From contig CANSSP010000013.1 in the NCBI GenBank assembly GCA_947649645.1, forward strand, positions 1 to 64,000: a stretch of 64,000 nucleotides of DNA, given 5' to 3'. Shown one piece after another: positions 1 through 64,000 of this stretch. This DNA is from an uncultured Roseburia sp. (GTDB lineage Bacteria; Bacillota; Clostridia; Lachnospirales; Lachnospiraceae). The first letter of the stretch is position 1. Each line of letters begins with the position of its first letter. Under the pieces are notes generated by a model. The model saw only the letters and a list, made by a program, of their open reading frames with translations, searched no databases and had not been told where the DNA came from. A program made the position numbers and the translations under genes.

Positions 1-49
1 ACAAACGGTTTTCAAGACCGCCTCGTTATGACCACTTCGATACCTCTCC
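1..49 (-). tRNA. tRNA-Ser(UGA), 5' part only
   Basis: The reverse complement starts GGAGAGGTATCG, has a D arm, and then an anticodon stem-loop whose seven-base loop reads CTTGAAA. This places anticodon UGA, a serine tRNA. The gene is cut by the window edge just after the anticodon stem, so the long variable arm and T arm are outside. It lies downstream of ispD in the same orientation. Confidence 0.85.
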
Positions 50-135
50 GTGTTTTTGCCTCAAATCAGTGCAAAATAGATTCTATCATTGCAAAGCCTG
101 TATGTCAATAACTTTTTTCAAATTTTTACAATTTT

Positions 136-876
136 TCAATCATTGCCCAGATCATCGTCTGATCCACACGCATAAATATGTGGAACTTCCCCCTCAGCAA
201 CATACGCCTCCGCTGTAATAAGATCCTCCGGCGTGGTTATCTTGATATTACGGTAGCTCCCTCTGATCACCCTGACCGGATAACCTGTCATCTGTTCCAG
301 TACCATTGCATCATCCGTAACCATAACCTCTTTCTGATCCATCAGCCGCTCATAGGCTTCACAGATCAGCAAATATGAAAAAACCTGCGGCGTCTGTATC
401 TGCCATAAACAGGACCGGTCCGGCGTTGCCGTCGCAAATCCCTCCCGGTCTACCACTTTTATGGTATCCTTGACCGGCATTCCGACAACACATGCACTGC
501 AGTCAGCGACCGTTTTCATGGAACGCTCAATCAGATCTGCGGTCACAAACGGTCTTGCACCGTCATGAATCAGGACATAATCAGCCCCCTTCGCCGCCAG
601 AAGGCCTTTCCAGACAGAATGATACCGCTCTGCTCCCCCTTCCACAACCGCTCTGACTTTGCGAATATGGTAACGTTCTATTATATCCCGACGGCAGTAC
701 TCCGTCTCCCCGGCCCCCACCACAAGTACGATATCCGTAACCCCGCTCTGTTCAAATGCCTTGACGGCATAGTAAATCAGAGGCTTTCCTGCCAGATTCA
801 GATACTGTTTATGCACGGTGCTTTTCATCCGTTTTCCTGTGCCTGCCGCAAGTACAATTGCCGTATATGTCTTCAC
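136..876 (-). CDS. ispD: 2-C-methyl-D-erythritol 4-phosphate cytidylyltransferase
   Basis: IspD transfers CMP from CTP to methylerythritol 4-phosphate, the third step of the non-mevalonate isoprenoid pathway, in the cytosol. The family signature is clear: N-terminal AIVLAAGTGKRM nucleotide-binding loop, then VLIHDGARPF in the middle and ITTPEDL near the C-terminus. I chose the GTG at 876 because the sequence AAGGGGAG sits about 10 bases upstream and the protein then begins VKTYTAIVLAAG, as the family does; this gives 246 residues, near the usual 230. The reading frame is open upstream to 972 and would overlap tsaD, but that extension looks unlike any IspD. It is the last protein gene of the tsaE-to-ispD gene string; a tRNA-Ser follows. 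Confidence 0.93.
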   Translation of the reverse strand: MKTYTAIVLAAGTGKRMKSTVHKQYLNLAGKPLIYYAVKAFEQSGVTDIVLVVGAGETEYCRRDIIERYHIRKVRAVVEGGAERYHSVWKGLLAAKGADYVLIHDGARPFVTADLIERSMKTVADCSACVVGMPVKDTIKVVDREGFATATPDRSCLWQIQTPQVFSYLLICEAYERLMDQKEVMVTDDAMVLEQMTGYPVRVIRGSYRNIKITTPEDLITAEAYVAEGEVPHIYACGSDDDLGND

Positions 877-940
877 CTTAACCCATCTCCCCTTTATACC
901 GTCTCTTGTATACCGCATTCCTCTGCCGGTTACCAGGTTT

Positions 941-1987
941 TTAAACCAGAAGCCGGTTCCTCTGCCGGTCACCCAGCTTTAAATTCGGAACCGCATTCAG
1001 ATCCAGCCCGTCCCGGCGCCCGCTTCTGTAATCATGATATGCCGCCACACCGATCATCGCGGCATTATCGGTGCAAAAAACAGGAGACGGATGGTAAAAC
1101 GCCACTCCCATATCCATGCATGCCTTCCGCATGCCCTCACGAAATGCCGCATTGGAGGCCACGCCACCGGCAATTGCAAACGTATCTGCCTTATAATCTT
1201 TAAGTGCCCTGACGGCATTCCCGATGAGAACATCTGTCACCGCCTTCTGAAAAGACGCAGCAATATCAGCCTGCACAATCTCCTGCCCTTTCATTCTGCA
1301 TCCGTTAAGGTAATTGAGCACAGCTGATTTAAGACCGCTGAAACTGAAATCATAAGGACTGTCTCCCATCTTCGCACGCGGAAACTCCACTGCATGCAGA
1401 TTTCCGCCCCTGGCAGCCTGCTCAATTTTCGGTCCGCCCGGATATCCCAGGCCGATCGCACGCGCAACCTTATCAAACGCTTCTCCTGCCGCATCGTCTC
1501 TCGTTCTGCCTATAATTTCGTAGGAACCATAATCGGCAACTCTGACAAGATGTGTATGCCCGCCGGATACCACAAGACATAAAAACGGCGGCTGCAGCTT
1601 TGGGTTTTCGATATAATTCGCACAGATATGCCCTTCAATATGATGCACCCCTATCAGAGGAATTTTTTTTGCATATGCAATCGCTTTCGCCTCGGCAACG
1701 CCCACGAGAAGAGCTCCGACCAGCCCCGGTCCATAGGTAACGCCAATGGCGTCTATGCCGTCCAGCGTCGTTTCCGCCTCATCCAGCGCCTGCGTAATCA
1801 CCTGATTGATTTTTTCAATATGCTTTCTGGATGCAATCTCCGGAACGACTCCGCCGTAGAGCGTGTGCAGCGCAATCTGGGAGGAAATCACGTTTGATCT
1901 GACATCCCTGCCGTTTACCACCACAGCCGCCGCCGTCTCATCACAGGACGTCTCTATTGCAAGTATTTTGATTTCATGCTCACTCAT
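941..1987 (-). CDS. tsaD: tRNA N6-adenosine threonylcarbamoyltransferase TsaD
   Basis: TsaD transfers the threonylcarbamoyl group from TC-AMP to A37 of ANN-reading tRNAs, forming t6A, in a complex with TsaB and TsaE. Visible signatures are [15 protein letters not shown] at the N-terminus, the metal-binding HHIEGH around residue 110, [10 protein letters not shown], the ATP-binding GEAFDKVAR region, and a C-terminal AGGVASNAA followed by [10 protein letters not shown]. The ATG at 1987 is preceded by AAGGAG at good spacing and gives 348 residues, the normal length. Its start overlaps the stop of the upstream anchored-protein gene by 8 bases, which suggests translational coupling. The partner genes tsaB and tsaE lie 2.3-3.5 kb upstream in the same orientation, so the t6A machinery is largely in one cluster. 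Confidence 0.96.
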
Positions 1988-2558
1988 TGGAAGACGCTCC
2001 TTCCGACTGATAGAATACCAGGATTTTCCACTTCCCCTCTTCATCCTTTCGCAGAACATAAGTCTGATGACTCTGGGAAGGCGCTTTTCCTTCTATGATG
2101 TAATAAGTCGCTTCCACATAGGCACACTCCGCGCCGTCCACAGTCTGCTCCTTTACTTCACTGGCACTGCAGACATCCATGCTGGATATGACCCTGGATT
2201 TATCATGATATTCCTCAATATCCGCTTTGAGCGCACGCAGATAATCCTCTCTTGGATTATTATCCAGAAGTTCTTTGTCAAACAGAATCCTGGCCTGATC
2301 GCCAAGCCCTTCAATCTCTTCATCGGTACATGTCTGGTTATAAAAACAGGCGAGAATCCGATTATACATCCGTATCACTTCCCGCGGCGTTTTGGGATAG
2401 TCCATATCCAGATTCTTGGTAATCACTTTCTGCACCTCCGTCAGATTCCCCATGTTTCCCGCCGCCTCCCGCTTTTGCACGGTGTAATAATAATATCCAC
2501 CCACAATTATCGCAATGCACATGACTGCCATCACGGTAAGACCTGCCTTTTTTTTCAT
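1980..2558 (-). CDS. Membrane-anchored protein of unknown function
   Basis: A 192-residue protein with three Lys at the N-terminus and one hydrophobic segment at about residues 6-23, followed by YYYY and then a polar extracytoplasmic domain. No lipobox Cys is placed correctly, so an uncleaved signal anchor is more likely than a lipoprotein. The exported part is predicted helical at first ([19 protein letters not shown]) and ends in a beta-rich stretch ([25 protein letters not shown]), an arrangement like small NTF2-like folds. Two Cys (in LACFYNQTC) could pair. I do not recognise the family with certainty; similar short proteins next to tsaD are common in Lachnospiraceae. The gene sits between rnz and tsaD and overlaps tsaD by 8 bases, so it is co-translated with it. 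Confidence 0.75.
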
Positions 2559-2581
2559 AACACATCCCCACCTTTTTTATT

Positions 2582-3496
2582 TTATTCTTCCTCAAACAAC
2601 AATTCCACGCTTTTTCCGTCCTTGCCCAGATACGCATCCGGAAAAATCTCGCGCACCCCGGGCATATAATCTTCAGCCCTCATAAGGGAGGGCGAAAAGT
2701 GCGTCAGCCACATCTCTTTCACATCCGCCCGTTTTGCCAGTTCTGCGGCTTCATAAAACGTCATATGTTTATACTGCCTTGCCTTTGCAATCTTTTCTTT
2801 TTCCGCATACATCCCTTCGCAGAGAAATAAATCCGCTCCTTCCGCCGCCCTTACAATAGACTCTGTCGGGCGTGTATCTGTGCAGTATGTGACCTTGAGC
2901 CCTTTTCGCGCAGCCCCCAGAACCATTGCCGGCGTAAAAATACGCCCATCCTCGCAGGCAACCGTCTCTCCCTTCTGCAGCCGGCTCCAGAGCTTCTGCG
3001 GTATTCCGTTTTCAACTGCCCTGTCCACCTGAAAACGCCCGGCGCGCCGGATTTCAACCGTGTATCCGTAGCAGAGAACATTGTGATTTACCTTAAAAGC
3101 ATGGATATAAAACCCGTTCAGCTCAAAATCCGCCTCCGGCTCCGTAATTTCCAGAAAACGAATATCAAACGGCAGTTCCGGTGCAATCGTCCGAAGCGCA
3201 GATACAACGCGTTCCAGTCCCCGTGGTCCTATCATCGTGAGCGGCCTTGTACGTTCCGCATTGCCCATGGTAAGCAAAAGCCCCGGCAGACCACTGATAT
3301 GATCCGCATGATAATGTGTAAAACAGACCACATCGATCGGCTTGAACGTCCAGCCTTTTTCTTTGACGGCAACCTGCGTTCCTTCTCCACAGTCTATCAA
3401 CAGGTTGCTACCGTTATACCGCATCATCGCTGATGTCAGAAAGCGATGCGGGAGCGGCATCATCCCCCCTGTTCCCAACAGACATACATCTAACAT
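2582..3496 (-). CDS. rnz: Ribonuclease Z (tRNA 3'-endonuclease)
   Basis: RNase Z cuts the 3' trailer from tRNA precursors that lack an encoded CCA. The 304-residue protein is of normal length and carries the metallo-beta-lactamase motif THYHADHISGLPG at about residues 61-73, preceded by LLIDCGEGTQ, with downstream ligands in YCTDTRP and LTHFSPSL. The His in MTFYEAAELA...WLTHFS is in the expected place for the ElaC/RNase Z type. RBS AAGGAG lies before the ATG. The neighbouring genes also act on tRNA (tsaB, tsaD, tsaE). In this window cca is present at 36.3 kb, and the visible tRNA-Tyr end has no encoded CCA, which fits a need for RNase Z. Confidence 0.94.
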   Translation of the reverse strand: MLDVCLLGTGGMMPLPHRFLTSAMMRYNGSNLLIDCGEGTQVAVKEKGWTFKPIDVVCFTHYHADHISGLPGLLLTMGNAERTRPLTMIGPRGLERVVSALRTIAPELPFDIRFLEITEPEADFELNGFYIHAFKVNHNVLCYGYTVEIRRAGRFQVDRAVENGIPQKLWSRLQKGETVACEDGRIFTPAMVLGAARKGLKVTYCTDTRPTESIVRAAEGADLFLCEGMYAEKEKIAKARQYKHMTFYEAAELAKRADVKEMWLTHFSPSLMRAEDYMPGVREIFPDAYLGKDGKSVELLFEEE

Positions 3497-3513
3497 GAAC
3501 TTACTCCTTCAAT

Positions 3514-3744
3514 CTATAAATATTCTGTAATTTCTTCCTTCTCCGGCGGTATGGTAAATGATTCCACCAGCATATCATAACATGCTTCACATATATCCAT
3601 ACTGTGAATCTGGCCGTCTTTCCGATCTGAAAAATACCCCCACTCTTTTCTTATTGTAAGAAATGACGCTCTGATCTCCTGTTCCTCCCCACATATCCTT
3701 CTGCCACAGCAATTACAATAAACCGCATTATCCTTTCTGCTCAT
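3514..3744 (-). CDS. Small Cys-rich (zinc-ribbon-like) protein
   Basis: A 76-residue soluble protein with the Cys pairs YCNCCGRRIC near the N-terminus and ICEACYDML about 40 residues later, an arrangement typical of treble-clef or zinc-ribbon folds. Between the pairs is a short beta-rich segment (FLTIRKEWGYFSDRKDG). It has a strong ribosome binding site (AGGAGGAAG, 6-7 bases before ATG) and sits 17 bases upstream of rnz in the same orientation, so it is probably co-transcribed with it. No function can be named. Zinc binding is inferred only from the Cys spacing. It is too short and lacks the motifs of known ribosomal zinc proteins. Confidence 0.8.
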   Translation of the reverse strand: MSRKDNAVYCNCCGRRICGEEQEIRASFLTIRKEWGYFSDRKDGQIHSMDICEACYDMLVESFTIPPEKEEITEYL

Positions 3745-3845
3745 CTGCTTCTTCCTCCTGTGTCTTTTACATGCCGTCTCATGGAGCGGCCGTCTGTATT
3801 GCCTCGTACAGTATATAGGGAATCGTCTGCCGTATATAGTGGGAA

Positions 3846-4283
3846 TTACTGGCCATATATCATGATACAGGCATCCTCACGCGGGAGTTCATAAAAATTC
3901 TTTCGCACGCCGCAGCTTATAAAACCGTTTTTCTCATACAGGCGGATTGCCGCCTGATTCGACACGCGGACCTCCAGTACAATCCTTTTGATATTTCCTT
4001 CCTGCGCAGCCCTTTTCATTTTCTGCATCAGCATCATCCCGATTCCACGGCCTCTCTTTTCGGGTGCAACCGCAACGTTCACAATCTCTCCCTCATCGAC
4101 GGCGGTATACATTCCGATATATCCCGATAATTCTCCTTCTTCCTCCGCCACAAGAAACACTGTATTCTCAAGACACAGTGAATCCAGAAAGCCCTGTCTG
4201 CTCCAGGGCTGCGAAAAAATCCGCGCTTCCAGCTTTGCGGCCGCATCCACATCCTTTTTTCGCATTGCCCGTATCATCACCAT
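3846..4283 (-). CDS. rimI: Ribosomal protein S18 alanine N-acetyltransferase RimI
   Basis: A GNAT-fold acetyltransferase that in characterised bacteria acetylates the N-terminal Ala of ribosomal protein S18. The acetyl-CoA loop VAPEKRGRGIGMMLM and the following IVLEVRVSNQAAIRLYEKNGF are textbook RimI. The ATG at 4283 (MVMIRAMRKKDV) gives 145 residues, the usual size; the frame is open upstream to 4355 but that part lies inside tsaB. The gene overlaps the end of tsaB by 7 bases. The order tsaE-tsaB-rimI, often followed by tsaD, is widely conserved in Firmicutes and supports the assignment over other GNAT enzymes. Confidence 0.92.
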   Translation of the reverse strand: MVMIRAMRKKDVDAAAKLEARIFSQPWSRQGFLDSLCLENTVFLVAEEEGELSGYIGMYTAVDEGEIVNVAVAPEKRGRGIGMMLMQKMKRAAQEGNIKRIVLEVRVSNQAAIRLYEKNGFISCGVRKNFYELPREDACIMIYGQ

Positions 4284-4981
4284 AGCTGCTTTTCCTTCCG
4301 CTCCCTCTCCGCCTGTGAAAGGCGCAGATATTCCGGAGTATGATCTTTCGCGCACTCCCCCCTGCCCGCCGCGTAATATTTCATTCCAAGAACTGCAACC
4401 GCCCCTGCCCTCTGTCTGTTCTGATGTGCCAGAGCCAGGGTCCAGGGAACCTCTACATTCTCCTTCAGGTAAGGAAGAAAAACGGGCACGCCATCTCCCA
4501 GAAAGACAACCGCCTCTCCCATTCTGTTTACAAAAGCAACCATCTCATCAATTCCTGTCGCGCATTGCTCTCTTATCGTCTCCATCTCATTTCCCGCAAA
4601 CCGGAACAGACCGGTATACGTCTGGCTGCGCCTTGCATCCATAAGCGGACATACCAGATCCCGGCAGCCCGCCAGGTTATAGGCCAGCGCCTCAACTGTC
4701 GGAACGCCAACGATCGGTTTTTCGAGCGCCAGCCCCAGCCCTTTGGCCGTGGCCGAACCGATACGAAGCCCCGTAAAGGAACCAGGACCGCCCGCGACCG
4801 CAATCGCGTCAATTGACGCCAGATCAAGTTCCGTTATCCTGGCCAGCGCATCCAGCATCGGCAAAAGTGTCTGCGAATGCGTTTTTTTATAATTGACTGT
4901 GTATTCCCCGATTAGGCTGTCATCCTCCGCGACCGCAACCCCCGCCACCAGACCGGAACTGTCCAACCCCAGTATTTTCAT
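4277..4981 (-). CDS. tsaB: tRNA threonylcarbamoyladenosine biosynthesis protein TsaB
   Basis: TsaB is the catalytically inactive ASKHA-fold partner of TsaD, needed for assembly of the t6A complex. The protein begins MKILGLDSSGLVAGVAVAED and has the typical HSQTLLPMLDALA and AVAGGPGSFTGLRIG motifs, with VPTVEALAYN after it. Length 234 residues is normal. The start overlaps the stop of tsaE by 4 bases (ATGA), and its end overlaps rimI, so the three genes are translationally coupled. It lacks the HxxxH metal site found in TsaD, as expected for TsaB. Confidence 0.95.
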   Translation of the reverse strand: MKILGLDSSGLVAGVAVAEDDSLIGEYTVNYKKTHSQTLLPMLDALARITELDLASIDAIAVAGGPGSFTGLRIGSATAKGLGLALEKPIVGVPTVEALAYNLAGCRDLVCPLMDARRSQTYTGLFRFAGNEMETIREQCATGIDEMVAFVNRMGEAVVFLGDGVPVFLPYLKENVEVPWTLALAHQNRQRAGAVAVLGMKYYAAGRGECAKDHTPEYLRLSQAERERKEKQLW

Positions 4982-5445
4982 GATACGTCTCCCGCCTCTC
5001 CCGATTCCCTTATCGTAATTTTCCGGTAATCAGACCCCTTTTCCGGATTTTTTTCTATTCTGATATCACACCGATGCTTCGGAAGCAGCTCTGCAATCAG
5101 TCCGGCCCATTCAATCATGCATAGTCCGTTGCCGTAAAAATAATCTTCATATCCGATCTCGTCCATCTCCGCAATGTCCGCAATCCGATATACGTCAAAA
5201 TGATAAAACGGCATTCGCCCTTCCTCATAAATCTGTACAATCGTAAACGTAGGACTTGAAACAGGTTCCTTAATCCCCAGCCCTTCCGCGACTCCCTGCG
5301 TAAAAACCGTCTTTCCCGCTCCCAGATCTCCCGTGAGCGTACACACCATACCGGCAGCTGCATCTTCACCGATTTTTTTCCCAAGTGCATGCGTCTGCCC
5401 GGGAGAAAACGTCTCATATATTTTTTCTTTCATAGCCGACCTCAT
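4978..5445 (-). CDS. tsaE: tRNA threonylcarbamoyladenosine biosynthesis ATPase TsaE
   Basis: TsaE is the P-loop ATPase that drives turnover of the TsaB-TsaD complex. The Walker A LTGDLGAGKTVFTQG is at about residues 37-51, followed by the family motifs VSSPTFTIVQIYE and FYHFDVYRI, and a C-terminal CMIEWAGLI. Length is 155 residues. Two in-frame ATGs (5445 and 5433) both have possible ribosome binding sites (AGGA before the first, GAGG before the second); I kept the longer. It lies 12 bases downstream of the YcxB-like gene and overlaps tsaB by 4 bases. Confidence 0.95.
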   Translation of the reverse strand: MRSAMKEKIYETFSPGQTHALGKKIGEDAAAGMVCTLTGDLGAGKTVFTQGVAEGLGIKEPVSSPTFTIVQIYEEGRMPFYHFDVYRIADIAEMDEIGYEDYFYGNGLCMIEWAGLIAELLPKHRCDIRIEKNPEKGSDYRKITIRESGEAGDVS

Positions 5446-5457
5446 ATCCTGTTCCTG

Positions 5458-5955
5458 TCACTTCATTCTGATACGGTATTTCGGCAGCTTCTGCACTGCC
5501 AGTGCCCGAAGCGCGTCATATCCGCCCCCCAGCTGTACCCGCGGTATCACATATGCATTTCTCCGTGTGCTGTACACAAGGACATTGCTCCGCGTCGCAG
5601 CGATCTTATATACCTGCTCCCATGCAAGAAACGCACTCTCTTCCCCCTGTGATACTGCAAATCCTTCTTCTCCCACCGCATAGTGAAGCGGCCTGCACAA
5701 AACTTTCGATGCCCTGAAGCTGTTCTTCGACCTTATATAAAGACTTATCGGCACATAAAAAAGGAAAATAAACCCAAAAGCGGTATAGAGTATCGTATAC
5801 ATCACCTCTATGTCGCCATATGTCATCCATGCGGCGGCAAACGATGCAATGGATATGGCAAATGCAGACCACCCCTGGAATCCGGAATAAGTCTGATAAA
5901 GATTAAACCGGTACATATCTTTGGCAGTCAGTGTAATATCAAATTCAATCGGCAT
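5458..5955 (-). CDS. YcxB-like membrane protein
   Basis: A 165-residue protein with two hydrophobic segments at about residues 27-46 and 52-72 and a C-terminal cytoplasmic beta-rich part (YAVGEEGFAVSQG, FLAWEQVYKIA, YVIPRVQL). This is the layout of the YcxB-like family (Bacillus YcxB), whose function is unknown. The ATG at 5955 follows ACAGGAGGAGAACGG, a strong ribosome binding site; an upstream extension to 6075 is open but lacks one. It is the first gene of the string leading into tsaE, with only 12 bases between them, so the t6A genes may depend on its promoter. Confidence 0.82.
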   Translation of the reverse strand: MPIEFDITLTAKDMYRFNLYQTYSGFQGWSAFAISIASFAAAWMTYGDIEVMYTILYTAFGFIFLFYVPISLYIRSKNSFRASKVLCRPLHYAVGEEGFAVSQGEESAFLAWEQVYKIAATRSNVLVYSTRRNAYVIPRVQLGGGYDALRALAVQKLPKYRIRMK

Positions 5956-5996
5956 CCGTTCTCCTCCTGTCAGCGTAATTTTCTTTCTTTTAAGAG

Positions 5997-6025
5997 AGTA
6001 TAGCATTTTCCGGACAAAAAGAAAA
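5997..6025 (-). promoter_or_regulatory. Probable promoter of the YcxB-tsaE-tsaB operon
   Basis: Reading on the minus strand, TGCTATACT is an extended -10 element (TGn then TATACT, 5997-6002). The -35 region 17 bases upstream is T-rich (TTTTCT) and a poor match, as is usual with extended -10 promoters. Confidence 0.5.
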
Positions 6026-6136
6026 GACGCTATTCTGTCAGCATCGTTTTCGGACTTATTTTCCGGGAACAGCATAAAGCTTCGCTTAAACGGACGAAGC
6101 AGACCCGGAATACCAGTATCTGTTCATAAACAATTC

Positions 6137-6173
6137 TGGCATAGCTGTCCGCAGAATGCAGTCAGCTATGCCA
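6137..6173 (-). terminator. Terminator-like hairpin after ribU
   Basis: Perfect 11-bp stem (TGGCATAGCTG / CAGCTATGCCA) with a 15-base loop, 21 bases beyond the ribU stop. The following sequence on the minus strand is only moderately T-rich, so it is a weak intrinsic terminator or a processing hairpin. Confidence 0.5.
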
Positions 6174-6193
6174 TAGGATCTGAAGAGATACTT

Positions 6194-6820
6194 TTATGAT
6201 CTTCCTTTTAAAACCGGTGAAATATGCTTATATGTGACCAGCGTAATCGCCACGGAAAACAACCCCTTTATCACGGTAAACGGCATATTAAAACACACAA
6301 GACACTGCAGAATACTCTTCATGGAAGGAAGGATTGCCTGGTATGCAGCGAGCACCGTCTCTTCCGGCATGAAATTGTAATAAACCGGATACACAAGATA
6401 ATAGTTTGAGAAAATACTGAATATTCCCATAAAAACCGCTCCGAGCAGCGCTCCGCACATGGCACTCTTTCTGCTCTTTTTTCGCTTGTAGATAAACCCG
6501 GCCGGCAGCACAAATGCGACGCCCAGAATAAAATTGGAAAGCTCTCCGACGCCCCCCGTGGACGTGATAAACAGGTGCAGTATGTTTTTTATCAGACATA
6601 CCAGCATTCCACATGCCGGTCCCATAGCAAAGGCCCCGATCAGCGCCGGAAGCTCCGACAGATCCATCTTGATAAACCCTGGCATAAACGGTACCGAAAA
6701 ATCCAGAAACATCAGAATAAACGCGATCGCTGACAGCATTGCCGTCATCGTCAGATACCGCACGCTGATATTCGACGCACTCTTAGCCTCCCGGCCCATA
6801 ATCGTTTTGTTTGTGTCCAT
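6194..6820 (-). CDS. ribU: Riboflavin ECF transporter substrate-binding subunit RibU
   Basis: RibU is the membrane S-component that captures riboflavin and works with a shared ECF energising module, which is not encoded in this window. The 208-residue protein has about six hydrophobic segments and the RibU-type N-terminal region LTMTAMLSAIAFILMFLDFSVPF, then DLSELPALIGAFAMGP, where riboflavin S-components have their substrate-contact loop. The ATG at 6820 follows AAAAGGAGACGAG. The assignment is strongly supported by an FMN riboswitch with terminator directly upstream, which would shut the gene off when FMN is plentiful. No riboflavin biosynthesis genes are nearby, so here the riboswitch controls uptake. 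Confidence 0.95.
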   Translation of the reverse strand: MDTNKTIMGREAKSASNISVRYLTMTAMLSAIAFILMFLDFSVPFMPGFIKMDLSELPALIGAFAMGPACGMLVCLIKNILHLFITSTGGVGELSNFILGVAFVLPAGFIYKRKKSRKSAMCGALLGAVFMGIFSIFSNYYLVYPVYYNFMPEETVLAAYQAILPSMKSILQCLVCFNMPFTVIKGLFSVAITLVTYKHISPVLKGRS

Positions 6821-6950
6821 TGACTCGTCTCCTTTTCTGTTTATAAGGAATTCGAGAGAGCACCGCCACACCTTATGCGCAAACCGTTTCGTCTGTCTTC
6901 CCTGTATGAAACCAAAAAGAAATTCCGTTTCCCTGCACGGTCCTGTACAT

Positions 6951-6980
6951 AAAAAAACCCGGATACTTTACGATCCGGGG
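6951..6980 (-). terminator. FMN riboswitch expression-platform terminator
   Basis: On the minus strand CCCGGATCG-TAAAG-TATCCGGG is followed at once by seven T residues, between the FMN aptamer and the ribU start. It is a classic intrinsic terminator, expected to form when FMN is bound. Confidence 0.88.
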
Positions 6981-7027
6981 GTGGGATTTTCGCACAGCAG
7001 ACACCGCTGCATACGGTCCTGTCTTTG

Positions 7028-7247
7028 CATGCTTTCTTCTCTCATCCAGACTATACTGTCGGTTCCGGATTCACACCGGATCAGCTGCGATTCGCAGGTC
7101 ACGGACTATCCGGCAGCCTCACAGGACTCCGCTGCTCCGCGCGTGTGCGCAATACAGAATATCCTGCTTCTTCTCTCTGCCGGAATCACCGTCGGTCGGG
7201 AATCTATGCCGCCGGTCGCGACGCATATCACCCTGCCCCGAAGAATT
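7028..7247 (-). ncRNA. FMN riboswitch (RFN element)
   Basis: Read on the minus strand, the element has the conserved RFN blocks in order: TTCGGGGCAGGGTGA at the start, GACCGGCGG and CCGACGGTGATTCCGGC, then the second half GCCGGATAGTCC, GATCCGGTG, GGAACCGACAGTATAGTC and the closing GGATGAGAGAAGAA. The two ends pair (TTCTT-type closing helix). The first half looks longer than usual: two CGACCG(G/A)CGG-like blocks occur in tandem (about 7192-7220). It precedes ribU by about 200 bases with a terminator between. Confidence 0.93.
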
Positions 7248-7270
7248 CCTTGATTTATTTTACATGCGAT

Positions 7271-7299
7271 ATTATAACTCTTTTTTACCGGTTATACAA
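7271..7299 (-). promoter_or_regulatory. Promoter of the FMN riboswitch / ribU transcript
   Basis: On the minus strand, -35 TTGTAT (7294-7299), a 17-bp spacer and a perfect -10 TATAAT (7271-7276). Transcription would start near 7264, just before the aptamer. The -35 overlaps the last codons of the VanZ-like gene. Confidence 0.8.
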
Positions 7300-7870
7300 G
7301 AGTTTTTTCCTCCTGTGTGGCACCGGTCGCATTTTTCCACCAGGATTGCGTCCGGAAGCAATGATCGAACAGGCAATAGAGCCCATAACCGGTCCATCCT
7401 CCGACAGTATTCATGATAAAATCGTCAATGTCGGCTGAGCGGCCGATAAAATACTGCGTTGTCTCAATGCAAAGGACAAACAGACCAATCCATGACACCG
7501 TCCTCTGCCACCTTCGCAGAAACGGAAAAACAGCCGGGAGGAAAATACCCATCGGAACAAACATCATAATATTCATCAGAAGCTGCTCGACCATATTGGA
7601 AAATCCCATCTCATATGGCTCCGTGATCCAGATAAACGGCTTCAGATTCAGAAAATGGTATTCCACCGGAAAATGACCCGGTATTCCGCCCCAGAAAATC
7701 GTAAGGTATACAATACTCCATATAACGCCCATCAGAGTGTAAACAGTAACATGACGGATAAACGGACGTTTTATATCCCGTTTCCTGTCATACACAAACA
7801 CTGGCAGATAGCAGACCAGAGAGAGAAACGCCACAACCGGAAACGCATAAATAAGGTAACCTAAATACAT
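7292..7870 (-). CDS. VanZ-like membrane protein
   Basis: A 192-residue protein with four to five hydrophobic segments (about 4-24, 43-65, 98-117, 126-143, 153-170). The region LKPFIWITEPYEMGFSNMVEQLLMNIMMFVPMGIFLP followed by a conserved IETTQYFIGRSADIDDFIMNTVGG block is the VanZ-family pattern (N-I-x-x-F-x-P-x-G; E-x-x-Q; D-x-x-D-x-x-x-N-x-x-G), here with some split for clarity. VanZ of the enterococcal van cluster gives low-level teicoplanin resistance; the many chromosomal relatives have no known role, and there is no van cluster here. The strong ribosome binding site GGAGGAAAAAAG lies before the ATG, inside a small hairpin (CATTG...CAATG). Confidence 0.88.
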   Translation of the reverse strand: MYLGYLIYAFPVVAFLSLVCYLPVFVYDRKRDIKRPFIRHVTVYTLMGVIWSIVYLTIFWGGIPGHFPVEYHFLNLKPFIWITEPYEMGFSNMVEQLLMNIMMFVPMGIFLPAVFPFLRRWQRTVSWIGLFVLCIETTQYFIGRSADIDDFIMNTVGGWTGYGLYCLFDHCFRTQSWWKNATGATQEEKTLV

Positions 7871-7897
7871 CTTTTTTCCTCCATTGTTTTTTAGACA

Positions 7898-7926
7898 ATG
7901 ATATAAAATCCCATATTTCCTTTCAA
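7898..7926 (-). promoter_or_regulatory. Probable promoter of the VanZ-like gene
   Basis: Minus strand: -35 TTGAAA (7921-7926), 17-bp spacer, -10 TATCAT (7898-7903). The transcript would start about 20 bases before the start codon. Confidence 0.6.
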
Positions 7927-7969
7927 GACGTTTCTGTTTAAGGTTTTCTTATGAAATTCTTAACCTCGC

Positions 7970-9931
7970 TTATGTCTGATCTGTCTGCGCCAGATTCCCC
8001 AGTTTCTTTTTCACACTGTCCGCTGTGCTCAGAATCAGGTCCGCCGATGCCGCAATCTCCTCCGTCGCTGCCGCAAGGTTCTCAATCCTGCCGTTGATCT
8101 CTGAAACCGTCGTCATCAGCTGTTTTGTATCGTTTAAAATATCCCCGATGGATTCCTGTATCTTCTCCTGGCTCTGGTTACTTTTTGTCGCCGTATCCCG
8201 GGAGTTCGTCGCCAGGTGATTGATCTCGCCTGCAACAACGGCAAAGCCACGCCCGGCTTCCCCCGCTCTCGCCGCCTCAATACTCGCATTCAAGGCAAGC
8301 AGATTTGTCTGTGAGGCAATTGAAACCACTTCCTCGTTATTCTGGCCAAGCTCCGCAAGCAATGTATTTATTTCCCCCATCGCATTGCTCAGCACATTAC
8401 AGAATGCAGATACCTGGTGCATATCATCTGATATACCGGAACTCTCCCGCGCATTCCCGGCATTTCCGACTGCCATGTTATCAACGGCCTCATAGAGATC
8501 CACAAATTCCTGATTGATCTCGTTTACCGTCCCGATAATCATCTCTTCACGCTGTTTTGCCTCATCTTTTTCCGCCCGTATTTCATCCGCAAGCGCAACC
8601 TGCTGTTCACGTTCGACTTCCACCTGATGTTTCGTATAATAAATACAATTTTCTTTCTTGTTGAATCCGTTGTAAATCGCCACAGCCATATCGGCACAGC
8701 TGTCGTACCCACAGCAGGCGCAGTTGATATGCTGCTCCTCCCATGTGTTTTTGTCCATGCTGCGGTAAATTTCCCTCAGCTGAGACTCCGTCGGAATTTT
8801 ATAACTGCATGTTGCCGACAGGTCTGTATATGTACGCAGATAATCCTTTAAATTCAGCCTTGAAAACTGTCTGTTCAGCCTCTTTAAGCGCTGTCCGGGC
8901 GAAATATTCTTTGACCACGCACTCAGCCTGCCACCTTTCTTTGACTGCTCCCTGATCTGCAGAAGCTGATACAAAGCCTGGTCTCCCGATACCCGCTCCG
9001 GATCTGTCGCTGTACCGCAAAGACATCCGTCTGCACAATTGAGCGCGTCAATAAACAGATACGGCGTCTTTCCTTTTACAATCTGCTCTTTATTTCTCTC
9101 TAAGTATTCATACAGATGCTTCTCTCCTTCAACCTGACGGATGAAAACACTCTCGCCCAGAAACCAGTATACATTCTCTTTCAGCCCGCCCGGCGTCGGA
9201 TACACCGACCCCAGGCCATATTCGATCTCGTCTGAGCACAACGTTCCCGAAACAGAATGCTTTCTGACGTACTTCATGAGGTGTTCAAACGTTACATTGT
9301 ACTGGATCATTCCCCGATTCTGCGGTTCTTCCATCTCAAGCTTCTTGGCAATGCAGGGACTGATAAACGCAAGCGTATCCTTAATCCCCATTTCCCTGCG
9401 CGCGTAAATTGCCGCACACATCATCGGGCTCTGCACCGGAAATAACTTCGGGATGAGTTCCGGTGCATAGCGTTCAATGTATCCCACCAGCGCCGGACAG
9501 GGCTGCGAGATTCCTCCCAGGAACTGATTCTCATTGATATAATTCAGATATCCCCAGGTCGTAATGTCTGCCCCGAACGACACGCTTATAATGCGGTTTA
9601 CTCCGGCTTTTTTCAATCCGCCCAGCACAGTCTCATATTCTTTCGGATAATTCGCCTTAAATGCCGGCGCCACCAGCAGCGAGATCCGTTCGCCTCTTCC
9701 CAGAGCCTCAAAAAAGGCCTCTGTATCGTCACAAAATTCCCGCGCCTTATGCTCGCACACGTCAAAACAGGCTCCACAGCCAATGCAGCGGTCCCCGTCC
9801 ACGTCGATCCGGTTTTTCCCGTCAGTCTCATGAGAGATACACGCTCCCATACAGCTGCAGGCACTGATACATTTGTTACATCCAATACATTGATCATTCG
9901 TATAAACAAGTGATTTTTTTCCCACGCTCAT
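7970..9931 (-). CDS. [FeFe]-hydrogenase-like sensor fused to a chemoreceptor signalling domain
   Basis: A 653-residue soluble protein, no membrane segment. Domains in order: two [4Fe-4S] ferredoxin motifs (Cys15-18-21-25 region and Cys49-52-55-59), a hydrogenase H-cluster domain at about 80-320, a further Cys cluster (Cys404, 406, 407, 412, 429) resembling the 4Fe-4S domain of sensory hydrogenases, a coiled coil from about 435, and an MCP signalling domain with the hairpin tip [19 protein letters not shown] near 555-575. Cys145, Cys193, Cys299 and Cys303 align with the four H-cluster ligands. The first Cys of the usual TSCCP motif, needed for proton transfer in catalytic enzymes, is Pro144 here (SQPCP). 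This fits sensory hydrogenase-like proteins rather than an H2-producing enzyme. It probably reports H2 or redox state to CheA/CheW or to another partner; no hydrogenase maturation or chemotaxis genes are in the window. RBS AGGAGGAATTAAG. Confidence 0.9.
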
Positions 9932-10007
9932 CTTAATTCCTCCTGTGTTTCACTGCAAAGGTATCAGATAGCATCCTTTCCGAATCAGGATTTTCTTCCA
10001 TGCCGGT

Positions 10008-13000
10008 TTACATATTTTTTACTTTGGCGATATCTATCGGCGTGAGCGTGTCCATCGCCGTCTCAAGACTGAGCGCCAGCGCATTTGCCGTATCCATCGC
10101 CGTAATGCAGTAGACTCCCGTTTCGATTGCATTGCGCCGGATCAGAAATCCGTCCCTGCTTTTATCGCCGTTTCCCTGCGTCGGCGTATCAATGACAAGA
10201 TCGATCCGATGTCCGAGAATAAGATCCATTACATTGGGAGACTCCTGTGTAATCTTATTGATTTTGCGCACATCCACACCGTGCGACTTTAAATATTTTG
10301 CCGTGCTTCTTGTCGCATAAATCGTATAGCCCAGCGCCTCAAAACGCTTCGCGACCTCAACTGCTTCCGGCTTATCGGCATCTTTTACCGTAATGATCAT
10401 CTGTCTGTATCGGGGAAGCGTTATACCCGCTCCGAGAAATGCTTTGTACAAAGCCTCATTAAAAGTCTTTGCAATCCCAAGGCACTCCCCGGTCGACTTC
10501 ATCTCGGGTCCGAGCGAAATCTCCGCTCCGCGGAGTTTTTCAAACGAAAATACCGGCATTTTAATGGCAATGTAGTCTGCAGCCGGCGCCAGCCCCGGCT
10601 CATACCCAAGACCGCGGATCGTGTTTCCGATAATCACTCTGGCAGCCAGATCCACAATCGGAATACCGGTCACTTTGCTGATATACGGCACTGTTCTTGA
10701 AGAACGCGGATTTACCTCAATCACGTACACTTCCTCGTCCATAGCGATGAACTGGATATTGATCAGTCCGACGACATGAAGCGCTTTTGCCAGCCGCCGC
10801 GTATATTCCACAAGCTTTTCTTTTACATGGTCGCTGATTGTCGGAGCGGGGTACACGGAAATGCTGTCTCCGGAATGAACTCCGGTGCGCTCAATATGTT
10901 CCATAATACCAGGAATCAGAATATCCGTCCCGTCGCAGACCGCATCCACCTCGATTTCCTTCCCCTGCAGATACTTATCAACCAGAATCGGATGATCCTG
11001 GGCAATACGGTTGATAATACCGATAAACGCTTCGATCTCCTCGTCGTTAAAAGCAATCTTCATGCCCTGGCCGCCAAGCACATAGGACGGCCTCACGAGA
11101 ACCGGATATCCCAGCCGGCCCGCCACTTCTTTTGCCTCTTCGGCGGTAAACACCGTATCTCCGGCTGCCCTGGGAATGCCCGTCTGCTCTAAGATTTTGT
11201 CAAACAGCTCGCGGTCTTCCGCGGCATCGACATCTTCTGCCTTCGTGCCCAGTATCGGAACCCCCATGTTCATCAGACTTTCGGTCAGTTTAATGGCTGT
11301 CTGCCCGCCAAACTGAACAACGGCTCCATCCGGCTTTTCAAGCCTCACAATCGATTCCACATCCTCCGCGGTCAGCGGTTCAAAATACAGTTTATCCGCA
11401 ATGTCAAAATCCGTCGAAACAGTTTCCGGATTATTGTTAATAATAACCGTCTCCCATCCTTCACGCGCAAATGCCCATGTGCAGTGGACGGAGCAATAAT
11501 CAAACTCAATCCCCTGGCCGATACGGATAGGGCCGGAGCCGAGCACCAGAACTTTTTTCTTTGCATTTGTCTCCACAGCTTCGTTTTCACTGCCAAAAAC
11601 CGAATAATAATAAGGAGTCGCTGCCTCAAATTCCGCCGCACAGGTGTCTACCATTTTATATGCTGCAACGATGCCGTTATCATACCGCAGATCGCGAATT
11701 TCTTTTTCTGTTTTTCCCGACAATCTGGCGATCACACTGTCGGGAAACGCAATGCGCTTAGCCTCCCTTAACAGTTCCACCGTAATCGCTTCCTTCTTTA
11801 ACCGCTCTTCCATCTCCACAAGAATGGCCAGCTTATCGATAAACCAGCGGTCAATCTGCGTCGCCTTGTGAATACGGTCATAATCAATGCCGCGGCGCAA
11901 AGCTTCCGCGATCACCCATATCCTGCGGTCGTCTGCCTTTTCCATCTGTGCAGACAATTCCTCTTCTGACAGTCCGGTAAAATCGTAGGACATCAGACTG
12001 TCCACATGCTGCTCTAAAGAACGGATGGCCTTCATCAGCGCCCCTTCAAAGTTGTCGCAGATACTCATAACTTCTCCGGTCGCCTTCATCTGCGTCGTCA
12101 GGGTACGCTTCGCCGTGATAAATTTATCAAACGGGAGCCTGGGGATTTTCACGACACAATAGTCTAACATCGGTTCAAAACTGGCATACGTTTTTCCGGT
12201 AATCGCATTTTTTATCTCATCCAGCGTATAGCCCAGCGCAATCTTCGCCGCCACTTTTGCAATCGGGTAGCCGGTTGCCTTGGAGGCAAGCGCCGACGAA
12301 CGGGATACCCTGGGATTTACCTCAATCACACAGTACTCAAACGTATCCGGATGCAGCGCATACTGCACGTTACACCCGCCCGTAATATTCAGCTCTGATA
12401 TAATATTGAGGGCCGAGGTGCGCAGCATCTGATACTCCTTGTCCCCCAGCGTCTGCGACGGGGCGACGACAATGGAATCTCCCGTGTGGACACCGACCGG
12501 ATCAATGTTTTCCATATTGCAGACTGTGATACAGTTGCCCGCGGCATCCCGCATTACTTCATACTCTATTTCCTTCCATCCGGCAATACAGCGCTCGACA
12601 AGCACTTCGCCGACACGGCTTAACCTGAGTCCGTTTGTGAGGATTTCAACCAGTTCATTCTCATTGTGGGCAATACCGCCGCCGCTTCCTCCGAGCGTGT
12701 ATGCCGGGCGAAGCACAACCGGATAGCCTATGGTGTTGGTAAATCTGATCCCGTCCTCTACGTTATGGACTACCTGCGAAGCAGCGCACGGCTCTCCGAT
12801 TTTTTCCATCGTATCCTTAAACGCCTGACGATCCTCCGCCTTAAAAATCGTTTCCGCAGTCGTGCCAATAAGGCGCACACCATACTTTTCGAGTATTCCC
12901 GTTTCGGAAAGCTCCATTCCAAGATTCAGTCCCGCCTGGCCTCCAAGCGTGGGAAGCACGCTGTCGGGCCTTTCTTTCGCAATAATCTGTTCCAGCATCG

Positions 13001-13214
13001 GAACGGTAAGCGGCTCGATATATACCTGATCTGCAATATCTTTATCTGTCATGATGGTCGCCGGATTTGAATTTACCAGCACGACCTCTATTCCCTCTTC
13101 CTTCAGCGAACGGCATGCCTGTGTACCCGCATAATCAAACTCCGCCGCCTGGCCGATCACAATGGGACCGGAACCAATCACAAGCACTTTTCTGATCTCT
13201 TTGTTTCTAGGCAT
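10008..13214 (-). CDS. carB: Carbamoyl-phosphate synthase large subunit
   Basis: CarB makes carbamoyl phosphate from bicarbonate, ATP and ammonia tunnelled from CarA, feeding pyrimidine and arginine synthesis. The 1068-residue protein has the two homologous ATP-grasp halves (first: [21 protein letters not shown]; second: [20 protein letters not shown] at about residue 555) and the C-terminal allosteric MGS-like domain from about 935 ([16 protein letters not shown]-type sequence, then [20 protein letters not shown]). Length is normal and no frame break is seen. It lies 16 bases after carA, with RBS GGAGGGATGAG. Only one carAB pair is visible and no pyr or arg genes flank it, so it likely serves both pathways. 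Confidence 0.97.
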
Positions 13215-13230
13215 CTCATCCCTCCATATT

Positions 13231-14310
13231 TTATGACTGCATCATAGACACAAAACGGTCAAACAGATAAGCGGAATCCTGGGGGCCCGGGCACGCTTCC
13301 GGGTGAAACTGTACGGTAAAAATATTTTTCCCGACATAAGAGAGCCCCTCGTTCGTTCCGTCGTTTACATTTACAAAAGCAGGCCGCGCAATTTTCGGGT
13401 CAAGGCGATCTGCATCCACAACATATCCATGATTCTGGGAAGAAATGTACACACGCCCCGTCTCTAAATCCTTCACCGGATGATTTCCGCCCCGATGGCC
13501 GTATTTCATTTTGTGCGTATCCGCTCCCATGGCAAGCGCCATCAGCTGATGGCCCAGACAGATTGCAAAAATCGGAACATCCGAATCGTAAAGTTTCCTT
13601 ATTTCCGCGATTATGTCCCTGCACTCCTTCGGATCCCCCGGTCCGTTACTCAGCATAATGCCATCCGGCCGATCATTGAGAATCTCCTCTGCCGTCGTAT
13701 GCGCCGGGTAAATCGTCACTTCACACCCACGCCTGTTTAACGACTGCGCGATATTATTTTTGGCCCCCAGATCCAGCAGCGCCACTCTTTTTCCCGCAGA
13801 AAACCCACGCGGCCTTTTTAATACGCGCCTGCCCGTGCAGGACACTTTGTCCACTACATTTCCGGTTCTATAAGCCTTTAACCCGGGAATCACTGCGGCA
13901 GGGTCAACATCCTCTCTTGTCGTAATCATTCCGTTCATCGTTCCCTTCTCACGGAGAATCTTCGTGAGGGCGCGGGTATCTATTCCGGCAATTCCGGGTA
14001 TGTCATGCCGCACAAGAAACTCCTGTATCGTCCCTTCGCAGCGAAAATTACTCGGCATTCTCGACAGCTCTCTGACGATATAGCCGTCCGGCCACGGGCG
14101 CTGTGACTCCATATCCGGCGTAATGCCATAATTCCCGATCAGCGGATATGTCATGACAACCGCCTGGCCTGCGTAGGACGGATCTGTCAGGACCTCCAGA
14201 TAACCCGTCATTGACGTATTGAACACAATTTCACTGATCACTTCTCTCGTGGAACCGATACTGGTTCCGGTAAAAACGTTTCCGTCTTCAAGTATCAAAA
14301 ATGCTTTCAT
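13231..14310 (-). CDS. carA: Carbamoyl-phosphate synthase small (glutaminase) subunit
   Basis: CarA hydrolyses glutamine and passes ammonia to CarB. The N-terminal half is the CarA-specific domain ([31 protein letters not shown]), the C-terminal half a class I glutamine amidotransferase with nucleophile Cys in [13 protein letters not shown] and the His-Glu pair in [11 protein letters not shown]. The ATG at 14310 gives 359 residues, the usual length. The frame is open upstream to 14382, but that stretch encodes a run of Lys/Arg/Phe and is the leader with the poly-A/poly-T hairpin, so I reject it. Promoter at 14451-14479 leaves a leader of about 130 bases. Confidence 0.96.
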
Positions 14311-14339
14311 TGTTCTGACTGTCCTTTCCTCTTTTTTCC

Positions 14340-14365
14340 AAAAAAAAAAACGTTTCCGTTTTTTT
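14340..14365 (-). promoter_or_regulatory. AT-rich hairpin and 11-T run in the carA leader
   Basis: On the minus strand AAAAAAACG-GAAA-CGTTTTTTT forms a 9-bp stem with a GAAA tetraloop, and the T run continues to 11 bases. It ends about 30 bases before the carA start codon. It resembles a weak intrinsic terminator (attenuator); the long U tract could also be a slippage site. Confidence 0.5.
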
Positions 14366-14450
14366 CGCCTGCTGCCGCGCATACTATTTCACACGCCCTG
14401 ACCTGCCTCTGTCTGATTCTAAAATACAAGGCTCCCGAACAGTTACAGAG

Positions 14451-14479
14451 AGTTTATCATATAGATATACATTTTTCAA
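14451..14479 (-). promoter_or_regulatory. Promoter of carAB
   Basis: Minus strand: -35 TTGAAA (14474-14479), exact 17-bp spacer, -10 TAAACT (14451-14456). The predicted leader, about 130 bases, holds the AT-rich hairpin at 14340-14365. I found no clear PyrR-binding loop. Confidence 0.75.
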
Positions 14480-14580
14480 CCTTTTTCCGAACAAACCTGA
14501 CCTGGCGGACGGATTTTGTGTGACTGGCCGCCTCACGCCGTATTGGCATCGGCAGAATCCGTCTCACGCCAGAAAACGAA

Positions 14581-14639
14581 GATATCCGGACAACGGAGAA
14601 TCTGTCCTGAAAGACAAAACTCTTCATTGCCCGGATATC
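14581..14639. repeat. Inverted repeat downstream of tRNA-Tyr
   Basis: Nine-base arms GATATCCGG (14581-14589) and CCGGATATC (14631-14639), 41 bases apart, beginning 10 bases past the tRNA 3' end. It could fold in the trailer of the tRNA-Tyr transcript; no T tract follows. Confidence 0.45.
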
Positions 14640-14648
14640 CGGTACAAA

Positions 14649-14730
14649 TGGGCAGAGGTGGATTCGAACCACCGAAGCAATTTGCAGCAGATTTACAGTC
14701 TGTCCCCTTTGGCCACTCGGGAATCTGCCC
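14649..14730 (-). tRNA. tRNA-Tyr(GUA)
   Basis: On the minus strand the gene starts GGGCAGATTCCCGAGTGG and ends with CTGCCC plus discriminator A. The acceptor stem pairs fully, the anticodon loop reads CTGTAAA giving GUA, a long variable arm (class II tRNA, as bacterial tRNA-Tyr) follows, and the T loop is GGTTCGAATCC. The CCA end is not encoded, so RNase Z and Cca (both in this window) would be needed to mature it. Confidence 0.97.
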
Positions 14731-14835
14731 ATTCGTCATATAAACTCTGACATCGTCAGATTATAGCATAAAACTGTCGGCCGTGCAAGCAGGAAATTGA
14801 AAGTTCTTTTCAGCCACCCACATGGATTGTGCCTG

Positions 14836-16962
14836 TCATTCCCGGACTTTCTCCTCTCTGAACAGAACGACGGAAGAGAGCTTCTGCATACGGATCTGCA
14901 GGATCCCGCCCTTAACCTCATACCATTTTGGCATCGGCGAGTATCCCGTCTCGGTCGTAATCATAATCCGCTCCATCGCACATTCATTTGGAATCCCGAC
15001 CGGCCAGACCGCAAGCTCAATATTCTTTTCCTCCGCACTGTTATTCACAATAACGACAAACTGCTGCTCCCGGTTAAATCTGCCGTAACAGAGCAGATCC
15101 TGGCCGCCTTCGAGAAATTTCAAAGATCCTGTGCAAAGCGCCGCTGACTGCCGGTGAATCCGGATCATGTCGCGGTGAAAATCAACGAGCACAAGATCCT
15201 CTTTCCCCCATGGATAAGTTCTGCGGTTATCCGGATCCGTAAATCCACACAGCCCCGCCTCATCCCCATAATAGATCGTCGGCGCACCCGGCCATGTCAT
15301 CTGCACCACAACCGCCGAGCGGAAAACCGCTGGAGAGATTCCCTCCGAAGCTGCGTCCGTGCCAAGCACCGAAGCCCTCCCCGCCCGGCCGTTTGTCCGC
15401 GTAAGAAAGCGGGAGTGATCATGATTGGAGAGCTGATTCATCGCGCACAAAAGCTGCGATGTCTGAAAGCTCGCCATATAATGTTTCATTGCGCCCTCAA
15501 AATTTCCGATCTTGCCCTTTAACTCCGGTTTTGCCTCATCGCTATGCTTCTCCATTCCTGTCAGAAACCAGGTCAGCGGCTCCATAAAGGCATCGTAATT
15601 CATAACCGTATCCCACTGATCACCTCTGGCAAGCCAGTCTTTCGGATCGCCGTAATGTTCGGCCAGAATAATCGCCTCCGGATTTGCCTTCTTAACCGCC
15701 TTCCGGAAATCGCGCCAGAACCTGTGATTCTCCTCCGGCGAGTGTCCCAGGTCAGCGGCAACATCCAGTCTCCAGCCGTCTGCATTGTAAGGCGGAGAAA
15801 CCCATTTCGCCGCAATCCACAATATATACTCCCGCAGCTCAGCCGACCCCTCATAGTTCAGCTTTGGCAGCGTATCATGCCCCCACCATCCCTCGTAAGT
15901 GCGATTATACGGCCAGCCCTGCATGTCTTCAAAACGAAAGAAATCACGGTACGGGCTGTCTTCAGCCAGAAACGCCCCTGCCTCATAATCTTCTGATTTC
16001 GCATAAATTTTCTCACGGTCCATCCACTTATTAAAAGAGCCGCAATGATTAAATACACCGTCGAGGATCACCTTCATTCCTCTTGCATGAATTTCCTCCA
16101 CCAGCTCTGCAAAGAGCTGATTGCTTGCGCTTAAATTTTTCCGGTTCGTCACCCGGCTGACATAGCGCTCCGCCTGCTGATTATCGCTGAACCCCTCCGG
16201 CAGCAGGCTTCCTTCCTCTTCTACAATACGTCCGATATGCGGATCAATATAGTCGTAATCCTGAATATCGTATTTGTGATTGGACGGCGATACAAACAGC
16301 GGGTTAAAATATATCACCTCCACGCCAAGACTCTGCAGATAACCAAGCTTTTGTCTCACACCTTCCAGATCGCCGCCATAAAACTCCGCAACCGAAAAAT
16401 CTGACGGACACTGTTCCCAGTCTTCGATTCTGCGCGTGGCGCCACGAATATAAAAATATTCGTTTGTCAGCACATCGTTTGAAGGATCGCCGTTATAAAA
16501 GCGGTCTACCAGAATCTGATACATCACCGCACCTTTCGCCCAGGCCGGCGTGGAAAACCCGGGAAGAATCCGGAATGCATATTCACTGCGCACATCCCGG
16601 CTGACTCCGTAACAGTCATAGTATACGTGCAGCAGACCGCTCACCACTTCAAAGTGATAATAAAACGGCTCTTCTCCCATTGTAATTTTCACAGAATAAT
16701 AATCAAACCCGCCGGCCGACTCCGTCCGTTTCATCTGATAACGTTTCTCTTCATCTGACCGCTCACAGAGCCAGACGATATCTACATTATTTTCTGCCGT
16801 GCGGAAGCGGATTGTTACCTCTTCCCCGGCCTTCGGCTCTGTCGGCTGTCTGTAATCCGCCGTCCCGTCCGAAAAAAATGCTTCCTTTCTTAAAAGGGGG
16901 CGCATCTGCATAATATATTGCCATATACGCCCCAGTTCATAAACGGAATCCACTTTTCCCAT
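14836..16962 (-). CDS. GH13 alpha-glucan hydrolase (neopullulanase / cyclomaltodextrinase type)
   Basis: A 708-residue cytoplasmic enzyme of the alpha-amylase clan that should cut alpha-1,4 (and perhaps alpha-1,6) links in maltodextrins; no signal peptide is present. An N-terminal starch-binding-like domain (to about residue 140) precedes the catalytic barrel, which starts AVMYQILVDRFYNGD. Catalytic residues are visible as Asp in DGWRLDVAADLGH, Glu in IILAEHYGDP and Asp in QLSNHDHSRF; conserved region I is VILDGVFNHCG. A C-terminal beta domain follows. ATG at 16962 has GGAGG six bases upstream, better than the ATG six bases earlier. It is followed by tRNA-Tyr and preceded by a chemoreceptor, so no sugar operon context helps to fix the substrate. 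Confidence 0.9.
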   Translation of the reverse strand: MGKVDSVYELGRIWQYIMQMRPLLRKEAFFSDGTADYRQPTEPKAGEEVTIRFRTAENNVDIVWLCERSDEEKRYQMKRTESAGGFDYYSVKITMGEEPFYYHFEVVSGLLHVYYDCYGVSRDVRSEYAFRILPGFSTPAWAKGAVMYQILVDRFYNGDPSNDVLTNEYFYIRGATRRIEDWEQCPSDFSVAEFYGGDLEGVRQKLGYLQSLGVEVIYFNPLFVSPSNHKYDIQDYDYIDPHIGRIVEEEGSLLPEGFSDNQQAERYVSRVTNRKNLSASNQLFAELVEEIHARGMKVILDGVFNHCGSFNKWMDREKIYAKSEDYEAGAFLAEDSPYRDFFRFEDMQGWPYNRTYEGWWGHDTLPKLNYEGSAELREYILWIAAKWVSPPYNADGWRLDVAADLGHSPEENHRFWRDFRKAVKKANPEAIILAEHYGDPKDWLARGDQWDTVMNYDAFMEPLTWFLTGMEKHSDEAKPELKGKIGNFEGAMKHYMASFQTSQLLCAMNQLSNHDHSRFLTRTNGRAGRASVLGTDAASEGISPAVFRSAVVVQMTWPGAPTIYYGDEAGLCGFTDPDNRRTYPWGKEDLVLVDFHRDMIRIHRQSAALCTGSLKFLEGGQDLLCYGRFNREQQFVVIVNNSAEEKNIELAVWPVGIPNECAMERIMITTETGYSPMPKWYEVKGGILQIRMQKLSSVVLFREEKVRE

Positions 16963-16988
16963 AAACATCCTCCAATGTCAAGGCTTTT

Positions 16989-18386
16989 TTATACTTTAAA
17001 CTTGCGGGTATCCCCGATAAGACCTGCCGTCACGGCGGCAGTCTGCTCCATCATCTCCGCGATTTTTTCGGCTTCCGCCGAGATCTTTGTCACACGCTCT
17101 GCAATTTCATTCGTGCTCTCGGCGCCTTCTCCCGCCGCCCTGCTCACGCCGGAAATTGAAGCGGACACACCGCTTACCGATGCCAGAAGCTCCTGCGAGG
17201 TGGCGCTGAAGTCGGTCACCAGACCGTCAACATAATTTGCATCCTCACTGTAATTGTCCGCCATTTTCTCAAACACATCAAAGCTGGCCGTGATATCAGT
17301 GCCTACAAATTCGAGAAGACGCTCCGCGTCGGATGCCAGATTGGCAACCGCATTCTGCACGCGGTCCGTTACCTCCTGAATATGGCCGACCGTACTGGAA
17401 GACTGCTCCGCAAGCGCTCTGATCTCATTCGCCACGACGGCAAAACCTTTTCCGGCCTCCCCGGCCCTCGCCGCCTCGATGGATGCATTCAGCGATAAAA
17501 GGTTTGTCTGCGACGAAATATTCATAATCGACTCCGCCATCGCTCCGATCTGCGCCACGACTTTCGCATTTTCCAGCGCATGCGAGAGACTTTCCCTGAT
17601 CTCTCCCTGTACAGCCATCGTATCCCTTCGCGTCTCTTCCACCTGTTTCTTCGTCTCGGATGCCCTGACATGAATCTCTTCCACGCGCGCCGACCCTTCC
17701 TGTGCATGCTCTGCCATGCATTTTGCCGCTCCCTCGATCTCCCCCGACATTGTATCAACTTCCAGCGCAGCAGACGCCGTCTCTTCATTGCCGTCCGCCA
17801 GTTCCTGCGTCGTGGCAGAAACCGTGGCAATCTCTCCCGTCAGATTCCCAAGATTTACTTCCGTTTTCTCCACAACCTCCTCGAGCCGGTTCACACCTCC
17901 CTGAACAATACCAAGAACTTCCCGCATATTCCGTGAAATGCTGCTCAGGCTTTTCATCAGTTCCCCGATCTCGTCCCTGCGGTTCTGGTCATGCACAGTT
18001 ACATCTTCCGTAAAGTCCCCCTGCGCCATGCGCTTTGCATACCGGACGGATTTTCTCACACTCCGGATTATGTCAGACGCGATATACAACACCCAGAAAT
18101 CGCACAGAAGACAGATCACCGTCATTTTATAAAAAAAATCATTCTGATTTTCCTGCAGTTTCTGTGATGCATTCTGATTTACGGCGTCAACGATCACCGC
18201 GACCTGCGCATCACTCAGCTCCGGGCTGTCGGCCTTGATATATGCTTCCATATTTTCAAGCATGACCCTCTGGATGCTTCTCATATGTTCTGTTCCTCCA
18301 GACACCCCATAAGTCCCCATCACCAGGATAATCACAATCAGAATTCCGATCTTCACCGAAAGCCTCATCTTCCCTTTGATTCCCAT
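16989..18386 (-). CDS. Methyl-accepting chemotaxis protein with a small sensor
   Basis: A 465-residue chemoreceptor. After [14 protein letters not shown] comes TM1 (about 12-30), a short extracytoplasmic region of about 70 residues (helical, four-helix-bundle-like), TM2 (about 100-118), a HAMP segment ([13 protein letters not shown]), and the MCP signalling domain with tip [19 protein letters not shown]. The start at 18386 is fixed by GAGGAGGAAAATCAT before the ATG; the frame runs on upstream without a ribosome binding site. The sensor is shorter than typical Cache receptors, so the ligand cannot be guessed. It lies 26 bases upstream of the GH13 gene and may be co-transcribed with it, which hints at, but does not show, sugar sensing. 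Confidence 0.92.
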
Positions 18387-18444
18387 ATGATTTTCCTCCT
18401 CTGTTATTTCTATGCCCGCTTTCGTATTTTTCGCATGTGTTTTC

Positions 18445-18473
18445 ATTCTAACATGCGCATCTTTTTGAAGCAA
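18445..18473 (-). promoter_or_regulatory. Promoter of the chemoreceptor gene
   Basis: Minus strand: -35 TTGCTT (18468-18473), 17-bp spacer, extended -10 TGTTAGAAT (TAGAAT at 18445-18450). Confidence 0.6.
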
Positions 18474-18553
18474 CATCGAATTTTATTCCGGGGGATGTTC
18501 CTTTCACCACCTGTCCGCCGTTTTCATGCTGTATTCTTCTGTCCGTATCCGCA

Positions 18554-18586
18554 CAAAAAAAGACAGCGCCTTTTCACGCTGCCTTT
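18554..18586 (-). terminator. Intrinsic terminator downstream of ftsH
   Basis: Minus strand GGCAGCG-(8-base loop)-CGCTGTC followed by eight T. On the plus strand the hairpin is followed by TTTTT, so it may stop transcription both ways. It lies 230 bases after the ftsH stop; the region between (18587-18817) holds only the palindromes listed separately. Confidence 0.8.
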
Positions 18587-18600
18587 TTAGGAGAAGGTAT

Positions 18601-18667
18601 TTTTACTATGGGGTATAGTAAAAACTATATAAAATGTATTGGGGGGTTTTACAGGTATTATAATACC
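18601..18667. repeat. Two palindromes in the gap after ftsH
   Basis: TTTTACTAT-GGGGT-ATAGTAAAA (18601-18623) and the perfect 14-bp palindrome GGTATTATAATACC (18654-18667), operator-like in form. No start codon with a ribosome binding site follows on the plus strand, so their target is unknown. The rest of 18668-18817 shows nothing I can name. Confidence 0.45.
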
Positions 18668-18817
18668 ACGTTCCCCCGGATCAGTGTGCACAAATTTAAA
18701 AAAATCTGGATCGGAAAACTATACAGATTGGATATCCTCTATTCCCTTTCCCCCTGCCTGCAGCCGAAAATTGCACAACTGTGGCACAGAGTTCTGTCCT
18801 TCTTTTCCATCCCGCTT

Positions 18818-20662
18818 TTATACCGGAAACGCCACGCGCTGCACAAACAGCTCCTCAAACTCTTTGCGGCCGATTTTTTCTTTTTCCAGCAAAAGCGCCG
18901 CACAGGCATCAAGAACGTCCCTGTTTTCCATAATGATCTGTCTTGCCTTTGCGTAACACTCATCAATAATACGTTTGATTTCCTGATCAATGGAAGTCGC
19001 GACCCCTTCCCCGTAACCCCTTGTATGGGCAAGATCCCGGCCGATAAAAACTTCATTGTCGTCATCATCATAGCAGATCAGACCGATGTTCTCCGACATC
19101 CCATACCTGGTGACCATACTCTTGGCCATCTGCGTCGCCTGCTTGATATCCTGCGAGGCCCCCGTCGTGATGTCGTCAAATACCAGTTCTTCCGCCACAC
19201 GGCCGCCCAGTGACACCACTATATCCTGAAGCATTTTTCCTTTCGTATTAAACATCTCATCTTTTTCCGGCAGAGGCATCGTATATCCCGCCGCCCCTGT
19301 CCCGGTCGGAATAATGGATACCGAATAAACCGGCCCCACATCCGGCAGAAGATGAAACAGAATGGCATGGCCCGACTCGTGAAACGCCGTGATCCGCTTT
19401 TCTTTTTCCGAGATAATACGGCTCTTTTTCTCCGCACCGATCCCGACTTTCACAAAAGACCTGCGAATATCGTCCTGTATGATAAAAGCGCGATCTTCTC
19501 TGGCCGCCACTATTGCGGCCTCGTTTAAAAGATTTTCCAGATCCGCGCCGGTAAACCCTGCCGTCGTCTGCGCAATCTGCTTTAAGTCCACATCGTCACC
19601 CAGCGGTTTATTTCTCGCGTGCACCGCAAGAATCTCTTCTCGTCCGCCCACATCGGGACGCCCCACGTGCACCTTCCGGTCAAACCGTCCCGGACGCATG
19701 ATCGCAGGGTCTAATATGTCCACACGGTTCGTGGCCGCCATCACGATAATTCCCTCGTTGACGCCGAAGCCGTCCATCTCCACCAGCATCTGGTTGAGCG
19801 TCTGCTCCCGCTCGTCATGGCCGCCGCCCATTCCGGTACCGCGGCGCCTCGCCACAGCGTCGATCTCGTCGATAAATACGATACATGGCGCGTTTTTCTT
19901 TGCATCTTCAAACAGATCGCGGACACGGGACGCCCCTACGCCGACAAACATCTCGACGAAATCGGAACCCGAGATACTAAAAAACGGCACGCCCGCCTCT
20001 CCTGCAATCGCCTTGGCCAGAAGCGTCTTTCCGGTTCCGGGAGGCCCTACCAGAAGCACTCCCTTTGGAATCCTGGCGCCGAGCCTGGTATACTTCTTTG
20101 GCGCGCGCAGAAAATCTACAATTTCCACCAGTTCTTCTTTCTCTTCCTTAAGGCCGGCCACACTGGCGAACGTCACCTGCTTTACCAGCTCTTCCGTCAT
20201 CAGACGCGCACGGCTCTTTCCGAAATTCATCATCTTGCTCCCGCCGCCGGAATTGGCGGCCGCCTGATTTGTCATAATCATAAAAAAGATGAACATCGCC
20301 GCAAAAATAATCAGATACGGCAGCAGCGTTAAAAGCCAGCTCTCCGCGGGCGGATTTTCCACTGTATAATTGAAAAAATCCGCCCCCCGCATATACTCTT
20401 CAATCTCGTTTACATCACTGACCGTCAGCGTCTGCGTCTCCCCGCCCCGAAGCGTGACATAGAGATTGCCCGTGGGCATCTCACGATTCGGAACTATCCG
20501 CACCTGCGCAACCTTTCCCTCCGCAAGCGCGGCGTCAAACTGTGCCCTGGAATAAGAATTTGCCGCCGTATTTCCATCCATCCAATACCACACGCCGATC
20601 ACGGCCAGTATCAGTATCAGATATATTCCAAATCCTCTGTAACTGTTTCTCCTGTTATTCAA
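18818..20662 (-). CDS. ftsH: ATP-dependent zinc metalloprotease FtsH
   Basis: Membrane-bound AAA+ protease that degrades misfolded and regulatory proteins. From the TTG start at 20662 the 614-residue protein has TM1 (about 10-28), an extracytoplasmic domain, TM2 (about 110-132), Walker A GPPGTGKT, Walker [15 protein letters not shown], the SRH segment [20 protein letters not shown], and the zinc motif HESGH with the third ligand Asp in the [12 protein letters not shown] region. I chose TTG because AAAAGGAG stands 6-7 bases before it and it falls 13 bases after the hpt stop; the upstream open frame (to 20797) is inside hpt and reads as junk. The gene order tilS-hpt-ftsH is conserved in Firmicutes. 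Confidence 0.95.
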
Positions 20663-20675
20663 TCTGCTTCTCCTT

Positions 20676-21206
20676 TTATTCCTCAGTCTCCACAAATCCA
20701 ATATAAGGCAGATTACGATATTTCTGGTCATAATCCAGCCCGTAACCCACCACAAACTGATCCGGAATCTCGAATCCCACATAGTCCACTGCAACATCCA
20801 CCACTCTGCGGTCTGGTTTATCCAGAAGCGTACAGAGCCTTAAGCTCTTTGGATTTCTCTCTTTTAAAAGAGCAAGCAGACAGTGGAGCGTTCTTCCCGA
20901 ATCAATGATATCCTCAACCAGCAGGACATTTTTTCCCTCAATGCTGCCGTCAAGATCCTTCCTGATCTCGACATTGCCGCTGGACGACGTCCCCGCTCCA
21001 TAGCTGGAAACCGACATAAAATCAAGCTCTACCGGCGCTGTAATCCGCTTTGCCAGCTCACAGGTAAAAAAAATGGAACCCTTCAAAATGCAGATAAGGC
21101 AGAGCGGCTCCCCGCCGCAGTCCGAACTGATCTGCGCCCCCAGCTCCCTGATCCTTGCATCAACCTCTTCCTCCGTGAGATGAACGTTAATCTTTCTGAT
21201 CTTCAT
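20676..21206 (-). CDS. hpt: Hypoxanthine phosphoribosyltransferase
   Basis: Purine salvage enzyme joining hypoxanthine or guanine to PRPP. The PRPP motif VLLVEDIIDSGRTL is at about residues 90-104, ICILKGSIFFTCELA earlier, and the purine-contact VGFEIPDQFVVGYGLDYDQKYR near the C-terminus, all typical of Hpt. Length 176 residues is normal. The ATG overlaps the end of tilS by 20 bases and has the strong ribosome binding site GGAGGAAGC. TilS and Hpt are co-encoded and in Bacillus act together to induce ftsH; the same order here suggests the same link. Confidence 0.96.
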   Translation of the reverse strand: MKIRKINVHLTEEEVDARIRELGAQISSDCGGEPLCLICILKGSIFFTCELAKRITAPVELDFMSVSSYGAGTSSSGNVEIRKDLDGSIEGKNVLLVEDIIDSGRTLHCLLALLKERNPKSLRLCTLLDKPDRRVVDVAVDYVGFEIPDQFVVGYGLDYDQKYRNLPYIGFVETEE

Positions 21207-22704
21207 TATAGCTTCCTCCAGTAATTTGTATTTCTAATATTTTTCCTGTGTGTTCTTCGATTTTACAGTCTGAGCTGATCCGTCCGCCCACAACCCATGC
21301 GATGTGCGGCCCGTCCGCGATAAGCCATATGCCGTCTCTTTTGTCGCCCGGAATTTTTTCTTCCACAAAATACTTTTTCAGCTTTTTTTTATGTCCGTCC
21401 TCATCGATCAGCAGAAAATCACCGGCTTTGCGGTTTCGTATCTGTAATCCACCTTTCATTTTATCATAACTCAGCCACTTCGTATACTTTTTTTTCGGAA
21501 TTTCGTCTATTTTCCCCAAAAATGGAAAGACCCGGAACCGGATTTCTCCGTCTGGCAGGGAAATAACAGCTCTCTTCCCCTGTTCTGCCAGAAAAAGAAG
21601 CTCCGGCGTCACTTCATACGCGTTTCCCTCCCCCCGCACATCTGCGCTTTGCCTCACAAGACAGACCCCTTCATAAACACGTTTTGCACAGATCCGGTAA
21701 GGCAGGTTTCTGCTGCGTCCCGTCTGAAGTGCAAACAATTCCATGACTGCGCAGACATGAACACTTCCAATGTCACTTCCGCAGCCCGCCGCACGTTCCA
21801 GAGCGCGGTGCACCAGTTCCCTCTGCAGCAGCGGCACACATTTTTTCAGCTCCACCTCTCTTATCAGAACCCCTCCCTGAGTGTCTGTGCACACAAGCGG
21901 CGTCAGTTCCTCCACCTGTCCTTCCAGATACGCCGCCGTCTCCCGCAGTATTTCGGCGCTCTGCGCCATGTGAAAGGCCGCGCGCCCGTTCATTTTCTCA
22001 AGCTCCGGCATCACACAATGCCTCAGATAATTCCTGCTGCAGTCCGTTTTATAATTGGTACTGTCCTGGCAGTATGCCTGCCCGCGCGCGGCAATCTCCG
22101 CCTCAATATCGCTGCGCAGACACCGCAGCAGGGGACGGATAATCATTACATCCGATAAAATCTCCGCCTCCCTCCCTCTGTTGTCCGGCCGATACCGGTC
22201 TTCCCAAAACGGACGCTTTGCCCGCATGCCTCCAAGTCCCCGGATACCACTTCCACGTATCATCCTGAAAAGCATCGTCTCCGCATTATCATTGGCATGG
22301 TGGGCGAGCGCGATTCTTATTCTGCCTTTTCCCTGCCTCTTGTGGAGGGCACACCGCACTGCCTCCTTTCCGTAACAGTCGTAGCGCAGGGCACGTGCCG
22401 TCTCTTCCAGTCCCATGCCCGTTTCCCGCGCACAGCCCGGGACATCTACATGATAAACCTGACAGGACACCCGTTTTTTCTCACACAGCTCCCTCACAAA
22501 ACGGGCGTCCCTAAAACTTTCCTCCCCGCGGATCCCGTGCTCCACATGCACGACGCGGACGGAAAAATCAATTTTTTTCTGATATTCCAGCAGACAGAGC
22601 AGCAGGCACACAGAGTCTGCCCCTCCGGAGACGCCTGCAATTACCAGATCTCCCGCCTCAATCATTTTTTCCTGCTCTATCCATTCCCATATCCGATCCG
22701 TCAT
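21187..22704 (-). CDS. tilS: tRNA(Ile)-lysidine synthetase TilS
   Basis: TilS attaches lysine to C34 of tRNA-Ile(CAU), so that it reads AUA. The N-type PP-loop VIAGVSGGADSVCLLL lies at about residues 17-32, followed by VVHVEHGIRGEES and LAHHANDNAETMLFRMIRGSG, which are TilS-specific. The C-terminal substrate-binding domains end with KMKGGLQIRNRKAGDFLL and KKLKKYFVEEKIP. ATG at 22704 gives 505 residues with GGCGGGGACAT before it; the upstream frame to 22794 overlaps spoIIE and has no support. 75 bases separate it from spoIIE. Confidence 0.94.
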   Translation of the reverse strand: MTDRIWEWIEQEKMIEAGDLVIAGVSGGADSVCLLLCLLEYQKKIDFSVRVVHVEHGIRGEESFRDARFVRELCEKKRVSCQVYHVDVPGCARETGMGLEETARALRYDCYGKEAVRCALHKRQGKGRIRIALAHHANDNAETMLFRMIRGSGIRGLGGMRAKRPFWEDRYRPDNRGREAEILSDVMIIRPLLRCLRSDIEAEIAARGQAYCQDSTNYKTDCSRNYLRHCVMPELEKMNGRAAFHMAQSAEILRETAAYLEGQVEELTPLVCTDTQGGVLIREVELKKCVPLLQRELVHRALERAAGCGSDIGSVHVCAVMELFALQTGRSRNLPYRICAKRVYEGVCLVRQSADVRGEGNAYEVTPELLFLAEQGKRAVISLPDGEIRFRVFPFLGKIDEIPKKKYTKWLSYDKMKGGLQIRNRKAGDFLLIDEDGHKKKLKKYFVEEKIPGDKRDGIWLIADGPHIAWVVGGRISSDCKIEEHTGKILEIQITGGSYNEDQKD

Positions 22705-22778
22705 ATGTCCCCGCCTGCTCCGCCGCCTTATCTGCAGCTTTTCTGGTCTCCTCTTCCTGTTACCGCCACTCCTGCTGT

Positions 22779-24626
22779 CTATGCTTTCTCCCATATACAG
22801 GCCGCCAGCACTGTCATATCATCCTGCGCCCTTCCGCCGGTAAAAAGCATGACCCGCTCCATAATCCTCTTGGCAAGGATTCCGGGATTGTTTGTCTTTA
22901 TACTTTCAATCACTTCCTGCATCGTCTCTTCCGGCTTTGGCACATGCAGATATTCTAGCACACCATCCGTGACCATGACAACAAAATCCCCGCTTTTCAG
23001 TGACACTTCCTGCATTTCAATCTCTACCTGCGTCTTTGCACCCACCGGAAGACTGCCCGATGCGATACATTCCACCCCGTCCGGACGCTTGATAAACGTC
23101 GCCGCAGCACCGATTTTGTACAGCTTTGCCATCCCGCTGTAGAGATTGATCCTGCATAAGTCCACGGTAGAATAAAGATCATCCTCCCCCTTCATCACCA
23201 TGGCGGAATTCATCATGCGCACCGCCGTCTCGACGGAAAATCCCGCTTCCAGAAAACGCTCCACCAGATCCAGCACCATCTCGCTCTCTTTGCACGCCGT
23301 ACTTCCCGATCCCATACCGTCCGAGAGTCCCAGCAGAAGCTCTCCCCGCTCCAGTTCAAGGAACGAAAAATTATCCCCGGAAATCTGCGCTCCGTCTTTT
23401 TTCATCCTCGCAATGCCCTGCACATTGCGGTACTCCGTATCCTCATACAACAGAAAAGCCGACGCCTCTTTCGAGATAAAGGTCCGCGCGTCCATCGCCA
23501 TACGCATTTTCTTGTCCAGCGCGCCGGAAACTGCCGCCAGAAATGTCTTTGCGGCGACACAGCCCCCCATTTTGCTCCGAAGGACTGCCGAAAGTTTTAA
23601 ATGTCCCTCGACGGTCTCGATCAGATGCATGTCCTCGATTACAATTCCGCTCTCCTTCGCCCGATAACGGATCTGCGCCAGTGCGTGCTTTTCCTGAACA
23701 TCCAGCACCCGCTCTTCTCTGGCGCAATCCTGCATAATATAAGCCATCGCGTCGAGCTGTTCCGCAATCACCTGCCGGTTTTCAAGCAGCCGGTTATACC
23801 AGGCGCGGTTGAGATTGACACGTTCAAACACATGCACCGCCTCTTCCACCATATCCCTGCTCCTTTTGCAGTACTGCCCCAGCTCCTCTTTCTCCGCTTC
23901 CCCCGGAATACTCCCGCGCCGGATAGTGGATATCATCTGAGAGAGCACGCCGTAAAGCGGCGCGTTATCCCGCTCCCAGCAGACCGCGCAGGAGTCGCAG
24001 GACGCACACATTTTTCCTGTCAGTTCATTCTGAATCACTCCGAGTTCATCCGCGCCGTACTGGCTGCGTCTAATACTCATCGACTGAAAAATTTGTGACA
24101 GTCCCTGAAAAGATTCCGCATAATTCTTAAGTTTTTCCTCGTTTCCCCGCTCCTTTATGATCTCCCCTTTATCATATTCCTGTGGTTTCCACTCCAGCGC
24201 CTCATGCAGCAGACGACTTAAAATAATTACCGCGCCGAACACAAAAATGCCTTCCAGCAATACCGCGGCGGCCCGGGGCTGATCCCTCCATTCCAGAAGG
24301 CTTCCGCCAAATGACAGAATTACCGTGGATACAGCCGTCAGAATACCGGCCATAAATGCCGGGCAGCCCTCATTGGCCCAGATGACAATCCGGATACTCC
24401 CTGCGGAAACGAGAAGCACCAGCGCATATTTTACGGCCGCCGTAAGCGGCATAAAAACGGCCATTCCTATGTACATACATCCCAGCAGAAAAATCCCGCT
24501 GACATTTTCCAGATACATCGCCGCAAAATAAGCCGGCGCCAGCGGATAACATCCCATTACATTTAAGCCGCACGTCATGCCGCCCAGTACGCCCAGTATC
24601 ATTTGTCTCCATCCTGTCTTCTTCAT
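22779..24626 (-). CDS. spoIIE: Stage II sporulation protein E (SpoIIE phosphatase), short N-terminal form
   Basis: SpoIIE is the membrane PPM-type phosphatase that dephosphorylates SpoIIAA and so frees sigma-F in the forespore. The C-terminal catalytic domain is complete: GELLLGLSDGMGSG (metal Asp), SAMVMKGEDDLYSTVDL, GDFVVMVTDGVLEY and GRAQDDMTVLAA. A central regulatory region has helices and a Cys cluster (KMCASCDSCAVCWERD, about residues 205-221). The N-terminal membrane part has only about four or five segments in some 150 residues, while Bacillus SpoIIE has ten; total length is 615 against about 827. RBS GAGGAGATGG before ATG 24626. Its promoter has the long-spacer form expected for Spo0A control (see 24689-24753). 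Order spoIIE-tilS-hpt-ftsH is conserved. Confidence 0.93.
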   Translation of the reverse strand: MKKTGWRQMILGVLGGMTCGLNVMGCYPLAPAYFAAMYLENVSGIFLLGCMYIGMAVFMPLTAAVKYALVLLVSAGSIRIVIWANEGCPAFMAGILTAVSTVILSFGGSLLEWRDQPRAAAVLLEGIFVFGAVIILSRLLHEALEWKPQEYDKGEIIKERGNEEKLKNYAESFQGLSQIFQSMSIRRSQYGADELGVIQNELTGKMCASCDSCAVCWERDNAPLYGVLSQMISTIRRGSIPGEAEKEELGQYCKRSRDMVEEAVHVFERVNLNRAWYNRLLENRQVIAEQLDAMAYIMQDCAREERVLDVQEKHALAQIRYRAKESGIVIEDMHLIETVEGHLKLSAVLRSKMGGCVAAKTFLAAVSGALDKKMRMAMDARTFISKEASAFLLYEDTEYRNVQGIARMKKDGAQISGDNFSFLELERGELLLGLSDGMGSGSTACKESEMVLDLVERFLEAGFSVETAVRMMNSAMVMKGEDDLYSTVDLCRINLYSGMAKLYKIGAAATFIKRPDGVECIASGSLPVGAKTQVEIEMQEVSLKSGDFVVMVTDGVLEYLHVPKPEETMQEVIESIKTNNPGILAKRIMERVMLFTGGRAQDDMTVLAACIWEKA

Positions 24627-24688
24627 TTTTCCATCTCCTCTTTTCTTTTTCTGCAGCCACACCTGTTTTTGTTCTGCAAGTGCGTCTG

Positions 24689-24753
24689 ATTATAAGATCA
24701 CAATGAAAAAATGTTTGTCAAAGCAGGGACCCGATTTGAAAAACTTTTCGCCA
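24689..24753 (-). promoter_or_regulatory. spoIIE promoter with 21-bp spacer and Spo0A-box-like sites
   Basis: Minus strand: perfect -35 TTGACA (24716-24721) and perfect -10 TATAAT (24689-24694) but 21 bp apart, not 17. Spo0A~P-activated sigma-A promoters of Bacillus (spoIIE, spoIIG) have this 21-22-bp layout. TGGCGAA (24747-24753, minus strand) fits the 0A box TGNCGAA, and TGTCAAA (24716-24722, plus strand), overlapping the -35, is one mismatch from TGTCGAA. Confidence 0.78.
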
Positions 24754-24811
24754 AAATTCCGTTCCGTTTGTCTGTTTCAGGGATTTTGAAAAACATCATG
24801 TTTTTTAAGAT

Positions 24812-24861
24812 CTTAAAGAAAAAGAAGCTTATAACCTCACAGAAACACAGGTTATAAGCTT
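24812..24861 (-). terminator. Terminator of the polysaccharide deacetylase gene
   Basis: Minus strand AAGCTTATAACCT-(loop)-AGGTTATAAGCTT, a 13-bp stem followed by TCTTTTTCTTT. It lies 16 bases after the deacetylase stop and separates it from spoIIE, so spoIIE uses its own promoter. Confidence 0.85.
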
Positions 24862-24876
24862 CCTCTCAATCGGCGT

Positions 24877-25701
24877 TCAGGGCCGTACAAACTGTACCGG
24901 CTTTGTTTCTGAAGTAATCCGTTCCATACGATAATCCGCAAAGGCGTTCAAAAGCTCCTCCAGGCACTGCGCCGTCCCCACTGTCCTGTCATGCGCCAGC
25001 AGAACAACCCGTTTTCTCCCCGACGCAGTCGAGACGGCATTTTCCACAAACTGTGCCGGCTGCGCACCCGGCACAGCGTCTTCCACGCTTGCATTCCAGT
25101 CAAAATAGACAAACCCCCGCCGCTCCATTTCCTCGATAATACCACGGCAGACCTTTCCATTATAGGCATTTACACTGCCGCCCGGGAAACGAAACAGCCG
25201 TGCCTTAACACCGGTAACGGAATAAACCGTTTCATACGCCCGCATAAAGTCGGCAAGATAGCTGTCTACACTCTCATAAAGCATTTTATAATCATGGTTG
25301 TCACAGTGTATTCCAATCGAATGACCTTCATCTACAATACGCCGCGCCGTCTCCGGATAGCGGCGCACGTACTCGCCAATGACAAAAAATGTCGCCCTGA
25401 TCTTCCGCGCCTTTAAAATATCCAGAATATTCTCTGTTACTTCCCCCGAAGGGCCATCGTCAAACGTCAGATACATGACCTTCTCAGAAAACGTAATCCT
25501 TCGTCCCGCCGCCACACCACCTGCCACCTGCTCTTTGCGCTTTATCCCGGCGGAAAGTCTGTATTCCCCATTCCTGCCATGCTCCGGCGCCGCCGTCACC
25601 TGGTTCGCCATAAAAACAGATCCCACGCAGATACACATGGACAGTATAATTCCCATTGCCGGCATCCACCGCCGTTTTCTCTCTTTCATTCTTCTCAGCA
25701 T
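24877..25701 (-). CDS. Polysaccharide deacetylase (NodB/CE4 family), exported
   Basis: A 274-residue metal-dependent deacetylase of the CE4 family, probably acting on peptidoglycan or another N-acetylated cell-wall sugar. Signal anchor at about residues 12-36 (after MLRRMKERKRRW), then the NodB domain: motif 1 MYLTFDDGPSGE (catalytic and metal Asp), motif 2 SIGIHCDNHDY (HxxxH metal ligands), motif 3 LFRFPGGSVN, motif 4 FVYFDWNASVEDA and motif 5 VVLLAHDR. ATG at 25701 has GAGGG about ten bases before it. It follows the two-component cassette and has its own promoter with four 11-bp-spaced repeats (25765-25804), which suggests control by the neighbouring response regulator. Its size is near that of sporulation PdaA, but nothing in the sequence fixes that role. 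Confidence 0.9.
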   Translation of the reverse strand: MLRRMKERKRRWMPAMGIILSMCICVGSVFMANQVTAAPEHGRNGEYRLSAGIKRKEQVAGGVAAGRRITFSEKVMYLTFDDGPSGEVTENILDILKARKIRATFFVIGEYVRRYPETARRIVDEGHSIGIHCDNHDYKMLYESVDSYLADFMRAYETVYSVTGVKARLFRFPGGSVNAYNGKVCRGIIEEMERRGFVYFDWNASVEDAVPGAQPAQFVENAVSTASGRKRVVLLAHDRTVGTAQCLEELLNAFADYRMERITSETKPVQFVRP

Positions 25702-25743
25702 AAAATAACATCCCTCTCGCACGCCAGTCTCTTTTGTATCTCA

Positions 25744-25772
25744 AGTATAAGAATACACACAGCCTGCATCAA
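25744..25772 (-). promoter_or_regulatory. Promoter of the polysaccharide deacetylase gene
   Basis: Minus strand: -35 TTGATG (25767-25772), 17-bp spacer, -10 TATACT (25744-25749). The -35 overlaps the first of the direct repeats at 25765-25804. Confidence 0.72.
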
Positions 25773-25804
25773 AAGATCATCATTTTTGCATCAAAGTTGC
25801 ATCA
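25765..25804 (-). promoter_or_regulatory. Four 7-bp direct repeats at 11-bp steps (predicted response-regulator site)
   Basis: The 7-mer TGCATCA (plus strand) occurs at 25765, 25787 and 25798, and a partial copy ATCATCA (5 of 7) at 25776, so repeat starts are exactly 11 bp apart. On the minus strand the unit is TGATGCA. The array runs from the stop codon of the upstream gene to the -35 of the deacetylase promoter. This is the geometry used by OmpR/PhoB-family activators. Confidence 0.68.
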
Positions 25805-26620
25805 TTTTGAGATTTTTAAAAAAAGTTCATTGATTCCCTCATAAAATCCGACCGTAACGATCGTTTCTTCCTCCCCCATTCCGGGAAACACATATTTTTT
25901 ATAATAAGGAGTCGTTTCCAGGAGCGGGTTTTTCGTCTCATAAACTTCTCCGCCGGAAAGTCCCATATAACCGCTCCACGCGCCAAGCAATGCATCGGGA
26001 TCGATTTCCTCCCACCGCACCGTCGTTCTGACATAAAATTCATAGATCTTCCCGTCATCCGCGTCAAGATATGCATCGATCAGCCGGTTTTCCTTGCCGG
26101 TATTCTTCTGACTGTCTGCAAGGCTGATCTTCCAGACCGCCACGTTATTTCTTGGTTCCGGCACGTCAATGGCAGAATAAAGGGCGGCGTCATATGTCAG
26201 GGAATCGACCTCCTTTATCCCCTGCGGCAGAACATTAAGTTCTTTTAAAACAGCGATTCCCTCGTTTAAGGCGGTATAAATCTGATCGTCCGTCATCTCA
26301 CCGCCCGACGGCCCTCTCCTGTTTGCAACAAACGCATAAGTCCCTCCGGCGCTCCGGTATCCCGTATCTCCCGCCAGCGCACTCTGTTCACTCTCCAGAA
26401 CTGCCCGGCTGTTTAAACATTCTGCCAGAATAAATACTTTTTCGTTGCTGTCAAGCCTGTAGCGGTAGCCTGCCCCTTCCGGCTCCGCGTCAAGAAGGCG
26501 GATTTCATCCAGAATCTGCCTGTCCTTATAGGCCGTCAATGCCTCCGGCAGCCAGACGGACAGGAGCAGGGTCAGCGCCACCACAGACACAACAGCCAGA
26601 TCAGCTCCCTTCTTTTTCAC
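25802..26620 (-). CDS. Membrane-anchored extracytoplasmic protein in a two-component operon
   Basis: A 272-residue protein with one hydrophobic segment at about residues 8-28 and a large outside domain rich in beta structure and charged residues. No family is recognised. The GTG at 26620 follows GGAGGAAGCCT and the gene overlaps the end of the histidine kinase gene by 20 bases, so it is co-translated with it. The frame open upstream to 26779 lies inside the kinase gene and is rejected. By position it could modulate the kinase, as the unrelated YycH and YycI do for WalK, or be an output; this is inference only. Segments such as AYLDADDGKIYEFYVRT look like PepSY/YycI-type domains but I cannot establish it. 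Confidence 0.75.
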   Translation of the reverse strand: MKKKGADLAVVSVVALTLLLSVWLPEALTAYKDRQILDEIRLLDAEPEGAGYRYRLDSNEKVFILAECLNSRAVLESEQSALAGDTGYRSAGGTYAFVANRRGPSGGEMTDDQIYTALNEGIAVLKELNVLPQGIKEVDSLTYDAALYSAIDVPEPRNNVAVWKISLADSQKNTGKENRLIDAYLDADDGKIYEFYVRTTVRWEEIDPDALLGAWSGYMGLSGGEVYETKNPLLETTPYYKKYVFPGMGEEETIVTVGFYEGINELFLKISK

Positions 26621-28028
26621 AGGCTTCCTCCTTCCCCCACGGCAGCACAAAACCGATACGGCTTCCCTCTTCCGGTACACTCTCGATTTCCAGCCGGCTT
26701 TTGTGCAGTGCCAGTATCTCGGCGCAGAGAGCCAGGCCGAGACCCGCGCCGTTGCGGCTTCTGGAACGTGATTTGTCAATCATATAAAACGCCTTCGTAA
26801 TCTTATCCTGCTCTTCTTCCGGAATACCGACGCCATGGTCGCGGACCGTAAAACGATACCCCGTTTCCTCGCAGCTGCCTTTAACTTCGATTACACTGCC
26901 GGGTTCGGATGCCTTGCGGGCATTGTCTATCAGATTTATGAGCACTGTTCTGATCAGATCCGCCTCCGCAAAGACAACGGCCTTCTCGATGTTATACCGG
27001 ATTTCCATATCCCCGTCGCACAAAAATACTTCCCGCAGTGAATCTGAAAGCCGCTCTGCGGACATCGCCTTAGGCCGCAACGCAACGCGCCTTGCCACCA
27101 TAATATCAAGGAGGCGCACCGACATCGCCTCCAGGCGCTTTCCCTCCGTATAGATATAATTTGCAGACAAAAAACATTTCTCTTCGTCCAGCTTTCGTGA
27201 GCGGAGAAGATCCGCATATCCGATAATCGAAGTCAGCGGCGTTTTTAGTTCATGTGCAAACGCACCCACAAAATCCTCCCGCGCCTGTATCTCCTCCCTG
27301 AGCCGTCCCACATTTTCCCCCAGTGCCTCCGCCATCCGGTTAAAATCACGGGTAAGCTGACCGAGTTCATCCCCGCTGACCACCTCTGCCCGGTAGCCAT
27401 AGTCTCCCGCCGCCATCTGCCTGGTCGCATACGCCAGAATACGGATGGGTTTTGTCAGCCAGAAAGCGATAAAATGCATGATGACAGCTCCGGCGGACAG
27501 CATCAGAAGCATCATGCGCCGATAGACTTTAAATCCCATGGCGCGCTCAGCAAAAACACCCGATACATTTTTCATCGTCTCCAGATACAGCCTGCGGTCA
27601 AGCGCACCGACAACACTCCCCGTCTGAATGTAATACTGTTCCCCCAGTTTTAAAACGCGATATGCCCGGTTATTATCACTGGTCTCTCTCAGCAGTGCAT
27701 CATCGGCGTCAAACCCCTTGCTCACATAAAGTGTGTTTTTCTCCTCATCGGAAAGCCTGAGCATACGTCCGGCATTCTGACCACTGTTTTCCAGGTTTGA
27801 TGCGATCTGCTCGACGGTGTGGTCCGGCAGAACATCATATTTTGCAGGAACGTTCAGCGCGGCCGTCTCAAACGCAAAAATCAGAATGCTGTTTTCCTCC
27901 AGTGCCTGCCCGGTTTCCCTCGCCAGAGACGTCTGAAAGACATAGTTCACAAAATAAAAACCGCCGGTTCCCAGTGTAACCGCCATCACAACCATCGTCC
28001 AGAGCAAAAGCTTCAGTGAAAACTTCAT
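26601..28028 (-). CDS. Sensor histidine kinase (HisKA type)
   Basis: A 475-residue membrane kinase. TM1 about 7-29, an extracytoplasmic sensor domain of about 140 residues, TM2 about 170-192, HAMP (KPIRILAYATRQMAAGDYGYR), then the phospho-acceptor His in AFAHELKTPLTSIIGYADLL. The ATPase motifs are NLIDNARKASEPG (N box), VRDHGVGIPEEEQD (G1), and RSRNGAGLGLALC (G2). It overlaps the response-regulator gene by 4 bases (ATGA) and has RBS GGAGGTGCC. Signal unknown; the cassette with a deacetylase suggests a cell-envelope stimulus. Confidence 0.93.
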   Translation of the reverse strand: MKFSLKLLLWTMVVMAVTLGTGGFYFVNYVFQTSLARETGQALEENSILIFAFETAALNVPAKYDVLPDHTVEQIASNLENSGQNAGRMLRLSDEEKNTLYVSKGFDADDALLRETSDNNRAYRVLKLGEQYYIQTGSVVGALDRRLYLETMKNVSGVFAERAMGFKVYRRMMLLMLSAGAVIMHFIAFWLTKPIRILAYATRQMAAGDYGYRAEVVSGDELGQLTRDFNRMAEALGENVGRLREEIQAREDFVGAFAHELKTPLTSIIGYADLLRSRKLDEEKCFLSANYIYTEGKRLEAMSVRLLDIMVARRVALRPKAMSAERLSDSLREVFLCDGDMEIRYNIEKAVVFAEADLIRTVLINLIDNARKASEPGSVIEVKGSCEETGYRFTVRDHGVGIPEEEQDKITKAFYMIDKSRSRSRNGAGLGLALCAEILALHKSRLEIESVPEEGSRIGFVLPWGKEEACEKEGS

Positions 28029-28684
28029 GACGGCACCTCCAGACGGTATCCTACCTTATATACCGCGACAAGCTTCCGCTCCCATCCCAGCTTTTTGCGC
28101 AGGCGCTGCACATGAAGATCCAGCGTCCGGCTGTCGCCCGAGTACTCTTCCCCCCACACTTTCTCGTAGAGCGTTTCCCGAAACAACGCGATGTTTTTAT
28201 TTTTTACGAACAAAACCAGCAGTCCGAACTCCTTATTCGTCAGTTCTACCGCCTCACCCGCCCTGGCTGCCTTGCGCGCCTCCACATCCACAACGACATC
28301 CCCGACGGAAAGAAACCTGTCCGTTTTATTGTAGCGGCGCAGAACCGCCTCAACGCGGGCCGTCAGCTCCACCACATCAAAAGGCTTCACCAGATAATCG
28401 TCAGCGCCAAGCTTTAAACCTTTTACCCGATCCCGTACCTCATGTTTTGCCGTGATAAAAATAACGGGAATCCCCAGCGGGCGGATATACTCCATCACCT
28501 CATAGCCATCTGCACCGGGAAGCATGACATCCAGCAGAATAAGATCGAACGGCTCTTTTTCAAGCCTCTCCACTGCCGCCAGACCGTCCTGTACCGCCAG
28601 GCAGCGATATCCCGCCGCCGAAAGGTTCAGATCGATCAGATCACAGATCGGTTTTTCATCGTCCACGATCAGTATCTTTATCAT
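28025..28684 (-). CDS. OmpR/PhoB-family response regulator
   Basis: A 219-residue DNA-binding regulator. Receiver domain: acidic pair VDDEKP near residue 9-12, phospho-Asp in LILLDVMLPGADG, Thr/Lys in VIFITAKHEVRDR and LVKPFD. The C-terminal winged helix has VELTNKEFGLLVLFVKN and the recognition region DSRTLDLHVQRLRKKLG. Start at 28684 (MIKILIVDDE) is preceded by GGGGGT at good spacing; a longer start at 28699 is possible but lacks a site. It sits between the VCBS-like gene (4-base overlap) and its kinase (4-base overlap). The repeats at 25765-25804 are a good candidate target. Confidence 0.93.
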   Translation of the reverse strand: MIKILIVDDEKPICDLIDLNLSAAGYRCLAVQDGLAAVERLEKEPFDLILLDVMLPGADGYEVMEYIRPLGIPVIFITAKHEVRDRVKGLKLGADDYLVKPFDVVELTARVEAVLRRYNKTDRFLSVGDVVVDVEARKAARAGEAVELTNKEFGLLVLFVKNKNIALFRETLYEKVWGEEYSGDSRTLDLHVQRLRKKLGWERKLVAVYKVGYRLEVPS

Positions 28685-29844
28685 TGTGCAGACCCCCATC
28701 CCCAGTATGCCCTCGCCTTTTCCACAAGTTCTGCCACCGTATCTTCATCACTGCATAAGACCGATTCCTTTACTTTCGTATCCGCATAAAATCCGCCGGT
28801 CCTCTGATAATAAATGGAATAATCGCTCTCGATAACCGGAATATTGTCATCCCCGACCGTGCTGTAGCGTGCCAGAACCAGAATATCCTTCATGCCATCC
28901 CCGTCGATATCACGACAGGCTATCCCCTTCAGCGCGTAGAGGTTATCGTAATCCCCCATCGGCTGAAAGCTCCATACAATAGCCCCTTCATCATTGACAA
29001 GATAGATCATAAATGTCGCGTAGCTGGCCATCGTATAACTTCCCGGCACAACATAAAGCCGCCCCAGTTTTTCAAACTGTCTGGGATAACACTGCTCCGC
29101 AGCGATCACAAATCCATTGTCTGTAAGCTCCTCCTTCGTGGCCGCCGTATAGAGAAATTCTGTGGATTGCCCGTCTCTTACAAACGCAATAATGCTATCC
29201 ACACTCTTATTCATACCAAACCGGTTGATTTTATCGGAGATACGGTAATCGCGGTAAAATCCCGTCTCATTCTGAAACAGAATGTCCCCGATTCTGTACT
29301 CTGTGCCTGCGTAAGCGCCCTCCTGGCTGACGCATCTGGCGATAAAAATAATATCGATCAGCCCGTCTCCGTTCAGATCCTGAAACGCGACGGCGGATAT
29401 CCCTCTCACGGACTGCTGAAGCGCCCCGATCCTTGTAACGTTAGCCTCCACCTGATCTGTATAACCTGCCACTGTCCCGTCCTCATCTGCAAAAAAGAAA
29501 ACAAGGCGATGGTATTGTTCCTCGATCGCCGGGATAAGCTCTACGCGCCCGAAACATTTCGTCTCCAGCAGGAATATCTGATCTTTCTCTATTCTGAATC
29601 CGTTTTCTTCCATATCCGACCGGTCTGTGACCTTCTTTAACCTTCTTCTGTAATCCTGGTAATCCCGAAGAAGCGCTTCTTCCTCCTGCGATGAGATGTT
29701 CCCGGACAAAAATTCTGCGCCGGGCACATGGAAAGTCTCTGCGGCGGGCACAGCCGCCGGCACAGGCATCCCTGCTATCCACACAGTCCCCGCAATGACA
29801 AGAATCACGACTGTAATCGAAATCCATATTCTTTCGTTTTTCAC
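28681..29844 (-). CDS. Membrane-anchored VCBS/FG-GAP-repeat-like protein
   Basis: A 387-residue protein with a single hydrophobic segment at about residues 6-25 and a large exported domain. It contains two DxDGDG-type calcium-loop motifs, FQDLNGDGLIDIIFIARC (about 160-177) and CRDIDGDGMKDILVLARY (about 315-332), each followed by a beta strand, as in VCBS/FG-GAP beta-propeller repeats. The rest is unfamiliar. I prefer GTG 29844 (VKNERIWIS) because AGCAGG lies seven bases upstream; GTG at 29853 touches that site. Its stop overlaps the response-regulator gene by 4 bases, so it is the first gene of this operon. It could be an extracellular sensor accessory; that is inference. Confidence 0.8.
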   Translation of the reverse strand: MKNERIWISITVVILVIAGTVWIAGMPVPAAVPAAETFHVPGAEFLSGNISSQEEEALLRDYQDYRRRLKKVTDRSDMEENGFRIEKDQIFLLETKCFGRVELIPAIEEQYHRLVFFFADEDGTVAGYTDQVEANVTRIGALQQSVRGISAVAFQDLNGDGLIDIIFIARCVSQEGAYAGTEYRIGDILFQNETGFYRDYRISDKINRFGMNKSVDSIIAFVRDGQSTEFLYTAATKEELTDNGFVIAAEQCYPRQFEKLGRLYVVPGSYTMASYATFMIYLVNDEGAIVWSFQPMGDYDNLYALKGIACRDIDGDGMKDILVLARYSTVGDDNIPVIESDYSIYYQRTGGFYADTKVKESVLCSDEDTVAELVEKARAYWGWGSAQ

Positions 29845-29862
29845 CCCGCACACCTGCTAATG

Positions 29863-29893
29863 ACAAAAATATCCCTGCAGATACCCGCAGGGA
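29863..29893 (-). terminator. Terminator after divIC
   Basis: Minus strand CCCTGC-(8-base loop)-GCAGGG followed by ATATTTTTG, 8 bases beyond the divIC stop. It divides the hup-divIC operon from the VCBS/two-component operon, which begins only 20 bases later, so partial read-through or a promoter inside divIC is implied. Confidence 0.7.
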
Positions 29894-29900
29894 CACGATG

Positions 29901-30203
29901 TCACTTCTTTTCTTTAAATATAATTTCATTCCCATAAGCAAGTCCCAGCTTGCTCCTGGCAATATCTTCCACATACTGCTGGGACATCGTGTAACTGGCA
30001 TAATTCTCCAGCTCATTCTTCCTCGCCAGCTCGCTCTCAAGCTCCGCTTCGAGCTCCGCCTGTTTTTCCATATATTCCAGATTCTTCTGATATGTCCTCG
30101 CTGTCTGGACCGACATAACCACCATAAACGCCAGAAGAATCATGCTGATGCAGACTTTGCCCGCCCGATTGTTATTTTTTCCATGTCTTCTCATACCTGC
30201 CAC
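29901..30203 (-). CDS. divIC: Septum formation initiator family protein (DivIC/FtsB)
   Basis: Bitopic cell-division protein that links to FtsL and FtsW/PBP at the septum. The 100-residue protein has one membrane segment (about 17-35) followed by a coiled coil (QKNLEYMEKQAELEAELES) and the typical DivIC ending YVEDIARSKLGLAYGNEIIF. GTG at 30203 is preceded by GGGGATATTCGG at good spacing; ATG 9 bases later is the alternative. Position after yabP and yabQ is the same as in Bacillus, where divIC follows yabQ. Confidence 0.92.
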   Translation of the reverse strand: MAGMRRHGKNNNRAGKVCISMILLAFMVVMSVQTARTYQKNLEYMEKQAELEAELESELARKNELENYASYTMSQQYVEDIARSKLGLAYGNEIIFKEKK

Positions 30204-30224
30204 CCGAATATCCCCATATCCCCG

Positions 30225-30677
30225 TCATCGCTTGCTCAGCCCTATTTTAACTGCTTTCATAAATTTTTTCAATTGTTTTCTGATAAAGCCTGCTGTTTTT
30301 TTCCAGATACGCCAGTATGGCCGCAGAAAAAAAGTACCTGTTTTCCTTATAAATCCCAGAACCGCTTTTATGATCCGCACATTGATCCGCACGACAAACC
30401 GGCTGAGCACAAGGAGATACACAAGCATTCCAAGAACAACCCCGCCAAGCGCAAATCCGCGCACCATGCCGTCGTTCTCCCGGTAAATCATCACAAAAAC
30501 AACGCCGGTACAGATAAGCCAGTAAATAAAATCCTCCACGCCAATCCAGATCGCTCCATGCGGGATGATTCTCCGGAAAATACGGAGGATATCGTACAGA
30601 AAAAACAGGCCTGCCCCGGCCAGTACCGCCGCGCCGAGAATGGTCGCCTCCTGACCGATCGTCTCACTGACCGTCAT
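30225..30677 (-). CDS. yabQ: Spore cortex biosynthesis protein YabQ
   Basis: Membrane protein required for spore cortex formation in Bacillus. The 150-residue protein has four hydrophobic segments; the N-terminal half (LFFLYDILRIFRRII, then VEDFIYWLICTGVVFVMIYREN, GMVRGFALGGVVLGMLVY) is the conserved YabQ domain. Residues after 110 are basic and amphipathic. Its ATG overlaps the yabP stop by one base (TGATG), so the two are translationally coupled. Confidence 0.92.
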   Translation of the reverse strand: MTVSETIGQEATILGAAVLAGAGLFFLYDILRIFRRIIPHGAIWIGVEDFIYWLICTGVVFVMIYRENDGMVRGFALGGVVLGMLVYLLVLSRFVVRINVRIIKAVLGFIRKTGTFFLRPYWRIWKKTAGFIRKQLKKFMKAVKIGLSKR

Positions 30678-30967
30678 CAGCGGAACAGCCTTCCCAAAAA
30701 GGACTCTGCCTGTTTTCCCGCATTTTTCACATCCGAGTAGGTAAGGGAATCAATTCTTCCCTCTATATCGATCTCTCCCTTTTCCAGGCTCAGCCTGTTT
30801 ACATGCAGATCATGTCCCTTAATCAGAAGCATACCAAGTTCTGTCTCAAGCAGGATCTCCGCCACATCAAAAGAGAGAACATCCACCACGCCACTGAACG
30901 CACCGTTTTTTCTGTTTGCCAGCAGTACTTTATGCGATGCCGTCGCACTGTTGTTTCTATCTTCCAT
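30677..30967 (-). CDS. yabP: Sporulation protein YabP
   Basis: A 96-residue beta-rich protein of the YabP/YqfC family, needed for spore cortex formation and acting with YabQ at the outer forespore membrane. Family motifs: HKVLLANRKNGAFSGVVDVLSFD, then LLIKGHDLHVNRLSLEKGEIDIEGRI in two parts, and LTYSDV. The strong ribosome binding site GGGGAGGG lies before ATG. It starts 175 bases downstream of rqcP; the gap (30968-31142) shows only a GC-rich stretch and no clear promoter. Confidence 0.93.
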   Translation of the reverse strand: MEDRNNSATASHKVLLANRKNGAFSGVVDVLSFDVAEILLETELGMLLIKGHDLHVNRLSLEKGEIDIEGRIDSLTYSDVKNAGKQAESFLGRLFR

Positions 30968-31142
30968 AAAAACCCTCCCCGGAGCCGATTTTGGGAAGGC
31001 ACCGCGCCCGAAATGTCTGATTCCGGCGGCGATTCAGATTTGTGGCTCCGGCACAAAACCGGGTGTGACAAAAGCGGTCGGGCTTATTTTCACACCAGCC
31101 TCCCTCCGATCATATAATAATTATATTGGGAGGTGTCCGGCT

Positions 31143-31385
31143 TTATGCCAGATATTCAAACAAATCTTTTGCCTCTTCTTTTTTTGTCGTGTCCGCCAGG
31201 GCAAGTACACGGACCTTCACACTCTTTGTCCCAAAGCCGACCTCAATCACATCTCCCACTTTTACGCTCACAGATGCCTTGGCCGGTCTGCCGTTCACCG
31301 AGACCCGCCCCGCGTCGCACGCCTCGTTTGCGACTGTCCGCCTTTTGATCAGACGCGATACTTTTAAAAATTTGTCCAGTCTCAT
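31143..31385 (-). CDS. rqcP: S4-domain RNA-binding protein RqcP (YabO/Hsp15-like)
   Basis: An 80-residue S4 protein. In Bacillus RqcP (YabO) binds the 50S subunit and works with RqcH in C-terminal poly-alanine tailing of stalled nascent chains. The S4 signature MRLDKFLKVSRLIKRRTVAN is followed by AGRVSVNGRPAKAS and VKVGDVIEV. ATG 31385 has GGGGAAAA before it and gives the family-typical start MRLDKFLK; six extra residues upstream are not needed. Order hup-rqcP-yabP-yabQ-divIC matches other Firmicutes. Confidence 0.92.
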   Translation of the reverse strand: MRLDKFLKVSRLIKRRTVANEACDAGRVSVNGRPAKASVSVKVGDVIEVGFGTKSVKVRVLALADTTKKEEAKDLFEYLA

Positions 31386-31511
31386 TTTTCCCCATCCTTT
31401 CACAATACTGCCTCAGCCGCCTTTCCGCCAGCTTACAGTGAAACGAAAAGAGCAGATCTCCGCAGGCGGCGGAATCCACTCTTTACATCAGCTCTATGTG
31501 AAAATGAAACA

Positions 31512-31787
31512 TTAGTCATTGATCATATCTTTTAAAGCTTTCCCCGCTTTAAACTTCGGAGCCTTTGATGCCGGAATCGTCATCTCCTCGCGTGTCTGCG
31601 GATTTCTGCCGACTCTCTCTGCTCTTTCCGATACCTCAAACGTACCAAACCCGACTAACTGAATCTTTTCACCTTTTTTTAATTCCTCAGCGATAACATC
31701 TGTGAAAGCCTTCAATGCAGCTTCTGCATCTTTCTTACTGATCTCCGCTCTCTCAGCCATCGCTGTAACCAGTTCTGCTTTGTTCAT
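31512..31787 (-). CDS. hup: DNA-binding protein HU
   Basis: Histone-like dimeric DNA-bending protein, 91 residues. Features: MNKAELVTAMAERAEISKKDAE helix pair, VQLVGFGTFEV-type central motif (here IQLVGFGTFEVSERAERVGRNP) and a C-terminal helix KAPKFKAGKALKDMI. RBS AGGAGGAATT. It has its own strong promoter (31859-31887) and starts the operon leading to divIC. Confidence 0.97.
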   Translation of the reverse strand: MNKAELVTAMAERAEISKKDAEAALKAFTDVIAEELKKGEKIQLVGFGTFEVSERAERVGRNPQTREEMTIPASKAPKFKAGKALKDMIND

Positions 31788-31858
31788 GTTTTAAATTCCT
31801 CCTGTGGATTTTTAAATAAAGAATCGTTAAGGTCTCTTCTGAAAACACCTACCTCCTA

Positions 31859-31887
31859 TATATACTTGTTTTCCCTTCCTTTGTCAA
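31859..31887 (-). promoter_or_regulatory. Promoter of hup
   Basis: Minus strand: perfect -35 TTGACA (31882-31887), 17-bp spacer, -10 TATATA (31859-31864). The predicted start is about 65 bases before the start codon. Strong, as expected for HU. Confidence 0.85.
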
Positions 31888-31930
31888 GGAAAATCCCCGT
31901 TTTTTCAGTTATTCCGGCCCGATAAGACAC

Positions 31931-31973
31931 GATCGGCAGCAGCCGGGTCTTTTCGGCCCGGCTGCTGCCGATC
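31931..31973. terminator. Perfect 17-bp hairpin between pgm and hup
   Basis: GATCGGCAGCAGCCGGG (31931-31947) and its exact complement (31957-31973) with a 9-base loop. It lies 15 bases past the phosphoglucomutase stop. Neither strand has a T run after it, so it is an atypical terminator or an RNA-stabilising 3' structure. Confidence 0.6.
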
Positions 31974-31987
31974 ATCACATGAAATCA

Positions 31988-33721
31988 TTACAGCATCTTA
32001 TTGATCATTGCCAGCACTTCCTTCGAGAGCGCCGCTGATTTCGCATCCGCATCTTCCATGGAAGTTCCTTTTACCCCGAGGTAGAATTTTACCTTGGGCT
32101 CCGTTCCCGACGGTCTCACACATACCCATGCGCCGTCTGTCATCTCATAATACAGTACGTTGGAAGACGGAAGACCTGTGGGGCGCACGGAACCGTCCGC
32201 CATATCCGTGACAGTGTCTTTCTTGTAATCCCGCACCGCCGTCACCTTATAAGCGCCGATCTCCTTCGGAGCATCCTTGCGCAGCGTATCCATAATCTCC
32301 TGAATCTTTGCAAGCCCCTCGATACCTTTTAAAGTGATGGAAGTCACATCATCCTTATAGTATCCGTATTTCTCATACATTGCGAGCATCGCATCCCACA
32401 GGGTCATGTTCTTCGTCTTATAATATGCAGCGGCCTCGCACAGCGCCATCGATGCGACGATCGCATCTTTATCACGCGCATAGGTTCCGGTCAGGCAGCC
32501 ATAGCTTTCTTCCATGCCAAAGAGGTATGTTCCCTTTCCGGTTTTCTCAAACTCAAGAATCTTCTGTCCGATAAATTTGAAACCGGTCAGCACTTCCACC
32601 AGCTCAATCCCATAGTGTGCCGCAATCGCGTCCGCCATATTGGTCGAGACAATGGAGCGGATAAACGCGCCATCCTCCGGAAGTCCGTGCAGCTCCTTTC
32701 TCTGTCCGATCACATAATCACCGATCAGGCACCCCGACATATTGCCGGTCAGACTGTGATATTCTCCGGTCTGTGAATCTTTGACGTAAACGCCGAGACG
32801 GTCTGCATCCGGGTCAGTAGCCAGGATCAGATCCGCATCCACCTTTTTGCCGAGCGCAAGACCCAGCTCAAACGCCTCCGCCGCTTCGGGGTTCGGATAA
32901 CTTACCGTCGGAAACTCTCCGTCCGGAAGCTCCTGCTCGGGCACAACATAGACATTGGGGAAGCCCAGCTCTTTTAACACGCGGCGCACCGGGATATTTC
33001 CTGTTCCGTGGAGCGGAGAATATACGATCTTCATATCCGCTCCGACTTTATCGATGCAGTCCTGGTGAAGTACGAGCTTCTTTAATTCATCGATATACGG
33101 GTCATCGATATCCGCCCCGATCACCTGATAGAGACCGGCCTCCTTTGCCTCCTCAAGAGGCATCGTCTTAACTGTCGCGTAATCTGTCACTGCACGTACC
33201 TTGTCCATAATTCCGGTATCGTGCGGCGGCGTGATCTGTGCACCGTCCTCCCAGTATACCTTATATCCATTGTACTCCGGCGGATTGTGGCTGGCTGTGA
33301 TATTGATACCTGCCGTACATCCAAGTCTGCGCACCGCGTAGGAGAGTTCCGGCGTCGGCCTCAGCGATTCAAACACGTAAGCCTTGATGCCGTTCGCCGC
33401 AAGGCAGAGCGCTGCCTCATCCGCAAACTCCGGCGACATCCTTCTGGAATCATAGGCGATCGCCACACCTTTCGCCTGCGCGCCGACTTCTGCGATGTAG
33501 TTCGCAAGGCCCTGCGTTGCCTTGCGCACCGTATAAATATTCATGCGGTTCGTCCCGGCCCCGATCACGCCTCTTAAGCCCGCCGTACCAAATTCCAGGT
33601 CCATGTAAAAGCGCTCTTCAATCTCCTTCTCGTCACCGGCTATGCTTTTAAGCTCTTCCCGTGTCGCCTCGTCAAAATACGGATTGTTCAGCCACGCCTC
33701 ATACGTCTCCCTATAACCCAT
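31988..33721 (-). CDS. pgcA: Phosphoglucomutase / phosphomannomutase (alpha-D-phosphohexomutase)
   Basis: Interconverts glucose-1-phosphate and glucose-6-phosphate (or the mannose pair), supplying UDP-glucose for glycolipid anchors and wall polymers. 577 residues, like Bacillus PgcA. The phosphoserine loop is INITASHNPPEYNGYK at about residue 140-155, the metal loop LATDPDADRLGVYV at about 305, sugar loop GMEESYG and the phosphate-binding loop VRPSGTEPKVKFYL near the C-terminus. RBS AGGAGGAAGAG. Single gene with its own promoter and a hairpin after it. An LTA-synthase-like gene occurs at 47.7 kb, a possible user of the product. Confidence 0.94.
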   Translation of the reverse strand: MGYRETYEAWLNNPYFDEATREELKSIAGDEKEIEERFYMDLEFGTAGLRGVIGAGTNRMNIYTVRKATQGLANYIAEVGAQAKGVAIAYDSRRMSPEFADEAALCLAANGIKAYVFESLRPTPELSYAVRRLGCTAGINITASHNPPEYNGYKVYWEDGAQITPPHDTGIMDKVRAVTDYATVKTMPLEEAKEAGLYQVIGADIDDPYIDELKKLVLHQDCIDKVGADMKIVYSPLHGTGNIPVRRVLKELGFPNVYVVPEQELPDGEFPTVSYPNPEAAEAFELGLALGKKVDADLILATDPDADRLGVYVKDSQTGEYHSLTGNMSGCLIGDYVIGQRKELHGLPEDGAFIRSIVSTNMADAIAAHYGIELVEVLTGFKFIGQKILEFEKTGKGTYLFGMEESYGCLTGTYARDKDAIVASMALCEAAAYYKTKNMTLWDAMLAMYEKYGYYKDDVTSITLKGIEGLAKIQEIMDTLRKDAPKEIGAYKVTAVRDYKKDTVTDMADGSVRPTGLPSSNVLYYEMTDGAWVCVRPSGTEPKVKFYLGVKGTSMEDADAKSAALSKEVLAMINKML

Positions 33722-33802
33722 TTTCTCTTCCTCCTATACATCAATTTTCTGTCCCGCAGATATCCGGATGCATGCCGCCCTGGATATAACTGCCATACCA
33801 CT

Positions 33803-33831
33803 ATCATATCTTCGTTTTGCCGATTTTTCAA
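33803..33831 (-). promoter_or_regulatory. Promoter of the phosphoglucomutase gene
   Basis: Minus strand: -35 TTGAAA (33826-33831), 17-bp spacer, -10 TATGAT (33803-33808). It begins close to the end of the upstream lipoprotein gene (stop at 33850). Confidence 0.75.
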
Positions 33832-33849
33832 GTATTATTGCTTTCAAAA

Positions 33850-35220
33850 TCAGTTCTTATCAATAAACAGCTTCAACAGCTTACCGATCGTGGACAGATA
33901 ATCCGCGGACGACTCTTCCTCATCATCCAGCAGCCCGTCCACAACGGCATCAAGCTCTGCCTGATCTGTAATATTATCCAGGGAATTGTCTGCGTTTCCT
34001 GTACCTGTGCCATTCCCTGTACCGTTCCCTCCGGTACGGTTGCCTGCGCGGCTTCCCGCAAGGCTGCCCGCTTTTCCTTTTCCGGTCGACGCCGCCTGGG
34101 TGGCGGATTCGCTTTCCTCCCCCTTTTCCTCAGATTCCTGCTTTTCGCCCCCGGAAGTAAAATCTTCTCCGGTCAGTCCGATCACAATCGTTGCCTCCTC
34201 CGAATTGACAAACAGCTTTTTGGTATATGGCTCGTAGGAGTCCGCCGTCACCGTTATCGTGTGAATCCCATATTTTAGCGGAATCACTTCGCTGTAATCG
34301 ACCACCTGCCCGTCAATCTGTAAGACGGCCCCCAGAACATCCACCGCAAACAGGATATTTCCATACTTCGGTCCCTCTCCTTTGAGCGTGTCCAGATCCA
34401 GCGTAAACTCTTCTCCACGTCTGATCTCCACCTCGGTGCTGCCCCCGTATCCGTCGTTTGCAACCGTAACCAGATACGTTCCTTCCGCAATGTCAAGCGT
34501 CATCGGACCTGTGATCTCCGAGAAAATACTGTCCCCGATCTGAATAAAACTGCCGTCAAACAACTCTGTATTCGTAAGCTTCAGGGCCCCGTGTCCGGTC
34601 GTGACGGAAATCGACAGGATTTTCCGTCCCTTTCCGATTACACGCAGCGTATCCAGACTGGTAAGCTCTGAGAGCTCCTGGGATTTTCCGTCCGAATTGA
34701 CAAACAGCGACTCGTCATAAGAGTATTTTGTGTCCGCGATCGCAAAAACTCCCCGCTCCTCGTCCACAGAGTAGCGGGTGACGTCCGGATATTCCCATAC
34801 CTCATCGGAAATCTGTACCTTCAGCACTTTTCCTTTTGGATCCTTCTCCCCGATCGTAATAATCCGCCCCGGATCAAAACAGGAAACGGTCGTGCGGTTC
34901 CCATATTTGTCAAGAAACTGTGTCGCCAATGTGTAATAATACATATACTGTTTTCCCGAGGCAAGCTGTTCTAAGATCAGACATTCCTCTTTCATATCAT
35001 TGCTGGTAATCAGAAACAGCTCCGGTCCCGGCACATTTTCACCTTCGTCCTGCCCGCCGGATTCCCCGGCCTCCGTTACCCCGGCCGCCTCCTCCTGTTT
35101 CGCCCCATCCGGATAATGATAACGTCCGCCGACGAATGAACCGTCATTTCGATCTCCGCAGCCTGCGGCGAGCAGTGCACAGAGGATAGGAATATAGATT
35201 CTGAATCTCTTTCTCTTCAA
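33850..35220 (-). CDS. PEGA-like lipoprotein
   Basis: A 456-residue exported lipoprotein: signal peptide with lipobox LLAAGC, lipidated Cys at about residue 21. A polar linker, a beta-rich middle part, and at about residues 235-345 two PEGA-like surface repeats (GTYLVTVANDGYGGSTEVEI; GIHTITVTADSYEPYTKKLF). A low-complexity stretch rich in Gly, Thr and Asn (GNRTGGNGTGNGTGTGN, about 392-408) leads to an acidic C-terminal end. The start codon is TTG with GGAGAAC before it. It follows the cotS-like gene by 39 bases in the same orientation. Function unknown; PEGA domains are common on cell surfaces. Confidence 0.82.
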   Translation of the reverse strand: MKRKRFRIYIPILCALLAAGCGDRNDGSFVGGRYHYPDGAKQEEAAGVTEAGESGGQDEGENVPGPELFLITSNDMKEECLILEQLASGKQYMYYYTLATQFLDKYGNRTTVSCFDPGRIITIGEKDPKGKVLKVQISDEVWEYPDVTRYSVDEERGVFAIADTKYSYDESLFVNSDGKSQELSELTSLDTLRVIGKGRKILSISVTTGHGALKLTNTELFDGSFIQIGDSIFSEITGPMTLDIAEGTYLVTVANDGYGGSTEVEIRRGEEFTLDLDTLKGEGPKYGNILFAVDVLGAVLQIDGQVVDYSEVIPLKYGIHTITVTADSYEPYTKKLFVNSEEATIVIGLTGEDFTSGGEKQESEEKGEESESATQAASTGKGKAGSLAGSRAGNRTGGNGTGNGTGTGNADNSLDNITDQAELDAVVDGLLDDEEESSADYLSTIGKLLKLFIDKN

Positions 35221-35259
35221 TCGTATGTTCTCCTTTATCCGTAACCTGTAAGCCAGAAG

Positions 35260-36237
35260 CTACAGTGCAAAATGATAAAACATTTCCAGAAACCGCCCGC
35301 GCGCTTCCTCCTGCCCGATCAGTTTCTCAAGCTTCTCGATACTGCGGCCGGACAGCCACGCTTTATGGGCGTTATAATAATGATTTGCGATTTTCCAGAA
35401 TTTCTCCGGATAAGCCAGATAAAAATAAAGATACTTAAGCTCCTGCGGAGATATCCTGTGCACCTTATCATAAGCGCGGATGAAATCCATGCCCAGTCCG
35501 GTGTTCCAGTTATTTTTCTCCAGCATCTTGCGCATGAAATTTGCAAGATCACTGATCCGCACCTGATACGAAAAACGGTCAAAATGAACGACCGTCACAC
35601 TTTTTTTTGAAAAAAGCACATTGTGCTGATTGTAATCTCCGTGACAAAAACCAAAAATATCCGGTTCCGGCTCCTCTTTTCTGAGAAGTTCCGTCACATT
35701 TTTTGCCTTTTCCATAAAAGAAGCATACTGCCCCGCAAAGATCACTTCAAACTGATTCTTTTTCTTTTTGGCACGTATGTAATTCTTCACCTTGTTCAGC
35801 TCGCGGTTATGTTTCTCATAAAATTTAAGAAGGGAGTCCGGATCCGCTTTTACAAATTCCGGGACCTCCCCCGGACAGGATGCCGCCGCGTTGTGAAGCT
35901 CTGCCAGCCGGCGTACCGCTTCCAGCATGTCATCCCGGCTCTTCGTGTCGCATTCCGCACCGGAAAAAGCGTCCATCACGATATATTTTCCCTCATCCTC
36001 GCCCACCGCGACCGGGCTGCCCTCTTTTGTGCGGATGACGGTCTCCACCGACAGTCCGCACCCCTTTAAATGTTCCAGCATATCCGCCAGAAACCCTGCG
36101 CGCTCTGCGGAACCCCTGTATTCCTTCAGCACCTTCAGGCCCTTACTGGTATCGCAGATGTAACTCTCCCGTCCTTTGGAGACGGATTTTATTTCCAGCT
36201 CATATTGTTCCAATACCTGTTCCGGTCGATTATACAC
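35260..36237 (-). CDS. CotS-family spore coat kinase-like protein
   Basis: A 325-residue protein of the aminoglycoside-phosphotransferase-like superfamily to which spore coat proteins CotS and CotI belong. The catalytic-loop motif FGFCHGDYNQHNVLF at about residue 205 has Asp and Asn in place, and a metal-Asp region FDRFSYQVRISDLANF follows. The N-terminal lobe has KVLKEYRG in place of the usual Lys motif. GTG at 36237 is preceded by GGAGG at 7 bases, whereas the ATG at 36291 has no site; the protein then starts VYNRPEQVLEQYELEI as related proteins do. It lies in a gene string with cca and proS. Whether it phosphorylates anything is unknown. Confidence 0.85.
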   Translation of the reverse strand: MYNRPEQVLEQYELEIKSVSKGRESYICDTSKGLKVLKEYRGSAERAGFLADMLEHLKGCGLSVETVIRTKEGSPVAVGEDEGKYIVMDAFSGAECDTKSRDDMLEAVRRLAELHNAAASCPGEVPEFVKADPDSLLKFYEKHNRELNKVKNYIRAKKKKNQFEVIFAGQYASFMEKAKNVTELLRKEEPEPDIFGFCHGDYNQHNVLFSKKSVTVVHFDRFSYQVRISDLANFMRKMLEKNNWNTGLGMDFIRAYDKVHRISPQELKYLYFYLAYPEKFWKIANHYYNAHKAWLSGRSIEKLEKLIGQEEARGRFLEMFYHFAL

Positions 36238-36309
36238 AAAAATCCCTCCATACGATTCATTTACGGTTTCTCTACCGTGTCTATTCATCATATGTCAGGT
36301 TCTCTGTAT

Positions 36310-37713
36310 TCATGACAAAAGCTTTCGCTGCCGCTTTGTCCTCCTGTCTGTCTGCAGCCGTCCCTTTTCCTGCGCAAACTTTAAAAGCAGATCTTTCCGG
36401 TTCATCTCCGGCTGCTCAATCACCAGCGAAAGCATCTCTTTTAAGGTATCTCCAAGCTCTTTGCCCGGCGTCATTCCCGCTCTTATCAGATCCCTGCCGT
36501 CCACCGCCAGATCTTTTACGGCAAGGCACTGCCGCTGTCTTATGATATCCCGGTACATCTGCTCAAAAGCGTCGACATAAGCCATTTTTTCCTCTTTCCG
36601 GTAACTGCTCTGCGCCAGTATATCGGCGCGCCTTATGGCAAAGAGCGCCGGGTACAGCTCTGCACCGGCCCGGCTGACTGACCGGCGGATATTTTGCGCC
36701 TTAAGCTCCGGATTATCGTCATGCCAGCGGATCAGTCTGCAGACCATGGCAGTCGTATCATTGTCAAATTTCAGCCGGCGCAGTATTTGTTCCGCCATTC
36801 TGCTCCCCTCCGCAGGGTGTCCGTAAAAATGATCGATCCCGTCCTCCCCCGTCCTCCGGCAGGCCGGCTTTGCCACATCGTGAAGCAGCATGGCAAGCCG
36901 CAATACTTTATCCGCCCCGACGTGTTTCAGCGCCTCCACGGTATGCCGTCCGACACTGTAACAGTGGTGCGGATTCTGCTGCGGCGTTTCCATCATCGCA
37001 TCAAATTCCGGCAGAAATACTGCCGTAAGCCCTGTCGTGTAAGCCATAAGAAGCGCCTCGGGATGATCGGACACTAAAAGCCTGACAAGCTCTGCCTGGA
37101 TGCGCTCCGCGCTCACCCTTGCCAGATTGCCCGCCAGATCTCCTGCCGCCGTCTGCGTCTCTTCTGCAACCGTAAATCCAAGCTGCGCACAAAAGCGGAC
37201 TGACCTGAGCATCCTGAGCGCGTCCTCTGCGAACCGCTCCTGTGCATTTCCGACGCACCGGATCTGCCCCCGCTCCAGATCTTCCAGCCCGCCAAAAGCG
37301 TCGATAAGACCGCTCTTCTCATTGTACGCCATCGCATTGATCGTAAAATCACGCCGTCTTAAATCCTCCAGAAGGTTTCCCGTAAACCGCACTTCCTTCG
37401 GATGCCTGGCATCCTCATAAGCTCCGTCAATGCGATAGGTCGTCACCTCGAAGCCTTCCCTTCCCATCAGAACCGTAACGGTCCCATGGCGGATACCGGT
37501 ATCGACAGTCCGTGAAAACAGCTTCTTTACCTGCGCGGGCTTTGCGGACGTCGTAATATCCCAGTCCAGAGGCGTGCGCCCCAGAACCGAGTCCCGCACG
37601 CAGCCGCCAACCGCGTACGCCTCAAATCCTTCTGCTTCCAGTCGCCCGATGATCGCTTTTACATTTTCAGGCAGAGTAATTTTTACGCTGCCAGGCTTTT
37701 TGTGCTCCATCAA
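36310..37713 (-). CDS. cca: CCA tRNA nucleotidyltransferase with HD domain
   Basis: Adds or repairs the 3' CCA of tRNAs. The 467-residue protein has the class II head [22 protein letters not shown] (metal Asp pair in the D-x-D, given here in parts), the RRxxxN-type motif [12 protein letters not shown], neck [16 protein letters not shown], and a C-terminal HD domain ([23 protein letters not shown]). HD-domain Cca enzymes often have 2',3'-cyclic phosphodiesterase activity. It overlaps proS by 4 bases (ATGA). The visible tRNA-Tyr in this window lacks an encoded CCA, so the enzyme is needed for synthesis, not just repair. Confidence 0.93.
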
Positions 37714-39149
37714 TACGCCTTACCCCAGTACACCAGCTTATGCGCCGGTCTGCCACAGCAGACACAGGTTTCCGCTATCTGCTCCTGATCGTCAAACGGC
37801 ATACAGCGCGACGTCACTGTCGTATCCTCCTTGATCTTAAGCTCACAGGCCTCATCCCCGCACCACATGCCTCTGATAAAGCCGGGTTTTTCCGCCGCTG
37901 CCTTCTGAAATTCATCGTAGTCGTGCGCGTCTGAAATATGAGATGCAAGAAAATCCTTTGCGCGGGAAAGCATATCGTCCTGCATGGTCTTTAAGATCTC
38001 CGCCAGCCGCACGTTCAGCTCATCTAAAGGCACCACAATCTTTTCACGTGTATCGCGCCGCACAACAACGCACTGGCCCGCAGCAATATCTTTCGGCCCC
38101 AGCTCCACACGCACCGGAATCCCGCGCATCTCCTGTTCTGCAAATTTCCATCCCGGACTCTTCTCCGTGACGTCCATCTTTACCCGGAACTCTTTCGCAA
38201 GATTCCTGTGCACCTCTTCCGCCTTTTTAAGAACCCCTTCTTTCTGCTGCTGTATGGGGATAACCATCGCCTGTACCGGCGCAATCCGCGGCGGCAGCAC
38301 CAGACCGGAATCATCGCCGTGCACCATAATGATCGCCCCGATCAGACGTGTCGAAACCCCCCAGGACGTCTGGTGCACATACTGAAGCTGGTTTTCCTTA
38401 TCCGTATACTGAATCCCGAACGCCCTGGCAAAACCGTCTCCGAAATTGTGGCTCGTGCCGGACTGCAGGGCTTTCCCGTCATGCATCAGGGCTTCGATCG
38501 TATATGTCGCGGACGCTCCCGCGAACTTTTCGCGGTCCGTCTTCCTCCCTTTTACCATGGGGATCGCCAGCACTTCCTCACAAAAATCTGCATAAATATT
38601 CAGCATCTGTACGGTCCGCTCTTCCGCTTCTTCTTCCGTCGCATGAGCCGTATGGCCTTCCTGCCATAAAAATTCCGAGGAGCGCAGAAACGGCCTTGTC
38701 GTTTTCTCCCAGCGCACGACGGAACACCACTGGTTATAGACCTTTGGGAGATCACGGTAAGACTGGATAATGCCGGCGTACAGATCGCAGAACAGCGTCT
38801 CGGACGTGGGCCTTACGCACAGCCGCTCCGGAAGCGTCTCCAGGCCCCCCTGTGTCACCCATGCCACCTCCGGCGCAAATCCCTCCACATGATCCTTTTC
38901 CTTCTGAAGAAGGCTCTCCGGTATAAACATCGGCAGATATACATTTTCCACGTCAGCCTCCTTGAACCGCGCGTCCAGCTGCTTCTGCACATTTTCCCAG
39001 ATTGCATATCCGTTCGGCTTAAAGATCATACAGCCCTTGATGGACGAATAATCCATCAGCCCCGCTTTTTTAACCACGTCGGTATACCATTGCGCGAAGT
39101 CTTCCTCCATCGAAGTGATGGCTTCCACAAGTTTCTTTTCCTTTGCCAT
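37710..39149 (-). CDS. proS: Prolyl-tRNA synthetase (archaeal/eukaryotic-like ProS type 3)
   Basis: Charges tRNA-Pro. The 479-residue protein lacks the large editing insertion of the bacterial type and belongs to the shorter archaeal-like form found in many Clostridia. Class II motifs: motif 1 around [16 protein letters not shown], motif 2 [20 protein letters not shown] with [13 protein letters not shown] after it, and motif 3 in [19 protein letters not shown]-terminal Cys set ([19 protein letters not shown]) is typical of the zinc-binding tail, and the protein ends in Tyr (WGKAY), as this type does. RBS AGGAGACAG. No T-box leader is present; the gap to the upstream gene is only 39 bases. Confidence 0.95.
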
Positions 39150-39188
39150 AATCTGTCTCCTCTTTCACACTTATGATTTTCCTTCATT

Positions 39189-39842
39189 TTATGACAACGT
39201 AAAAGGCTTGTCAATTTCAAACTCCTGTTTCCGGTGTGTGAGCGGGTGCTTAATGCCGATCTTATAAGAACAGAGCGCCAGAGGCTCTCCGGAGCGGCTC
39301 AGATTCTCTCTGAAACTGTATTTCCGGTCTCCCACAATCGGAAAACCTGCATGGGCAAGCTGTACGCGGATCTGGTGATGCCGCCCCGTAAAAAGCTTTA
39401 TTTTAAGAATGGAACGACCGCCTTTACTTGCGACAACCTCGTAAGAGAGCTCCGCATGTTTCGCCCCTGCCGTCCCGTGGGCGACAACAGCGGAAGTATT
39501 CGTCCCTGCATCGCGCAGAAGCTCGTCTGCAATCCGCCCTTTTTTCTTCTCCGGAACACCATGCACCATGGCATAGTAACATTTGTCCGCCAGACCGGCG
39601 GAAATCTGTCTGCTTAAATACGCCGCAGCCTCCTTTGTCTTTGCAAATACCATTACGCCCTGTACGGGCTGGTCCAGCCGGTGCACGACACCGATATAAG
39701 GCGGTTCCCCGCGCCCTGCACGGTAATTTTTCAGCAGGCTCTCCATATCCGGCTCCCCAAGCCGCCTTGTCTGCACCGCCGTTCCCGGCGGCTTATGGCA
39801 CACGATAATCGCTTCATCTTCATATATAATCCGGATATCCAT
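39189..39842 (-). CDS. RluA-family RNA pseudouridine synthase
   Basis: A 217-residue stand-alone pseudouridine synthase without an S4 domain. The catalytic motif VVHRLDQPVQGVMVFAKT (catalytic Asp in HRLD) is at about residues 53-70. Typical RluA-family surrounds are IVCHKPPGTAVQTRR and LFTGRHHQIRVQLAHAGFPIVGDRKY. The usual HRLDxxTSG reads HRLDQPVQG, which is common in this small subgroup. Target RNA (rRNA or tRNA) cannot be told. RBS AAGGAGAGG. Confidence 0.9.
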   Translation of the reverse strand: MDIRIIYEDEAIIVCHKPPGTAVQTRRLGEPDMESLLKNYRAGRGEPPYIGVVHRLDQPVQGVMVFAKTKEAAAYLSRQISAGLADKCYYAMVHGVPEKKKGRIADELLRDAGTNTSAVVAHGTAGAKHAELSYEVVASKGGRSILKIKLFTGRHHQIRVQLAHAGFPIVGDRKYSFRENLSRSGEPLALCSYKIGIKHPLTHRKQEFEIDKPFTLS

Positions 39843-39888
39843 ATCCTCTCCTTACTTTTCCCCGGACAACAGGGCGGGCAGCCGCCCT

Positions 39889-40578
39889 TTACAGCCGGAA
39901 GCGGTATCCGACGCCCCAGATTGTCTCGATATACTGCGGCTTGTTTGTATTCATCTCCACTTTTTCTCTTATCTTTTTGATGTGTACCGTAACCGTCGCG
40001 ATATCTCCGATCGATTCCATATCCCAGATTTCCCGGAATAATTCTTCTTTTGTAAATACATGATTCGGATTCTGCGCCAGAAACGTCAGAAGGTCAAATT
40101 CTTTTGTGGTAAACTGCTTTTCTTCCCCGTTGATCCAGACACGCCTTGCCGTCTTGTCAATCCTTATGCCTCTGATCTCTATCACATCGTTTTCCGGCAT
40201 ATTGCTGCCGATCAGCCGCTCGTAACGCGCCAGATGCGCCTTGACCCTGGCGACAAGCTCGCTCGGGGAAAATGGCTTTGTAATGTAATCGTCCGCGCCC
40301 AGTCCGAGTCCGCGTATTTTGTCGATATCATCTTTTTTTGCCGATACCATCAGAACCGGCGTATTCTTTTCCTCGCGAATCCGTCTGCAGATCTCAAAGC
40401 CGTCGACTCCCGGAAGCATCAGGTCGAGGATAAACATATCGAAATCCTCGGACAGCGCACGTTTTAACCCCACCATCCCATCGTTCTCCGTCTCCACCTC
40501 AAAGCCGCTCAGCTCCAGATAGTCTTTCTCCAGCTCTGCAATCGCCACCTCATCTTCAATGATCAACACCTTGCTCAT
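39889..40578 (-). CDS. OmpR/PhoB-family response regulator
   Basis: A 229-residue regulator: receiver with IIEDEVAIAEL, phospho-Asp in MFILDLMLPGVDG, VLMVSAKKDDIDK and ITKPFSPSEL; winged helix with FTTKEFDLLTFLAQNP and a C-terminal recognition part ATVTVHIKKIREKVE, ending GVGYRFRL. The ATG follows AGGAGGTGCC inside the 3' end of the kinase gene (23-base overlap), so the kinase is first in this operon, unlike the pair at 26.6-28.7 kb. Target unknown. Confidence 0.94.
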   Translation of the reverse strand: MSKVLIIEDEVAIAELEKDYLELSGFEVETENDGMVGLKRALSEDFDMFILDLMLPGVDGFEICRRIREEKNTPVLMVSAKKDDIDKIRGLGLGADDYITKPFSPSELVARVKAHLARYERLIGSNMPENDVIEIRGIRIDKTARRVWINGEEKQFTTKEFDLLTFLAQNPNHVFTKEELFREIWDMESIGDIATVTVHIKKIREKVEMNTNKPQYIETIWGVGYRFRL

Positions 40579-42058
40579 TTGGCACCTCCTGATATTTTCG
40601 AATCACAAAATACATCACTGTTCCGATGGATTCCCTGCTTGTCGCCCAGATCTTGCCTCCATGATCCTCTATGATCTTCTTCACGATGGAAAGCCCGATT
40701 CCGCTTCCGCCGGTGGAAGAATTGCGGGATGCGTCCGTCCGGTAAAAACGATCAAAAATATATGGCAGATCCCTCGATGCGATCCCCCGCCCGTTGTCCT
40801 CGATCTCTACCTGGATAAAATCACCCACATCCTTAATACGCATATTGATCAGTCCGTGCTGTTTGTCGAGATATTTGACCGCGTTTCCGATAATATTTCC
40901 GATCACCCTGCGCAGCTGCTCCGGGTCTGCTATAATCCGGACCATCTCGTCCACATAATTAAAATAGGAAAGACCAATGTTCTTTTCCTCCAGATCCAGC
41001 CCGATCTCATCCACGCAGTCGTTAAAATATTCCGCCACATTCAGCCGCGTAAAATTGTATGGGATACGGTTCGTATCAATCTTTGCATACAGCGTCAGCT
41101 CATTGATCAGCGTATCCATCTCGTTCGCTTTATTATAAATCGTCCTGATATAACGGTCGCGCTTTTCGGGCGTATCCGCCACGCCGTCAATCAGTCCTTC
41201 GGCATATCCTTTCACCGCGGTGATCGGCGTTTTTAAGTCGTGGGCAATATTGCTGATCAACGTCTTGTTTTCCCGCTCCCCCGTCATTTTTTCCTCGATA
41301 TTTTCTTTCAGGCGCTGGCGCATCTCTTCAAAATTTCTGCATAGCTCCCCGATCTCATCCCTGCTCTCCGCCTCAACTGTAAAATCCAGATTGCCGTCCT
41401 TTATGTTCTGCACTGCTATCTGCAGCTTTTTGATCGGATTGATGAGGCTGGTGTATATCCACATCGTGAGCATGCACGCCGTGAGCACTAAAATCAGCAC
41501 AACCGAAACCAGGATATCCGCGGCCAGGCTCTTGATCTCGGGAACCGTCTCCTCAAGAATCGTGACGATAAACGCACTGCCGTTTACACCGTCGGGATAC
41601 TGAAAATCAATCTGCTTGATCAGCGCCTGTTCCTTTCCGTCCACATACATCCCCGAATTGGCGTCCGACTCTGCAGCGCCGTATTCCGGCAGCTCCGTCA
41701 GCATCGCCACCCCCGCGTCTTCTCCGATATACACCAGCTCCCGATCCCTGCGCACAATCAAATAAGAACTCTTTTCTGCGAGTGTGGTATTGATTTCCTC
41801 AAGATAATCTTTATCCAGAAACTGCTCCGGGCGCTTTTTCGCTGCATCCGAAAGCTGTTCGTAAGCCTCTTTGGTAAAACGGCTTAAAAGCCGCATCGGA
41901 TTGGAGAAATAACTGTAATTGCCGTCGTTGACACCGTAGTTCTGTTCGATCTCCTTTAACTGGACATGCGAAAGGCCAAAGAGTGCCACAAGCGCCAGAA
42001 GAATCGGGACAAATATGATAATACAGAATGAAATGATAATCTTATTTTTGAATTTCAT
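40556..42058 (-). CDS. Sensor histidine kinase (HisKA type)
   Basis: A 500-residue membrane kinase: TM1 about 7-29, an outside domain of about 150 residues (about 30-180), TM2 about 183-206, HAMP (NPIKKLQIAVQNIKDGNLDF), a short coiled linker, phospho-His in SNIAHDLKTPITAVKGYAEGL, N box NIIGNAVKYLDKQ, G1 IEDNGRGIASRDLPYIFDRF and G2 STGGSGIGLSIVKKI. RBS GGGGGATTTAT. It heads a two-gene operon with its regulator; promoter at 42112. Confidence 0.94.
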   Translation of the reverse strand: MKFKNKIIISFCIIIFVPILLALVALFGLSHVQLKEIEQNYGVNDGNYSYFSNPMRLLSRFTKEAYEQLSDAAKKRPEQFLDKDYLEEINTTLAEKSSYLIVRRDRELVYIGEDAGVAMLTELPEYGAAESDANSGMYVDGKEQALIKQIDFQYPDGVNGSAFIVTILEETVPEIKSLAADILVSVVLILVLTACMLTMWIYTSLINPIKKLQIAVQNIKDGNLDFTVEAESRDEIGELCRNFEEMRQRLKENIEEKMTGERENKTLISNIAHDLKTPITAVKGYAEGLIDGVADTPEKRDRYIRTIYNKANEMDTLINELTLYAKIDTNRIPYNFTRLNVAEYFNDCVDEIGLDLEEKNIGLSYFNYVDEMVRIIADPEQLRRVIGNIIGNAVKYLDKQHGLINMRIKDVGDFIQVEIEDNGRGIASRDLPYIFDRFYRTDASRNSSTGGSGIGLSIVKKIIEDHGGKIWATSRESIGTVMYFVIRKYQEVPNEQGVDH

Positions 42059-42111
42059 ATAAATCCCCCGCAGTCATCCTCTTACACCTCAGAATTTGTG
42101 TGATACGGTTT

Positions 42112-42120
42112 ATTATAGCA
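42112..42120 (-). promoter_or_regulatory. Extended -10 promoter of the kinase-regulator operon
   Basis: Minus strand GTGCTATAAT: perfect TATAAT (42112-42117) preceded by TGC. The -35 region 17 bases upstream (TGGGAA) is poor. Confidence 0.55.
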
Positions 42121-42198
42121 CGAAAAAACGCGATTCCCATTTATTTTGTATAAAATAATCTAAAAATTTTGTAAAGGAAGCACCCGAAAAAGAAAGTC

Positions 42199-42227
42199 TT
42201 GACAGAATAACCGGACAGGTGTATTGT
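42199..42227 (+). promoter_or_regulatory. Promoter of the metK riboswitch transcript
   Basis: Perfect -35 TTGACA (42199-42204), 17-bp spacer, -10 TATTGT (42222-42227). Start expected near 42234, 30 bases before the SAM aptamer. Confidence 0.8.
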
Positions 42228-42265
42228 AAGAGCGTAGATTTGAAAATTCAATATTGTGCAAAATT

Positions 42266-42410
42266 TTCTTATTCAGAGTGATGGAGATACATAGGATCTG
42301 TGAAGTCACGGCAACCCCTCCACGGAAGGTGCCAGCCTGAGCGAGTAAATGCTGTACGAAAATCTTTTGCGCCGCACGGCGGGATTTTGAAACAGTTCGA
42401 ACAATAAGAG
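42266..42410 (+). ncRNA. SAM-I (S-box) riboswitch
   Basis: Conserved S-box blocks are present in order: TTCTTATTCAGAGTG (P1 and kink-turn start), GGTGGAG-like TGATGGAG, the GAAGTCACGGCAACC core, CGGAAGGTGCCA, the CCTGAGCGAG block and the closing AACAATAAGA that pairs with TTCTTATT. A P4-type hairpin carries CGCCGCACGGCG. A terminator follows at 42438. SAM binding should end transcription before metK, giving feedback control. Confidence 0.95.
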
Positions 42411-42437
42411 GATTTGATTATCTAACATACTGTCATA

Positions 42438-42467
42438 TCCACTTGTTTTCGCAGGTGGAATTTTTTT
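42438..42467 (+). terminator. Expression-platform terminator of the SAM riboswitch
   Basis: TCCACTTG-TTTTCG-CAGGTGGA (with a G-T pair) followed by AATTTTTTT, 35 bases before the metK start. Confidence 0.88.
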
Positions 42468-42501
42468 GTCCTGTTTTACAGAGAGAAAAGGAGAATGAAA
42501 G

Positions 42502-43689
42502 ATGGAAAAAAGATTATTTACATCGGAATCAGTGACGGAAGGACATCCGGACAAAGTCTGCGACGCCATTTCAGACGCAATCTTAGACGCCTGCATGGCA
42601 GAGGACCCGATGAGCCGCGTCGCCTGCGAGACGGCCAGCTGCACCGGTTTTGTACTCGTGACAGGAGAAATCACGACCAAAGCCCGTCTGGATATCCCGG
42701 CACTTGTGCGCCAGACCGTCAGAGAGATCGGGTATGACGACGCAAAGACCGGATTTGACGGCAATACCTGCGCGGTGATGGTAGCGCTCGACCAGCAGTC
42801 GCCCGACATCGCAATGGGCGTCGACAAAGCGCTTGAAGCCAGAGAGTCCAGCCTCTCCGACGAGCAGCTTGAAGCCATCGGCGCAGGCGACCAGGGTATG
42901 ATGTTCGGCTATGCGACAAACGAGACGCCGGAACTGATGCCCTATCCGGTCTCGCTCGCACACAAACTGGCCTTACAGCTGACAAACGTGCGCAAAGATA
43001 AGACGCTGCCTTACTTAAGACCGGACGGAAAGACCCAGGTCTCCGTGGAATATGACGAAAATGGAAAACCGGTCCGCTTAGAGGCCGTCGTCCTGTCCAC
43101 ACAGCATGACGAAAATGTGACGCAGGAACAGATTCACGCAGATATCCGCAAATATGTATTTGATCCGGTCCTTCCGAAAGAGATGATCGACGAAGGGACT
43201 AAGTTTTTCATCAACCCGACCGGAAGGTTCGTCATCGGCGGACCGCACGGTGACGCCGGACTGACGGGACGCAAGATTATCGTGGATACATACGGTGGAT
43301 ATGCACGTCACGGCGGCGGTGCCTTTTCCGGAAAGGACTGCACCAAAGTAGACCGCTCTGCCGCTTACGCAGCGCGGTATGTCGCCAAGAACATTGTCGC
43401 TGCAGGACTGGCAGATAAATGTGAAATCCAGCTCTCCTACGCAATCGGCGTTGCGCAGCCGACCTCTGTGATGGCGGATACGTTCGGAACCGGCAGGCTC
43501 TCCGATGAAAAACTGGTCGAGATCATCCGAAATAATTTTGACCTCCGCCCGGCTGGTATTATTCAGATGCTGAATCTCCGCCGTCCGATTTATCGCCAGA
43601 CAGCGGCGTACGGACATTTCGGACGCACAGACTTAGATCTCCCGTGGGAAGCAGTCGACAAAGCGGACAACCTGAAAAAATATTTATAA
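42502..43689 (+). CDS. metK: S-adenosylmethionine synthetase
   Basis: Makes SAM from methionine and ATP. 395 residues; signatures [21 protein letters not shown] at the N-terminus (given in full minus one), [12 protein letters not shown] (conserved ATP-binding loop) at about residue 130, and [16 protein letters not shown] at about 270. RBS AGGAGAATGAAAG. It is controlled by the SAM-I riboswitch immediately upstream, so the end product represses its own enzyme. A strong hairpin follows the gene. Confidence 0.98.
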
Positions 43690-43728
43690 TTGCTGTCTGC
43701 CGGATGACCGGCGGACGACCGTCCTAAA

Positions 43729-43763
43729 GAGGGCTGCGGCCGTAATTTTCGTCCGCAGCCCTC
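43729..43763 (+). terminator. Hairpin after metK
   Basis: Stem GAGGGCTGCGG (43729-43739) with CCGCAGCCCTC (43753-43763), 11 bp, 13-base loop. No T run follows directly, so it is terminator-like at best. Confidence 0.55.
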
Positions 43764-43771
43764 TCCCGTAC

Positions 43772-43800
43772 TTGTAAATTCCCACACAACGTGATAGTAT
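43772..43800 (+). promoter_or_regulatory. Probable promoter of the CoA-transferase gene
   Basis: -35 TTGTAA (43772-43777), 17-bp spacer, -10 TAGTAT (43795-43800), about 45 bases before the start codon. Confidence 0.5.
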
Positions 43801-43849
43801 AACAGTATGGTAAAAATTTAACAATCTGACAAAACGGGAGGTATTTGTG

Positions 43850-45190
43850 ATGGATTATTCACAGGAATACAAACAAAAGCTTGTCTCTGCCGACGAGGCC
43901 GTAAAGCTGATCCGCTCGGGAGACTGGGTCGATTTCGGCTGGTGCGTCAACACGGTCGACGCTCTGGATAAGGCTCTGGCAAAACGCACCGACGAATTAA
44001 AGGATGTCAACCTTCGCGGTGGTATCCTGTTAAAGCCCCTGGCGGTGTTTGACCGCGAAGACGCAGGGGAGCATTTTACCTGGAACTCCTGGCATATGTC
44101 CGGCGTGGAACGCAAGCTGATAAACCGCGGCTGCGCCTACTACGCTCCCATCCGTTACTCGGAGCTGCCGCGCTACTACCGCGATTCCGAAACACCGGAC
44201 GCCGTCGCAATGTTCCAGGTTGCGCCGATGGATTCCCATGGCTACTTTAACTTCGGACCAAGTGCTTCCCATCTCGGTGCAATGTGTGAGACGGCAAAAG
44301 ATATCATCGTCGAAGTAAATGAAAACATGCCTCGCTGCCTTGGCGGTACGGAATGCGGCATACATATCTCCGATGTCACTTACATTGTAGAAGGTGACAA
44401 TCCGCCTGTCGGCGAAATGGGTGCCGGCGGCGCAGCCACGGACGTAGACAAAGCCGTCGCAAAGCTGATCGTCGAAGAAATTCCCAACGGCGCCTGCTTA
44501 CAGCTGGGAATCGGAGGCATGCCAAATGCAGTCGGCTCCCTGATCGCAGAGTCAGACTTAAAAGATCTGGGCGTTCACACCGAGATGTACGTCGATGCGT
44601 TTGTCGATATCGCACGCGCCGGCAAGATCAATGGTTCCAGAAAAAATATCGACCGTTTCCGTCAGACATACGCATTTGGAGCCGGCACGAAAAAAATGTA
44701 CGATTATATGGATGAAAACCCGGAGCTGATGAGCACACCGGTAGACTATACAAATGATATCCGTTCCATCGCCGCGCTGGACAATTTTATCTCCATCAAC
44801 AATGCGGTAGATGTCGATTTATTCGGACAGATCAATTCCGAATCCGCCGGGACCAGACATATCAGCGGGGCAGGCGGACAACTTGATTTTGTACTGGGAG
44901 CTTACCTCTCCAGAGGAGGGAAGAGCTTTATCTGCTGCTCGTCGACATTCAGGACAAAAGACGGACAGTTAAAATCCCGCATCCTCCCCACATTAAACCC
45001 GGGCTCCATCGTGACTGACACCCGGGCGAATGTCCATTACCTCGTCACCGAATACGGCAAGGTAAATTTAAAAGGACTTTCCACCTGGCAGAAAACAGAG
45101 GCCATCATTTCCGTGGCACACCCAGATTTCAGGGATGAACTCATCGCAGAAGCAGAAAAAATGCACATCTGGAGAAGAAGCAACAAATAA
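43850..45190 (+). CDS. Butyryl-CoA:acetate CoA-transferase-type enzyme (acetyl-CoA hydrolase/transferase family)
   Basis: A 446-residue family I CoA-transferase of the Cat1/But/4-hydroxybutyrate type, which moves CoA between acyl groups; in gut Lachnospiraceae the But enzyme makes butyrate from butyryl-CoA and acetate. The catalytic Glu is in [14 protein letters not shown], followed by [20 protein letters not shown], a diagnostic glycine-rich motif. [16 protein letters not shown] is the CoA-binding glycine loop. Substrate cannot be told from sequence alone: acetate/butyrate, propionate or 4-hydroxybutyrate are possible. ATG 43850 sits 8 bases after GGGAGG; GTG just before is an alternative. 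No other butyrate-pathway genes are in the window. The CsoR-like fusion gene starts one base after its stop. Confidence 0.88.
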
Positions 45191-45191
45191 T

Positions 45192-46130
45192 ATGACTCCG
45201 AGCGAAGATTATATTGTTAAGCAATTTCAAAAAATCAGAGAACGGATGGAAGCACTCAGCGACCACCAGAAAAAGCTCTGGTGCCTGCTCAGCCTGTGTC
45301 GTACAAAACAGTGCTTTCTGCTTCTGTCCGGCCTTGATATCTGCCGGGGCTTAAGCCGCTTCGACGAGCTTTTAGATGCCGTCCGGGGCGGCATCTGCCT
45401 GGCGCATTCCGACAGCATCGATGCATTCCGCAGATTCATAACGATTCTCGAGGCCGCTCTGGATGGCTGCTCCGGTATGTACTGGGACGAAGACCTGCAG
45501 GATCTGCGTGAACTGCCGCCGGAAAGGGACAGCAGCCACGCCGACCTTGGAGAAGGGTTTTCCCCTTTTATGTTTTTTGATCTGATTGCAAGCATCGTAG
45601 AGTTTCTGGCTCACTTCTCTGACCTGGACAGTCTGGGCGGCCGGAAGAATCTGTGCTGTGCCGAAATCGTTCTGGGAGCAACCTTTGAAACGTATTTTTA
45701 TCAGAAATATCAGACAGAAAATCTCGCCGATGTAAAAGAAGTCACGGTTGAGGTCCAGCGCGTGTGGAATGATTATCATTATATCCTTTCCAATCCGAGA
45801 CAATCCGAGATCGACCGTAAAATACAGGAGTACAAAAACATCTGCGTCTGGAAACAAAAACATCTGCATCACCATGAAAACGCCAAAGCAGTCATAAACC
45901 GCATGAACCGCGCGATCGGGCACATGGAAGCAGTCCGGAACATGATCGAACACGACCGCCCCTGCAGCGAAGTACTGATTCAGATCGCCGCCGTCCGCTC
46001 CGCTGTCAACAACATCGGCAAAATTATCCTTGAAGACTATGTCAGCCGCTGTGTGGCGGATGCCATCGAAACCGGAGATGATCTCAGCCTTCAGGAGCTG
46101 AACGACGCCATCAGCAAATTTGTAAAATAA
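45192..46130 (+). CDS. CsoR-family regulator domain fused to a long N-terminal helical domain
   Basis: A 312-residue protein. Residues about 226-312 match the CsoR/RcnR/FrmR family (DUF156) closely: HHHENAKAVINRMNRAIGH, then VRNMIEHDRPCSEVLIQIAAV, and ILEDYVSRCVADAIETG, ending LQELNDAISKFVK. In CsoR, Cu(I) is bound by a Cys, a His and a Cys; here the matching residues are Cys258, Tyr283 and Cys287, so the His is lost while both Cys remain, as in thiol or persulfide sensors more than Cu sensors. Residues 1-225 are helical, rich in Cys and acidic residues, and unrecognised. Family members are usually 85-120 residues, so this is a fusion. It starts one base after the CoA-transferase stop and is followed by a hairpin. 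What it binds and senses is unknown. Confidence 0.82.
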   Translation: MTPSEDYIVKQFQKIRERMEALSDHQKKLWCLLSLCRTKQCFLLLSGLDICRGLSRFDELLDAVRGGICLAHSDSIDAFRRFITILEAALDGCSGMYWDEDLQDLRELPPERDSSHADLGEGFSPFMFFDLIASIVEFLAHFSDLDSLGGRKNLCCAEIVLGATFETYFYQKYQTENLADVKEVTVEVQRVWNDYHYILSNPRQSEIDRKIQEYKNICVWKQKHLHHHENAKAVINRMNRAIGHMEAVRNMIEHDRPCSEVLIQIAAVRSAVNNIGKIILEDYVSRCVADAIETGDDLSLQELNDAISKFVK

Positions 46131-46133
46131 CAA

Positions 46134-46160
46134 CGGCCCGCAGGAATCCCCCGCGGGCCG
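46134..46160. terminator. Convergent-gene hairpin terminator
   Basis: CGGCCCGC (46134-46141) and GCGGGCCG (46153-46160) with an 11-base loop, between the CsoR-like gene (plus) and the diguanylate cyclase gene (minus). No clear T tract on either strand. Confidence 0.6.
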
Positions 46161-46169
46161 CACATTTCT

Positions 46170-47393
46170 CTATATATCGTCTGCCATTTCATTCTGAATC
46201 CCGTTCTCATCCGATAACCGCCAGCAGCATACTTTATTTTTCCCTGTCCGCTTTGCCTCGTAGAGAGCCTTGTCCGCCCTCTCGAAGAAATCGCTCGCCG
46301 TGCGGTATTTTTGATTGTGCTCCGCCACCCCGATGCTCAGCGTAAAATGAAGCGTCTTTTTATCCTCTGTCTTAAACTGTGTATCTGCAAACCGCCTCCG
46401 GATGCGCTCTGCATGCTGCGCCGCATCACGCAGGCTCTTTCCCGGAAGAATTACGGAAAATTCCTCTCCGCCATAGCGTGCACAGATATCGCCCCCGTTG
46501 CTCACTCCCCGGATTACCTCCCCTACCTGTCGGATTACTTCATCGCCAAAAGCATGCCCATATGTATCATTGACTTTTTTAAAATTATCAATATCCGCAA
46601 CGATAATCGAAAACGCTTCTTTCGTGCCCGCAAACTGCTGCATCTGTTCGTCCAGCGCCTCATAAAACGCCTCATGATTTAAAAGCTGTGTCAGCGAATC
46701 CCGGCTGCCCTGCTCCCCAAGTATATTGGCCGTCTTCATCACTTCCAGCTCAAATCGCACCATGACGTAAAACAAAAGCACAATAACAATGGCATTCGTA
46801 AATGCTTCCAGCCCGGGATTCGGACTTACGTCCGAAATATGCATCTCCCATTGATCCGTAACAACCGTTGTGGCAGAATGACACCTCTGCCTGATAAACG
46901 GAATATGTATCATCTCCGCATACAGCAGTATGACGAGACTGGCCGCCACCTGAATGTACACCAGACTTTTTTTTCTGTAAATCGGCGCTATTATCATAGG
47001 AAAGAACACTACAATCATCATATGTGCGACATCGCCGTAACTGCACAGACAGATGGCCATATATACATTCAGAAGAATAATTACCGTGACGGCTACTGTC
47101 GTGGAAGTACAGTGCATGGCAAGATTTCCCAGAAAAAAACGCATATATAATATCACAGCTAAAAGTCCCGACATCGGAATAAGAGCATAATCGATAAATG
47201 AACCGGGCGGCCCCTGTTTCCCTGTGACACCGTAAACAACGAGCAGGATAAGCCCTGCGACCAGCGTCCACGTATATGTCCCATACAAGGGCTTAAGCAC
47301 GACACGCTTCCATTCCGCAATTTCTGCTTCCCGAATTTTTTTCTTCTTTTTTGGCATTTCCAATTTCCTTCCCGGAACTTTCCCAGACTCCAT
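46170..47393 (-). CDS. Membrane diguanylate cyclase (GGDEF)
   Basis: Makes cyclic di-GMP from two GTP. 407 residues: a basic N-terminus, six hydrophobic segments at about 35-225 (a membrane sensor module without a large outside loop), and a GGDEF domain at about 240-395. The active site reads RYGGEEFSVILPG (GGEEF form); metal Asp in IIVADIDNFKKVND; DSLTQLLNHEAFYEAL starts the domain. The inhibitory I-site RxxD is not obvious. Two ATGs are usable: 47393 (GGAAGTGGAA before it) and 47357 (MPKKKKKIRE, after GGAAGGAAATTGG). The next large genes encode surface proteins, and c-di-GMP often controls such genes, but I found no c-di-GMP riboswitch here. Confidence 0.93.
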   Translation of the reverse strand: MESGKVPGRKLEMPKKKKKIREAEIAEWKRVVLKPLYGTYTWTLVAGLILLVVYGVTGKQGPPGSFIDYALIPMSGLLAVILYMRFFLGNLAMHCTSTTVAVTVIILLNVYMAICLCSYGDVAHMMIVVFFPMIIAPIYRKKSLVYIQVAASLVILLYAEMIHIPFIRQRCHSATTVVTDQWEMHISDVSPNPGLEAFTNAIVIVLLFYVMVRFELEVMKTANILGEQGSRDSLTQLLNHEAFYEALDEQMQQFAGTKEAFSIIVADIDNFKKVNDTYGHAFGDEVIRQVGEVIRGVSNGGDICARYGGEEFSVILPGKSLRDAAQHAERIRRRFADTQFKTEDKKTLHFTLSIGVAEHNQKYRTASDFFERADKALYEAKRTGKNKVCCWRLSDENGIQNEMADDI

Positions 47394-47460
47394 TTTCCAC
47401 TTCCATGTGTATCAGAACATTTCGGACAGGGCCCCCGGCAGACCCTTATTTCTTTCATTT

Positions 47461-47489
47461 ATTATATACCCCGGCCCGCTCCGATTCAA
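47461..47489 (-). promoter_or_regulatory. Promoter of the diguanylate cyclase gene
   Basis: Minus strand: -35 TTGAAT (47484-47489), 17-bp spacer, perfect -10 TATAAT (47461-47466). The rest of the 320-base gap (47394-47714) holds this and the divergent promoter at 47603; nothing else is seen. Confidence 0.75.
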
Positions 47490-47602
47490 GCTTCCTTCCA
47501 TATTTTTTCCGGTATATTCCATTTAGACATAGTTTGTTCATTTTTTATTCATATATGATAGAAATACACTGATTGTTCACAGTTTTTTATTCATCTTTTC
47601 CA

Positions 47603-47631
47603 TTGATTTTTAAATAAATAAGCGATATATT
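47603..47631 (+). promoter_or_regulatory. Promoter of the LTA-synthase-like gene
   Basis: -35 TTGATT (47603-47608), 17-bp spacer, -10 TATATT (47626-47631), about 85 bases before the start codon. Confidence 0.65.
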
Positions 47632-47714
47632 CACATAGTATCGGGTTTTTATTTGAAAAGACATTAACGCAGCCTGCTTCCAGCATACAGCACAATAAAA
47701 TCAGGAGGAATCGA

Positions 47715-49952
47715 ATGAAAGAAAAACAAAAAAACTTCAGACATAAAATACAGTCTTTCACACAGAAACTGTCATCCATAAATAATAAACTGCCGTGGAA
47801 GAAACCGCACAGCGAAAAATATCAGAAACGGATCGCCTTTCTCAATCGATATTCTCTGGCATTCCATTTTCTGCTTGCCTGCCTTCTGATTTTTGTGATC
47901 GAGGTAATTTCCAGACGCAGTTTTGTGGGCGCGGCGGCTTTTCTGGGCAGCCATACGCTCGCTTACCTCTACAATGCCTTTATTATTTTTGCGTCGCTTT
48001 CATTTGTCTATCTGTCGCGCTTCCGCGCGCAGCTGCGCATTCTCATCAGCGGCGTCTGGATCTTTTTAGGAACGGTGAACGGCCTGATTCTGTCAAACCG
48101 TGTCACCCCCTTCAGCTACACGGACTTAAAATGTATTTCTGATCTGCTTGCGATGCAGAATACAACTTATTTTACCGCGGAGGAGGGCATGATCGCCGTG
48201 GCTGCCATCGCCGCTTTCTTCCTGTTTTTATTTTACCTCTTTGCAAAGGGGCCCCGCTACCAGGGAAAACGGCACGCCGTACTCTGCCCGTTCTCGATCG
48301 CCGCTCTCTTTCTGATCGGCGTTCCGATCACAACGCAGGCGGCGCAGAGCTCCAATATTATCGCGTCCTACTTCTCCAATATCGCCCAGGGATATTCGGA
48401 TTACGGATTTGTCTACGGCTTCTCGACCAGCGTGATCGGCCGTGGCATGGATAAACCGGCGGACTACTCCCCCGAAACCATCGATGCGGTTCAGGAGCTT
48501 GTGCGTTCTGCAGCCCCCGAAACACCCGTTTCCACGGACCGGAAGCCAAATATTATCTGTGTCCTTTTAGAATCCTTTCTGGATCCCTATGAGGTGAATT
48601 TTCTGAACATGTCGCAGGATCCGATTCCGAATTTTCACCGGCTGGAGCGTGAATTTTCGAGCGGCTATCTGACGGTCCCGGTTGTCGGGGCCGGCACGGC
48701 AAATACTGAATTTGAGATTTTAACCGGAATGAGCATGCAGTATTTCGGCACGGGAGAGTATCCTTACAAAACGATTTTAAAACAGACTGACTGTGAAAGT
48801 ATCGCGTCCGATCTGTCGGGAATCGGTTATGGTACGCATGTCGTACATAACAATACCGCTACTTTTTACAGCCGCAACAATGCATTTTCCATGATGGGTT
48901 TTGACACCTTTACCAGCAAGGAACTGATGAATATCACCGACTACACGCCAATCGGAAGCTGGCCTACCGATGATGTCCTGGTCGAGGAAACAATGAAGTC
49001 CATGGATTCGACCAGGGATACGCCCGATTTTGTGTACACCATCACAGTCGAAGGACATGGCGATTATCCAGGCGAAAAAGTTCTGATGAATCCTGCCGTC
49101 AGCGTTTCCGGCGCACCCAGTGAGACGTCCAACAATCAGTGGGAGTATTACGTCAATATGCTCCATGAAGTCGACGACTTTATCGGGGATCTCATCGCGG
49201 CCGCAGACAAACGCGGGGAAGACACCATAATCGTCTTTTTCGGCGATCACCTTCCGACCCTGGGCTTATCGGACGCAGATATGAAATCCGGCGATATTTT
49301 TAAGACAAAATACATCACCTGGAACAACATGGGTCTTGAGAAAAATGACGCCGACCTGGCCGCGTATCAGCTTCTCGCACACGTTACCGGCCAGGCTGGC
49401 ATCCACGAAGGCACGATTTTTAATTATCATCAGACACAGGCAGATTCGCAGACCTATTATTCCGGCCTCGAAAACCTGCAGTATGATCTGCTGTACGGAA
49501 AACGCTACGCCTACAACGGCGAAGACCCGTATCCGGCCTCGGATCTTACCATGGACGTGGAAGATGTAACACTCTCTTCCCTCCGCAAAAATAAAATGAG
49601 CCATGTGCTTGCCGTATATGGTTCCAATTTTACCAAAAATACAAAAATCTTTATTAACGGAAATAAAGTGTCCACGACATACCGGACACCCTCCCTGCTT
49701 CTGACCAGCCTGGACAATGTAAAGAACGGCGATCGTGTTGCCGTGAATGTTTTAGGCTCTAAAAATCTCCTGCTCCGAAGCGGCGTCGGCGAAATCATTT
49801 ACGAAGATCCCGATGTCATCCGGGACACACAGGCCCCTGCGGAACCGGACGGCAGCGCGTTTTTAAACGACAGCGCCGCTCCCCGGGATAACACGTTTCC
49901 GGAAGCAGAAAACAATGATATCAGCGTCCCGGAAGACAGGCATTCCAGATAG
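47715..49952 (+). CDS. LTA-synthase-family sulfatase with an extra C-terminal IPT/TIG-like domain
   Basis: A 745-residue membrane enzyme of the LtaS type, which transfers glycerol phosphate (or another phospholipid head group) to a surface polymer or sugar. Five hydrophobic segments at about 47-66, 73-92, 97-118, 152-175 and 190-210, then an extracellular sulfatase-fold domain. Metal/catalytic residues: Glu in ICVLLESFLDPYE, nucleophile Thr in GAGTANTEFEILTG, Asp-His in VFFGDHLPTLG. After about residue 610 there is a beta-rich extension (HVLAVYGSNFTKNTKIFING, then VKNGDRVAVNVLG) like an IPT/TIG Ig-like fold, and a disordered acidic tail. That extension is not part of known LtaS. RBS AGGAGGAATCG. 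Its own promoter and terminator make it a single-gene unit. Whether it makes true lipoteichoic acid is unknown. Confidence 0.88.
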   Translation: MKEKQKNFRHKIQSFTQKLSSINNKLPWKKPHSEKYQKRIAFLNRYSLAFHFLLACLLIFVIEVISRRSFVGAAAFLGSHTLAYLYNAFIIFASLSFVYLSRFRAQLRILISGVWIFLGTVNGLILSNRVTPFSYTDLKCISDLLAMQNTTYFTAEEGMIAVAAIAAFFLFLFYLFAKGPRYQGKRHAVLCPFSIAALFLIGVPITTQAAQSSNIIASYFSNIAQGYSDYGFVYGFSTSVIGRGMDKPADYSPETIDAVQELVRSAAPETPVSTDRKPNIICVLLESFLDPYEVNFLNMSQDPIPNFHRLEREFSSGYLTVPVVGAGTANTEFEILTGMSMQYFGTGEYPYKTILKQTDCESIASDLSGIGYGTHVVHNNTATFYSRNNAFSMMGFDTFTSKELMNITDYTPIGSWPTDDVLVEETMKSMDSTRDTPDFVYTITVEGHGDYPGEKVLMNPAVSVSGAPSETSNNQWEYYVNMLHEVDDFIGDLIAAADKRGEDTIIVFFGDHLPTLGLSDADMKSGDIFKTKYITWNNMGLEKNDADLAAYQLLAHVTGQAGIHEGTIFNYHQTQADSQTYYSGLENLQYDLLYGKRYAYNGEDPYPASDLTMDVEDVTLSSLRKNKMSHVLAVYGSNFTKNTKIFINGNKVSTTYRTPSLLLTSLDNVKNGDRVAVNVLGSKNLLLRSGVGEIIYEDPDVIRDTQAPAEPDGSAFLNDSAAPRDNTFPEAENNDISVPEDRHSR

Positions 49953-49971
49953 CAGCAAAGACGGGACCGGT

Positions 49972-50002
49972 AAATGCACGGCCATACGGCCGTGCATTTT
50001 TT
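49972..50002 (+). terminator. Terminator of the LTA-synthase-like gene
   Basis: AAATGCACGGCC-ATAC-GGCCGTGCATTT followed by TTTT: a 12-bp stem, 4-base loop and T run, 20 bases past the stop. Confidence 0.9.
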
Positions 50003-50069
50003 ATCTGCCGTAAACATTACACAACTCTCCCTCACCAGAAACCGGAACCGATCCGATAATATACCCTCA

Positions 50070-50321
50070 TCACGATGCCTCCTTTCCGAAAATCCTGTCA
50101 CACACCAGTTCATGTACCATCCAATACACCAGCCAGAAGATCAATGTGACAAGAATCCATTCACTTCCGTATGCCAGCCTGCCTCTCTGTTTTATCAGCG
50201 CAGGAATCAGCAGCGCCGCAGTGGCCACAGCCGGGGCGGCCGCAATCAGAAGCTCCGCCAGAATCAGAGCGGCCCACACTGCTGCATAGCGCCATTTCTG
50301 ATAACTCCCGTACCTTTTCAC
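50070..50321 (-). CDS. Small membrane protein with two hydrophobic segments
   Basis: An 83-residue protein starting at GTG 50321 (VKRYGSYQKWRYAAVW), with hydrophobic segments at about 13-40 and 55-75 and a short polar end. No family recognised. GTG is chosen because its first three bases overlap the stop of the preceding 62-residue gene as GTGA, and GGGG lies seven bases before it; a longer frame (ATG 50348) would overlap that gene by 31 bases. It probably forms a translationally coupled pair with the neighbour. Confidence 0.65.
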   Translation of the reverse strand: MKRYGSYQKWRYAAVWAALILAELLIAAAPAVATAALLIPALIKQRGRLAYGSEWILVTLIFWLVYWMVHELVCDRIFGKEAS

Positions 50322-50506
50322 CTGCCAGCCCCCCGTTCTGCCTCCCATTGCAGAGTCTGCTCATCCGTATCTTTATCTCCCGTTACATTCTGCTGCTTCA
50401 CACTTTCATCCAGAAGGAACGCAGCTCCTGCGATCAGGAAAATTCCCGTCACAACGGCAACAATAAACGGTGGAAGCGCTCTCGCGCGTCTTCTTTTCTC
50501 CGCCAT
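50318..50506 (-). CDS. Small single-pass membrane protein
   Basis: A 62-residue protein with a basic start (MAEKRRRARALPP), one membrane segment (about 14-33), and a polar acidic outside tail containing KQQNVTGDKDTDEQTL. RBS AGGAGGGGAAT before ATG. It lies 25 bases after the chemoreceptor gene in the same orientation and overlaps the next small gene by 4 bases. Function unknown. Confidence 0.7.
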   Translation of the reverse strand: MAEKRRRARALPPFIVAVVTGIFLIAGAAFLLDESVKQQNVTGDKDTDEQTLQWEAERGAGR

Positions 50507-50531
50507 ATTCCCCTCCTAAACGCACACATTT

Positions 50532-52532
50532 TTATACCTTAAAAGATGCCACTGTTCTGTTTAAAATCTCGCTCATGCCGGACAGTTCTTCCATCTGAGC
50601 GAGCACCTCCCGCGAAGTTCTCCCGGACTCCGCGGCGCAGTCTTCCATGCCCTTCATCGCAGCTGCCATCGCCTTTGTCCGCTCCGTCACCGCCAGAAGC
50701 GAAGTAACGATTTCCCCCATATCACTGCACATTTTTTTTGATGACGCACCCAGTTCACCGGAAATTTTTCCATAAAAAGAAGCATCCTCCTCATACATTT
50801 TTGCAAGATTCGTCATGCTGTCATAGTCCTCCATCACTTTCCCGTTCATAAATCCGAGAAGACGCTCCGAATTTTCCGCCAGAAAAGTGACATTCGCAAC
50901 GACGCCCTCCGTCACCCTCCGTATTTTATCCACTGCCTGCCTGGAATGATCCGCGAGTACCCGGATTTCATCGGCAACCACCGCAAACCCCTTTCCTTTT
51001 TCCCCGGCCCGCGCCGCCTCAATGGACGCATTAAGCGCCAGAAGATTCGTCTGGGAACTGATAGATAAAATCTCCTCCGTCAAAAGATCAATCTCCTGCA
51101 CTTTCCGGCTGTCTGTGATGGCCTTTTCCAGTTCATCTTTTGCCTCCTGATAAAGTGTCACTGCCTCCCAGGCCGACGCCTGGGAATTTTCATACTCTTT
51201 TCCGGCGCGGCCGGTGATATCGTCAGACTGACTCATCGCTTCCGCTGCCTTTAAGTCCACATAATCGACAGAACAGCGCAGTTTTTCTCCGGCATCTTTA
51301 ATGCGCTCCGCCAGCTCTTCGGCCTCCTGCGCCTGATCCATGACCCCGTGTACCATCTCCGCCATCTTAAGAACATCCCGATTTAAAACCGTCATTTTCA
51401 CAGACGTCCCTTCAGCGACCGCACTGATATTTTCCGCTTCCCTTTTTGTATTTAAGATAATTCCCCGGATCTGCTTCCTTACGTCTGCCGTCGCCGATCT
51501 GATCTGCTCCGTCTCATTTTTGTATGCCTTTGGAATCGTTTTTTCACTGATTATATTTTCCGAAAAATCCCCGGACGCAAACTGCTTTAGCATCTGCACC
51601 GGAGCCAGCAACCTGCCGATGAGTCCCGCCATAATCACGGCGGCCGATAAGATTACAAGAACCGCAATCAGCGCCGCCATACCGATCATGGCTGTAATCG
51701 GTTCCGTGACATTTGCCGTAGGCACCACAACACCAAGCTTCCAGTCGCTTCCACTTATTTTACTGGCGGCAAAATAACATTCGATTCCATCATAGTCCAC
51801 AAGCCTTAAGACCCCGCCGCCCTCCTCCTGAATCAGTCCGGCAAGCTCCGGCATCTGCTCCATGACAGATACCGATCTGTTCTCCGCAGGCTCGTACGAC
51901 GGCTCCGGATGTGAAACATACTGCCCTCTGCTATCTGTCAGAAACCCATATACGCCCTCCGCAAAATCAATGCTTCCCGTCAGTTCCGTCACCGTTTTCA
52001 ACGTCACATCCAGCCCGATCACAGCCGCTGTCTCCCCATTAAGGCGGACTGGAGCCGCAATCGTGGCACACATCTGGTTCGTGAGCACATCCCAGTAAGG
52101 ATCCGTCACGATCACAGTCCCCTTTTCATCTGCCTGCCGGTACCAGCCACGCTGCACCGGATCATATCCCTCCGGAATGTCCGCCTCACGATTTGACTGA
52201 AAAAAACGACTGTCCTTTGTCCCACAGTATAAATTCAGCAGCTCTTTTCTGCCCGAAGCATGGATATCCACAACGGACTGCAGAAACGTATCCCCCAGAT
52301 CCGCCGCCGCCACAATGCTGTCCGCCGCTCCGTCGGCAAGCATCTTTTCATTTTCAATCCAGGTATTGATCTCCTCCGCATATTTATCTGCGTAAAGCTG
52401 CAGCGCTTCCTTCCGATCTCTGGTGACCCGTCCGCCAGCCACAGCCGTAATTCCAGCCGTAGTCAGCAGAATGCCAGCCACCACAATCCAGATTACGCCA
52501 AATGTCAGCCGCCCCTTGATGGTCCGTCCCAT
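50532..52532 (-). CDS. Methyl-accepting chemotaxis protein with double Cache sensor
   Basis: A 666-residue chemoreceptor. TM1 about 10-32, an outside dCache_1-type sensor at about 35-280 ([20 protein letters not shown] and [21 protein letters not shown] are typical), TM2 about 283-305, HAMP ([19 protein letters not shown]), and the signalling domain with tip [19 protein letters not shown]. dCache_1 receptors often bind amino acids or other small metabolites; ligand not knowable here. RBS GTGAGGATAA. The last two small genes may be in the same operon. This is the third chemoreceptor-type gene of the window although no che or flagellar genes are present. Confidence 0.93.
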
Positions 52533-52682
52533 TTATCCTCACACCTCTTTTCTGTAGATTTTAGCCATAATATAGCAGAAAAATAAATCTGTTGTATTTT
52601 TTTGGTATGCTTCGCACTTTTTTTTACACTGTTTGCAAACCGGTACAAACTGTCCATAAAAAACTGCATTCCATAACGAAAA

Positions 52683-52711
52683 TGAAAAAAACCCTTTTTT
52701 TCCCATATAAT
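52683..52711 (+). promoter_or_regulatory. Probable promoter of the surface-protein genes
   Basis: Perfect -10 TATAAT (52706-52711) with a weak -35 TGAAAA (52683-52688) 17 bp upstream. The transcript would start near 52718 with a leader of about 200 bases. Confidence 0.5.
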
Positions 52712-52714
52712 CAT

Positions 52715-52782
52715 TTTTACAGAAACCCCTTCCAGCATTCTCCCAATGCCAGCATATTTTTGGAAGGGGATTTTCTGTAAAA
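52715..52782. repeat. Long imperfect inverted repeat in the leader
   Basis: Left arm 52715-52734 (TTTTACAGAAA then CCCCTTCCA) and right arm 52761-52782 (TGGAAGGGG, two-base bulge, TTTCTGTAAAA): 20 paired bases around a 26-base loop. It lies at the predicted 5' end of the leader. No T tract follows on either strand. Confidence 0.7.
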
Positions 52783-52839
52783 CGGCCGGAGGTCCGGAAC
52801 CGGATGCCATCCCGGCCAGAAAACAGGGGAGGAACCGTT

Positions 52840-52935
52840 ATGAGAAGTCCACCGCAGACGCATTTTTCATGCTGCGCAGGCAGCAAAGAATCAAAAGCTC
52901 TGCAGAATATGGAGGAAAAACATGTATTCATGTAA
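52840..52935 (+). CDS. Possible 31-residue leader peptide overlapping the surface-protein start
   Basis: ATG at 52840 is preceded by AGGGGAGGAACCGTT, a stronger ribosome binding site than many in this window. The frame encodes 31 residues (MRSPPQTHFSCCAGSKESKA, then LQNMEEKHVFM) and stops at 52935, 14 bases inside the next gene, whose own start is at 52922. Such an overlap could couple translation. The peptide has a Cys-Cys pair and no recognised family. It may be chance; the strong site is the main support. Confidence 0.4.
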   Translation: MRSPPQTHFSCCAGSKESKALQNMEEKHVFM

Positions 52936-55744
52936 AAAAAGAAAAATTGCCGTCTTTTTCACAGTCTTCGCTATATCCGTGGGATTTCTTCTTACAACAG
53001 GAAAAGCGCCGGACGTTCTTGCCGCTGAAAGCAGGGATACCGGCCAGACGAAGGCAGGACATACCCACACGGTCTGCGGACATGACATCTGCACGGGCGG
53101 CAGCGGACACACCGGCCATGAGGCCGTCGACTGGCAGCCATGGTCACCGGAGGGCAGCATGGTCACTTCTTTTCCAAAAGACAGCGGATACTACTATCTG
53201 ACTTCAGACATCGAACTAAGCAGCAGTATCGCAGTCGCTGCCGACATCCATTTATGCCTGAACGGCCATTCCATAACAACCAGCGGTCCGACAGACGGAA
53301 CCTATTCTTCGCAGCTTTCCATCGGCGAAAAAACAAGTTCCCGTTCATGTACCTTTACCGACTGTACCGAAACGTTGCACAAATTTTCCGTTAACAGCGA
53401 AAAAGGAATCTGGGTTCCCGATGAGGCAGGCGGAACGGAGACGCTCGCCGGCGGATATCTTGCACAGGTTAATCTGCGGATTGAAAACAGCACCGTCGAC
53501 ATCTACAATATCCACATTACCGGAAATACCGATTATGCCGTCAAAGCCTCCTGCACCGACCCGGAAAAGCCATGCACTCTTTTCCTGCACAGCGGCACGT
53601 TTACGGGCAACGTCAACGGTATCCGGGCAGAAAATACAGCCATTTACATGTACGACAGCGAGTTGCGCCATCAGCATCTGACGGCAATCAGCTGCAACAG
53701 CGGCTGTACGTTTTATATGTACGGCGGAAAAATCACAGAGAACGGTGACAAAGGCCCTGCTTCCACCCCGCCTGTTTCCCTGGCAATGACCGGCGACAGT
53801 ACCGGATACATGTACGGCGGCGAGATCTCAGACAACAACGGAACAGGCCTGACTGTAACCGGAGCCACATCTACATTCCACATGTACGACGGTGAAATCT
53901 CCCGGAATAAAAACCTGAACATGTTTGCCGCCGGCGTTCATTGCTACGGCACTTTTATCATGGAAGGCGGAATCATTGCAAATAACACGTCAAAACTGGA
54001 CGCAGGCGGTGTCCACATAGAGGGCGGCACGCTTCAGATGAGCGGCGGCACAATCTCCGGAAATGCGACCAACGCCACGTGCAGACCAGGCTCTTATGTC
54101 ATTTATCCCGGCGGTGTATACATCACATCCAACGGCAGAATGTGTATGACAGGCGGCGAAATAACCGGAAACAATGCCTCCAGCGACCTCGGTATCGGAG
54201 GCGTGGCCGCAGACGCCAGTTCTTCCGTCAGCCTGGGAGGCACTGCCATAATCAAAGACAACACAGCAGCATCTGCAACAAGCAATCTCTCGGTCCTCGT
54301 CCTGTCCTCCAACGGCGGCCTTACGGACATTGTAGAACCCTTTACCGGGAATGCGTCTGTCGGCTTTGACGTCCGCTACTCCCCTTCAGGTAATCCGCTC
54401 TTAAATCTCACAGGGGAAAATGACAGAGATTACAGCGCCTATTTTCACAGCGACGACGCCAGCTTCCCGGTTTTAAACGGTCCGTTAAACCAGGTTCAGC
54501 TTAGCCTTATGACCGCGGAAATGCGCGCGCAGCTTGATGACGTAATTGCAAAAATCGACGCCATCGGGACCGGCTATCTTTTTTTCACCGCAGACTGCCG
54601 TGAAAAAATCGAACAGGCCAGGACTTCTTACGACGCTTTGACGGATGCCCTGAAAAAAGAAATTCCGGCCGATAAACTGCAGCTCCTTGCGGACGCAGAA
54701 AAAGTATATGATGTTCTCTCAAAAATACACGCCATCGGTACGGTTGAAAAGACCGATGTCTGTGCCCTGAACATCGCCGCGGCGAGAACTGCTTACGACG
54801 CTCTGACCGATGCCGCAAAAAAACGCATCCCGGGCACCGAATATACCGTCCTGACCAACGCCGAAGCTGCCTATGCAAAGCTCCAGAGTGATCAGAATAC
54901 ACAAGGCGACGGTAACTCCGGCAACGGTCCTGCGGACACCCCCGGCAGCGGATCCGGCAGCAGTTCCGGCGGTAACGATGACAGCAGTTCCGGCGGCTCC
55001 GGCACAGACACCCCGGCCGACAGCTCCAGTAAACAGATCCGGACCATCCGCAAAGAACTCGGCGTCTCCGAGAAAACCGCAAAGAAAATCCTCTCCATGG
55101 CCGAAAAGCAGAAAGTACCGATGGACACCATCCTTGTGACAGACAAAAAGATCACCTCGCAGAAAACGCATAAGGACATTAAGGGTTCGTCCTTCGCCGC
55201 AATCCAGGCACAGGCGGCAAAAGCCGAAAAAACAAGCATCAGGCTGGCCTGGAACAAGGTAAAGAACGCCGACGGCTATATCATCTATGGCGCGAAATGC
55301 AAGAACGGGACAAAATTCAAAACATTAAAGACCGTAAAGAAGGGGACCACCTCTTTTACGCACAAAAAGCTTTCAAAAGGAACCTACTACAGATACATCG
55401 TCCGCGCCTATAAGCTGGTGGACGGCAAAAAGGTCACCATCGCAGCCTCAAAAACCATCTGCGAGACGACCGGCGGCGGAAAACGGGGCAACATAAAATC
55501 CCTTAAGCTGAACAGGACATCCCTTTCCTTAAAGAAAGGAAAGACCTTTACCCTGAAGGCGACCGAGAAAAAGGAATCAAAACCGATTTCCAGGCACCGG
55601 AAAGTCAGCTACGAGTCGGGCAATCCCTCCGTGGCTTCCGTAACCGCAAAAGGCGTCGTCAAGGCAAAGAAAAAAGGGAAATGCACCATTTACGTCTACG
55701 CACAGAACGGTGTGTACAAAAAAATTACCGTGAACGTAAAATAA
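52922..55744 (+). CDS. Large secreted surface protein with parallel beta-helix repeats (paralog 1)
   Basis: A 940-residue exported protein. Signal peptide at about 1-36 (KKRKIAVFFTVFAISVGFLL). A His/Cys-rich motif follows (HTHTVCGHDICTGGSGHTGH then EAVDWQPW, about 43-70). Residues about 80-480 contain many short repeats with GGxISGN-type turns (MYGGEISDNNGTGLTV, MSGGTISGNATN, MTGGEITGNNASS), the mark of a right-handed parallel beta-helix. Two helical, FIVAR-like segments (about 535-650: YDALTDALKKEIP, YDALTDAAKKRIP) and a Gly/Ser-rich linker lead to a C-terminal part with a fibronectin III-like domain (SIRLAWNKVKNADGYIIYGA) and a Big2-like Ig domain (LNRTSLSLKKGKTFTLKAT). No LPXTG motif or SLH domain; the C-terminus is very Lys-rich, so it may bind the wall by charge. 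RBS GGAGGAAAAAC. Only 19 bases before paralog 2; function presumably adhesion or polymer binding. Confidence 0.88.
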   Translation: MYSCKKRKIAVFFTVFAISVGFLLTTGKAPDVLAAESRDTGQTKAGHTHTVCGHDICTGGSGHTGHEAVDWQPWSPEGSMVTSFPKDSGYYYLTSDIELSSSIAVAADIHLCLNGHSITTSGPTDGTYSSQLSIGEKTSSRSCTFTDCTETLHKFSVNSEKGIWVPDEAGGTETLAGGYLAQVNLRIENSTVDIYNIHITGNTDYAVKASCTDPEKPCTLFLHSGTFTGNVNGIRAENTAIYMYDSELRHQHLTAISCNSGCTFYMYGGKITENGDKGPASTPPVSLAMTGDSTGYMYGGEISDNNGTGLTVTGATSTFHMYDGEISRNKNLNMFAAGVHCYGTFIMEGGIIANNTSKLDAGGVHIEGGTLQMSGGTISGNATNATCRPGSYVIYPGGVYITSNGRMCMTGGEITGNNASSDLGIGGVAADASSSVSLGGTAIIKDNTAASATSNLSVLVLSSNGGLTDIVEPFTGNASVGFDVRYSPSGNPLLNLTGENDRDYSAYFHSDDASFPVLNGPLNQVQLSLMTAEMRAQLDDVIAKIDAIGTGYLFFTADCREKIEQARTSYDALTDALKKEIPADKLQLLADAEKVYDVLSKIHAIGTVEKTDVCALNIAAARTAYDALTDAAKKRIPGTEYTVLTNAEAAYAKLQSDQNTQGDGNSGNGPADTPGSGSGSSSGGNDDSSSGGSGTDTPADSSSKQIRTIRKELGVSEKTAKKILSMAEKQKVPMDTILVTDKKITSQKTHKDIKGSSFAAIQAQAAKAEKTSIRLAWNKVKNADGYIIYGAKCKNGTKFKTLKTVKKGTTSFTHKKLSKGTYYRYIVRAYKLVDGKKVTIAASKTICETTGGGKRGNIKSLKLNRTSLSLKKGKTFTLKATEKKESKPISRHRKVSYESGNPSVASVTAKGVVKAKKKGKCTIYVYAQNGVYKKITVNVK
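55011..55710 (+). repeat. 700-bp direct repeat, copy 1 (copy 2 at 57805-58504)
   Basis: By reading both stretches side by side I see no difference between 55011-55710 and 57805-58504 (offset 2794). One non-synonymous change flanks the left edge (Thr versus Ala) and a few silent changes lie right of it. The repeat encodes about 230 C-terminal residues of both surface proteins. Confidence 0.92.
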
Positions 55745-55763
55745 AAAAATGCGGAGGATTTTT

Positions 55764-58538
55764 ATGAAAAAAAAGAAACGAAATATAACTTTATTTGTGA
55801 GCGGACTCGCCCTTGCAGCCGGGTTCTTTTTCCTGGCACTCTCCCCTCTTCAGACACGGGCAGCCGAAATACCGGACGCGTCCGCACACAATCATCCCGC
55901 ATGCGGCACTGTCTGTCCGGGCGGCACAGGCCACGAAGGCCATGAAGCTGTGACCTGGACGGCCTGGGATAAAACAGATTGCCTCCCGGATTCCGAGAAC
56001 CAAAAATATTACTACCTTACAAAGGATATCACGTTGTCAAATAGTTCCATTTTTCTAGATTACAGTCTCTGTCTGAACGGCCACACCATCACCGGAACCG
56101 ACGGAAAAGTAATCCCGGTTTCATACTGGTCCTCCGTTCTCACAGACTGCTCCACGGAACCGCACAAGTTTTCGGTCGACCCCGAAACCGGTCTGTGGAC
56201 CCCCGACGAAAACGGAACGGAAACGCTGACCGGCGGCTACCTCTCAAACATAAAACTGACCAGCAGAGAATCGCAGATCCAGGCGGAAATGTATAACCTG
56301 AATCTCCTTGGCAGCAGCTTCATGAACAGCGATGACGCCCTCTTAAGTCTTGTGCAGAACGTTTACCCGAACGAACACATGACCAAAACGTCCGTCCTTA
56401 AACTACAAAACTGCAGACTTCTAGGCTCTCGCGGTCCAGGTATTTTCGTGAAAGCCAGTATCCTTGATCTGTACGACTGTACCGTCGCCGGAAATCAAAG
56501 CTACGGTATATCGATTCAAAACGGCGATATTTACGCTAACGGCGGTTACCTGCCACACGTCCCGGGCGAGGTCCGCCTGCACGACGGCACTGAGATCTCC
56601 GGCAATCGTGACACTGGTATCCGGGTCTACGAAAGCACTCTCAGGATAGAGGGCGGTAAAATCGCAGATAATTACGGTTATGGCGTACTGGCCACTAATT
56701 ACTATGACGATACCCCTACAAAAGTCTATATGTCCGGCGGTGAGATTTCCGGCAATCGGCGCGATGATCATAATAACGGCGGAGGCGTTGAACTCTTTGA
56801 CAATTCCAAAGCCACCTTTGAAATGACAGGCGGTGAAATTAAAAATAACGCCGGACAGCAGGCCGGGGGCGTAAATATCGGTTCAACCTGCAGCTTCTTT
56901 ATGAGCGGCGGAAAAATCTGCGGCAACGAAGGCTATTCCGGCAACATGTCCGCCGGCGGCATACACCACGGCTATTCCGATCATGAGGGTACACTGCGCA
57001 TCACCGGCGGCGAGATTTCCGGCAATCACACGGATACTTACAACGGTGTCGCCGGCATCTACTCTTATGAGATGGAACTGGGAGGCTCAGTCGTGATTCG
57101 GGACAACACGAACAAATCTGGAAGGCCAGACAATCTGCTGATCGTCGACCCCATTGACGTGCCTCAGATAAAAATTGTCAGTCCGTTCACAGAAGACGCC
57201 TACATCGAAGTCTCATCAAAGGGTATCGATAAAATGATCCAGTTTACCGATGCAGCTCCAGCGGATTACAGCAGTTATTTCCACAGCGATGACGAAGCAT
57301 ATTCCATCTTCTGCGGCGCACAGAACGCATTGATGATCGCGCCTCTGACAAAGGCTGATCTGGCTGCAATCAACGATACCATCCAGAAAATTGACGCAAT
57401 CGGCACCGGGTATATTTTATATAATGACACATACCGCCAGAAAATCAAAGACGCGCGCAGCGCCTACAATGCCATAGGATACAAGGCGAGACGTTTCTTT
57501 CCCGCCGAAAAGCTGGCTCTTTTAAAGGATGCAGAGAAAGTATATGATGTTCTCACAAAATTTTACGCCGTCGGAAAAGTAGAAAACACGGCAGCCTGCG
57601 GGCAGAAAATCAAGGATGCCAGGACCGCCTATGACGCTCTGACGGATGCACAGAAACAGCGGATTTCCGGCACCGACCGTATGACATTTGAGGCAGCGGA
57701 AGCGGAATATGAAAAGCTTTCTGCGGCCGGCGGCTCCGGCGGTAACTCCGGCAACAGTTCCGGCGGTAACGGTGACGGCAGTTCCGGAGGATCCGGCACA
57801 GACGCCCCGGCCGACAGCTCCAGTAAACAGATCCGGACCATCCGCAAAGAACTCGGCGTCTCCGAGAAAACCGCAAAGAAAATCCTCTCCATGGCCGAAA
57901 AGCAGAAAGTACCGATGGACACCATCCTTGTGACAGACAAAAAGATCACCTCGCAGAAAACGCATAAGGACATTAAGGGTTCGTCCTTCGCCGCAATCCA
58001 GGCACAGGCGGCAAAAGCCGAAAAAACAAGCATCAGGCTGGCCTGGAACAAGGTAAAGAACGCCGACGGCTATATCATCTATGGCGCGAAATGCAAGAAC
58101 GGGACAAAATTCAAAACATTAAAGACCGTAAAGAAGGGGACCACCTCTTTTACGCACAAAAAGCTTTCAAAAGGAACCTACTACAGATACATCGTCCGCG
58201 CCTATAAGCTGGTGGACGGCAAAAAGGTCACCATCGCAGCCTCAAAAACCATCTGCGAGACGACCGGCGGCGGAAAACGGGGCAACATAAAATCCCTTAA
58301 GCTGAACAGGACATCCCTTTCCTTAAAGAAAGGAAAGACCTTTACCCTGAAGGCGACCGAGAAAAAGGAATCAAAACCGATTTCCAGGCACCGGAAAGTC
58401 AGCTACGAGTCGGGCAATCCCTCCGTGGCTTCCGTAACCGCAAAAGGCGTCGTCAAGGCAAAGAAAAAAGGGAAATGCACCATTTACGTCTACGCACAGA
58501 ACGGCGTATACAAAAAGATTACCGTGAATGTAAAATAA
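55764..58538 (+). CDS. Large secreted surface protein with parallel beta-helix repeats (paralog 2)
   Basis: A 924-residue exported protein, tandem paralog of the preceding gene with the same plan: signal peptide (MKKKKRNITLFVSGLALAAG), His/Cys motif HNHPACGTVCPGGTGHEGHE followed by AVTWTAW, a beta-helix region with MSGGEISGNRRDDHNNG, MTGGEIKNNAG and ITGGEISGNHTD repeats, FIVAR-like helical segments, a Gly/Ser linker, fibronectin III-like and Big2-like domains. The N-terminal two thirds differ clearly in sequence and repeat number, but the last 240 residues are identical save at the edge. ATG 55764 (CGGAGGATTTTT before it) fits better than 55749. A bidirectional terminator follows at 58542. 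Confidence 0.88.
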   Translation: MKKKKRNITLFVSGLALAAGFFFLALSPLQTRAAEIPDASAHNHPACGTVCPGGTGHEGHEAVTWTAWDKTDCLPDSENQKYYYLTKDITLSNSSIFLDYSLCLNGHTITGTDGKVIPVSYWSSVLTDCSTEPHKFSVDPETGLWTPDENGTETLTGGYLSNIKLTSRESQIQAEMYNLNLLGSSFMNSDDALLSLVQNVYPNEHMTKTSVLKLQNCRLLGSRGPGIFVKASILDLYDCTVAGNQSYGISIQNGDIYANGGYLPHVPGEVRLHDGTEISGNRDTGIRVYESTLRIEGGKIADNYGYGVLATNYYDDTPTKVYMSGGEISGNRRDDHNNGGGVELFDNSKATFEMTGGEIKNNAGQQAGGVNIGSTCSFFMSGGKICGNEGYSGNMSAGGIHHGYSDHEGTLRITGGEISGNHTDTYNGVAGIYSYEMELGGSVVIRDNTNKSGRPDNLLIVDPIDVPQIKIVSPFTEDAYIEVSSKGIDKMIQFTDAAPADYSSYFHSDDEAYSIFCGAQNALMIAPLTKADLAAINDTIQKIDAIGTGYILYNDTYRQKIKDARSAYNAIGYKARRFFPAEKLALLKDAEKVYDVLTKFYAVGKVENTAACGQKIKDARTAYDALTDAQKQRISGTDRMTFEAAEAEYEKLSAAGGSGGNSGNSSGGNGDGSSGGSGTDAPADSSSKQIRTIRKELGVSEKTAKKILSMAEKQKVPMDTILVTDKKITSQKTHKDIKGSSFAAIQAQAAKAEKTSIRLAWNKVKNADGYIIYGAKCKNGTKFKTLKTVKKGTTSFTHKKLSKGTYYRYIVRAYKLVDGKKVTIAASKTICETTGGGKRGNIKSLKLNRTSLSLKKGKTFTLKATEKKESKPISRHRKVSYESGNPSVASVTAKGVVKAKKKGKCTIYVYAQNGVYKKITVNVK
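57805..58504 (+). repeat. 700-bp direct repeat, copy 2
   Basis: Second copy of the 55011-55710 repeat, same orientation, 2794 bp downstream. The identity at silent sites means recent duplication or gene conversion, because the flanking parts of the two genes have diverged. Confidence 0.92.
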
Positions 58539-58541
58539 AAA

Positions 58542-58583
58542 CGGACTGAAAAAGGAACCTGTACAGGTTCCTTTTTCAGTCCG
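58542..58583. terminator. Bidirectional terminator, perfect 42-bp palindrome
   Basis: CGGACTGAAAAAGGAACCTG and its exact complement meet at a central GTAC. In both directions the core stem GGAACCTGTACAGGTTCC is followed by TTTTT. It lies between convergent genes and covers the stop codon of the histidine kinase gene at 58576. Confidence 0.88.
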
Positions 58584-59883
58584 GTATCCGTTCCGGCAGA
58601 TTCAAAAGGATTCTCACAACAAAAAATCCGTTTTCCACCTTAAAATCCGTCTCCCCGTCATATTGAGATGCCGTTTTTAAAATGCTTGAGACGCCGACTC
58701 CGCTCCCGTCGCCTGACAGCGGCAGCCCCCGGTCAAACCGCACATCCGGCGCACATGTATTTTTACACCGGATGACCAGCTTATGCCCCTTGCGCATGAC
58801 GCACAGACAGATCTTCCGCTCCCGTCCTCCCGAATGAATACAGCCGTGGATGGCATTCTCGAACAGATTCGCCAGTAATGCCACCAGGTCGATATCCTGA
58901 ACGGGCAGCCCTTCCGGCACGGCCGCATCCATCGTCACCTTTATCTTTTCATCCCTCGCCCGCCTCGCATAGACCGACAAAATGCTGTTCACCGCTTTAT
59001 TTCCACAGATACGCTTTTGTCTGGTATCCTCTACATCCCTGACGTATTGTCTGATATAATCCAGAAGCTCCTCCGTCTCGCCGCTTCTGGCATAATCCGC
59101 GATCAGCAGACAATGATGCCTCACGTCATGGCGGACCCTGGCCGCTTCTTCTTCCGATTCCTTCGCCAGCTCCAGCTGCCGTTGCAGCAGCTTCTCATTC
59201 ATCTCCAGAAGCTGCTTCTGCGCCTTATAACTATGTTCCTTTCCGCGATGAAAATACAGGTGAAAAATAACATACTGAATCGTTCCCGCCATAAACATAA
59301 TAATCATTATCCGTATTATATTGAGTATGGAAAATACATGGATCGGCGGCCAGTATGCCAGAATCGCCGCCAGTCCGATTGAACCGATAAGAATAGCGGC
59401 GCCGGATAAATCCATTTCCTCCCGCAAAAGATCCACATTTTCAAGAAACCTTCTCCTGAACTTTTTTACGAGAAAAAAGACGATCACCATAATCATGCAG
59501 ATACGCACGGCGATGTCCACCCACATATTTCCCCCAAACCACCAGCGGGCCACATCCACACCACAAAACACACACACAGCCAGAAAATAAAATCCAAGCG
59601 CAATTTTGTAAAGAGACAGATAGATACCCTCCCCGCTCAGAAGCGCGCAGAATCCGCCAAGAAACGGAACCGTAAGCGGCCCTGCATACCGGATAAAATG
59701 ATCCACATCAGCCAGATACCAGACACTGTATAGTACAACCGCAAAAATGCCAAAAAAGATATAAGCGCAGACGGTTGTTTTCATGGAAAATCTGGGCCGG
59801 TCCAGCAACAAAAAAACACTGAGCATCAGCCCCGCCCCCAGTCCATTCCGAAGCAGCGCTACTCCGAACGCTCCACCCAACAT
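58576..59883 (-). CDS. AgrC/ComD-like sensor histidine kinase (GHKL ATPase)
   Basis: A 435-residue kinase with about seven hydrophobic segments in the first 225 residues, like peptide-sensing AgrC/ComD (HPK10) kinases. A coiled coil (KQLLEMNEKLLQRQLELAKE) leads to the phospho-His motif ARVRHDVRHHCLLIADYA, then a GHKL ATPase domain with N box LLANLFENAIHGCI and G box GDGSGVGVSSILKTAS. RBS GGAGGGCAGGAT. Its partner LytTR regulator is upstream, 308 bases away, in the same orientation. AgrC-type kinases sense cyclic or linear peptides, but no agrB or agrD is found next to it; the signal is unknown. Confidence 0.9.
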   Translation of the reverse strand: MLGGAFGVALLRNGLGAGLMLSVFLLLDRPRFSMKTTVCAYIFFGIFAVVLYSVWYLADVDHFIRYAGPLTVPFLGGFCALLSGEGIYLSLYKIALGFYFLAVCVFCGVDVARWWFGGNMWVDIAVRICMIMVIVFFLVKKFRRRFLENVDLLREEMDLSGAAILIGSIGLAAILAYWPPIHVFSILNIIRIMIIMFMAGTIQYVIFHLYFHRGKEHSYKAQKQLLEMNEKLLQRQLELAKESEEEAARVRHDVRHHCLLIADYARSGETEELLDYIRQYVRDVEDTRQKRICGNKAVNSILSVYARRARDEKIKVTMDAAVPEGLPVQDIDLVALLANLFENAIHGCIHSGGRERKICLCVMRKGHKLVIRCKNTCAPDVRFDRGLPLSGDGSGVGVSSILKTASQYDGETDFKVENGFFVVRILLNLPERIPD

Positions 59884-59913
59884 ATCCTGCCCTCCCGCCG
59901 AAATGCTCTGTCG

Positions 59914-60027
59914 TCACCCTTCACCGGGCAGATAACGGCATTTCTTTTCCTGCATTCTTTTTTTACAGGATAACAGAAAACGGCTCTTTTTCGGCATTTT
60001 GGATATGCATCGCATCTTTTTCGACAT
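59914..60027 (-). CDS. Possible small basic peptide between regulator and kinase genes
   Basis: An in-frame 37-residue ORF, MSKKMRCISKMPKKSRFLLS followed by CKKRMQEKKCRYLPGEG. It is Lys/Arg-rich with three Cys. There is no good ribosome binding site before the ATG, and its first part covers the direct repeats at 59985-60027, so it may be a chance frame. It is not AgrD-like. Listed because it lies in the 308-base gap of an AgrC/AgrA-like pair where a signal peptide gene might be expected. Confidence 0.2.
   Translation of the reverse strand: MSKKMRCISKMPKKSRFLLSCKKRMQEKKCRYLPGEG
59985..60027. repeat. 13-bp direct repeats, 30 bp apart, before the AgrC-like gene
   Basis: TCTTTTTCGGCAT (59985-59997) and TCTTTTTCGACAT (60015-60027) differ at one base and are exactly 30 bp apart, about three DNA turns. 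They lie about 100 bp upstream of the kinase start in the only sizeable gap of the pair. LytTR regulators bind paired direct repeats, usually at 21-22 bp, so they may be a site for the neighbouring regulator. Confidence 0.5.
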
Positions 60028-60191
60028 ACTTTGCAGACGGCGTCGCTCAGAAAACTTTTGCACCGTTTTTATGAACGGCCCCCACCCCTGTTCTGCTTCC
60101 CGGCGGCCTTCATCCGACTTCCTGCTGTAAGCGGATACTCCCGGGCACTGTCATTTCATATCCCTGCATGCATCATTCCTTTCTCTCCCTG

Positions 60192-60926
60192 TCACAATAC
60201 CTCCTCCTCGCAATAGTAATGAAAATACTGTTCTCTCAGAGACGCATAAGAGCCCCTCGGCAGATGAATGCTTTTTCCGATATCCGTATACATTTCCTGC
60301 GCATTGAGGCTGTCCACATGTGTAAGATTTACAATATAAGCGACTCCCACTTTCACGAACTCCGGATAAGGAGAGAGCATCTCGTATATTTTGGTCATCG
60401 TCATGCGCAGAACTGCCTGTGTGCCGTCTGACAGGTTCAGACACTGACAGTTCCCCTGCGCTTCACAGTAAACAATATCATTCAACGCCACCCTTTTAAA
60501 TCTCCCGTCAATCCTGAGCAGCAGGTATTTTTTTCGCTCTTCATCCATCCGTTCCAGAACACGGTCCAGCACCGAAAACATTTTTTCTTTTGAGACAGGT
60601 TTGATCAGATACTGCGACGCGTCCACGCCAAACGCCTCGAGCGCATGGTCGGTCGACGTGGTCAGAAAAACGATGCGGCCCTCGCTGCCCATACTGCGCA
60701 GCTCCCTCGCCGCTGTCGTGCCCAGTTTTTCGGGCATATAAATATCCATCAGAAGCAGATCCGGAACATAATTTTTTTCCCCGACCATATGGAGCAGTTC
60801 CCCTGCACTTTCAAACCGCTCGATTACAAAATCATACCCCGAATGTTTTTCCCGATACGCATTCAGCATGACTTCTGTCTTGTCCAGTTCCGCCGTCTCA
60901 TCATCACAGAGTGCTATCGAATACAT
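60192..60926 (-). CDS. LytTR-family response regulator (AgrA/ComE-like)
   Basis: A 244-residue regulator: receiver at 1-125 (IALCDDETAELD, phospho-Asp in LLLMDIYMPEKLGT, IVFLTTSTDHALEAF, LIKPVSKEK), then a LytTR DNA-binding domain (RFKRVALNDIVYCEAQGNCQ, MTKIYEMLSPYPEFVKVGVAY then IVNLTHVDSLN, shown in parts, and LPRGSYASLREQYFHYY). RBS GGGGAGGAGAGTC. Its own promoter (60979-61007) is strong. LytTR proteins control virulence, competence or bacteriocin genes in other Firmicutes; the adjacent surface protein genes are possible targets. Confidence 0.93.
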   Translation of the reverse strand: MYSIALCDDETAELDKTEVMLNAYREKHSGYDFVIERFESAGELLHMVGEKNYVPDLLLMDIYMPEKLGTTAARELRSMGSEGRIVFLTTSTDHALEAFGVDASQYLIKPVSKEKMFSVLDRVLERMDEERKKYLLLRIDGRFKRVALNDIVYCEAQGNCQCLNLSDGTQAVLRMTMTKIYEMLSPYPEFVKVGVAYIVNLTHVDSLNAQEMYTDIGKSIHLPRGSYASLREQYFHYYCEEEVL

Positions 60927-60978
60927 GACTCTCCTCCCCTTACCCCTTTATCATTATTTTAACTTCTTTGTGTTTAAA

Positions 60979-61007
60979 ATTATACCTATATTTTGTTATA
61001 ATATCAA
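60979..61007 (-). promoter_or_regulatory. Promoter of the LytTR regulator gene
   Basis: Minus strand: -35 TTGATA (61002-61007), 17-bp spacer, perfect -10 TATAAT (60979-60984), about 45 bases before the start codon. Confidence 0.78.
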
Positions 61008-61138
61008 CTTTTAAGATTTCTAACAATCGAAATATGCCCAATTTACGACGTGTGACGTACAAATCAGACAGTCCGCCCTAAAAAAATTGCATGATCACGC
61101 ATTATTTTTCGTTTTTCCTTTATTCTGACAACATTCTC

Positions 61139-61147
61139 TGGTATAAT
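61139..61147 (+). promoter_or_regulatory. Extended -10 promoter of the penicillin-binding protein gene
   Basis: TGGTATAAT: perfect -10 TATAAT at 61142-61147 with TG one base before it. The -35 is a poor TTTATT at 61119. The leader before the start codon is about 90 bases. The rest of the 318-base gap (60927-61244) carries nothing else I can name besides the divergent promoter. Confidence 0.6.
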
Positions 61148-61244
61148 ATATGGATGGTAAATTTTCGCCATATGCCCGCGAAAACAGCACCCGTCTGTCT
61201 GACGCACCACACAGGACGGGCTGCGGAAAGGAATGGTTATTACA

Positions 61245-63914
61245 ATGAATTACGGAAAACATAATACCAGAAAGCGCGCGCATGAACTGACATCAAAACG
61301 TATTGTAATCTGCAAGAAGTTCAGCGTCATCTTCTGGAAAGCGCTGCTGGTCTGCTTTTTCGCTGTTTTTGTCGTAGGTGGCTGCAGCGGTATCGGCGTA
61401 ATCGCCGGCGTCATTGATTCTGCCCCGACCATCAAAGATATCGATGCCACTCCGACCGGATATCTGACGACAGTCCTGAATACAAAAGGAAATGAAATCG
61501 CGACCCTTGTCGCATCCGGTTCAAACAGAAAATATGTCACGATCGACGAGATTCCCAAAGATCTCCAGCATGCCTTTGTCGCCATAGAAGACGAGCGCTT
61601 TTATGAGCACAACGGCATTGATCTCAAAGGTATCATCCGCGCCGGCGTTAATGGCATCGCCTCCGGCTTCAAATTCCGCGAAGGCGCCAGCACGATCACA
61701 CAACAGCTGTTAAAAAATACTGTCTTTACCGGCTGGACAAATGAGACCTCAATGGCGGACAAGTTCGAGCGGAAATTCCAGGAACAATATCTGGCCCTGC
61801 AGCTTGAAAAGGTTGTGACAAAAGAGTGGATCCTGGAAAACTACCTCAACGCGATCAACCTCGGCCAGAATACACTCGGCGTCGGAGTGGCTTCCGAGCG
61901 TTATTTCGGCAAAGACGTCTCAAAGCTGACGCTTTCGGAGTGTGCCGTCCTGGCTGCGACCACGCAGAGCCCCACCCGGCTCAACCCGATTTCACACCCG
62001 GAAAACAACGCGGAGCGGCGGGAAAAGGTTCTGAACAACATGCTCAGACATGAGTATATTACCCAGGCGGAGTACGACGAAGCGATGGCTGACAATGTCT
62101 ATGACCGCATCCAGCTTGTCAATATTTCAAGTGATGAGAGCAATGTCAACTCTTACTTTGTGGACGAGCTGACCGATCAGGTCATCGCCGATCTGATCGA
62201 GCAGAAAGGCTACACCGAAACACAGGCGTTCAAAGCGCTCTATCAGGGCGGACTTACCATCGAATCCACACAGGATCCCGATATACAGGCCATCTGCGAC
62301 AGTGAAATCAATAACCTGGACAATTACCCGTCCACTCCGAAGATTTCATTTTCCTACCGTGTGACCATCCAGCACACGGACGGCTCCGTCTCCAACTACA
62401 GCGAACAGACCATGTTATCGTATTATCAGTCTGCAAACAACAATTATAACATCAATTTCGCTTCGGAGGAAGACGCGGCGGCAGCCATTGAGGAATATAA
62501 ACAGGAAATCATGGAACCGGGCGATACGATTCTGGAGGGAAGCGAGACCGTCACCTATACGATACAGCCACAGGCTGCCCTGACCGTGATGGATCAGTCA
62601 ACCGGTGAGGTAAAGGCACTTGTCGGCGGACGCGGCAGCAAAACCGCAAACAAAACGCTCAACCGTGCCACCGATTCTCCCAGGCAGCCCGGTTCCACAT
62701 TTAAAATTATCGCAGCCTACTCGGCCGCCCTGGATTCGGGAGGCATCACGCTTGCCGACGTACAGGATGACGCGCCCTACAATTATGGCACCGGCAGCAA
62801 AGGCGCCGTCAACAATTATGACAACCGCTACCGCGGCTTTACGACAATGCGGGAAGGCATCACCTACTCGATCAATATTGTAACGGTAAAAACCCTGGCA
62901 GGTATCGGTCCTTCTCTCGGATACGACTATATCCGCAATTTCGGCATTACCACCGTAGGTCTTGACGAGAGCGGAAACGAAACGCTTGCATTGGGCGGCC
63001 TGACGAGAGGTGTCACAAACCTGGAACTGACGGCGGCTTATGCAGCCATCGCAAATAAAGGCACCTATATAAAACCAAAGTTTTATACCAGAATCCTCGA
63101 CCATGACGGAAATGTCCTTATCGACAATACCGTCTCCGAGACACACACCGTCTTAAAGGAAACTACCGCATGGCTTCTGACTGACGCCATGCAGGACGTC
63201 ATGACACGCGGAACCGGCACGGCGGCATATTTCGGGAGCGGCATGCCGCAGGCGGGAAAAACCGGTACCACAACCAAAAACCGTGACTGCCTGTTTGCCG
63301 GTTATACCCCCTATTACACCTGCGTGGTCTGGGGCGGCTACGACGACAATGCGCCGCAGAACGGCGGACAGACCGGTTATCCAAAAGTACTCTGGAAAGC
63401 TGTTATGAGCCAGATTCACGAAGGCCTTCCCGCAGTGGAATTTACAAAACCGGACGGCATTGTGAGCGCCGCCGTCTGCAAAGAATCCGGCAAACTGGCA
63501 ATCGACGGCGTCTGCAGCGGAGATCCGCGCGGAAGTGCCGTCATCACCGAATATTTTGCGGAGGGTACGGTTCCAACGGAATATTGTGATCACCACATGC
63601 TTGCAAACCGTTGTGCCGAATCCGGACAGCTCGTCGGAAGTTTCTGCCCGCAGACTTCCTATCAGTCCGGCATCTTTATTATCGGAGGCACTCCGGGCAC
63701 GGAAGATGGTCCGTATCTGATGACAGACACCAACACCTGCACGCTGCACACTGCAGAAAATACTTTCTATCAGGATCCTTTTGTATCGGCTCCCGGCGTT
63801 GACACATCCGGGATGCAGACGCCTCCGCCGGTAGTAACGCCGTCCGGAGAAGGCACGCCTCAGGAGACGCCTTCAGACGAAGCCATTCCCGATCCCGGAA
63901 TCGGCGGTACCTAA
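61245..63914 (+). CDS. Class A penicillin-binding protein (PBP1a-type transglycosylase/transpeptidase)
   Basis: Bifunctional peptidoglycan synthase. The 889-residue protein has a short cytoplasmic part, one membrane anchor (about 34-57), a GT51 glycosyltransferase domain with catalytic Glu in AIEDERFYEHNGID and GASTITQQLLKNTVF, a linker, and a transpeptidase domain with SxxK in PGSTFKIIAAY, SxN in TYSINIVTVKT, and KTGTTTKNRD. A C-terminal region has Cys pairs and a Pro/Thr/Glu tail (TPSGEGTPQETPSDEAIPD). ATG 61245 (MNYGKHNTRKRAH) lies 12 bases after AAAGGA; ATG 61233 is directly at that site and less likely. Length and layout are as in Clostridium PBP1. It is divergent from the LytTR gene. 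Confidence 0.94.
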   Translation: MNYGKHNTRKRAHELTSKRIVICKKFSVIFWKALLVCFFAVFVVGGCSGIGVIAGVIDSAPTIKDIDATPTGYLTTVLNTKGNEIATLVASGSNRKYVTIDEIPKDLQHAFVAIEDERFYEHNGIDLKGIIRAGVNGIASGFKFREGASTITQQLLKNTVFTGWTNETSMADKFERKFQEQYLALQLEKVVTKEWILENYLNAINLGQNTLGVGVASERYFGKDVSKLTLSECAVLAATTQSPTRLNPISHPENNAERREKVLNNMLRHEYITQAEYDEAMADNVYDRIQLVNISSDESNVNSYFVDELTDQVIADLIEQKGYTETQAFKALYQGGLTIESTQDPDIQAICDSEINNLDNYPSTPKISFSYRVTIQHTDGSVSNYSEQTMLSYYQSANNNYNINFASEEDAAAAIEEYKQEIMEPGDTILEGSETVTYTIQPQAALTVMDQSTGEVKALVGGRGSKTANKTLNRATDSPRQPGSTFKIIAAYSAALDSGGITLADVQDDAPYNYGTGSKGAVNNYDNRYRGFTTMREGITYSINIVTVKTLAGIGPSLGYDYIRNFGITTVGLDESGNETLALGGLTRGVTNLELTAAYAAIANKGTYIKPKFYTRILDHDGNVLIDNTVSETHTVLKETTAWLLTDAMQDVMTRGTGTAAYFGSGMPQAGKTGTTTKNRDCLFAGYTPYYTCVVWGGYDDNAPQNGGQTGYPKVLWKAVMSQIHEGLPAVEFTKPDGIVSAAVCKESGKLAIDGVCSGDPRGSAVITEYFAEGTVPTEYCDHHMLANRCAESGQLVGSFCPQTSYQSGIFIIGGTPGTEDGPYLMTDTNTCTLHTAENTFYQDPFVSAPGVDTSGMQTPPPVVTPSGEGTPQETPSDEAIPDPGIGGT

Positions 63915-63992
63915 AGGCTTCCGGCAGAGTTCCACGGCAGAGGACCGGCTCCTGATTATAAATAATGATCATTTTTACAGCAGCAAAAAATC

Positions 63993-63997
63993 GGAGG
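63993..63997 (+). promoter_or_regulatory. Ribosome binding site of a gene beyond the window edge
   Basis: The last bases read TCGGAGGACG, with GGAGG at 63993-63997. A start codon would fall just past the end. The gap 63915-64000 shows no terminator, so this gene may be co-transcribed with the penicillin-binding protein gene. Confidence 0.4.
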
Positions 63998-64000
63998 ACG

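Follow-up and report, generated by a model that had tools for sequence, protein, structure and literature searches.

A CsoR-family domain fused to a cysteine-rich domain in Roseburia: a putative nickel-uptake regulator with altered sensing

INTRODUCTION

CsoR-family proteins are as a rule portrayed as sensors of one domain, with a ligand set that matches what they detect. A gene in the stretch of DNA analysed here (64000 nucleotides of a contig from an uncultured Roseburia sp., hereafter the window) raises the question of what such a regulator senses, and with which of its parts, once both features have changed. Its CsoR-family domain is preceded in the same frame by 222 extra residues, a departure from the small single-domain size that is a usual CsoR/RcnR trait (and one that stands outside the definition of the PF02583 profile), and a ligand position usually held by histidine is occupied by tyrosine.

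RESULTS AND DISCUSSION

The fusion protein and its two domains

The fusion gene is one uninterrupted frame of 312 amino acids (Table 1). An earlier, sequence-only reading of the locus had placed a CsoR-family domain at the C-terminal end of the product, and this was confirmed by Pfam PF02583 (Trns_repr_metal), which matches over profile positions 3–78 of 78 with 85 bits (E 4.8e-24; cut-off 22.8). InrS (5fmn, 71 bits) is a better sequence match to this domain among solved structures than CsoR (4m1p, 51 bits). In alignments the ligand positions W, X, Y and Z are occupied by His226, Cys258, Tyr283 and Cys287 respectively, His226 being aligned with InrS His21; the roles of these positions are taken from parts of two published studies (PMC7055735 and PMC5016687). 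The proposed replacement of the ligand histidine by Tyr283, with Cys258 and Cys287 retained, is borne out by this alignment, and Cys258 is the invariant X-position cysteine of DUF156, called conserved in all DUF156 proteins in an excerpt of PMC5016687. A frameshift joining two separate genes can be rejected as an alternative, as the same two-domain frame was found in L021/G084 (91% identical) and L002/G015 (62%).

Residues 1–225 had been called unrecognised, and indeed gave no match above chance in Pfam, NCBIfam, PHROGs or PDB sequences; searches of the same libraries with the added domain and its homologues, both as single sequences and as an alignment, returned chance-level matches only. The domain is cysteine-rich, as had also been claimed, with nine cysteine residues in 222. 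AlphaFold gave a mean pLDDT of 44 with one sequence and 46 with six sequences, and in the six-sequence model the block means were 59–87 in the CsoR part and at most 47 in the added domain. The profile searches and structure prediction suggested for this region have thus left it with neither a library match nor a fold, and only in the low-confidence models does it look helical.

Table 1 Features of the fusion locus and of the loci compared with it (positions refer to the window unless a locus is named)
Feature	Position	Strand	Basis
SAM riboswitch, ahead of S-adenosylmethionine synthetase gene at 42502	42266..42351	+	RF00162, 45.7 bits (gathering score 44.4)
Butyryl-CoA:acetate CoA-transferase gene, 1 base upstream of fusion gene	43847..45190	+	TIGR03948, 925 bits
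Gene for the 312-aa fusion of Cys-rich added domain and CsoR-family (PF02583) domain	45192..46130 (ATG to end of stop)	+	ORF, profile matches
Added N-terminal domain, residues 1–222	45192..45857	+	Stand-alone homologues in other Lachnospiraceae
His-rich joint KHLHHHENA, residues 223–231	45858..45884	+	Longer His-rich tail at same place in single-domain relatives
CsoR/RcnR-family domain, residues 232–309	45885..46118	+	Pfam 85 bits; InrS 5fmn best solved match
Codon of Cys258, X ligand (Ser in G015 fusion)	45963..45965	+	Alignment
Codon of Tyr283, Y ligand position	46038..46040	+	Alignment; His in 43/43 distinct relatives without this fusion
Codon of Cys287, Z ligand	46050..46052	+	Alignment
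GGDEF gene	46170..47393	-	
Large frame, called lta	47715..49952	+	By eye
TPR-like stretch plus added domain, Lachnospiraceae family	L026:2518-3396	-	By eye
TPR-like stretch plus added domain	L036:1465-2391	+	By eye
TPR-like stretch plus added domain	L037:1450-2346	+	By eye
TPR-like stretch plus added domain	L053, L054		By eye
Transglutaminase-like gene	L026:999-2378	+	By eye
Transglutaminase-like gene	L056:2101-2949	-	By eye
GGDEF-like gene	L040:5467-6837	+	
Methyltransferase–CsoR fusion	L061:489-1403	+	Methyltransf_25-type domain
Copper-type P-type ATPase	L091:320-3445	-	

Distribution of the fusion and of the added domain

The fusion was found in three of the 62 genomes of the genus, namely the window's own (G000), G084 (61% complete; L021 and G084, which agree in length and coordinates, are apparently the same contig and were counted as one genome) and G015. 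At E < 1e-6 the added domain itself was present in four of the 62, i.e. the three fusions and one stand-alone protein (G033), with four further, weak matches up to E 0.1. A profile of the domain detected it in eight of 397 genomes of a family sample and two of 196 of an order sample, counts in which the window genome figures twice and one other genome (G107) is common to both samples. Outside the three fusions it was seen only as a separate protein in scattered Lachnospiraceae, and five such loci (L026, L036, L037, L053 and L054) have a TPR-like stretch of ~80 residues ahead of it, as read by eye and without a profile match. The short flanks of the stand-alone homologues bear no sign of metal, which speaks against the nickel-uptake reading set out below.

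Other genes were noted beside the domain. By eye, a transglutaminase-like gene adjoins two stand-alone homologues (L026 and L056). In L040 a GGDEF-like gene follows the stand-alone homologue at a distance of 28 bases, and the gene behind the homologue of G361 resembles a hybrid histidine kinase, not GGDEF. In the window a GGDEF gene is convergent with the fusion gene; the same arrangement occurs in all three fusion genomes and is kept even where the CoA-transferase is absent.

The sequence-only reading had held that CsoR-family proteins have one domain. This is usual, with the exception of a methyltransferase–CsoR fusion in two other genomes (L061 in G930 and L062 in G709). Like the window protein, L061 and L062 have an N-terminal partner that is joined at the His-rich tail to a protein close to this subfamily, in their case via an HHHHH joint; unlike it, they have a Methyltransf_25-type partner (tested for L061) and a complete Cys-His-Cys. 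The other eight of the ten long-frame CsoR loci examined from the phylum search, among the matches listed, were judged by eye to be chance open frames, and at least two further listed frames of similar length (G904, 164; G931, 157) lie outside those ten. The class sample contained 34 subfamily-like CsoR matches (E 1e-24 or better) in 32 of 391 genomes, in open frames of 91–200 amino acids with the exception of the window's 352. A single-domain member in G071 lies in a 292-codon open frame, which we read as a chance overlap with a gene on the opposite strand.

Single-domain relatives and a motif at nickel and cobalt transport genes

In a tree of the CsoR domain (43 rows) the three fusions form one clade (99/95) with a long branch (0.4) at its base, nested in a Roseburia group of single-domain proteins (100/94), the exact place within that group being weak (84/31). 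These relatives have Cys-His-Cys together with a His at the W position, and also His-rich N-terminal tails, the place of which is taken in the fusion by the added domain. The CsoR half thus derives from a single-domain, His-tailed protein. Many Roseburia loci of single-domain csoR also adjoin, on either strand, a relative of the large frame that follows in the window.

Fourteen relatives from other genera were examined for their neighbours, mostly named by eye. Four stand beside cbiMQO-type genes (L070, L079, L080 and L081), three beside nik/opp-type ABC genes (L071, L074 and L075), two beside complex-I/hydrogenase-like genes (L076 and L078), one beside corrinoid-methyltransferase genes and one beside methyltransferase and FecCD-type transport genes; the remaining loci, L068, L069 and L077, have no nickel/cobalt-, hydrogenase- or methyltransferase-type neighbour. 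Promoters at five loci of these other-genera relatives have a 19-base motif in common, and the final pattern, TAWCCCCNNNNNRGGCTTG, was shaped by these five class loci and two sites of the window's genome. Searched exactly, it occurs at 19 sites in 16 of the 62 genus genomes, compared with one site for the reversed-pattern control. Downstream of 17 of the 19 lies a gene for CbiM (11), a NikA-like (four) or a NikC-like protein (two); one further site is cut by a contig end and one (L097) does not fit.

The motif also travels with the regulator. Counting motif genomes whatever lies downstream, it was found in 14 of the 24 genus genomes with a strong subfamily match (E 4e-39 or better) and in two of the 38 others (p 5e-6, Fisher test), the latter two being 80–81% complete. 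The association persists without the window genome (13/23, p 1e-5) and without all three fusions (11/21, p 6e-5). That ten of the 24 subfamily-bearing genomes lack an exact motif counts against the nickel-uptake reading. In the class sample, 20 sites (control, one site) were distributed over 14 of 20 positives, one of 11 genomes with middling CsoR scores, which the main test left out, and two of 49 without a match; the 49 are those examined out of 359 such genomes, and 29 of them were taken as class-sample members by their handle numbers. Omitting the five genomes that had been the source of the motif gave 9/15 (p 8e-6), and adding the middling genomes to the positives or to the negatives gave 15/31 (p 4e-6) and 3/60 (p 1e-8) respectively; in all of these tests related genomes (e.g. 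G1133 and G1188) are counted separately. The class sites are less uniform: of the 20, eight have a good or a weak match to the CbiM or NikA references, three match the methyltransferase of L072 and nine none of these. That several class sites are not followed by a recognisable nickel transporter gene, and that the motif turns up in some genomes lacking a strong subfamily match, likewise counts against the nickel-uptake reading. Methyltransferase genes were seen directly behind the motif in L072, L112 and L127.

The position of the motif relative to the promoter was assessed on 33 sites, after five that are not transporter-like (L097, L116, L121, L124 and L125) had been set aside and seven duplicate loci dropped; the 33 still include five (L114, L120, L123, L128 and L129) for which none of the references (CbiM, NikA, NikC and methyltransferase) gave a match, one that is cut off (L109) and two that match NikA weakly (L074 and L113). 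A −10-like hexamer (four or more matches to TATAAT) stands 17 bp from TTGNNN in 19 of the 33, compared with at most 7 of 33 at any other spacing from 11 to 23, and in none of the five set-aside sites. This spacing places the TTG of the motif as a predicted −35 start, and the motif palindrome would then be centred ~42 bases before the predicted transcription start. Activators use sites centred at about this distance, and from its geometry the palindrome would occupy an activator-type position. Rfam gave no family at gathering score on six motif loci.

The window's genome has two copies of the motif, one before a NikA/NikB-like pair (L088) and one before NikC/D/E-like genes (L089). With TIGR02294 (nickel_nikA), the cut-off of which is 393 bits, the NikA-like protein of L088 reaches only 187, and its substrate is uncertain. 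The three fusion genomes keep two, two and one sites, four of which precede NikA/NikC-like genes and one of which runs off its contig. Each of these genomes has one subfamily match, and in the window's genome the fusion is the only member of the subfamily that was found. Neither the motif nor CsoR-type palindromes gave a pattern match near the fusion gene or upstream of the CoA-transferase gene, so that no autoregulation is visible; the sole match within the window lies at 19014.

Among the titles and abstract openings listed from an open-access library, none describes the subfamily, the motif or the fusion. A study of the CsoR meta-regulon in gut Firmicutes (PMC4938975) names, in the parts consulted, CsoR and CopA as the regulon, with the canonical CsoR motif, and the words ‘nickel’ and ‘cobalt’ are absent from its main text. 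According to a 2009 survey (PMC2667541), less than half of the NikABCDE-bearing organisms also have NikR.

Ligand loss, selection and the site of sensing

The reading that we favour, at a probability of about one half, is that the fusion protein is a regulator of nickel (or cobalt) uptake with altered sensing, comparable with cyanobacterial InrS, and that the added domain has taken over its sensing in whole or in part. The ancestor would have been a CsoR-family protein of one domain that had a His tail and a His-Cys-His-Cys site of the InrS type. Proteins of the CsoR/RcnR family are tetramers with pseudo-palindromic operators containing G/C tracts. The CsoR domain of the fusion protein would still bind such G/C-tract operators, placed next to the −35 box of genes for nickel-type ABC transporters at other sites in the genome; these candidate operators are defined by their pattern and by co-occurrence. 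The effector-free form would most probably help transcription and release the DNA upon effector binding, as is reported for InrS at the nik operon of cyanobacteria. A cysteine-rich domain would have replaced the His tail in the fusion lineage and one ligand of the old site would have been lost, so that sensing would have shifted to the new domain at least in part. The sequences themselves show the architecture and its recurrence, the ligand loss, the common cysteine residues and the motif with its association, while the DNA binding, activator mode, sensing role and ligand of the fusion protein are inferred. Its signal could be a metal, thiol state or another cue.

Among 46 distinct CsoR rows (fetched loci with tblastn E 1e-4 or better to the window's domain), Cys-His-Cys is present in all 43 without this fusion, the two methyltransferase fusions included. 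The window protein and L021 have Cys-Tyr-Cys and G015 has Ser-His-Cys, which indicates one fusion followed by two different ligand losses. These data also bear on an unlikely alternative, namely that the old site still works with altered ligands (His226, Cys258 and Cys287 in the window protein; the W-position His, His283 and Cys287 in G015). The added domain might supply a further ligand, or the site might be used for a different metal, and the role of that domain would be confined to adjusting affinity or oligomer state. Each fusion has indeed lost exactly one of the four InrS-type ligands and kept three, the joint retains HLHHHEN or RLHHQEN, and a comparison of the window with L021 shows the CsoR domain to be strongly constrained. 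However, the cysteine missing from G015 is the one that PMC5016687 calls conserved throughout DUF156, and two different losses in three proteins fit a relaxed demand on the site better than one common new site.

The shift of sensing to the added domain is consistent with the residues that set this domain apart in the fusions. Cysteine residues 31, 36, 41, 51, 93, 155, 156 and 218 are common to all three fusions, a conservation that represents two independent lineages as two of the three are close, and seven of these eight are absent from eight aligned stand-alone homologues; the sole exception is position 51, which is Cys in four of the seven homologues having a residue there. His141 and His196 are also common to the three fusions. 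The earlier suggestion that the domain might be a second sensor agrees with this pattern. In addition, the comparison of the window with L021 gave dN/dS values of 0.01 for the CsoR domain (one non-synonymous and 21 synonymous differences), 0.13 for the added domain and 0.017 for the CoA-transferase, and such low values indicate that the fusion is a working gene; for the added domain against G015 the values were 0.16–0.18, with dS near saturation. A permanently active or decaying regulator, which has lost sensing, is merely stabilised by the added domain and leaves its targets expressed without metal feedback, would account for ligand loss without a proven replacement and for the long branch at the base of the fusion clade. 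We hold it to be just as unlikely as a surviving altered site, as the added domain is under purifying selection and keeps its eight cysteine residues across 57% identity, which a mere scaffold would not need.

Less probable still is a CstR-like dithiol switch, in which Cys258 and Cys287, without the histidine, sense persulfide or oxidised thiols: the window protein keeps a pair of the kind through which TTHA1953 works (PMC10318464, in the portion seen), but Ser at position 258 in G015 means that the pair is not common to the fusions, no sulfur-handling gene was seen by eye beside the fusion genes, and the motif sits at nickel-type transporters.

We return to a nickel-uptake regulator with relocated sensing, whose history would be of interest because a single fusion was followed by two separate and different breaks in the ligand set, although selection on the CsoR half stayed strong and the candidate target sites were kept. 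Taken as a whole, we would propose only tentatively that this is a sensor transplant, in which a CsoR-type nickel-uptake regulator keeps its DNA-binding core and operators, yields its metal site and takes its signal from an acquired cysteine-rich domain, and that the subfamily of single-domain, His-tailed proteins controls nickel/cobalt import in many Clostridia, a role so far unrecognised. For the import of nickel and cobalt by gut clostridia, the motif points to a candidate regulator that can be tested.

The CoA-transferase neighbour

The fusion gene does lie one base behind a CoA-transferase gene, as had been stated, and a link to acyl-CoA metabolism had been suggested on this ground. By-eye reading of the draft genomes, many of them incomplete, placed the CoA-transferase directly upstream on the same strand in ten of the 24 genus genomes with a strong subfamily match (eight unfused, two fusions), about 1.9–2.6 kb upstream in five, and farther away, on another contig or not found in nine. 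As it stands directly upstream of unfused csoR, the neighbourhood is older than the fusion. Recurrence of the arrangement, proposed as a check, was partial: the fusion recurs in G084 and G015, and the pair is present in G000 and L021/G084 but not in G015, where the CoA-transferase is on contig C10 and the fusion on C6. The suggested metabolic link is thus not supported, nickel or cobalt uptake being favoured by gene context and promoter motif, and the CoA-transferase is a neighbour that lies outside the inferred function of the fusion protein. A link of the regulator to the butyryl-CoA:acetate CoA-transferase, with acyl-CoA or butyrate sensed via the added domain, is very improbable in spite of the one-base spacing in the window, the same order in L021 and a likely co-transcription, given that the two genes were paired before the fusion arose and are separated in G015, that no acyl-CoA-binding profile in the libraries searched matches the added domain, and that the CsoR-type patterns tried have no match upstream of the CoA-transferase. 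Farther upstream in the window, a SAM riboswitch was found ahead of an S-adenosylmethionine synthetase gene.

Comparison with known systems

The copper sensor CsoR has the same PF02583 domain with Cys at X and Z, and differs in having His where the window protein has Tyr. Among the window's frames near the fusion no copper genes were seen by eye; the other CsoR-type protein of the window's genome adjoins a copA-like ATPase (L091). This ATPase is of the copper P-type and has a CopZ-like stretch at its C-terminal end.

CstR and TTHA1953, the latter placed by its authors nearest to CstR and, according to part of the same report (PMC10318464), working through two cysteine residues, resemble the window protein in having two Cys and no His at Y. 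The Cys258/Cys287 pair of the window and L021 is, however, absent from their sister fusion in G015, which lacks one of the two, and sulfur-handling genes were not seen by eye among the frames at the fusion loci.

InrS, the nickel sensor of Synechocystis, is the best match among solved structures, and the single-domain relatives have its Cys-His-Cys together with the W-position His. In the window protein this His-Cys-His-Cys set is incomplete, as the Y-position His is missing, and whereas InrS is a single-domain protein (107 residues in 5fmn) the window protein has an extra domain of 222 residues. InrS also represses the exporter gene nrsD. In the portion of PMC7055735 drawn on here, it binds upstream of nik and enhances the import genes, and nickel binding disfavours its binding to DNA. 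This mode of action would have the right sign for the regulator proposed in the present study, with the effector-free protein helping the uptake genes and the loaded protein leaving them.
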